NCBI RefSeq assembly: GCF_000003605.2
Contig: NW_003109104.1
Span: 20,384-62,019 of the forward strand
Reading direction: 5' to 3'
DNA from: Saccoglossus kowalevskii
Lineage: Eukaryota; Hemichordata; Enteropneusta; Harrimaniidae
DNA length: 41,636 bases
The stretch's first letter is position 1. Each line of letters begins with the position of its first letter. The notes below the pieces were generated by a model. The model did not search any database. It had not been told where the DNA came from and saw nothing but the letters and a program-made list of their open reading frames with translations. This document shows, piece after piece, positions 1-41,636 of this stretch. A program made the position numbers and the translations under genes.

Positions 1-3000
1 GGTAAGAAATCGAAATTTGAAACCGACAGAGTGTGTCGATTTACTAGGTGCCATGTTTCACAACTTGTTTATTTATATACGTATAGCGGATGATTTTTTT
101 TTAAATTTGTATTTATTAATTTTCAGCCCCCAAGTGACTGTGTTTCAGTGTCAGCGTTTATAGCTTTAAAACTGATTGTTGTTGGACTTATTAAAAGTCC
201 TAACTTATCAGTTTACTGCTGCCACTATGTTATATGTTAACACATTTTAGTTAGAGGAAAGAATGGCTGGAATATGAATTGCTAATCTTCTCATTGTTTA
301 TTCCATGTTGGCAGCCATGGTGAGAACAACACTGCACCGTGGGTAGTTACTATTCTAAAACGCCTGAGGGCGTAGCTACGTCAGGATATAACACCATCAT
401 CTTTCTCGGGAACTGTAGCCTAATACATATGTATAACTATAACATTACAGTGCAAGGGTTTTCCATATTAACCAATGAAAAATTGTACCTAAAAATATCA
501 ACATTGAGGGCCCCTTTGACCCCAAAATTGTCGCTCTCCGCATAAATTTTGCTAAAATTGTCGAAAACGTCCGGCTCATAAATATTGTGGCACATTATCA
601 TACACTTCAACCATGTGAGTGTTCCCAGGGATAAAATTGCACTAATTGTTATCACACATGGAAAAGGACACTGGGTGGAAATTTGCTAGGCACTGATTAT
701 GTCATTTTATACAGTTATATGCTCAAAATTTCCCTATTTTAACTGCGGTGGCACAACTAACATACACCACTTTCTTATAATATTGTTCAAGGTAATATGT
801 AGAGGCAGTAAGGTGGAACATTGTAAACTTGAAATTCAAGACTACTCATGGTGGTGAATTCATATACGAACCATGAACTACGAAAAAATTGCCACAATCA
901 ACAAATCCAAGGTCCATAATACTGACAATGTACTGGCTATAGAATTATGGGTGTTGTAATGTAAGTCAGTAAACTTACTACACTGGAAAATGTAGAGTAG
1001 AATCAATAAAGTAGGAAATAGCACTAGTCGGATCTAAGATGAAAGTTATAACAATGGAGGACACGTAAAACGCACGATTCTCGTTTTTCCGAGAACAACT
1101 ATCGGGCGCCCACATGAACTACTGATGGATAGGCGATAATTCGGATGACATATACATCTACATTTGGGAACAAGGACATTATTGAATCTGCCTGTATAAC
1201 AAAATATATTATTTTAATTTTATCATCATTTATTCTGACATCTTCAAAGCAATACTATGTCATATGCTAGTGCCTGAAGTACATATGCAGAGTTTTAAAA
1301 AATATATCGCTTTCTTTCATCTATGTAGATATGTTTTTCTCCATATATAATATACGAGTGTGGTAATATCACTGTAAAGCAGAAGATCACAAATCAATCT
1401 CGCATGTCTGAGATAAACCCATGTTTCTAACAGAAACCATTTGATTACAAATAATATATAACAGTGTAACATGTTTAGCAAGATGTGTTTACTCTTTTCG
1501 AAATAGCTAACATCACTTCATGTTTACCATGTGATCCATATATATTTATATAGAGATTTTGCTATGCCTATATTCATTGTCGTTAATAATCTAATTCATA
1601 ATATTAGAATATTAGTGTTATGTTTAGAACTCCCATAATTAAGTATATTATTTACTGTGACAATAAACATTCGATATCATTGTATTCTGACCACGAGCAC
1701 CACCATTTAACAACAATTCTTTGTGCAGAGCTGTGGCGGACCAGAAGGAGTGCAAAATATATCACTCAGAGGGACTGGTGCGGGGCAAGGGAACTCTTTG
1801 ATAATTGAATCACTGAAACACAGTATACACTGTTAAGCTCTTTTATTAAAAACACAATAATGACATGAAGTACATAGAAGTCACGTGGGGTCACAGTCAC
1901 ATAGACTTGCCAAGACAACAGCACATTGAAGCTGTCTTCTGAAACCCTTACATAGGATGTCTCGCAATATCTTTACTGAGAACTTAAAGCAATGCACAAT
2001 TATCTTAGTTTTGAGCCAAAATTATCTCTACAGTCTTTGTCTAAGCTATGTGGAGTGCAATGCCTTTAGTTCTTCGGGAGTCGTCTTGACGCATGGAGCC
2101 GGGAACAGCCAGTGGTGGAGCTATATACAATCGGGACCTATTAAGTCTTGCCGTAACTCATTTAGATTTAAGTGTAAACCGCAGAAGCAGTTGTTAAATT
2201 TATGACCAGTTTAGTATGATAGAAAGCGTTCACAGTCTTCAAATAACCGTAATAGACAGCGTTGGGTTCAAGACCGAATAATCGTGATTCCGGCTTTTCG
2301 TACTACATGCTTTCTAATAATTTCACTTTCAAATAATATTCATGAATATGTCATAACCTCGTTAAAGGTTATTAGCATATTGTGTATGCAGTGCACATGC
2401 TTCAGGCTGCGTGATCCACAACGCATGCGTCATCATATTGAGGTCAATTGAAGTTTACTTTTACGCAACGTAAATTCAGCACCGTCAATGGGGTATCATC
2501 GCATTGATGGTGCTGGATGTTGTTTTCGTATTCGAAGCCCACACATAAGCGACGCTACCAGATATATACAATAGCTAACAAGCCACACCAATTTTTACCA
2601 TCATGTCATACGCTGTACTTCAATTCTGGGTTCCTCCATAACTCTGGATTTTGAGGTCTTGTTGGTGAATTACAAGAACTGACCGAAGAGTGCTGGTTCG
2701 TGTGCAGGTCTTTATGGGTGTGGCTGAAGCTAAAATGAGACTAAATCAAAATATGTAGTTAAAGTGTAGTTAATCAAGACAGGGAATTACAATCATTAAT
2801 ATTCAATTTCACACTCTAGCACCCTTGGTACCGGGTACACAAAAACACCATGACTTAGTTAGTAGGGATGTCAAAGGTAGCTAGTTCACTTGAGTAGGTC
2901 ACCTTCAAGGGATGCTTTCCCGCTACAATAGTTTGCGTATTTGACGAGTTGTTAGATTCAGGGTCAGGTTTTACTGTATGATCAAGGGAACCACATATTC

Positions 3001-4626
3001 CATGTATGATAAACTGTATATTGTCGTTTCAAAGCAAAGGTTTATGAGTAATGATGAATCACAACGTGTGCGTTCTTTTATACATGTACATCGCAATTAC
3101 ATTGATAGGGGGCGCAATTCACGAAATTATTAAATGCTAATATAAAAGAACAATGAACTTAAAGATTACTTTTAAATAATCTCTTTTGACGGATGTCAAC
3201 ACTCGACAAGGACAACGATGTGTAGGTAACCATGGCACAATCCAATCAACACATTACTGCGCAACGACTATTGATTGGCTGGAGTGGATGCGATCCGATC
3301 AAACTTATTGCATTTACACCACAGACCTCCACGAGATGGTGTATTTATATTATATTGGAATAATATCAACCGGACAAAGCTGCCTCGAAACACTATGGAG
3401 CAGGGAATCATTTTACATATAAGGTAAGATGGGGTATTTTGTAAGAAAATATTTTAATAGAATTGCGAGGGTTGCAAACGTTTTTTGTTTGAATATGTCA
3501 TGATTTCATTAAGGGTAAACTTGTGTAAGATGGGAGGAAGTTTCACCTTTAATTTATAAACTTCAGCCGATTGTATGTACAGTGATCTGCAAATGATAAA
3601 GACGAAATGCATTGTAACTTTAGCTAGATAGTTTTGATAAACAGCGCTCTCTATGACCAAACTTTCGTTGTTTGCGTTGTACTTATACGAATAAAGAGAT
3701 CGTCATTATTTTTGATAGCGATTACTATTAGGGAAGTGCTCATAAACATATGTTGTAATGACTCCTATTATTGACATTATTGACCTCAGCGTCACCTCAG
3801 ATTATATTATTCGTGAATATTCAATTCACTCATTTTACTTCCAGTACCATTACTAATAAATGTACCACCGGGTATCCCATAGTAACTTTTGCAGTACCCG
3901 TCTTTTTACAGACTTCTAAGTAGAAGGGTGTTTTCTCTACAATATCCTCTCAGATTTCGTAGTCGTTCTAACTTGGTACGAATCTTGACATAATCAATTT
4001 AAAATAGTCACACTCAGTTTATGCAACTGAAATGGTATAAAAAAACACAAAGGCTATCCCCAGACATCAATATACACACGCAGAGCATGCACATTCTTCC
4101 GCGGCGTGTACTGCAGCTATGGTGTATACATTATTGAGTCCATGTACATTGGTGCTGGACGAATGTGATTTGTCATCACACAAATAATAAATTAAGAGTT
4201 CTGATCGATTGATCAAAAACGATAAGAATTGGCTACTTGTTTATTTAAGAAATAACATGATTTTAAACGCATACAGAGATTACAATGGTAATTTGTTTGT
4301 GAGTCGAATTAGCAGTGTGATAAACACAGATAGTTCACTTTGACTGAATTTAAGCAATCTCGTACGCTTCGTGGTGTGATCGAGGAGTACATCAGACAGA
4401 CTCTACTAACCAGAGTCTCGATACCGACAAATAGCATAGTAGCAAAAATACGAAACCTATTGACTGTGGAACATGTTACTGTATCAACGTATTATAAACA
4501 ACCGATAACATCCCACCAAGGGAACGTGTGCATCATGAAATAAAACATATTATATATAAAATATCGATTTTGAAAAACGTGATTGTTGATGAGTGACATA
4601 ATCAATTAGTCACAAGCAGTTTCTTG
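1..4626. other. Intergenic DNA upstream of gene 1
   Basis: I see no supported gene here. The open stretches are short (under about 85 codons), lack recognisable motifs and have the AT-rich composition of random non-coding DNA. No transposon protein relics or terminal repeats were recognised. The segment may contain the distal promoter of gene 1 or the end of a gene lying further left, but nothing seen supports either. Confidence 0.5.
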
Positions 4627-4734
4627 GAGAACAATGAACACGGTAACAGCCCGCCAATGGGAAGTACAGATCGTGTTGTTGAGCACAATAAACATGGTAA
4701 CAGCTTATCCAAAGAGCGTACAGATCTTGTAGTT
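4627..4734. repeat. Two-copy 54-bp tandem duplication
   Basis: Positions 4627-4680 and 4681-4734 align end to end without gaps. They share the blocks GGTAACAGC and GTACAGATC at the same offsets and differ by scattered substitutions. The pair sits about 670 bp upstream of the gene 1 start codon. No open frame runs through it. Confidence 0.75.
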
Positions 4735-4878
4735 TTGTTTTCAGTGTTCAGATGGACGATAGATGGAAATCGATAACACAAGTTACTAGACATCCACCAT
4801 ATTCATCTCTATCGAGCTCGTGTTTTATATAGAAATGTCGTTTTTGAAAAAACATGACCGTAAGTGACTATATAGAGA

Positions 4879-4893
4879 ATATATATATATATA
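4879..4893. repeat. (AT)n simple repeat
   Basis: This is a short uninterrupted AT dinucleotide run, about 515 bp upstream of the gene 1 start codon. Confidence 0.85.
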
Positions 4894-5408
4894 GTGAATA
4901 TAAGTACAAGATGTGAGATGACCTGATGGGAAAATCATAGACAGTTTCGTATCATTGTAATTTATCAAATGTGTTGAAATATTAATGTATTTCAGAAACA
5001 TAATACTAAACTGTTGCATGGATATAAGTGATATATAATTCTTAAATTTGTATTTTGTAATTGCTGTATATGACATGCAGAATTATGTTTAGGTCGATTT
5101 GAAGACATTTCTTTAGACAATGTAAGTATTAATACTGTACTACCTGTAACTTTATTCTGGTCACGTGAATATGCAAATTTCGTACAATAATCAATCATAA
5201 TGTTAATAGTTATACGTAAATATGTTAATAATCATAAATAACCTGTTTACTTCTAGCTATCATTTTGATACAGTGCATATACCTGTCTATACAGTATAAC
5301 GCTCGTGATCCGCCGGTCTGTGTTTATTCTGACGTGAAAATATAGTTATATATTTGTTTAAATTGGTGGAAGCTGATTCAAGGATAATTCCGTTGTGCAG
5401 GAAATAAT

Positions 5409-5645
5409 ATGAAAACTTCACGCAAATCAATTTTCATGCTGATGGTCATGCTGGTAGTTATTGCAATGTCGATTGTGATGTACAATACAACTGATATTAA
5501 CGTAATGGAAAGTGTTACTACCACATCGACTCCCTCGCTCAGAGGCACAACAGCGAAAGCATTGAAGTTATCAAATCGAACTACGACACAATCGAAAGTG
5601 TATAAGCCAAGAACTAACCAAACTCACAAGACAGTCAAACCAAAG
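5409..5645 (+). CDS. Gene 1 coding exon 1 (membrane anchor and stem)
   Basis: This exon encodes residues 1-79: a basic N-terminus (M-K-T-S-R-K), one transmembrane segment, then a Thr-rich stem. It ends ...CCAAAG before donor GTAGGG, phase 0. The ATG is the only in-frame start ahead of the hydrophobic stretch. An AG after a pyrimidine-containing stretch lies 8 nt upstream (TTGTGCAG), so the exon may itself be spliced to an untranslated leader exon. Two decayed copies of this exon lie at 10505 and 11747. Confidence 0.82.
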
Positions 5646-8600
5646 GTAGGGAATAACACAACCAAATATATCCCATATTTTGAAAACATGTTGTCCTTTG
5701 TGCTTCACAAATCTGACCGATATAAATTGGTTCAATGATTCTTTTGAAGATCTGCATTAACATTATATAATCCTTGTTTAACAATGTCATGGATGCATGT
5801 GATAGAATGATCTGCGTGTTATAGTTTTCTCCTCGGAGAACAATTCGTAGGTAAAACAGTAAAACAATTCGTTGGTCGCTGCTTCCGATGACATATACCT
5901 CTCCAGCTCGGTACCTTTGGTAATTTGGTAATTATCATTATTCATCTATACTTCTATTTACATTCCGTGGTAACTAGTGTCCTTGTCGACACAGCAGGCG
6001 TCTCGGATAGCTTAATATCTCGATGAAACCAGTTGAAATAAAAGTGCCATCTTCTTTGAACAAACTCGTACCAGCCTCGTACAATTTGCACACTATTTTA
6101 CCTAAGCAAGAATAACGAGCATGCAAATTATCTTTGGCTATAGCGTAATACCGTCTCTTTTTCAGTTAATTGTCATAATTTTGCGTAGCTGTCGTTCTGT
6201 ACATATTTAAAGTTCGTCCTATAACCAACGTAATAATCATACCGGTGATATACCGTCGCACTATTGCACTATTGGTGCGTTGTTAACAACCAACTAGTCG
6301 TTAGTCACTCCCCGTCAAACTACAGTAATGTCCGTGCTTCCTACAACCAATATCGCATGTTGATCCATGGTTTATACACGGCATTCACACACTCTACAAA
6401 TAATAAATCACTTCATTTAGTAATGGATTGATAATGGTGATATGTTTATTCTCTATGTGGATTACGACCGCACCATTGAATTGTCTCGATGAATTGGTGA
6501 GAGGTGTCAAGGGGTTTCAAAACATACTTTTCCTCTCTTGTGAGGGTTATAGTTACCACTTGACCAAACATAACACTTGAATACATTCTTTGGCGATTCA
6601 TTACAGATTAGTGTTATGAGAGATTATTACATGGACTAGTTTGTACATGCCCTGTACGCCTATTCCCTAAGCAAGTTTCTAAGTATAATTTTCCGGGTTT
6701 ACTGGTGAATTGGATAAGATCTTTGTACTAAACTGTCTGCGTTTTCTGGTTAATAAGGCAGTTTCCGAGCGAAGTTGTTTTCTCATGATAAACGAGCGTG
6801 CTGCTTATTCTTTACTTTTTAAACTTTACTTATGATCGGACAAGTTGAGTTGTCACTGCCAATTGTTTACACATGCATGCAACAGGTGAGCCGTGTACAT
6901 CCGGGTCTTTTTTAATTTGATCATCATCCCATTCTTCATCATCACAACAAAATCCCCTGCTCTTAGGATGTATTCAGTGAATGCTGGTGCATGCTGGACG
7001 TCAACAATAGACGGAATTCGGTATTACATTTCCACGTTTGGTGTATATCCCTGTGGCAAAATTGAATTGTACTCATGAGTTATTGGAATATTGAACTGGC
7101 AACGGAAATGTTCCTGTCTGTGAGATTTTCTTCTTTTTCTATTTAGTCTAAATTGAACACCAATGCAGATGGTGGAATGGCGAAACAAATCAATGAGAAA
7201 AAGTTTCATGTGAAGAAGAAATACTTGCTGCCTATCCATCACTACACCAGCGGACCAAACTACAATTATGAACATTTCCGAATAGCTGTATTATTTGCTT
7301 TGTACATGGATAGATCAATTGTTGAAAAGAGGTTTCACACCCACTATACGCAAAACCATAGCAGAGCTGGGTGGAAGTTCCTGAACGAGACATTTGACGT
7401 AGACGAACTGCAAAATATAGTGGATGTGACAAGTATTGATGAATTTAAACGTAACTGCAATAACACTGCAAGTCTCGTAATTACGTTTTTCTTGGACGTT
7501 GCGACTCGTCCAGATCCTGCGAAAACGTACCAACAACATGTAGAGTTATATAAAAAAGAATATGGAATCCACTCACCAGATTGGTCTAATGTAACTTTTA
7601 TTACGAATGCTAATGAAACAATAACCTCACTGGCACAAGAACAGTGCCTTGGAATTTACATGCCATCAGATTTTAAAGGTTTACAATTTCCCGAGAAACT
7701 GGCCTTAGTGCATCGAGTCGATCTTCATTTAATTCGACCAAATAGAGTACGGGCAATGGCTAACGTTGTAAAAAGAGTGGTATTTCAAGAACAGTCGTAT
7801 ATAGCGGTGCATTTTCGAACTAAGACTGAAGAAGGGTAAATATTAGCTCACAATACTATTAACTAGCGAATAATATGTGCTTCTACTATAGCCTAAGCTA
7901 ATCTTTTATGTAATGTGTGATATACTAGTTTTCTTGTTTAGTTTGCTGATTGTTCTACATGTCTTATTATATTGCTCTGCCTGTTTCTAGTCGGAAATGT
8001 CATGAAACATCGCCTGATCAATATGAGAAATGACATAATTTAATTTCCTAATAAAATTTGTTTATATTTTTACCAGTTGTCGCAACAATAAGACACACTG
8101 TGATCCACTCATGGTTGCAGGGATGGAGCGGGCAGCAATGGATTTGACTGAAGACTTGTGTACGCTGATGTCGAGAAGAAATGTATCTGCAATGTATGTG
8201 GCGCTTCCGATCTACGCAAAGGTAAATGACAACAACATTTGATGTGCCATGGTATTGTCTGATGTCATGTGCTATGGAGTTGTTTAATTCACAGCTGAAA
8301 TAAACAACACCTATTAAAAATACAAATTCGTACGAACAAAACCGCACAAACGAATACGATGCTGCCTGCCAACTAATTATTATTTTTGATTTAGATATGC
8401 TTGTATCAGGCAACTTTTTCCGACATCGCTGCTTTCTCGCCTGACTTTTGTTATTACCGTTGCGTGCATTGGGAGTGTGTGTTCGTTCTGATATTCTACC
8501 GACCATGAGGGATTTAACGCCAGTGTTTGTTTTTAACCTTGGTGGCTTAACGAAAATACACCAATATTTTAGTGGAAAGTAAACATCCTTGGCTTTTGCC

Positions 8601-9485
8601 ACGAATTAATACAATTGGTAAAGTGATGAAGGTGTAAGGGCTGATATATATGTCGAACGCTTTATCCCGACATTCAGATTATTTACCGCACTGTTATATA
8701 TTTAGTGTATGTTATTGCATAACTATGACTTCTTCGTCTGATTTTCATTTCTTTATCAAAACAGAAATACAAGCAAATATTTCAAAAGAAAATCACCAAC
8801 GTTTTCTCAGCAGAAGACATCATTGCATTGCCATCTATATCACCACTAAAAGACGATAACTATGTAATATCTTTGCTGGAACAAGAACTTTCCATACGTA
8901 AGTTACAAATTATGTTGTCTTCCTCGGTTCAATAGAAATGTACATTACATTAATTTCAGTTTCATACAATTTATCCTTAGTTCATCGTACCCGATCCAGC
9001 TGTCAGAGCCCATTTTAAACCTTTTTGGATTTGTGCTAAAAAGACATTTGGCCATTGGTGGATGCGAATTTCTCACAAACATATATACCTCGACCATTGT
9101 TTATCACCAATACTCATCTCATTCATCTCGTTTATTTTTAAAGGGAATCCGAGATGAATATAGACGTTCAAACTTGTTGGCAAAATTAAATTATAATTAT
9201 AATTTTTATTTTTATGACGTTTATTTATTTATGTTTATCGTGTTTCTATGTGGTCAATCCACAGATTCAATGTGAACAGTCCAGCATACTTAATATGATC
9301 ATAATTGCATATAAGAATAATAATTCTGTTTAATTGAAGGTGCCAAGTTATTTATTTCATGGGTGCGTTCCTCGTGGTCACACATGGTGGTTTTGCAAAG
9401 AGAAGTACACTCAAAGGAGACGATCAATATCAGTACGTTACCAGGATGGGACACCAACAAACTGAAATTAGTAAAACGGAAATAA
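5409..9485 (+). CDS. O-fucosyltransferase-like type II membrane protein, gene 1 (5 coding exons)
   Basis: Coding exons are 5409-5645, 7147-7835, 8077-8221, 8765-8897 and 9340-9485 (TAA at 9483-9485), giving 449 residues. Introns are GT-AG with phases 0, 2, 0, 1. Residues about 8-24 form a hydrophobic anchor after a short basic tail, the type II topology of Golgi glycosyltransferases. A Thr/Ser-rich stem with sequons follows (NTT, NRT, NQT). The catalytic region starts near residue 102 and contains an N-Y-N-Y-E-H-F-R segment (117-124), an H-F-R motif (301-303) and a C-terminal A-K-L-F...S-S-W-S motif (403-415). These resemble the nucleotide-sugar-binding elements of GDP-fucose protein O-fucosyltransferases (GT-B fold). 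The gene 2 paralogue supports every exon. The donor sugar and acceptor are inferred from the fold only. The acceptor could be protein or glycan, and the protein may not be a fucosyltransferase in the strict sense. Confidence 0.82.
7147..7835 (+). CDS. Gene 1 coding exon 2 (main catalytic region)
   Basis: This exon encodes residues 80-308 plus two bases of codon 309. The acceptor is preceded by a clear pyrimidine tract (TTCTTCTTTTTCTATTTAG) and the donor is GTAAAT, phase 2. It carries the Y-L-L-P-I-H-H-Y start of the conserved core, the N-Y-E-H-F-R segment, sequons at L-N-E-T, C-N-N-T, S-N-V-T and A-N-E-T, and ends just after H-F-R-T-K-T-E-E. The frame runs into a TAA immediately after the donor, which confirms that splicing is needed. 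Confidence 0.88.
8077..8221 (+). CDS. Gene 1 coding exon 3
   Basis: This exon is 145 bp, the same length as exon 3 of gene 2. It encodes about residues 309-357, starting G-C-R-N-N-K-T-H-C, a two-cysteine segment conserved in gene 2, and ending Y-V-A-L-P-I-Y-A-K before donor GTAAAT, phase 0. The acceptor is TTTTTACCAG. No alternative start is needed, since the reading frame is set by the phase 2 junction with exon 2. Confidence 0.86.
8765..8897 (+). CDS. Gene 1 coding exon 4
   Basis: This exon is 133 bp, identical in length and phase to exon 4 of gene 2. It encodes residues 358-401, including I-A-L-P-S and K-D-D-N-Y followed by L-L-E-Q-E-L. The E-Q-E block matches the region just before the C-terminal motif in O-fucosyltransferase-like proteins. 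The acceptor is ATCAAAACAG and the donor is GTAAGT, phase 1. Confidence 0.86.
9340..9485 (+). CDS. Gene 1 coding exon 5 (C-terminal motif and stop)
   Basis: This exon encodes residues 402-449 and the TAA stop. It opens with R-A-K-L-F-I-S-W and S-S-W-S, the C-terminal motif typical of the family, and ends with a basic tail (L-V-K-R-K). It aligns with the last exon of gene 2 along its whole length, including G-W-D and L-V-K-R-K near the end. The acceptor is TTTAATTGAAG. Confidence 0.85.
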
Positions 9486-9528
9486 TGAAACAAATACTTT
9501 CCTATTGTTTTATTTGCAACTCATGAGA

Positions 9529-9534
9529 AATAAA
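9529..9534 (+). terminator. AATAAA polyadenylation signal, gene 1
   Basis: A canonical AATAAA lies 44 nt after the gene 1 stop codon. A second one at 9646-9651 (followed by GAGAATTG) could be used instead. Transcript ends would be needed to choose between them. Confidence 0.5.
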
Positions 9535-9919
9535 CACAGCAAAACCTGAAATGTTGATATAGTGGTATTATGTGTTTAGGTTCCTTTGAATGCCATTGTC
9601 AGTATTTTTGGCGATTTATTTTCATTGTGGCATGTAACTGTCAGAAATAAAGAGAATTGTATTTTATATCTAGCCTGTGTACGAGGTGACCGAAATATCT
9701 ATGAACGAGATTGATAGTCACGTGTTGTTATGTAAATTGTGTGAGCCATGTGCTGGCCAGTTATTGATTTGAAAGTGAGCAGTTCACATATCCAGCGCAG
9801 TGTCGTCACAGGTTTTGTTTCTTGTGTATACTTTTGTTTGTCTTCTTCTGTGAAGCATTCTGAGACGATGTGCTGGGGGTTATATAATAATACAAAAAAG
9901 ATTAAACTGATATCAGTCC

Positions 9920-10862
9920 CGCAAATGAAAATACTAGTACTATACTCGGTCATCTGCAATGTTAGCAAAAGGAAAAACAAATAGTGTAAGCAGCTTTGAT
10001 ACAAAAGCAACATATAACAATTCAGATACTGCAAGGCGATGAGCACATTTCAATAAGGTAAAACATGTCCATAAAATAAATAAATCTGTTGGGCTCGTGT
10101 TTTATATCAAAATACTTTTATATGAGTGGTCAATTGTTATGCAAATTTCCACTACAGGTGGTACCAAAAACATCTTGCCCCAAGGACGCTTCAAGCAGAT
10201 AAATACAATTCTAACTCGTTCTGAAACATAATGCTAAATAGTAAACATGGGTGAAGGTGATATTCAATTTTCTATTTTGTTTTTGTTTTTTGTAATCGAT
10301 AAGTGTTGTATAAATTGAGGCTAATTCTGATTTTAAGATCCCTTATTAGAAGACAATGATTATGCATACTGCATTACGAGTCATGTCTCGTGTATTCTGG
10401 TTATTCGAGTATGCTACATATTGTGACGTGAAAAATAGCTAATTATATATTTGTTGAAACTGATGGAATCTGATTTAAGCATTTATCATTTTACACAATT
10501 TAATATGACAACTACTATTAAATCGATGTGTATGACAATGGGAATGTTGGCATTTCTGGCGATCTAGATTGCATAATACAAGTGAGAATAACGTAATGAG
10601 AGAGGACCCGAATAGACAGCCTCGTTCAGACACGTAATTTCACAGCAACTTATGTTAGCAAACCAAACCATGGAATAATATTTAAAGCATTAATTAACCA
10701 ACCAAGACGAACCATGAACTCGGCAGTAAGGAGATATAAATTCAAATGTATCGCATATTTCGTAAACATGCTATCATCTGCACTATACAGATAAATGGAT
10801 GTAAGAGAGAAAAGACTTTGAACAAGAGTTAACACCACAGTATGTACATGGATTGATGTATT
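9920..10862 (+). repeat. Decayed promoter/first-exon duplication, unit A
   Basis: Unit A is collinear with unit B (10890-12135) and with the 5' region of gene 1. Landmarks shared in order are the ACTCGGTCATCT block, the ATAAATCTGTTGGGCTCGTG block, a GAAACATAATGCT block, an exon-1-like segment with its splice donor, and a GTACATGGA block near the end. Gene 1 shows related landmarks at 4815 (GCTCGTGTTTTATAT), 4995 (GAAACATAATACT), 5333 (GACGTGAAAA) and exon 1. The unit therefore copies the 5' flank, first exon and start of intron 1, without exons 2 to 5. Confidence 0.8.
10505..10725 (+). pseudogene. Decayed copy of glycosyltransferase exon 1 (copy A)
   Basis: The ATG at 10505 aligns with the gene 1 start. 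About the first 20 codons still encode a Met/Leu-rich hydrophobic segment, then in-frame stops (TAG, TAA) break it where gene 1 reads on into its stem. Downstream, ACGTAATGAGAG and CGTTCAGACAC match gene 1's ACGTAATGGAAAG and CGCTCAGAGGCAC. A GTAAGG donor sits at the position of gene 1's GTAGGG. No matching exon 2 was found nearby, so this is a promoter-plus-first-exon relic, not a processed copy. Confidence 0.78.
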
Positions 10863-11133
10863 TCAATATCTTTTTATCAAAAAACATGAAAAAAATATTA
10901 ATGCTACACTCGGTCATCTACAATGTTAGCGGAATGAAAACAAATAGTATAAGAGCAGCTTTGACACAATAGAAATATATAATATATAGGTACTGCGAGG
11001 AGATGAACACATTTCAATAAGGTAAAACATGTGCATAAAATAAATAAATCTGTTGGGCTCGTGTTTTATATCAAAATACTGTTTCATGAGTGGTCAATTG
11101 TTATGCAAATTTCACTACAGGTTGTACCAACAT

Positions 11134-11486
11134 CACAGTCAGCTGGCGCTCAAGTGATGATAGAATAACTGCGATATCAGTTAACAGTTAAGACCGTCGC
11201 TGATTGGCTCCTGAGTAGAATGACGTTTTCGGTTTGATATCCCAGGAAAGTGTTCTATGTTCTTCGCGTAATTGCAATGGATTTTCCACACAAAAACGAC
11301 GAATTCGGCCGAATTTTGTTAGCGGTTAGCTTAATTATACCTCCAAGGGATCGTTTGGCTTTCAAAGATTAGTAATTTTTCCTGAAATTTTGGGAATCCG
11401 AAAAACGCGTTTTACAACTTGTCTCTTTAGTTTCATGCCATATTCATATATTTATTTTATTATCACTTGTGTGCCAGCTGAATGTG
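11134..11486. mobile_element. MITE (353 bp) with 23-bp or longer terminal inverted repeats
   Basis: The left end CACAGTCAGCTGGCGCTCAA and the reverse complement of the right end CACATTCAGCTGGCACACAA match at 20 of 23 positions when extended to AGTG, and similarity continues about 14 bp further inward. The flanks ACCAACAT (11126-11133) and ACCAACAC (11487-11494) form a 7- to 8-bp target duplication. Unit A at about 10162 is the matching empty site. A perfect 14-bp palindrome (AATTCGGCCGAATT, 11302-11315) lies at the centre. No coding capacity is present. An 8-bp duplication would suggest a hAT-type mobiliser, but the family is not certain. Confidence 0.82.
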
Positions 11487-11746
11487 ACCAACACCGTGGC
11501 CCAGGGACGTTATAAAGTGGATAAATATGATTCCAACTCCTGAAACATAATGCTTTTGTTTTTAGTGTAGTATAAATTTAGGTCCGATTTTAGGACCTTT
11601 TCTGAGACAAATTGATTATGCTTACTGCATTACGTACCATGCTTTTGATTTTCTAATCATTCTGACACTAAATTGAATAGATAGATATATATTTACTGAA
11701 ACTGATGGTAGGAAATTTAAGGATGTTCCACTTTACACGATTTAAT

Positions 11747-11978
11747 ACGACAACTACTATTAAATCGATGTGTATGGCAATGGGAATGTTGGCATTTCTG
11801 ACGATGTAGATTGTGATGTGTAATACAACTAAGATAAACGTAATGAGAGGAGGGGAATTCTTACATCGACAGCCTCGTTCAGACACGCAATTTCACAGCA
11901 ACCAATGTTAGCAAATCAAACTATGGAATAATATCTAAAGCATCAATTAACCATTCAAGAGAGATAAAAAATCTGAAA
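11747..11978 (+). pseudogene. Decayed copy of glycosyltransferase exon 1 (copy B)
   Basis: This copy aligns with gene 1 exon 1 and with copy A. The start codon is ACG instead of ATG, and GATTGTGATGTGTAATACAA matches gene 1's GATTGTGATGTACAATACAA but with a TAG just upstream and a TAA created within it. A GTAGGG donor, the same hexamer as in gene 1, is kept at 11979. Upstream, CTGAAACTGATGG and TTACACGATTTAAT match copy A. The lost start and stops make it non-coding. Confidence 0.78.
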
Positions 11979-12135
11979 GTAGGGGGATATAAATTCAAAC
12001 TTATCGCATATTTCACAAACATTCTATCATCTGTACAAATAGATGGATGTAAGAATTTCTTGGAGAACCGATTTTGAATGCAGAGTTAATTTTAACACCA
12101 AAGTACGTACATGGACTTATATATTTCAAGGTCGT

Positions 12136-13214
12136 GTTGTGTCATTCCGTCTAGCATATCCATTTCAAACTCTTAAACGAATCTCATTGTGACCCGATAA
12201 TCTTTTTAAGCTATCTTGGTTACACAATTAGATCGCAGTGGTTGATGTTTTATAATTCAAGGCTCGAGAATACACATTTTTACAGTATAAGGTTATTTAT
12301 TCATCCAGCTTCATCAGTATGAAATATTCAGATGTTGAATTGTGACCCAATTACACAAAAGCAGAGGTCAAAAATATGCTATTAGTGATGACCAAGTAGT
12401 TAATTAGAGAGAGAAGTAGGTAACCCAGATATGATACTTCTTTAAGAATTAAATCCCCAGGATATAGCATGGAAAAGACTTCCGTTTTGTTATTGGATGG
12501 ATAACTTTGTCACTGAAAACAATTTCCAAGACTAAAAGAGAAAATAAAATACAATAATGATGAAAAGTACAGGAAGACTTTTAAGCGAAGAGAAGTATTC
12601 ATAATTAGACGAGTACGGTATAATTCCAACAAAGAAACGGTATAATACCAACAAAGAATTAAGAATTAAGTCAGTGATTGCACAAAGCCGGCACATTCCG
12701 TCAATATGAAACATCTGTGAATTCGCACCACAGGTTGATAACCAGCATGGTTCAGACAAGCGGTTTACATGACAATGAATTTTAAATTGCATATATACCC
12801 GTATTTGCGGATGACAAATTTAAAAATGTAGCCTTCTTTGAAGTATGGGAAATAAAAAGTCACTATGGATCAGTTTTCACATATTATCTCGTTCCCATTA
12901 GTTTGGTGTTTTTTCTGATGCTATTAAGCATGCAGCTTTTCATTAGGCTGAAAATATGCAGGGTTTGGTTGATAAGCTACGAATTGTTTTTGTCATTTTT
13001 TTCAAGAGTTTTGGTATTCGCAGAGGGCCCACAAATATCTGATCCAATGTTCATATAAATCTCGTACAAGCTACAGCCAACCACAGCTAGTCGTTTATAA
13101 TGACTGACGGCGTACTCACTGGAGAATAAAATTAACAAACAAACAATGAAAATGTACAAGAAAAAAGATCGTGTTGCGTGGCGTAGGTTTCATTTTGAAG
13201 ATAATTATCTCAAT
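12136..13214. other. Intergenic DNA, no gene recognised
   Basis: The open frames here are short, AT-rich and without motifs. No terminal repeats were noticed. The stretch separates the duplicated first-exon units from the DIRS-like relic. Confidence 0.45.
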
Positions 13215-13331
13215 CTAAAGTTGGTCAGGGAAATTGCCAGGAAAAGGTGGTAAGATACTCGGGTCAAATTTTCAATTTGCCTCTGAAGGCTGAAAGCCCT
13301 GTTCTGTAATCAATTTGGATATGTTTGTGCC

Positions 13332-13820
13332 ATGGACTACAACTGCCGTTCCATTTTCACGACTACTACGGACAATTCAATTTTTAATTTTTCTGACATG
13401 TTCTTGAATATATTCTCCTGTACGTTGCACAAAACACCGCCAGACATGTACCACCCACATTGTTATTGCTCCGGTGACCTAAATATGCAATTGATTGCCG
13501 ACGCCCTGTCCAGGAGAAATTATTTGGGGGAAATGGGCGAGGATGACATTGACGCAATGTTTGTCAATATAAGATTGTCACAGTGTAAGGCCCTGCTTAT
13601 TGTTATTGAGAGGGGGCCCACAGATCTCACACTGGACAAGGGGTTCTTTTACTTAAAGAATTGGGTAGACAATACACTAGTACTGGAAATGAAATACACA
13701 CATTCCACATTGGGTTTTAGGGGTTATTTTCAAGGTGCTTGGTTTAGTGACAAATGGCCCCAGGAGTTAGAGCAAGGGCACGACGAGTTGTCCATGGCAT
13801 TATTAGAGCTTATCATATAG
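13332..13820 (+). pseudogene. DIRS-like reverse transcriptase/RNase H fragment
   Basis: This is an open frame of 162 codons. It contains I-A-D-A-L-S-R-R near codon 57, a thumb-like stretch ending L-K-N-W-V-D-N, and the RNase H block G-Y-F-Q-G-A-W-F-S-D-K-W-P followed by L-L-E-L-I. Similarity continues past the stop after a frame change (V-V-A-A-M-G-A-K). In known DIRS elements the A-D-A-L-S-R motif closes RNase H, but here it comes before the W-F-S-D-K-W-P block. That suggests a rearranged or chimeric copy. The G-F-G-G consensus has become G-F-R-G. Confidence 0.65.
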
Positions 13821-13924
13821 TAGTTGCGGCCATGGGGGCAAAAACTTTAATCTCTACAGTTCACATTATCAGAAATGGGCGACGTTTGAGGCGTTGTAGG
13901 CTCATTATTAATTAGATGCGCTGT

Positions 13925-14171
13925 TATAGTGGATGCAACGAAATTTTGTTGTTCTGTGGCAGGCGCAACATCTGCCACACATTTCATTATGTACCTAACT
14001 AGTATTAGATTTGTATACCTTTCAATGGGTTTTCCTAATCTTATGAAATTGACTAATGTTGGTCATCTGGAGTGGTTAAATTTACTAATTAGAGCAATTA
14101 AACGAGTTGAACTCAGATCCCAATGATTAGGCTACCAATTACACCTTCATTAATAGGTAAAATGAGAAAGG
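13925..14171 (+). pseudogene. Tyrosine recombinase fragment, N-terminal part
   Basis: The frame reads S-A-T-H-F-I-M-Y-L-T-S-I-R-F, then G-F-P-N-L-M-K-L, then I-K-R-V-E. After a one-base shift near 14124 it reads R-L-P-I-T-P-S-L-I-G-K-M. These are the core-binding-domain signatures of DIRS/Crypton tyrosine recombinases. The reading is cut at 14171 by the inserted LTR and resumes at about 14670. Confidence 0.7.
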
Positions 14172-14669
14172 TGTCATGAATTTGTTGACCGACTTGGTTG
14201 GCTGTGTTACTAGTGAATGACTGTGTTATGTCTGTCGTCGTTTAGAATTAAAATCATTGATGAAGAACTAAATTTGACAGTTGCTATGTGTTTGTTTCCG
14301 ATTTAGCAAGTTATTAATCGCGTGGTTATGACGTGTTAAGTACTTCGTGTGATTGGCTTATGATTGAAGGTTATGCCTTTTTGTGGTTTATACTTCTAAG
14401 TAATTGGTTAAGTTTTGATGAGTAATAAAACGATGTTTGATTCAGTCTGGTAAAGGGGCTTGACAAGACGGTCACGAAGCGAGAGAGTCTTGGGGACTTT
14501 TCCCCAGGGCATTGTGTCTTAAAGAGTACTACTCGACTGGCCGACCAAAGACGAGAGTTAAAACGTATTTTGTTGTGTGTTTCTATTTGACTGTAAAGTT
14601 TAAGTGACTTTCCCGATCCTGTACCTCAAGCAGACGTGTATAGAGACACGACGAAATTCCCCCATGACA
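14172..14669 (+). mobile_element. Solo LTR (498 bp) inserted in the recombinase relic
   Basis: It starts TGTCATGAATTTG and ends CCCCCATGACA, a TG...CA element with short inverted ends. It has no coding content. It shares long blocks with the copy at 33839-34464, including GTGTTATGTCTGTC, GTGTGATTGGCTT, CTTGGGGACTTTTC and GTTTAAGTGACTTTCCCGAT. The flanks AAGG and ACGG look like a diverged 4-bp target duplication, and removing the insert brings the recombinase frame back into register. No internal retroelement region adjoins it, so it is a solo LTR. Confidence 0.72.
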
Positions 14670-14837
14670 ACGGTTCTCTGTAATAAAGTATTCTTCCTTT
14701 ACACGGATATTCTGTTGCACGCTGTTCTTCTAGTCGCGTTATTTGGCTTCCTCAGATCTGGTGAGTTCACACTTAATAATGAAACCCAGTTCGACCATCA
14801 AGTAAATTCGAGTATGGAGGATATTCAGACTTGGTAG
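14670..14837 (+). pseudogene. Tyrosine recombinase fragment, C-terminal part
   Basis: The frame reads D-I-L-L-H-A-V-L-L-V-A-L-F-G-F-L-R-S-G-E-F followed by M-E-D-I-Q before a TAG. F-x-F-x-R-x-G-E is the first catalytic-arginine region of DIRS/Crypton tyrosine recombinases, and the Arg is present. The later catalytic H-x-x-R and Tyr region was not found downstream. Confidence 0.7.
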
Positions 14838-14849
14838 TTGCTGCTCCTA

Positions 14850-15110
14850 CTGGATCATACATATTACTTGAAGCCCCATTGCATCACATACATTGAGTTG
14901 TACATGTGTAGCCCCTTCTACCTCTGCTCTGTTCTTGACGTCCTCACTGCTTAAGCCACAATTGTAGCCCTTACTGCGACACAGACCTTCATGTATCTCA
15001 TATAATTGCAGCACTCGCTGTCTCTATCCTCACTGTATCATAGTCGCATCTGCAGCCCTCGCTGCTTCAGTCTCAACCGCATAGTTGCATTGCTGCATCC
15101 CTGGTTTCAA
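14850..15110. repeat. Degenerate minisatellite-like tract
   Basis: Variants of GTAGCCCTTACTGC, GCAGCACTCGCTGT, GCAGCCCTCGCTGC and GCATCACATACATTG recur about every 27-45 bp, roughly six times. The units are diverged and spacing is irregular, so the exact period is uncertain. The long open frame across it is a by-product of the repeat. Confidence 0.45.
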
Positions 15111-18027
15111 CAGCATCACAACTTTCATACAGCATTTGCTGCTATATTATTGCTTGTAGTTGCTTTGTGCTGTCAGTTTTTTAAGTCTAGTCAATTTCAG
15201 TGCATTTCAATCTTTATTTTCCTTCTTGCTTGTGCACGTGTTATTTGCTGTTGGTTTACACATATATGGGGTTGCATTCTGTGTCAAGTGTAACCTTTGC
15301 CAGAACTATCTATATCTGGCAATTTTGAGAAGTGCTTCCTCCTTAATGGCAATGAATATTTCTAAGACTATGCATCTGTGTGTATGCGTCATAAATGTAT
15401 TGTAAAAGGTAATTATTTTAATTACGGTGTTCACAAGATTTTTTAGTAATTATAGAAAAACGCATATTAATAATTTGCGTGGTTTGAACGATGAGGACAA
15501 TGATAACACGCTCGAAAGGAATCACGTTAAAGGACGGTGATCGTCGCGCCACGCATGCGCGAGATATGGGTCGTATATAAACAAAGATGGCGATTTTGAC
15601 TGTTGCGCACACCAACGAGTACAAACTGAGAGGTTACCAAGCTTTAATTTGGTATTTTGTTTTGGTGATTGGAAGGTATCGAAGGAGTCGCCGGCGGTAA
15701 TTAGTGCAAGTGGCGCCCAGGACGACCAAACTCGTACTTGTGATTTCATTAGAGAAGCGCACTGAATTGTGGGAAAATCAATGTTTATCAACAGAATTGT
15801 AGCACATGCGCGGCGCTGCGATTACCGCCCTTTAATGATTTTTCGAGAACGTGACGCAAGAAACTGAACATCTACTAGTATAATCGCAATTGATGGCATT
15901 GGGGTAAACGCTAAATATTGGTAAAAATATCCCGATTTGTTTCACGCGAATCTAATTGCGTCACTATCGATACATTCATCAATTTTTGTGTTGGTTTACA
16001 TTTTGAAAGTGTATAATTGATTACCGGAAGTGGCGCCCTCTACTGGATTGACACGATTAAGCATTAGCGCCTCCAGATGTTGAATAAATTTCATCAGTGA
16101 TGTATAGCACAGCAGAAGAAATGTCCAGTTGTTGTTGTTGTTTTTTGTTTGGGGGGGGGGGTAAACGTAATGAAAACTCTAATAAATAGTTTATAGTATA
16201 CCAGTATGATGTTATGTAATGTAAGTGTGTTCATTTTATGTTTTATTAAATATATCGAATCGATATTGTAATTTTGAGTTATTGTGTGTATTCGAAAACA
16301 TTTAATTTCCGTATGCAATTGCCCAAATCAAATTTTGTAACCAAATCGTTTAAAGATTGTCGATCCTTAAAAGTTGGTATACTTGAGTCTTTTATTTCGA
16401 TGTGCATATTCGGACAGAATAATTTACTCGTCTTCTGTCGCCGCTTGTTCCTTCAAAAATATTGTTTCCTTCATTTCCCATAATTGCCATGTAATGTACA
16501 ATAAAATATTAGATCGTTTGATACAACATGTGTCTGTTATAAGTAAAACAGTTATCCACAGTATTGTCATGTTACAATAAAAACAGTTTCAATCGAGTGC
16601 GTATACTGGAAAATGTTTAATTCTAACAAATACATCACGCAATAACTGGAATGATTCAGTGTTCTGGCTGTTTTTATCTTTGTAAACCTTTTGCTCAGCC
16701 ACACTTATTCGTGTGTTTGGGGAGTCGGGGTTATATGGTCTTCGGATTCTTACAGAGCCATCGACTGTTATTGTCTGAGTGGCTATACATTAACGAAGTA
16801 ACCCCGGTAATTTTGTGAGTTTTAATAAGTGGTTTACCCGCTGCCCCATCTCGGTTTTCTCTTTGCCAATCGCAAGTGTGTAAATCGCAACTGATTCATA
16901 TACATAACATCCACATAACAGCCACAAACCACCTGTTTTGCTCATTCATCCAAGCTGCCAAACAATATCCCATTTTTAAATAGTGGGGAGGGAACGTTGT
17001 AATTATCACGTAACTTGAATTACGTTAGAACAACGTCTGAAAAGAAAATATAAACGAGCATTGTCTTAACTGTAACACAATTTTGTAAACCTCTAAAAAT
17101 CAAATCAATTCTTGCTGACTGTGCAACGTTAGTCAAGATGTAATTTCTGGTGACGACGAAAAGATAGTACTTTACGAACTATTTGAATAAGTTAGCCATG
17201 GAATGATTTCGAACCCACAATCTAAACCACAGCAGGTAGATTCTGCGACAACTTAGTATTGTGATTCTTAATGAAGACTCTAAAGAAAATGTGTATTACA
17301 AAGGTCATTTCAATGTCAAGTGATATACATTGAATTATTCATGAGCAAATGACAAAACGTACACAATATGTTTTGTAATTATGTAAATTTCTCTCATTAT
17401 CATATGAGTCGTGTATGAATATGACAATAAAGGGTGTCTATTGCAAGAAGAAACCATTTATTCAGAGTGAATACGTTTCATGTATTTGGTGTCCCATGCC
17501 ATTCAGTCACGTTTGGTGGGTGATGAGTATATGACCGGATGGATTCTAGCGGATAAGTTAGATGAGAATATAACAAATTGTATATCTACTAAATGTATCA
17601 CCAGGAGGACACATTTTATCATTCAATGCTGACAAAATAAGTAGTCATGAAATTACAATTACACTACTGTAAACATTTACTGCAATATTCACTAATGAAA
17701 CAATAGTGAATTGTGAGAACTTTGGAACTCGTTCAGTTTGCATGAAATCTTTCAGTCATCAATAAATGAATGAATTAGTATTGTAAAGAAAACTGAGGGA
17801 ATGGAAAGCACTAACCATGCAAAGATAATGCATCATGGGAAATAATATACTGTCATGTCAATGTTCGTACATCAACACACTTGCAGAATCATGTGTTTTA
17901 ATTAATCTGCTTACGAGAAAGTTTCATTGTTTCATCATAATACCACGCCAATGCGACCACGACGTTTCTCAATGTTGATAACCAGGCTGAAACACGTGTT
18001 ATAACTTAACCATGTGTTGTAATAACT
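15111..18027. other. Intergenic DNA between the DIRS relic and the 3' end of gene 2
   Basis: No gene is supported. A CpG-richer block at about 15530-15840 contains CGCATGCGC (NRF1-like), a TATATAA run and an ATG at 15587 opening a 37-codon frame (M-A-I-L-T-V-A-H-T-N...) with a possible donor (GGAAG/GTATCG). This could be a first exon or chance. A CTCF-like motif lies at 16033-16046. A low-complexity GTTGTTGTT...G(11) run ends at 16161. Positions 16200-18027 show only short AT-rich open frames. Confidence 0.4.
16033..16046 (-). promoter_or_regulatory. CTCF-like core motif
   Basis: The reverse strand reads CCAGTAGAGGGCGC, which fits the CTCF core consensus CCASYAGRKGGCRS at all 14 positions. 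It adjoins an ETS-like CCGGAAGT (16024-16031). By degeneracy, a perfect match is expected by chance only about once in several tens of windows this size. Function is inferred from the motif alone. Confidence 0.3.
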
Positions 18028-18179
18028 CTACTTCTTCTTTCGTTTTACCAAATGAAGTCCTTTAGGATCCCATCCGTTCAATGTCTTGATATTTATTGAT
18101 TCTCGTGAACTAAGATTTCTTTGAAAAATCACCATTTGCGACCAGTAAGAATAAACCCATCCGACAAATAACTCGGCGC
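18028..18179 (-). CDS. Gene 2 coding exon 5 (C-terminal motif and stop)
   Basis: This exon encodes residues 386-435 and TAG. It starts R-A-E-L-F-V-G-W and ends L-V-K-R-K-K-K, matching gene 1 exon 5 over its length (W-S-Q-M-V, I-N-I, L-N-G-W-D-P). The acceptor is CATTTTAAG with a weak pyrimidine tract. It lies 1.45 kb beyond exon 4 because of the intronic transposon. Confidence 0.86.
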
Positions 18180-21100
18180 CTTAAAATGAGAAAAAATGAG
18201 AATGACTGTAATACAACATATATACAGTGAAACTTATTCACTATATATTAACTTGAGGTTTGCGTTAAAGGTCGAATTAAGAGAAAAATAATTGCTGTTT
18301 TAGATTCAAATAAAGACCATAGAGAATATAGTGACACACAACAAAAGTATGTTTATTTATCGTGCGACTTCTCGACATGGGATTCGAACGTTGAACGTAC
18401 GAATTTTTTTTCCAATAAATAGGATGTTACTTTACACGCGAACATAATGTTTGAACGAAATTGATACTTAATTGAAAAAGTTACTCATATGACTTGGAGT
18501 CAGTTGTGGAGCATTGTTATTATAGTTTCAATGGTTACACGATACAAGATAGACTGTCGACAGTCGGTCGTACCTAATATTAATTTGTTATTATCAATAC
18601 ATATTGTGTATGAACGTAATGGGCGTGAATAAATTTCGAACGCCGGGACAGGAAGTATGGAGTGTCCTTAGGCACGACCGACTGTCCGGTGGTGTAATTC
18701 CCTGGTAAGATTTCTTACCAGATCCGGGTATTTTTATATGCAAATGATATTCGCGCAGATGTCTATCATTTTATTGTGTCCAATCGTGAAAAGGGTCAGG
18801 GGTCGCTGGCTACTAGGATCGCCCACGACTTACGCGAAGTGTGTTTTACCTCCATGGTTTTGACTGTACTATACGCGATCGCGACACTTTCCGCAGCAGA
18901 TTTTGATATCATGACACAAACAAATCTTGACAATTGCATTATAAAAGTGCTGAAACGTTTAGACTATCATGATATTTCTTGCAAAGAATACCAGCGAGAC
19001 AATATCGCAAACTACACAAAGGGGAGAGATGTGTTCGTCTGCGTCCCGGGGTCTGCGTGCCGTGTTGTAAAAAAAACTTGTTTCGAAACCAGGGATCCCC
19101 CACGTTCAGTTGCCATTCTCTCTCTCTCTTCTCAATAACTCTCGCTTAGTTTGTTGCAATTTCTTCCTGAAATCATCCATGTTTTTAATTTTATGCAGAG
19201 TCGACGCTCTCAGTCAACATGTATTCATAATATGAACAACCAACGCATTCAAGGGGTCATTTAGAATAAATAAATAAAAGTTAATATAATTTATTATGTG
19301 ACGTCAGCATCAACTATGAATTATTTATATCAACTAGAAACCTGAAGACGGGGACAGTCTCTCGGGACTAAAGTCCCTCGCATAAAATGGTTCGCATTTC
19401 CCATCAAACGCCTTCAGCGTTCGAATGTCTAGGAAACACAATTACATTAGGCCCGAGGACTGTCGACAGTCTAGATACAAGCATACAGTAGATTTATTCT
19501 GCCATATCGAACAAGAATAACTAAATATACAAAATAATATAGTACATAAAATAGCTGATTTGATATAGCATGTTTTGAAGTTAGATAGCTACTGTGACAC
19601 ATATTCCATCGTGTACGTGTACTTACGTGTACATATTTCTTGTTCCACTAGTGACATCATATAGTTGTCATCCTTCATAACTGCAATGGTTGGCATCGTT
19701 ACTAAATCCACTCTCGTCAAGACGTTGTCAAGCCTCTTTTGGAACAGATTTGTGTATTCCTGTGTTAACACATTTACAATACGTTAATGAATATTACAGT
19801 CAGTCAGTCTACTTTTATGAAAGTTATACAATACCAACATCCGATTCCGTTATTACAGTTATGTGCTAAAACTAAAATGCTCTTGCATATTTACCAGCTA
19901 CTAATGTTAAACCGGCCAATAAGAAACATAACATTGGGTTTAGTGTGTGTTTCACATGAAACACTGATTGGTGGTTCCCAGTCAGTGATCATGATTCGCG
20001 TGTTTGAGACTGCTTAATTGATTACAGTTTATGTTATGTATGCACATAATCCTGATAATAAATATCTAAAAAGCGCAATTGTCACTAAAATGTACGATTG
20101 TATATTTACCATTGCATAGTTGGGAAGAGCAACGTATATGGTGGATATATTTCTTTTCTTCATCAGTAAGCGAAGGTCTTTGGATACACTAATGGCTGAA
20201 CGTCTCATGGCCTCTTTCCGGGTTGTGTCACAGTTTGGCATGCCATCTCGACAACTAATGTACAGTATTAGAGATGTATTAGTATCCAAACATAACGGTA
20301 GCTCGTTACATGGAAAACGGGAGTTTCTTATTCGTTTTAGTAATTACAATCGATGCTAGATAAATGTTTAGTTATATGCTTGTCTACATGCATAGTAAAG
20401 GTATGGTGTTACCTCTATAACTCAATACAAATTTAGGTACAGGTATGTGTAAACAAAGTATTTTACAATAGTTGTTTACGTCGCATGTAAGCCTTGTAAA
20501 ACACTATATGTATTACCTCTTCTATTTTGATAACGTTTTTTGTTTCTGAAACGTTTGAAATTGTGACATAATAGTTCAACAATCTCAGTTCACTAGATTA
20601 AAACAATATATTTCAACTTTTTCACTGAGCAAGCGAGTTAAACTAAACAACAAACTAGTTGCGGTGAAAAGGTCAGCTAGACATTTCGGCAATACATTGA
20701 TATCAACTTTATTTGAAATATAATCTCACCCTCTCAACGATTAGTACGTGTAATATTATGTAATTATTTTATTCAATCACGCTAATAATAGGCAATACAT
20801 ACCCTTCCTCCGCCCTTGTCCGAAAATGTAGCGCCATGAACGGTTTTCCATGGAACACATTTCTCTGAACCAAGTCAATAGCGTCCCGTACATTCTTTGG
20901 TCTAATTAGATGTAAATCAAGTAGATTGAGAAGGTCCAACTGTTCTGGCAGTTTGTACAGAGTAAACTCTCTTGGCAGATAGATTCCCACGCACTGAATA
21001 TGGCTAACCTCTTCGAATATGTTTTTTGGATTTGCGATGATATCGACATGCGACCAGTTTAGTATATTTATTCCAAATTCTGTCTTATATAGTTGCACAT

Positions 21101-24100
21101 GTTTTTGATATGTTTCCTCACTATCTGCTCGTCCTGTAGCTGTGGTAATTACTTTGTCTATGGTTTTATTACAGTTACGTCTGAACTCGTCTATACCCGC
21201 TACACCTACCAACTCTTGTAGTTTATCTACATCAATCGTCTCATTTAGAAATTTCCATCCAATAGCATGACGCTCTTGACTATAGTGTGTATAAAACCAC
21301 TTCTCAACAATTGTCCTATTTGTATACAATGCATATAGCGCGGCCATTCTGAAATGCTCGAAATTGAAGTTTGAACCACTACCATAGTGATGAATTGGTA
21401 GCAAGTATCGCTTCTTCTTAACCGCCATCTTGGATTCCGTATTCTTGGTTATATTCAACTGTACAGATAAATCTATATTATCAATATTATTTTCATAAAT
21501 AGCACTGGGAAAGAATACGGGTCTGTCAGGGCATCCACTAATAGACACTAGTTGATTTGTGAGAAGGAAAGAAAAAAGAACGTAAGCACTATGCACCAAA
21601 TTCAAGTGTTTTGCAAAATCTGGAAATTGCCTAATTTATGTTAATTGTTTTGAACTCAAAACTCAATTCATCTATGTACGAAGTTTCATTAAAAGCTGAG
21701 CATGGTACTTGAGATATTAGTGGCAACTGAAAATTGGCTAATTGTCATGTCAGAGCGGGAAACATCTTTCTTTGACAGGAAACAATAGAGAATTATTATA
21801 CCTTATTACCATGGCAGCCAATTTGACCTGCACATTATATTACAGATAAACACATTCAATGTCTACCTGTCAACTTCCTTCGCTTATTTTGCTTTAGTAG
21901 AACCAGTATATTTCATAATGGCATATCACCAATTTGTTGTTCATGTATTAGTATGCATTTTATTCAATATCTGATAAAAATATACAATGCTGAACAATAA
22001 TATAATGTATTATTTGTGATGTAAATAAAGGTTTTGAAAATTTTCAACGATTGACCAGTTTTCCCCAAACGTTTTGTCAATCTAAGACTTGTAACTTCGA
22101 AACTCTGATTCACTCGCTGAATGCTGGGTGTTATATTTGCTTTTAATGAGAAGCTGACTGTTTATTTCACAATTTATTTTTAGGTTATTCTTTTATTCAT
22201 TTTTTTCAAATCACGCATTTTCGGTAGTCTAACGTTAATAGTTCGTGACTAAATTCTAGGTTCATTTGAAAACGATGTTAAAATTTCAAACGAATCGACT
22301 CACCCACTCCGTGGGTCAAAGTTAGTTAAATCGGTTGAAAATGAAATTGGAGAATTTTCATCAGTATTGTAACGAACGCGTTTCACTCGTCATAAATACG
22401 GTTTACATTTTACTGACAATAATGGTGATGGTATGGTGATGCTACAGAATCTAAAAAACGATGCTGAAAATAAAATTATAGCTTAACTACTATGATAATT
22501 TTCATAATCATTTATATTTTACACTGATCATAAATCATTGGTTTTATTGTTTTAATGAACATAAAGCTTTACCATGTATGGCCAGTGCTAGAATGCAATG
22601 TTGGGAAATTGTGCATGCACTCTATGAATATTGTAATTCTGTGGAGGCGGTAAAAACAGTAATGGTAATGTTCTTTCTAGGCTGCCATTGCTTACCAAAC
22701 CTAAGTCAATACCAGTCTCTATAGACACCACTGTGTTGCTAGAGCGCGGACCAGATTAGAAAATGGTCAAATGGATGTTCAATTGCGTCCACGTCTGATA
22801 AGTTTAGATCATTTTATATTCGTAGAAATAAGTTTAATATCAAAGATAACTGTGTCTTGTGGGGGAATACAGCAATTGTATCCACTGCTAGTCACAAATG
22901 GCACAACAAACCTCCAGATAGGTATTTCAGTAATAAAAGGTATAGCAAGATCTTATGTTTGGTGGCCTAAATGGATAGAGACATTGAGAATGTATTAGAA
23001 AGTTGTGAAAATTGCCAAATACATAGAATTAAACCGCGTATGGCACCACTACATTCCTGCCAATATCTAGAAAGAACTTGCACATTAATTATGCAGAACC
23101 GCTTTATTTTTTTATTGTAGCTTATTCAAAATGGTTAGAGGAAAACATCATGAATAATTCCACTTCTACACCAACTAACAGTAGATTAATTCTCCATGGT
23201 ATACTTGATATTTTAGTAATTGATAATGGTAGCCAATTCATCGGAGTTTCAATGGACTGGCCGAACGAGCAGTTCAAAGAGTAAAACAAAATGAGAAAGA
23301 GTGAGTAGTAAGATTTCTGTTCAGATATCGTAGTTCACCACAATCTGTACCTGGTGCTATTCCAGTCAGGTACATATTGTTACTTGTTAAGCCTCATTTC
23401 AAGTCAGGGAAACACAGAAGAATAATCATGGTTAAGTGTTGGTGGTAGAACGAATAGATGGTTGCCGGGTCCTGTATCATACAAGATGATAGCATTTTTA
23501 GGAGACAAGTAGATCAGATCATAAAATTTTATGTAAATGCTAGTGACCAAAATGACTGTGACGAGGGGCATACATACAGGATCAGATAATTCATTGCTCA
23601 ATAAACCTGCAATTACTTCATTCAGTGATACTGACTGAACTCCTAAAGTTTTAGTTAAGTATACACATCGTATATTAGTGTACGATTGTTTTAACGACAT
23701 CAAAGCTAGTTTGTCACAACGTGATAAGAACGTGTACAATACTACCACCCCAACATTGGCATACATACATAAATCAATTATTTGATCTACAGAGTTGGTC
23801 CATATGACTTAGGTACATTATAGTTATAAGCAGTGTCGTATCAGCGTAATAACATGTGTCAGTTCAGAATTTCATTCAGTATCCAGTCAGTGTATTGGTA
23901 TTTAAATGAGTATATCATAATGATGCTATTAGCAGCATGTAAATTCAGGCAATTTCAATCTGCAATATTTAGTTTGATTTTCACTTTTAGAAGGATCGAC
24001 GCAACTAGTGCATTATCGTGTATTAACATAACCAATGTTTTTTATAATGCAGTCAATAAAAATAGATATTCTATAATATTTTATATATCTAATTGGGTCT

Positions 24101-27100
24101 AAAATACACAGCTAATACACAACTGCAAAATATCTTCAATGCGAACGGCTTATTCTATTTTTTTCAACTGTTTCTGGAATAGTTATCAGCCACGCAACAT
24201 TGTAATATATCAACAGAATTCTACCTTGCTTTCACCCCAGGCAAGTTTGACAAATTATATTGTACAGCACCCCACCCCGACAAGTGCCATTTGGTGAGCT
24301 GTTTCATGAATGAATGCTACTAGATCATGCTCTCTAGGCTGGCTCTTTGACCGACGTCGTGTGGGAAACATTACATTTTGTGTCATGTATACGATCCTCT
24401 GACAGAGAAATGATATATGATGTTCATAAGATTGTGCTATTCATCTACGGTATTCCTTACCGTCATTGCTTTTCATTGTGGTATACTGAGGAACAGGTTT
24501 GCTTTTAAATCGTTGTCTCTGTTATTGAGTCTCCTATGGTACTTGTATTGGGAAGAAAAGGTACAGGAGCACACCTTCCGCACGTACAATCTACTGCCTT
24601 GTATTACAGTCAACTATATTGACAATAATTGTCTAATGTGCAGTGTCACTACTTCCTAATATGTAACCTCTGTTCTCGATGAACACAAGAGGGAACAATA
24701 CCTTAACTATAAATACAAAAACGTTCGCAGGGGTCTATGAAAGTGGTTTAGGACAATACGTACATTTTTGTGACTAGTGTATAAAACACGAAACCAACGG
24801 ACCCATTAATCACTTTAAATAAAGGATACAGCTGTGCAAAAATATTTAGATATTTGAACAGGCTACGTTTTTATGATTATGACACGAATGGCATTTATTG
24901 TAACCTTTACCTCCCGGTTAATATTGCAATGATGTGCAGAGTTACTGAGTAAAATAAAACTGATACGATGACATAAAATGATTTATGAAATACAGTAGCC
25001 ATTGATTTCAGTTCACTAATTTTTGGAATTGGTTTAGTGTCTGTGTCCATAGTCATTCGGCTGACCAATCATACTTCTTTGCAGATTAAACCAAGAAAAT
25101 GTGCAATTTATGTATTGACAAAACGTCGATTTACTGCAGAAAGTTCACTAAAAACTACAAAACAATAATGAATAAAAGTGAAAAAAACAAATGTTCACAC
25201 AATCATAAACTTGCAGAGTTACTTTTACAAAGTGGCTATCTATTATACGTACGACAATATATCACAATACAAAATTGTACTGGTTAGTAATTAGTACTGC
25301 GAAACTCATTATAGATACGAATTCACTGAAGTTATTGAACTTACCTTGGTCATATTCTAAAATAGTGACTTTCTTCGTTTATTGACATGGTATAATATAA
25401 AATTCATCATCAATGTACAAACTGTCCAGATTATATGGTTTTGGATAATTGTGAATTATCAAAATACTGATTAGTTTGATTGATATTATCCAAATGTATC
25501 GCCAAATTAATTCACATTACTTAAGGAAGCGTCAGAACAATTTATTTTGAAGCTCAACTGTCGTACCAGTGTATGAAGTGCATCTCCGGATGAGGCTGCA
25601 GTGATCTCAACAATGGAATTATATGTGGTCCATGCTTGTGAACTTTGTTCGAAGGGACGCTCAAACACGTGAAACTGGCAGAACACAAACTGAGTCAAAG
25701 ATCAATCAGTACTTCTTTGTTGCAAAAGCACAGCAGTGAGAGGGCACCAGATAGGCAATGTTGCACGACATAGAGGTCAAGATACGTCATCCATACCATT
25801 CAATTGAACACCATACCCAATGTGTTATTATGTCTACGTCTACGTCTACTGAAGGGTCTTGTTCCAACTGATAGTGAACCAATTGTTTAGACTGGCTACA
25901 GCTGTACATAGATGCATGTATGCTAACGGCTACAACCACAAGACACTGGTATTTGTGACTCGAACACTGTGTGGCCTTGACTATGAATGCACTAGCAATA
26001 TCATACATCAGAAATGAATCCGTTGACCCTCATAGCACTGAATTGATTGATCAGGATGTTGTTCTCCTGTCACCACCATGGAAATTACTGCCTGGCCCGA
26101 CTAAGAGCTCGTTTGCCAACAAACCCACACGTATTGCAGCTGCACGTGTGGAGTGTTCCAGCATTTTAGGCAAGCAAAAGGTTGTTGAATGTGCAAGAGA
26201 GAAACTCTGGTAAAAAACTATCAGTTGAATCACAAAGTCACTGGAAAAAATACCGAGATGTGCATCTCACAGAATAGAACACCTTGGGTCAAACTTTCAT
26301 TGATTAGCTGGATCCGTTGGATAAAAAGATTGCTAGATCAGAGTTTTCCAGAAACCCAACGTCATATATATTCCATGCTAGATTATTTTAAGTAACATAC
26401 ACGCATTTTGCTACGTAGTCCTTCAAGACGCCATTATTCTTGTCCGTGGCCTGAATGAGGCATTGCTGTGAGCTACATTATGATTTATTTATTATTATTT
26501 ATTTATTTCACCAGAATGACCATTATTACAGAACTTATAAACAGAATACAACAGTAGTAATTCTGGTGTAGATCATGGAAATAGTCCTTATGGACTAGTC
26601 CAGTCCATGGCACGCTTTAACAATCAACATTGAATCAAAAAACCTTACTAAGGGACAATAAAAAAAGGTTTGCCATGAGTATTGAGAAGGACCCCCGGAT
26701 CCATTATATAATGTTTTGTCTGTATGGTTTCCAAAAAACTAAGCCTAATTGTTGCAGAACAACGCCTTATTTATCAACAAATTATTATCACATAAAGATC
26801 ATAGCATTGGTTTACCAATATTTACTGTAAGAATTTGATGTCATGTGAATGTTGCCTGATCATCAAAACAGGGTTGTAAGTATTTTTTTGTTTCAGATAG
26901 CTCTACATAGATACTATTGTTTCGCTAACTGCTAACTGTTTTTCCTTGTATAGTTAGAAGGTCAATGTGTTGGGTTCAAATATATATCTGGCAGATCATT
27001 TATAACAAGTTTGAGTAATGGGATTGGAATTTTTTGTTGGTCCTCTGTCGGTTTGAACTTTCTATATAAAACTACTGTAGATAATTTTTCGTTGTATGCA

Positions 27101-27899
27101 TATTATCTATAATCCCAAACATGCCAATGGCCTTTTACATATTCAGGATGTATGCATAAAGTCGTTTTGGCTTTTTGTCTTACACTTTCATTTTGATTTT
27201 ATTCACTCTTGTATTTGGTAAATTACAAGGTGGTGGTGATTTTACATAGTTAGATGAGTTTAATTTGCAAATAGTTTTATATTTTCACTAATATACCAGT
27301 ATATCAGTATCCTCAATGATCTGGGACAGCTATTCGATGCATAAGCGGTTTCAGATTATTTAAGCGTTATACTGTTATATTTTATTTGAGGTCATAAATG
27401 TCAACGATTTATGAGTACAATTTATGAGATAAGCATTTTATTACATGATTTATGTATAATAGTCAGTATGACGTTTTTCATTCGTCTAAACAATCCAACT
27501 TAATTAGTCAAGCGTATGTGTGCATTTCAAATTTATACTAAAACAAATCATATTTAAACCAATTGTGTTTTTCTAATGACACAACTTGTGTGCACGGTAC
27601 TTTAGCAATAATAATCGAGTGTAAACACGTGTCTGACACATTGTACACAAGGATACATACAAATAACAATTCCTTACCTTCGGTTTTCTCGTAACATGTG
27701 GTAAATTAGATTGGAATGTGTGTGAATGGAATATTGTCACGTTTCCGGAAGTTTCGTTTGTTGATTCTCCCAGTATGTGCGACGATTGGGCATCAAATCC
27801 AAATACGCTCATCTTGGGCATCTTGTAGTACCTCACAAACGTACTAGCAAAAACTATCAACGTCAATGCCATGAACAGTACTTTACTTGTAGTGATCAT
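18028..27899 (-). CDS. O-fucosyltransferase-like type II membrane protein, gene 2 (5 coding exons)
   Basis: Exons in coding order on the minus strand are 27899-27678, 21458-20803, 20254-20110, 19759-19627 and 18179-18028 (TAG at 18030-18028), giving 435 residues with intron phases 0, 2, 0, 1 as in gene 1. Residues about 7-22 form a membrane anchor, then a stem with N-E-T and N-V-T sequons. The conserved core begins near residue 88 and carries N-F-N-F-E-H-F-R (104-111), H-F-R (285-287) and A-E-L-F-V-G-W...Y-W-S (387-399). Roughly half of the residues match gene 1. Intron 1 (6.2 kb) contains a Gypsy relic and intron 4 a DNA transposon, yet all exons remain open, so the gene is probably functional. 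Expected location is the Golgi or ER lumen. A GDP-fucose-type donor is inferred from the fold. Exon 1 is the least certain, being joined over a long intron by phase and resemblance. Confidence 0.8.
18702..18721. repeat. Perfect 9-bp-arm hairpin
   Basis: CTGGTAAGA and TCTTACCAG are perfect inverted arms around a TT loop. The hairpin lies inside the transposon, just left of the RecQ-like frame. It may be part of a subterminal palindrome. Confidence 0.7.
18776..19138 (+). pseudogene. RecQ-like helicase N-terminal fragment
   Basis: An open frame of about 120 codons includes V-L-K-R-L-D-Y, then K-E-Y-Q-R-D-N-I and K-G-R-D-V-F-V-C-V-P. These match the Q-motif and the lead-in to motif I of RecQ-family helicases, where (F)-x-x-x-Q-x-x-x-I precedes G-(R/K)-D-V-F-V-x-L-P-T-G-x-G-K-S. 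The expected T-G-x-G-K-S is missing: the frame reads P-G-S-A-C-R, probably after a small deletion or shift, and no later helicase motifs follow. No ATG starts the frame near its left end. It is a non-functional fragment inside the transposon. Confidence 0.55.
19627..19759 (-). CDS. Gene 2 coding exon 4
   Basis: This exon is 133 bp. It encodes residues 342-385, including M-K-D-D-N-Y and L-V-E-Q-E-I, aligned without gaps to gene 1 exon 4. The acceptor is GTTAACACAG and the donor is GTAAGT, phase 1. The following intron contains the RecQ-fragment transposon. Confidence 0.86.
20110..20254 (-). CDS. Gene 2 coding exon 3
   Basis: This exon is 145 bp. It encodes G-C-R-D-G-M-P-N-C-D at its start and I-Y-V-A-L-P-N-Y-A-M at its end, matching gene 1 exon 3, including both cysteines and the R-N-(I/V)-S sequon. 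The acceptor is TACATTAG and the donor is GTAAAT, phase 0. Confidence 0.86.
20803..21458 (-). CDS. Gene 2 coding exon 2 (main catalytic region)
   Basis: This exon encodes residues 75-292 plus two bases of codon 293. The open frame extends further 5' (to about 21635) and looks like a signal peptide, but it contains no ATG. The only phase 0 acceptor in it is CTGTACAG at 21459-21460, which I use as the start. The exon holds Y-L-L-P-I-H-H-Y, F-N-F-E-H-F-R, G-W-K-F-L-N-E-T and L-H-F-R-T-R-A-E-E, all shared with gene 1. The donor is GTATGT, phase 2. Confidence 0.84.
22771..23590 (+). mobile_element. Gypsy-type integrase relic in intron 1 of gene 2
   Basis: Frameshifted reading gives the end of the zinc-binding domain (A-R-S-Y-V-W-W-P, then C-E-N-C), the core start H-I-N-Y-A-E-P-L, A-Y-S-K-W-L-E, and L-D-I-L-V-I-D-N-G-S-Q-F. 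Later pieces resemble the C-terminal integrase region (F-R-Y-R-S-S-P, V-K-P-H-F-K-S). The consensus H-I-D-x-A-G-P has Asn for the first catalytic Asp, while the second Asp (D-N-G) remains. No LTRs were found, and the relic is disrupted by stops. Confidence 0.7.
23591..27677 (-). other. Remainder of gene 2 intron 1
   Basis: No exon of gene 2 is missing from the alignment with gene 1, so none is expected here. Open frames are short and unrecognised, including a longer pair around 25790-26230 that lacks any motif I know. A LINE- or SINE-like 3' tail lies at 26478-26512. Confidence 0.45.
26478..26512 (-). repeat. A/T-rich tail of a decayed retroposon
   Basis: On the minus strand a stretch ending ATTCTGGTGAAATAAATAAA runs into AATAA repeats, the usual look of a non-LTR or SINE 3' end. 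The adjacent sequence to about 26700 would be its body, but no coding match was seen there. Confidence 0.4.
27678..27899 (-). CDS. Gene 2 coding exon 1 (membrane anchor and stem)
   Basis: This exon encodes residues 1-74: a short N-terminus, a hydrophobic segment (L-F-M-A-L-T-L-I-V-F-A) and a stem with two sequons. It ends R-K-P-K before donor GTAAGG, phase 0, matching V-K-P-K before GTAGGG in gene 1. As in gene 1, an AG (TTCTACAG) lies a few bases (5 nt) upstream of the ATG, so a leader exon is possible. Assignment to this gene rests on strand, phase and exon 1 resemblance. Confidence 0.72.
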
Positions 27900-28519
27900 A
27901 TTTGCTGTAGAATAGAATTATTATTAAATCAGCTTCCCAGTGCAATGTAATACATGTATTTTCACGTTAATATTTCTGTGTACTATTTGTTAATAATCAG
28001 CCACCCAGAATAAACACACGACTCGTCTCGTAACACTGACCCGTTTAGACTAGAATGTCGTTTAAAAGTGGTAACACACTGGAGCAAGGAATAGTGGGAG
28101 AGTAAAACTACGACTGGAAAAATCGGTGACTTGTGCATTGACATAATTACTTGTGCCAATTGTGTATATTGAAATGTCACAAATATATGAAGTATAAATA
28201 ATATACACAGCTGTAGGTCTATAGACAAAAGTTGTACTGGAAAATTTACGAGAATCTCAAACAAATGACTGACAACAATTGACAAAAGAATCTACATAAA
28301 CAAAACAGCTGACAATTTGTTCACGTGACTTATTATGGCTCGTATACAAATAAAAGACACGAAACGCAACGAATATGCGAGGTTAACGATAGATGTAAAC
28401 TGTTGACAGCTGTCAATAAAAAGACAAGTCTATTTATACAATTAACATCTCATACACAAAGCCCAGACAAATTACTATCAGATTTTCACGTCTTGATCCG
28501 TTCCGACACATTCATAGAG
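27900..28519 (-). other. Upstream flank of gene 2
   Basis: This region should contain the promoter and any leader exon of gene 2. I see no clear TATA box at a convincing position and no recognised gene. The Gypsy LTR begins at about 28520, so the intact 5' flank is at most about 600 bp before transposon sequence. Confidence 0.4.
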
Positions 28520-28886
28520 TAGACAACAAATCAGTTCATCCCCGGATGCATCAAAGGTTCAGAACCCACGATAAAAATCTTCGACAACCAGCAAGTGACT
28601 TGAAATACCACGTCCTTCGTTTTTGAACGCCTCTAAGTCTTCAAACCTCTGGCTGGCCTTGACATCCAGGGACGAACTCACGGCTACTATGAATCATACA
28701 TTCAAAATATGAAGAGAATATACTGCACCTCTGGGTAATTAGAGCATACACGTGTTGAGGACAAATTAACCAGAAGCGTTAGCAAAAAACGATGCGTCAC
28801 TCAACACAACTCGGAGCCAGCTGCCTAAATTTTATTCAAGCTTCGTTTTATAGTATTTTATTCATTTGCATAACAATAAACCTACC
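28520..28886 (-). repeat. LTR of minus-strand Gypsy element (3' side)
   Basis: This is homologous in the same orientation to 31535-31858. Shared blocks include TACACGTGTTGAGGACAAAT, GGAGCCAGCTGCC and TTCGTTTTATA. Read on the minus strand it contains TATAAAACGAAG, a plausible LTR promoter. Exact ends are uncertain because clear TG/CA termini and a target duplication were not seen. Confidence 0.62.
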
Positions 28887-28899
28887 ATATACCTCTCTA

Positions 28900-29222
28900 A
28901 TCCTACAACAAGAACATCGTCTATATATGCATAACTACCATCCAAGCTCGTAATAACAATGTTTATCAGCCTCTGAAACGTAAGTTCGTCATGCCAAAGG
29001 GGATGACTTTATATTGGTCTGGTGTGACATATGCAGAGATTTGTTTTAGCTCTCGTAGTCAATGGTATTTGCCAAAACACTTTAGGAATATCAAATTTAG
29101 TGATGTACTTAGAATTAACCACTATGTCAATACAATCATCCGCAGAAGGTATCAGAAAGGAATCTATTGTTGTAACATGATCATTTACTTTTCTATAATC
29201 TATGCAATATAGTATAAGGCGA
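28900..29222 (-). pseudogene. Gypsy reverse transcriptase fragment
   Basis: On the minus strand the frame carries C-I-D-Y-R-K-V-N-D, K-Y-I-T-K-F-D-I-P-K-V-F-W-Q-I-P-L with the motif A Asp, and after a frame change and stop F-Q-R-L-I-N followed by Y-I-D-D-V-L-V (motif C). Both catalytic Asp regions can be seen, but the frame is broken near 29010. Confidence 0.72.
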
Positions 29223-29522
29223 ACTCGTCTCTTGTCTCATTACATCCAATTTTGCAGGACATAATCTAATAGTGTTGCTTAATAGATCTTAACCCCTCTA
29301 TCATCACAACATCATGTTCAACTAAATTAGTTCATCCAGAAAAATCTGGAAACAAAAACTCAAATTAAAAAAATTAATCTTTAGGCTTTTCTACATTTTG
29401 AGAAGGCAAGTGTTTTTAATTTCTCATCCAAACTAGGCAACACCTGCGAGTTTTGCAACTTAATGCGAGACTCATCGCCAAATTCTAAAACTTCCTTACT
29501 TACTGTTTGCTTCTTATCACTA

Positions 29523-30516
29523 NNNNNNNNNNNNNNNNNNNNNNNNNNNNNNNNNNNNNNNNNNNNNNNNNNNNNNNNNNNNNNNNNNNNNNNNNNNNNN
29601 NNNNNNNNNNNNNNNNNNNNNNNNNNNNNNNNNNNNNNNNNNNNNNNNNNNNNNNNNNNNNNNNNNNNNNNNNNNNNNNNNNNNNNNNNNNNNNNNNNNN
29701 NNNNNNNNNNNNNNNNNNNNNNNNNNNNNNNNNNNNNNNNNNNNNNNNNNNNNNNNNNNNNNNNNNNNNNNNNNNNNNNNNNNNNNNNNNNNNNNNNNNN
29801 NNNNNNNNNNNNNNNNNNNNNNNNNNNNNNNNNNNNNNNNNNNNNNNNNNNNNNNNNNNNNNNNNNNNNNNNNNNNNNNNNNNNNNNNNNNNNNNNNNNN
29901 NNNNNNNNNNNNNNNNNNNNNNNNNNNNNNNNNNNNNNNNNNNNNNNNNNNNNNNNNNNNNNNNNNNNNNNNNNNNNNNNNNNNNNNNNNNNNNNNNNNN
30001 NNNNNNNNNNNNNNNNNNNNNNNNNNNNNNNNNNNNNNNNNNNNNNNNNNNNNNNNNNNNNNNNNNNNNNNNNNNNNNNNNNNNNNNNNNNNNNNNNNNN
30101 NNNNNNNNNNNNNNNNNNNNNNNNNNNNNNNNNNNNNNNNNNNNNNNNNNNNNNNNNNNNNNNNNNNNNNNNNNNNNNNNNNNNNNNNNNNNNNNNNNNN
30201 NNNNNNNNNNNNNNNNNNNNNNNNNNNNNNNNNNNNNNNNNNNNNNNNNNNNNNNNNNNNNNNNNNNNNNNNNNNNNNNNNNNNNNNNNNNNNNNNNNNN
30301 NNNNNNNNNNNNNNNNNNNNNNNNNNNNNNNNNNNNNNNNNNNNNNNNNNNNNNNNNNNNNNNNNNNNNNNNNNNNNNNNNNNNNNNNNNNNNNNNNNNN
30401 NNNNNNNNNNNNNNNNNNNNNNNNNNNNNNNNNNNNNNNNNNNNNNNNNNNNNNNNNNNNNNNNNNNNNNNNNNNNNNNNNNNNNNNNNNNNNNNNNNNN
30501 NNNNNNNNNNNNNNNN
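29523..30516. other. Assembly gap (994 N)
   Basis: This is a run of unknown bases inside the Gypsy internal region. Open frames that appear to cross it are artefacts. The domains on either side suggest that the missing sequence is the integrase core and C-terminus, about the right size for that. Confidence 0.98.
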
Positions 30517-30559
30517 GGGAAGGACTCTTCAAAAGCAGGTATGGGGTACTGGTGCTGTT

Positions 30560-30690
30560 TGTATAGCCTGGTTTGGCTTGAAACAAATGAAGTGTCTTAC
30601 AATATTCCACAACATCTTGTCTCATTTTAGACACAACAAAATGACGATCTAACGTTTAGACAATTTTCGGTCATGAGCGAGTGCATGAAT
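30560..30690 (-). pseudogene. Gypsy integrase zinc-binding fragment
   Basis: On the minus strand A-H-D-R-K-L-S is followed after a shift by K-M-R-Q-D-V-V-E-Y-C-K-T and then Q-A-K-P, matching the H2C2 domain of Gypsy integrases (H-x-x-x-x-S-G-H ... W-P-x-M-x-x-D-V-x-x-Y-C-x-x-C-x-x-C-Q). The two later cysteines of the consensus read as Leu and Phe here, so metal binding is lost. Confidence 0.6.
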
Positions 30691-31534
30691 GGCCCTATGT
30701 TACGGCTTGAACCCAAAATCATCACCCTGGAGATCAGACGGTTTCTATTTTTCTTCATGAGAACACCTGATCATTTATATATGACAATTTGGTTCATACT
30801 CTGATGATGCACTATCGTCTCTGGGTGCCTTTCTTGTTCTTCGATCAACCTACTTTATTAAACAAATTATCCTCAAAACAAATCGAGTGATAACACAGGC
30901 AGGAAAACCTTCGAAGGATTCACCAAAAACAGCTACAATAAAAATGACGGACAAATCTATACTATATTTACTCCACATCCAATATCATAAATACTATCAC
31001 AATATTTTCTCAACATAATCCATGGGCTGTACCACATCACAGGCAGGAAAAAACTAGGGACTCCTCAACTAACTTTTTCTTACTCTATCCACAACAACCG
31101 AGTCAGGCACTAGTTCTGACTGTAAATTGATTCTATGAAAAGGAGTGGAATCTACACCACACTCCACACAATTAATAAGCATGTTTGTACCAATGTAAGT
31201 TTCCAGAAAAAGGGTAACACACCAAACACGTGTGTTGAACACGTAGAATCTGTTTTTCTTCTATAACAAAGGAAACATGCCCATCATCAGTAAACGATGG
31301 CTTATAGTGATCTTCAACAGTATTCTCAAACTCATCAACATTATCCCTATTTCCAGCTGTTGACTGAAAAGGACCAACAACTCCATCATTCAACATGCCT
31401 TCCTGTGACATGCCCACAATAGCGTTATAGATTATTGGGGAGTTTTATATTTTATCTTGAAACACTTAAAGACATGTTGAGCAGGCGTGTTACAATAGGA
31501 CACAAGGCATCCCGAAAACCTCCCGTCTGTTTGG

Positions 31535-31858
31535 TTTAGAAAGCAGAGCACTTCATCCACAGCTGCGTCAAGGTTCAAAACCCATTATAAAGTCTTCGAC
31601 AGCCAGCAAGCAACTTGAAATACCCCGTCCTCCGCCGCTTCAGACCTCCGAACTGGCGTTGACTTCTTGGGACAAACTTACGGCAACTCATACAGTCAAA
31701 ACACGAAAGGAATGGCCAATTAGATCATACACGTGTTGAGGACAAATTAAACAGGATCTTTCGCAAAAAGGAAGAATCCTTCAAAACGGGTAGGAGCCAG
31801 CTGCCCAATTTGTACTTCGTTTTATACTATTTTACTTATTTACATAATAATAAACCTA
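31535..31858 (-). repeat. LTR of minus-strand Gypsy element (5' side)
   Basis: This is the partner of 28520-28886, in the same orientation, with many substitutions and small indels between the two. That amount of divergence implies an old insertion. Only about 120 bp separates it from a weak open frame (31172-31417, minus) that may be a gag or protease remnant, so most of gag is missing. Confidence 0.62.
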
Positions 31859-32337
31859 ACCCAACCGAAACAAAGAAACAAACTAAACGGCTTTATACTG
31901 ATGTCAGATGTTTCAATTACTCTGATTAATAAATATTATGTGTGTCATAGTTTTATGTGTAACTCATTAACATATTTACTATGCCAAAATGTTGACATCT
32001 ATTGTGATTCAACATGTTTGCCAAAAAAGTACAATGGTTTTTCATGAAAAATTCATTATAAATTGTTTAAATATTTATGTAATTTTTACTTAAAGTTCAC
32101 TTACTTGTGGATTCTTTGTGAACTATTACTAAAATGAAACGATTGTGTATTGTGATTGTACCATATGTATTCACTGGACATTTCCTTCATTTGATTTTCT
32201 AGAATGTAGAATAGAATCTAGAATCTAGCAGGGAAGGTTTTTAAGAAATGAAAAATACTATATTCCATTCATAAGTACCATATCTGATGAAATAAAAAAC
32301 ACAACTTGTGGTGAAGTGTTTTGATGAAGGTTGGGGT
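31859..32337. other. Intergenic DNA, nothing recognised
   Basis: AT-rich sequence with a small internal repetition of TCTAGAAT around 32197-32225. No motif or open frame of note. Confidence 0.45.
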
Positions 32338-33180
32338 TAATATCAATCAATCAAAATTATTTATATCGCGCCAGTATCTGTAGCAGTACTAGTGTTCTAA
32401 TGTCTTGAGAGAGAGAGAGAGTTCTAAGGCAGAATATAGTTTCCTCCTTGAAGCGCCTTATCTGATTCTCGTTGCAATTGAACACATATCCACTAGAAAT
32501 AGGCATATCTATAATGTTATACCCTCTAGAATTAAAAAGAGGTTGAACTGGATAAAAAAACGATTTTCATGTCTAGTATGTCATATGAGTTCAGTAGAAC
32601 TAATATATAGTTTTTCGCATTTATTACATGAAATGAAATATACAATATTCCTGGTAACACAACTGAATTCATATTTATCAGACCGAGCAGCATTTGTTTG
32701 TTTACTACTTTTAAAAGCATAACTGGGTGTATATATCTGGATATACTGGATACAGGACGGGTTTAGGCAATTTAAGGTCATTAGAAAGATGCTGTAGTGA
32801 ATTCTGTAACGAACTAGCAATCAATGAAAATGCTATACGGCTGGGGTTATATGTTCAGTTTTTATAGAATTTTTCACAGTATTGCGAGCAGATTGAATCT
32901 CAGTTTGAGATTCATTTAGTTGAAACTTGTTGCCATCCAGTTCTTGATATCATTGGTGCATGAGGGAAAGTAACCTAAAATGTAATATCATCTGCATATT
33001 GATGGAATTGTAGGTTATACTTACGAATGTATATCTCCAATGGTGATATACAGAGTGTAAATAAAATGGGTCGCGTACTGAACACTGTGGTACTCCGAAA
33101 TGTAAATGTGATGTTATATTGATGTCGTTTATTATTATTGATCTCTGTGTTTAATATATGACTTGCGGGCAACATCAGTT
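32338..33180 (-). mobile_element. L2/CR1-type LINE relic with internal deletion
   Basis: On the minus strand: P-I-L-F-T-L-C-I-S-P-L-E and Q-F-H-Q-Y-A-D-D (RT motifs B/C), then D-I-K-N-W-M-A, then a jump to H-I-T-P-A and L-V-R-Y-R-I-H-Y of the C-terminal region. It ends in a 3' tail GGCGCGATATAAATAATTTT plus GATTGATTGAT. This is the order of L2/CR1 LINEs, with the thumb region deleted. The Y-A-D-D catalytic box is intact, but stops are present. Confidence 0.72.
32407..32421. repeat. (GA)n simple repeat
   Basis: Short GA dinucleotide run in the 3' part of the LINE relic. Confidence 0.85.
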
Positions 33181-33420
33181 TAGTAGGAATGTAAATTGTC
33201 CTATGACGTGACCAGCTCTTAAAGAGGCCCTCTATTTATGCTGAAATAGGCGAGATTCAGATTATTTATTAACGTTTTGTCGGAATGTGATTCTCCATGA
33301 CAGACCGAACTCAGAAATAGCATTCATTTCGCGAATGTCCACTGGCAAACATCTCCGAATTATTATCTCGGTAGGTATAAAATAAATGACATCCCTAAGG
33401 CGAGTAATGACAAACTATTA

Positions 33421-34534
33421 TGGCTTAATTCTTGTGTTCTTATTAAACCTTACGTCAGCTGGCTTGCCTCGCCGACAACTCCGCCAAGACAGTCTCTAAG
33501 ACTACTATCTCGTCGAAAGCTCGCCAAGACTGACCAAGGCTCCCTTATTCACTTCTCCAACTTTAACCAATCCAGGGGAGTTTAAAAGCTAAAGGCATAG
33601 CCTTCAAACATTCAACTCGCATATAGCCAATCACACGAAGTACTTAATACGTCATATACATTTGGTTTATGTTCCACTATATTAAGAAACTACACATACC
33701 AAACTGTCAGAAATAACAGTCTGTTAGCAAAGTTTATATCGTAATTAGTTGCAATCACTGACTTCCGTCCAGGACCTTCTATAAACTTAAATGATGACAG
33801 GTTATGGGAAAGTATTGAATGATATCATTCAGCTATTCTGTCATGAATTTGTTTTCGCGTATCTGTTGACCGACTTAATTAGTTGATTACGAGCGAATTG
33901 CTGTGTTATGTCTGTCATCGTTTAGGCCTATTTGAAGTTTTGGATGGAATTTGGCTCAGTGATTTGGAACTAATTACCAGATAACCACCGCTATTCTGAC
34001 AGTTGGTTTCCATAGTTATTAATGTAGTGAACGATTAATCAAAAGATATGACGTATTCAGTACTTAGTGTGATTGGCTTTATGATTGAAGGTTACGCCTT
34101 AGAGTCTTTTTACTGTTTTGTAATTGGTTAGAGTTTTGAAAATGGGGAGCACACCACGAGAGACGCAGTCTAGAGCAGTCCTGGAGAGCCTTGGGGCGAG
34201 TGTTGACGCAGTCTAAGAGAGTCTTGGGTCAGCCCTGCGATAGTCTTGGGGACTTTTCTCCAGGGCGCTGTGTCTTATAGAGTGCTCCACAGACCGACTA
34301 AGACGAGAGTTGAAACGTATTTCGTTGTGCTTGTCTTATTCGACTGTAAAGTTTAAGTGACTTTCCCGATCCCGTACCTCAAGGGGACGAGATATAGAGA
34401 CGAGACGAAATTCCCCCCTGACAAGTGTGGAGAAACCCGAGAGTACAAGAATTTACCCCTGATAATTCACTGGCAACCAGGTATCAAGTCGTATCAGTAA
34501 CCGATCTTTAAACACATAGAAATAAATCATGACA
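33421..34534 (-). repeat. 3' LTR, interrupted by a nested solo LTR
   Basis: Without the insertion and one ATTC copy it is about 484 bp and aligns with 35814-36368. It lacks the AC-repeat segment present in the other copy. Shared blocks include GCTTGCCTCGCCGACAACTC and TCACTTCTCCAACTTTAACC. Confidence 0.72.
33839..34464 (+). mobile_element. Nested solo LTR (626 bp) with ATTC target duplication
   Basis: It starts TGTCATGAATTTG and ends ACCCCTGATA, flanked by ATTC at 33835-33838 and 34465-34468. The uninterrupted site AGCTATTCACTGGCAACCAG exists at 36295-36314 in the partner LTR. It belongs to the same family as the solo LTR at 14172-14669. Its AATTCCCCCCTGACA at about 34411-34425 is followed by a further 39 bp ending AATTTACCCCTGATA, so the 3' end differs from that copy. 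Confidence 0.8.
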
Positions 34535-34547
34535 CATCCCTCCTCTT
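34535..34547 (-). promoter_or_regulatory. Polypurine tract (second-strand primer)
   Basis: On the minus strand AAGAGGAGGGATG sits immediately before the 3' LTR start TGTCATG, the position and composition expected for a retrotransposon polypurine tract. Confidence 0.6.
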
Positions 34548-35813
34548 AAACTAGACTTATGTCTCCTGGCATAACACGTCACAAATCAAAGATATCGGTT
34601 ATTCACTCAACACTCGTCATGCAGGTCAAATACAATATTAACATAAAGGTATAATTCAAATGAGTAAAAAGAATGATTAAGTACAATGGTTATAAGTCTC
34701 AATATCCTACTCTTCAAGGGAGAGATTACAAAAGTTCCAACTATATTAAAAGGTCAAAACACTGAGGCGTAGCCGTATAACCATGTGATCAGTCGCTCGC
34801 TGCAGTCGTCAGCACGATCAAGTGATTACCAGGGATGCGTCTCACAGTTAAAGCTTTGCAAAGCTCGCCTCTACTAAAACAATAAGTAAACAATCTATTA
34901 TTCAAATCCTGTGACATATGTTTATAAACTCCACCCTAAACACAAGTTGTTGAATCTAAATAATAGTCTAACGACATGGGATCGCAATGTGAAAAAGAAG
35001 TCGCTATCATAACACATTTCTGCTCTGACAAATCCTAATTCAAGTGGGAAAAAGCTAAAACGACTAAACATTACTTAGTTACATATAATTGTGTCAATCA
35101 TGAACAAATGCTTTTGATCATCAAGTAATACGTACGTAGGCGCACCACTTCTATTTCAAAAAGATATTAAAACGTTACAAAAGTGCCTCTCAAATCAATA
35201 AATTCAAAGTGTAGGAACTATTCCAAAAACAACACATTAATCGACAACTCTGAAAAAACTCAAAACTCAATAAAACCTTAAAAACTCATATCCCGTATAT
35301 ACTTCTTAAAAACTCAAAATTGTTTGTTGCAAATACTTCGTCTACTGAGAAACGTTTAAATTTACCATCATAAAGAACCTCACGAAGTCAATAAATAAAT
35401 AAATGTCAGTTCAAAGTGGAGATCTGGGCGTTCACATAAACGTTATTCAACATCACAATAAACGTTCATAAACCGACAATAGGAAGCAAGCATTACGTTA
35501 CATACTAAACAATAGTGCTGAGATTGTCATGGTTATACTTGATTTCAGTTGCTACCTTGATTCTGATGTCGTCCACTTCACATTGGTCATCCAGTCCTAT
35601 TCGATATTCATCCTACTTGAGGTCTTCTGGAGTCATTATGTTGTAATTATGGTGAATCTGTTAATCTTCAAATACGGTTTGGTCACTTTCGTGGAGCTGC
35701 CAGTTCCGTCTGCCAGAAACACACACATTCATTCGTTCTCTCGTCATTACACAGTTCTGCACAGGAAGTTGATGTGTGTTATACACATGCCCGCGTTCCT
35801 CCAACATGTATGA

Positions 35814-35893
35814 TGGCTTAATTCTTGTGTTTTTATTAAACCTTACATCAGGTACCAGGGAATCGATACGTCGCCACCTTTCGCACAAACAAA

Positions 35894-35929
<36 letters not shown>

Positions 35930-36368
35930 TATAATTTGTGTCTAGGTCGCCCTGGGGAGAGTCCGCCAAGGCCGGCTTGCCTCGCCGACAACTCCACCAA
36001 GACTCTCTCTAAGACTCCTGCCTCGTCGAGAGCTCGCCAAGACTGACCAAGACTGACCAAGACTGCTTTATTCACTTCTCCAACTTTAACCAATTACAGA
36101 GGAGTTTAAAAGCTTAAAGCGTAGGCTCCAAACATTCAACTCGCATATAGCCAATCACACAAAGTACTTAACACATATATAAAGAAATTACACATACCAA
36201 ACTGTCAGATTTAGTTCCAATCATTGACTAGAGTTCCGTCCAGAACCTTGTATAATGGTGACAAGTTATGGGAAAGTGTTGAATGATATCATCCAGCTAT
36301 TCACTGGCAACCAGCTATCAAGTCGTATCAGTAACCGATCTTTAGACACATAGAAATAAATCATGACA
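35814..36368 (-). repeat. 5' LTR of the non-coding LTR element
   Basis: 555 bp including a (CA)n expansion and about 90 bp of neighbouring sequence absent from the 3' LTR. It contains the undisturbed ATTC target site of the nested LTR. The apparent Cys-Val open frames across it come only from the dinucleotide repeat. Confidence 0.7.
35895..35927. repeat. (AC)n microsatellite
   Basis: About 16 uninterrupted AC units within the 5' LTR. Likely length-variable. Confidence 0.92.
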
Positions 36369-36949
36369 GAACTGAAAGTATTGCAAGATGTGCAGAATGT
36401 GCACAAAAAGTCTCTTATGGAGATGAACTTCCGCGACATTTCTTTCTTAAGTTATGCAGGTGTTGTTATGTCTCATGAACTGCTCATGTCAAATTTAACA
36501 TGAAGCCCAGTGCCAAGTCAGTGATGATTTTATCAGCGTGAAGCATAAACGTACGGCCCCCAGACTGGGTACTGCCAATCCAGACGGTAACTGTGCCATT
36601 AAAGTTGTTCAGTACAATCCACCATTTAGGATGTTTATCACCAGGCTATAACCTCAAGTGAAAATATTCAAAGCCTTGTTAAAATGTTGCTTAATGTGCA
36701 CGATAACTTCGAAAACCTTAAAACCAATTTCGACACATTCTCTTTATTTCTTATTGAAACTACATGAGAGTGTGACCAAGTGGAGTTCTTATTCGCAAGT
36801 ACTACTCACAACGATGTCTTCAAAAATTGTTTCATTTAATTGTCGGGAACAAACTGTTAACCCAAAAGCACTGGCTTAGTAATTCTGAATGAACACTTAT
36901 GGGGAACATACATAATGGCTTTAGCGCGTGTGGAGGAGGAGGCAATGGT
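36369..36949. other. Intergenic DNA with an unrecognised coding-like remnant
   Basis: The plus frame 36499-36651 reads 50 codons to a TAA and includes S-V-K-H-K-R-T-A-P-R-L-G-T-A-N-P-D-G and V-V-Q-Y-N-P-P-F-R. The composition (Pro, Gly, Arg, balanced charges) looks like real protein rather than AT-rich noise. I cannot name the family. Its position just before LINE copies suggests a transposon remnant. Confidence 0.35.
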
Positions 36950-38130
36950 TTAAGGAACAGGAATCCATGTGGGACGGCCGAACTGAGGGATTGCCATCTT
37001 GTGCCGCAAGTCTCTTAGCAATAAAGTTAAACGATATTTAATGATAACAGGCTTATTGGTGTGGAATTGTGTACTGAGCATAGACATATACTCATAATAT
37101 GTGCATTTTCTCACTTGTTCATATGATAATTTTGATGATTTTCCTAGCTATTTGGCAAACAATTATTATATTGTTCAAGAATACCATGCAACAATTGCTA
37201 TCTAGGATAGGCAAATCTAGGATAAATCATTGTTTAGTCACGACTTGAAGATTGTTGCGCAGAAAATAATATATATGTAGAAAAGCATGCAGAAAATAAT
37301 AGATACGTTTTAGTCAGTCCACTGAAAATGTTGCATATTACATGAAGGCTCTTGGTAGTACTGGTGGTTAGTCACTGCCTTAATACAACCTCTGCTCACA
37401 CTGCAATTAAGAATATACGTATTATTAAAAATGTTATGTCGTCGGATCACCTTCCACTTAGCGACTCAATTTGAATTCCAGTTTCGACTTGGAAATTACC
37501 TTAGAATCATGCCGAAATGGTCTAAGGTGACTGGTCATAAAGTTAGAAAGTACTAGGACTGCTCAACTTCTGTGTGGGATTAATACTCCAAATAACGTAT
37601 TGGGTTGTCGTGACACTAAATACACAAATCGTGAACATATAATTACTCTTACTATGCTGACATTATTCAATCGTTACATGCAGTGGCTAAATATACTATA
37701 TCAAAGATACTATACGAACTGTCAACAAGATCCTAGGATAGAATGACCAATTTGGTGACTTTCATAACATTACTAAGGATGCATGTATGGTGTGGGTAAT
37801 TAATGGAAGACCTCGTTCTGTACCAATATATGAATTGACAAAATTTTAACTAACGGTTTGTATGTGTAAGAGAAACGATGAACAATCGAGGGCTGATTAT
37901 AGAGGGACAAATAAACATTTGCAATATGTGGAAAATGCACTATAATATCTCCTGTCTGTAAAAAATTGCCTAACAAGAATCATGTGATATCTGCTGTGAA
38001 TGAATTACTGCAGTAACTGTTATATCGAAATTATTTGAATTATATATTTTAAATCAAACTGAACAGTTGATCGTGACTAGTGATTACCGGTTTGGGTTTA
38101 AACGAAGGCATTCGACAAAAAGTTGGCATC
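36950..38130 (+). mobile_element. LINE copy A: endonuclease to start of RT, truncated
   Basis: Frameshifted pieces in order: AP-endonuclease G-I-H-V-G-R-P-N and A-I-L-C-R-K-S-L (about 36960), N-F-D-D-F-P-S-Y-L (about 37130), the S-S-D-H-L-P-L endonuclease end (about 37441), a linker D-A-C-M-V-W-V-I-N-G-R-P-R-S (about 37780), and the start of RT I-S-K-L-F-E-L-Y-I-L and F-G-F-K-R-R-H-S-T (to about 38115). The RT palm is missing; the next LINE copy starts right after. Same family as copy B, judging by F-G-F-K-(R/K)-(R/K)-H-S-T. Confidence 0.7.
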
Positions 38131-38193
38131 CAGAAATCCAGAAAATGGCCACCATGATGCCATCTCGCTATATATTGAACAAAAAGATTCCAT

Positions 38194-38869
38194 ATGGAAA
38201 TATATAATGATAAACGTATCATCAAAGACAAGCTTTGTAATAACCCTGACATTTTGAAACAGGATGAGATTACGTCTATATCAGCTAATAGAAAATCCAC
38301 AGTCAATGGCGAATTACGTAATAATGATGTTGATCTGCAAAGTGATTGTGGTAATTTACATACTCAAGATGCTGACATGCAGGTATGCCCATTAATGAAA
38401 ACACCGCCAGAGATGTTAATGATGAATGTGATAATTGCACAACAGATACAGATGGTTACACCACTTATCACAGTCATCATCGTAGAAAACGTAACTATGC
38501 GGAAGCTGTGTCTGTTGAAAAAAAAAATTGCAAACCCAGTCTATAATGAATCAAATCAAAGGAGGAATGGAATTCCTGTAGCTCCGCACCCATGCCACTA
38601 CTAACTCGCGCATTTTGTTTGTTCATCGGTTCAGAAACGCATTTGTTAGTAGACTTGTACCCGGAACTACCGTCGAGATGTTTACTACGTATATAAGAAC
38701 AAACGTGGTCATTACAGATATTGTGTGTGAGAAATTAAAAACCAAATATGACACCCTTCAAGCTTCGTTTTGTGTAACGACATCTTTATCAGACTTCCAG
38801 TCTCTTATGAATGCCAATGCCTGGCCTGAGGGCGTCTTGGTCCGTAAGTTTTTTCAGCGACGCAAATGA
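38194..38869 (+). pseudogene. LINE ORF1 fragment
   Basis: Two frames (38194-38604 and 38615-38869) make up the ORF1 remnant. The second carries F-V-S-R-L-V-P-G-T-T, I-V-C-E-K-L-K-T-K-Y and ends W-P-E-G-V-L-V-R-K-F-F, the usual C-terminal signature of nucleic-acid-binding ORF1 proteins in AP-endonuclease LINEs. The first frame is acidic/polar and variable, as ORF1 N-termini are. Confidence 0.6.
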
Positions 38870-38929
38870 CACTCTTCATATTATAATGATGGAAATTAAA
38901 ATTGTTTGATATAATTATAATTGTATAAT

Positions 38930-40230
38930 TAAGTCTTGTGTCAACACATTGTGTGATAATCACGATATATATCTTTTACAAGAACACTGGTTGGTAAAGG
39001 ATGACTTGGGATTTTTGTCTTCTATACACAAGGACATTTATCCATTTTGAGTTTCTGCTGTGGATACTAGCAGTGGTATTCTTATGGGGCGTCCCTACGG
39101 GGGTACTGCCATCTTGTGGTGTTAATCGCTTACAAGCATAATTATAAAGATTAATACGTATGAGGATCCGAGGCTTCTTGGTGCGAAAATAACAACTAAC
39201 AGCGATAGTAAACTCTCCTTTCTGTGTGTTTACCTCCCTACAAACTATTGTGACAATATAGACAAATTTGTGAACTACCTGGGTACGACGGCATATAACG
39301 CACCTCTTCCATGAACAATTGAGGGTGGCTCCGGTGAATCTAATACTGCGAACATGTGGGCTATGCATTTTAATACGGTTTTAAATTCTGTTAAATATAA
39401 AGTTAAAGTGCATCAATATGTTTCAGGTAATACGTTAGATACGTCCGTGGAAGAAGTCGCTCAGTTGTGCAGAGTCTTGAGCTAGAGAAATCATGTGGAG
39501 CAAGCGGTCTATCTGCTGAGCGCCTTAAATTCGCTAACCCGGTGATCTCATCACATCTGTCAATGTGTCTGTTTGCAATGCTTATACACGGAACTGTCCC
39601 ACCCAAGAAGGTTGATTGAAGTTGAACTGCTCCCAATAGCTAAGAACAAATGTGTAAATATGACCAGCAAAGATAATTATCGACCCATTGCCATAACTAC
39701 AGTTTTATCCAAAGTCTTTGAACACATTCTTCTAAACAGATGTCAGAATTATCTTAATGTTTCAGACAATCAATTCGGTTTTAAAAAGAAACACTCGACT
39801 GACTTATTTATTTTTACTCTGAAAGAAATTATTAAGCATTACAATTATTTATTATTTTTTTTATATGGACTCATTTGTCTGAAATAAATAATAATATAAT
39901 ATAATATAAAAGAAATTGTCGACTTCTATAAAATCGCAACTCGCCTGTCTTTTTGCTTGTTTCGTAGACGCAACAAAAGCGTTTGACTGGGTAAACCATT
40001 GGAAGTTATTCAGAAAAATGACAGGGAAATGCTATTATTCATTGTGCGTTGTATATTGTATTTGAACCGGGTTTAAAAATTTTTGTGTCCAGTGCACTTA
40101 TCTACGTTCTTTAGAATGACCAATGGAGTTGGACATTGAAGCATTCTTTCGTCAATGTTATTTACAATTTACACTGACAATCTCAGTACAAGGCTGCAAA
40201 AAAAAAACAGGTGTTCGATTTCATGAAGCT
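38930..40230 (+). pseudogene. LINE ORF2 fragment (endonuclease and reverse transcriptase)
   Basis: Readable motifs are L-L-Q-E-H-W-L, S-G-I-L-M-G-R-P-Y-G-G-T, M-W-A-M-H-F, N-Y-R-P-I-A-I-T-T-V-L-S-K-V-F-E, F-G-F-K-K-K-H-S-T-D and F-V-D-A-T-K-A-F-D (motif A, catalytic Asp present). The second half of the endonuclease is deleted, and the palm after motif A is heavily decayed, so the A-D-D box cannot be read. The clearest open part is 39600-39887. Confidence 0.68.
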
Positions 40231-40590
40231 GACATTGAAAATGCTCGTTGAGATCTGCGTGTGTTATATGGTAAACCTTTGCTTTTCTTTTCGTCCCAAT
40301 GCTGTCATCAGATACCAGAGATGAAATTTTCAAATTTGCTTGAATGTCTGATGTGATTATCGTACACAAATTGTAAATACAATGCGGATGGATTATAATA
40401 ACGCCATGAAACCTGTCTTTAGCCATAAACTGGATAGCAGCGCTAGTGGTGATAGTGTGAATAGTAATATTTTAAATTTTGAATTCCTTCAATGCAAGAA
40501 GTTATATAACAGCAATCGCCTTCTTACGAGCGATAATGCTTTATTTCGTACTAGTGTATTTTTTTTTTAGGACAAAGTTCAGACGTTGTA
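40169..40590 (+). other. Decayed 3' part of LINE copy B
   Basis: The plus strand still shows Y-T-D-N-L-S-like wording near 40171 (typical L-Y-T-D-N-L-S after RT motif B) and then degenerate sequence to the 3' untranslated region. No gene on either strand. Confidence 0.4.
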
Positions 40591-40669
40591 TTTATTAGTT
40601 TTAGTGTTTGTAATGCATTGTATATGGGACATTTGGGCCTGAAATAAAGGATTAATAATAATAGTATCG

Positions 40670-41081
40670 AACGTGGCAGATAAGGAATGAAGTAGATCGG
40701 TTTTGTTATTGCGATATTCTCTGTATGCGTATTGTAGTCGTTGTGAGATATTTATCAAGGTAGATTAACCGTATGAGTTGAAAAGAAGAAGTACGTCAAA
40801 ACATTATTTAAGAAGTGGTGTTGGGTCAAGACAGCAAATGTTTGTAGTAGAGTGTATGGTGATATCATATATTTGTTGGTCATCGACTGACTGAATGTTT
40901 TTTTTTTAACAGTAGAACTGTGTATTTCCCAGGAGATAAAAGGAGTAGATGTTTCATTCGCGGCCAAGGTGATACCTATGTCATCAATTTTCTTGGTAAA
41001 GAACTGAATGAAAGAATTGAACAGCTTCATAAATGATGTATGATTTATTAGTTCGTTACGCTGATAGGTAAAAGTATGCAT
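40670..41081 (-). mobile_element. L2/CR1-type LINE fragment (linker and RT start)
   Basis: On the minus strand F-F-T-K-K-I-D-D-I, I-S-W-E-I-H-S-S-T-V, then Q-R-L-Q-Y-A-Y-R-E-Y and L-S-A-T-F-D-T follow the order of an L2/CR1 ORF2 between endonuclease and RT motif A. LINE copy B ends directly against its broken RT (about 40663), so B probably inserted into this older element. Confidence 0.65.
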
Positions 41082-41636
41082 ATGCTAACAGTAGTTAATA
41101 AAGACCCCAAATAGACTGTTTATAAGTATATTAGCATCCGAGTTGCCGTACATCGACAAAGTAATACTGAGAAATTGGCGAGTTGTGTGTTGTCACAGTG
41201 CACGTGTGTTACGTAACCCCTTTTATAGAGAAGGGCAATGGGCCAATGACCTGTACATGTTATGTACATATCATAGTAAACTACAGGTTGCTTTAAGGTA
41301 GCGGGACTATTATTTGCATACTTGTTTTCATCTTCTAATTGTGACTAAATGACTACAAATAGACACAGGAAAGTATATATTTTTTGAATCGCCAGACTTC
41401 AAGCTTTTCACAAGTGTATTTTGCATGCCCGTATCTGCATTCTACGACGCGTTACTCAACCAAAAAAAATAATTACGCATTTATGCTGGCGATAAGAAGT
41501 ATTTTTTTCACTTTCCCTAGTTGTTTAATAGTCTGGTAAATTGAATGTGTCTGGTCAGTTTTATTCAAGCAACGCGTTTTAAAAATAGTGTGCTGAATTT
41601 CAAATACTGTTTTAGTCGCATTGCCCCCAACTCAAA
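41082..41636. other. Right flank, nothing recognised
   Basis: AT-rich sequence that may include more of the minus-strand L2/CR1 fragment, but no motif can be read. Confidence 0.4.

Follow-up and report, generated by a model that had tools for sequence, protein, structure and literature searches.

A non-autonomous transposon family of Saccoglossus kowalevskii with palindromic ends, a truncated RecQ-like helicase frame and 18-bp solo copies

Introduction

DNA transposons that carry a helicase gene have been described in more than one superfamily. The AcademH lineage of Academ (Kojima, 2020; PMC7165386), found in animals and fungi, is reported in the sections of two later papers that summarise it to encode a helicase and to create target site duplications (TSDs) of 9 or 10 bp (PMC10045372; PMC10799480). 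Likewise, KolobokH and Kolobok-1_CCri are presented, in the portion of PMC9587614 that deals with them, as DNA transposons with a RecQ helicase and 4-bp TTAA duplications. The same portion describes the solo LTDRs of KolobokP, which are terminal repeats standing alone between TSDs, the direct repeats being about 450 or 660 bp long. Terminal palindromy is known from Muta1, and the relevant part of PMC5225508 gives 8-9 bp TSDs, long terminal inverted repeats (TIRs) and a palindromic terminal motif for this element and other Mutator-like elements (MULEs). Finally, the mechanistic part of PMC7776569 describes staggered excision by the P transposase, in which the 5' cut falls 17 bp inside the repeats, on one strand, and leaves long single-stranded tails.

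Here we analyse a short element within a 41,636-nucleotide stretch of DNA from Saccoglossus kowalevskii, hereafter called the window. To our knowledge, why a RecQ-like helicase should be part of a cut-and-paste transposon is an open question. This single genome holds several families that join RecQ starts to ends of the form TAGACT...AGTC, which makes it possible to compare copies with deletion derivatives and with scars. An earlier note, made from the letters of the window, had not recognised a TIR transposon with a RecQ-like cargo as a described kind. That judgement fails, since KolobokH and Kolobok-1_CCri encode RecQ (PMC9587614, in part) and AcademH combines a helicase with TSDs of 9-10 bp (PMC10045372, in part); the kind is already known. 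Possible novelty lies in the perfect palindromic end and in the 18-bp scars that keep both copies of the target. We consider it likely that the segment descends from cut-and-paste TIR transposons and is itself non-autonomous. The parents would have two genes reading inward, one for a RecQ-like helicase on the left and one for a protein with an N-terminal CxxC...CxxC domain on the right, and the palindromic ends would anneal when the element is lost.

The element and its ends

The features of the element are collected in Table 1. The earlier note had proposed a length of 925 bp between exact 8-bp duplications. The exact GATACAAG pair is indeed present, but the duplication across the family is 9 bp, with one mismatch at this site, and the element measures 924 bp once the duplication is taken at this length. 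The 16-bp TIR with its perfect 14-bp palindromic core was found at both ends as the note had reported, and the subterminal inverted copy of the left end is also real. By a simple independence estimate, an exact 8-bp direct repeat combined with a 16-bp inverted repeat at this spacing would arise in the window with a probability of about 1e-6.

Table 1. Positions in the window of the transposon and its parts.
Feature	Position	Strand	Basis or remark
Whole element, 924 bp, non-autonomous internal-deletion derivative	18550..19473	+	Paired ends, sibling copies
Left copy of 9-bp target site duplication, GATACAAGA	18541..18549	.	8/9 match with right copy
Right copy of 9-bp target site duplication, GATACAAGC	19474..19482	.	
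Left terminal inverted repeat, TAGACTGTCGACAGTC	18550..18565	+	Inner 14 bp a perfect palindrome
Right terminal inverted repeat, GACTGTCGACAGTCTA	19458..19473	-	Exact complement of left repeat
Subterminal inverted copy of left end, GCACGACCGACTGTCCG	18672..18688	.	Element base 123; 14/17 positions match the complement of the left end
Subterminal GACAGTC half-site near right end	19353..19359	.	
RecQ-like helicase frame, N-terminal part (DFDIMTQTNLD...GRDVF)	18899..19036	+	Cut off before Walker A
Internal deletion junction region	19037..19048	.	Walker A lost here in 16/16 readable family loci
Second convergent gene, 5' remnant (KNMDDFRKKLQQTKRELL; MATERGGSLVSK)	19049..19189	-	CxxC part missing here, kept in siblings

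The subterminal regions of the 924-bp element contain short half-sites in inverted orientation, GACTGTC (base 131) and GACAGTC (base 804). Equivalent motifs (GACTGTT at base 128 and AACAGTC at base 1719 of 1853) occur in a longer element with the same ends, locus L108, such that the distance to the nearest end is between about 114 and 131 bp in both elements, and about 128 bp on either side in L108. These may be putative second binding sites; they are absent from the shortest family copies, of about 200 bp.

Copies, families and target duplications

In the 572-Mb genome (4830 contigs), the 16-bp end matches exactly 137 times (59 + 78, with five double-ended places scored on both strands), vs 2 + 0 times for a reversed control. 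Among the first 100 of the 137 matches listed, 11 intervals of 186 to 1132 bp have both ends exact; one of these, L012, has an interior that differs from that of the window copy. When the whole element is used as a DNA query, at least 76 matches are recovered (40 of 188 candidates scored), those other than the self-match being 74-94% identical, and matches to the frame occur at 49 places. The copies of the window's family, family A, differ from one another through internal deletions, and the window element is a member of a non-autonomous family.

Paired ends with a duplication were placed 32 times among loci L001-L085, three of the placements being solos. The duplications are 9-mers in 31 placements, 15 of them perfect and 16 with a single mismatch, and a perfect 8-mer in the remaining one; the cut-off of at most one mismatch leaves out older copies such as L013, which has two. 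The duplicated targets are thus 9 bp long, varied in sequence and devoid of a fixed motif. In two loci, L045 (right ends at bases 2113 and 2606) and L020 (bases 76 and 398), the right end is repeated with its flanking target, as though the end and neighbouring DNA had been copied in tandem. The target CTCTCAAGT is common to L045 and L030, which are perhaps duplicated loci.

Other families share these ends to different degrees. Family B has the same 16-bp end with another interior (...CCTCGGGCCTAATTTGTTAGTATACTAAAT) and near-symmetrical ends wherever both were seen. Its short elements L012, L065 and L085 have two similar ends around an interior unrelated to the window copy, and their duplications are unclear (6/9 in L012, 7/9 in L065, none in L085). 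Two further families are RecQ-like. Family D, with the end TAGACTTGCTTGCAGTC, was seen in L112, L113 and L116, the last two with the full inverted pair, and family E, with the end TAGACTGGCANAGTC, shows one end each in L114 and L117 and an imperfect pair in L110. The ends of the group fit TAGACT-N-AGTC, except one of those in L110, and a perfect palindrome is confined to the window's group. Single-strand folding gives a window end hairpin that is equalled by 8 of 200 shuffles, and the E end by 14 of 200. A hairpin at every end of the group was considered and dropped, as the D end folds no better than its shuffles (71 of 200 as good).

A RecQ-like frame shortened by a shared deletion

The helicase-like frame noticed earlier is real and spans 18776-19138. 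Taken alone it matches no helicase model: neither the frame against Pfam nor its 50 RecQ-like residues against the PDB gives any match up to E 1. A profile of three family frames finds the frame of locus L072 weakly (E 0.004 among 438 sequences, the next best at 0.038), and BLASTP of a sibling frame, L037, against L072 finds nothing. Its identity comes instead through its relatives. Specifically, locus L104 can be aligned with the window element over about 400 bp at 76% identity. The match extends to element base 487 (window 19036), beyond which L104 continues into KPTGSGKSLTYEV, which contains an intact Walker A, in a frame with one internal stop.

Locus L072 has the left end exact, the right end with one mismatch, a perfect 9-bp duplication and an intact Walker A, APTGSGKSLTYEM. 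Its frame matches Pfam DEAD above the cut-off (4.2e-12), and its best NCBIfam family is recQ_fam (6.5e-12, with 45 bits vs a full-length cut-off of 219.8). The best PDB chain is 1oyw (8.5e-08), which we take to be E. coli RecQ, and 4tmu, named RecQ, is also matched.

These relatives also change how the truncation is to be read. The earlier note had spoken of a destroyed Walker A, but the motif has been deleted rather than degraded: homology to L104 stops at about 19036, and what follows in the window belongs to the other strand of a second gene. Twenty frame loci were taken, of which 16 were readable (L098, L100 and L103 were left out and L104 was read separately), and in all 16 the Walker A is lost at the same place and the locus then runs into the sequence beyond the junction. 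Judged by these relatives, which supply the RecQ identity that the frame alone does not show, the window frame is the N-terminus of a RecQ protein that lost its Walker A through a deletion shared with its siblings.

The suggestion that the segment derives by deletion from a larger transposon with a RecQ-type helicase is therefore borne out, both by L072 and L108, which keep a RecQ-like frame with an intact Walker A between the same ends, and by L104, a close relative of the window frame that runs into an intact Walker A. Our search of the genome yielded no complete element bounded by TAGACTGTCGACAGTC. Two other candidates were set aside. The 376-residue open frame of L106 is an artefact of an assembly gap, and L118/L119, considered as an autonomous copy, has a degenerate RecQ in which motifs II and III are present, and no second gene was recognised in the stretch read.

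A second gene facing the helicase

Beyond the deletion junction, the opposite strand carries the start of another gene, of which KETTCIVCGSQIENIENRRRLFRG and YACRKCGLRASTLHKNMDEFRKKFQQ are examples from sibling copies. Locus L108 places this gene. Its element is 1853 bp long and has exact ends on both sides, inverted repeats of 145 bp (97% identity) and an 8-bp duplication, AGTGGTGT. A RecQ start whose frame includes the Walker A reads inward from the left, and a homologous CxxC exon reads inward from the right on the opposite strand. When this CxxC exon is used as a query, it recovers copies of the window's family through their antisense frame. Because L108 and the window family both have RecQ on the left and CxxC on the right, they share one common plan, and a second gene that faces RecQ is present in at least two families, the window's and that of L108.

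L072 and L108 form a second family, C, with the ends of the window family and both of its gene starts, the second start having been seen in L108. A single internal deletion, slightly less than 1 kb long, separates the two loci, the parts on either side being 98% and 97% identical, and both copies are themselves partial. In a copy of family D on contig C3744, the RecQ and CxxC matches likewise face each other, by their coordinates.

This arrangement suggests how the window copy could have formed. A parent element would have a RecQ-like helicase reading inward from the left end and a CxxC...CxxC protein reading inward from the right. An internal deletion would then remove the Walker A and join the RecQ start to the 5' part of the second gene, and the resulting non-autonomous copies would be moved in trans by a transposase that reads the TAGACT...AGTC end.

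A probable parent with a DUF6589 gene

Searches with DEAD, Helicase_C and DUF6589, together with a search using the L072 frame and a reading of loci L120 and L121, reveal a helicase gene convergent with a DUF6589 gene on contigs C1306, C1075, C3659, C14 and C1561. These are five of the nine contigs with DUF6589, and the orientation is convergent on all five. On C1075 the helicase is recognised by its DEAD match alone, and the other four contigs also match the L072 frame and Helicase_C. As a rough estimate, the chance of five in nine within 10 kb is about 4e-10. For the remaining DUF6589 contigs (C1796, C3977, C1804 and C1343), no helicase appeared among the matches listed, 50 of 167 DEAD candidates having been scored.

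The convergent RecQ/DUF6589 pair is the probable plan of the parent, as far as gene order and protein domains tell. On this plan the DUF6589 protein would be the transposase, and the CxxC exon would be the first exon of its gene; the stretch read for the DUF6589 gene of C3659 stops before the first exon. Because the link from the window family to DUF6589 draws on gene order and the RecQ gene rather than on one intact element, we infer it rather than observe it. DUF6589 was not found between these exact ends, and no TAGACT...AGTC ends occur in the 8 and 7 kb read at L120 and L121, stretches that may stop short of one end or the other. The domain is named in no paper of the literature searched, and its convergence with a helicase suggests a function for this uncharacterised domain.

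On the reverse complement of L120, at base 6876, a 28-bp near-palindrome, TAGACCCTCTAACAGGTTAGAGGGTCTA, lies near the RecQ/DUF6589 pair. It resembles a solo end of another family, and its flanks form no clear duplication.

The earlier note had offered a second origin, the capture of a host gene piece by a MITE. On this reading, a MITE family with ends of its own took up part of a host RecQ gene fortuitously, and the helicase piece would be irrelevant to the biology of the transposon. The window frame by itself could be read in this manner, as it is cut short, has no catalytic motif and matches no Pfam helicase, and family B demonstrates that the same end can enclose an unrelated interior. Chance capture nevertheless would have to account for two gene starts that recur at matching positions in separate families: A and C share both the ends and a RecQ start from the left, A and L108 also share the CxxC start from the right, and families D and E are RecQ-like with related ends. 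Together with the helicase/DUF6589 convergence on five of nine DUF6589 contigs, these observations make chance capture extremely improbable.

Comparison with described transposons

The element is probably best filed with the AcademH lineage of Academ as AcademH-like, a placement that sets it beside AcademH by description only, through helicase and TSD length. Both traits, as given in the accounts of AcademH, are seen here. The TSD is 9 bp in 31 of 32 placements and 8 bp in one, as it is in L108, and a RecQ-like frame with Walker A lies between the same ends in the partial copies L072 and L108.

Kolobok-1_CCri is similar in having RecQ on the complementary strand, as the window family does. KolobokH is excluded because the duplications here are 9 bp long and varied in sequence, whereas those given in the KolobokH description are TTAA, 4 bp. 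In addition, that description puts RecQ downstream of the transposase domain, whereas in the window family RecQ starts at the left and faces the second gene, the putative transposase gene.

The element could also be a MULE of the foldback type rather than a relative of Academ. Its 8-9 bp duplications fall in the MULE range, and some MULEs have palindromic terminal motifs, as the part of PMC5225508 on Muta1 records. The genes that occur with these ends, however, encode RecQ and a CxxC protein instead of a MULE transposase, with no Pfam MULE match in the few frames scanned, and we regard the MULE assignment as improbable. The P element (PMC7776569, in part) serves as a mechanistic analogy only, through its staggered excision model, and no P-type transposase was found in the frames scanned. 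In the literature searched, we found no paper on palindromic ends in amphioxus, and Muta1 was the single lead followed for palindromic ends with footprints.

Solo 18-bp palindromes

The palindromic end also occurs without an element. The 18-mer TAGACTGTCGACAGTCTA is found at five places exactly and at 18 with one mismatch, vs none and one, respectively, for the reversed control. Flanks were read at 12 of these 23 places (five exact and seven with one mismatch). At four of the 12, a lone 18-bp palindrome, TAGACTGTYGACAGTCTA, has perfect 9-bp duplications on both sides: L021 (CTGCTCGCC), L023 (GGACTTACC), L024 (TGGTTTGCC) and L126 (GTAGTAGCT), the last with one mismatch in the core. Two more (L123 and L124) have duplications that match at 7/9 positions. 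The chance of a perfect 9-bp flank is about 7e-6 at each place, and that of 7/9 or better about 2e-3. The solos range in age from fresh, with no changes, to old, with one change in 18 plus two in 9. Among the other inspected places, L022 and L025 proved to be the termini of longer copies, L128 and L129 resemble such termini, and no duplication flanks L125 or L127. Eight of the 11 places outside the flank reading are copy ends in loci L001, L012 (twice), L014, L017, L043, L067 and L083; the other three are C1625, C2261:2295409 and C2824.

Over 14 bp, each end reads the same on both strands. The inverted ends are therefore 14-bp direct repeats of each other as well, and annealing end to end gives exactly the 18-bp solo product. 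The palindromic ends seem to anneal in this way when the element is lost. If an element were cut out or broken, its inverted ends would anneal to each other through the 14-bp direct repeats, and the product would be TA-14 bp-TA between two intact copies of the target, an 18-bp scar. KolobokP solos, as described in the portion cited above, differ in size and origin, since the remnant here is 18 bp and arises because the inverted end is its own direct repeat.

A P-like staggered cut would yield the solo product directly. Plain annealing by the host gives the same sequence, and the sequence data therefore fit both routes. The solos may be ordinary deletions, in which the host joins the 14-bp palindromes by single-strand annealing or through microhomology and the transposase plays no particular part. 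This would yield a product identical to that of staggered excision and is consistent with solos that keep both 9-bp duplications and range from fresh to old. Set against it is the number of solos, as three exact ones are seen vs 11 intervals with two exact ends (among the first 100 of 137 matches listed), despite the shortness of the repeats. Repeats of 14 bp that lie about 200-1100 bp apart are short for spontaneous annealing. On balance, we see the case for ordinary deletion as evenly poised.

Alternatively, the ends might act as self-complementary sticky ends, a proposal that we put forward tentatively and consider somewhat unlikely. In this scheme, a P-like staggered cut about 16 nt inside each end would leave identical palindromic single-stranded tails on the donor break and on the excised element. 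The donor would anneal to an 18-bp scar with both target copies, the element would circularise likewise, and RecQ would open or clear the palindromes. If the scars are made by the transposase, they form a record of past excisions and would show the cut site of the enzyme.

A further explanation is that each solo was inserted independently, as an 18-bp mini-element or as a pair of joined ends, and is not the remnant of a longer element. Perfect 9-bp duplications are what any insertion would leave, and a target preference would fit as well, the three exact solos having CC-ending targets vs 1 of 29 others. Yet an 18-bp element would have no subterminal sites, and the fourth perfect solo, L126, has the target GTAGTAGCT; we find independent insertion highly doubtful and retain loss of the element through its annealing ends as the preferred reading. 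The CC ending itself, shared by L021, L023 and L024 (3/3, vs 1/29 of the other placements), was considered as a general property of solo targets, an idea that is broken by L126.

Neighbouring sequence

On either side of the element, in opposite orientation, the window contains two copies of a duplicated gene. Their frames, at 7153-7839 (+) and 20769-21605 (-), are 53% identical over 215 residues and have no Pfam match over the cut-off. Farther along the window, 39573-39884 (+) encodes part of a reverse transcriptase, whose match to RVT_1 (E 7e-5) falls below the curated cut-off.
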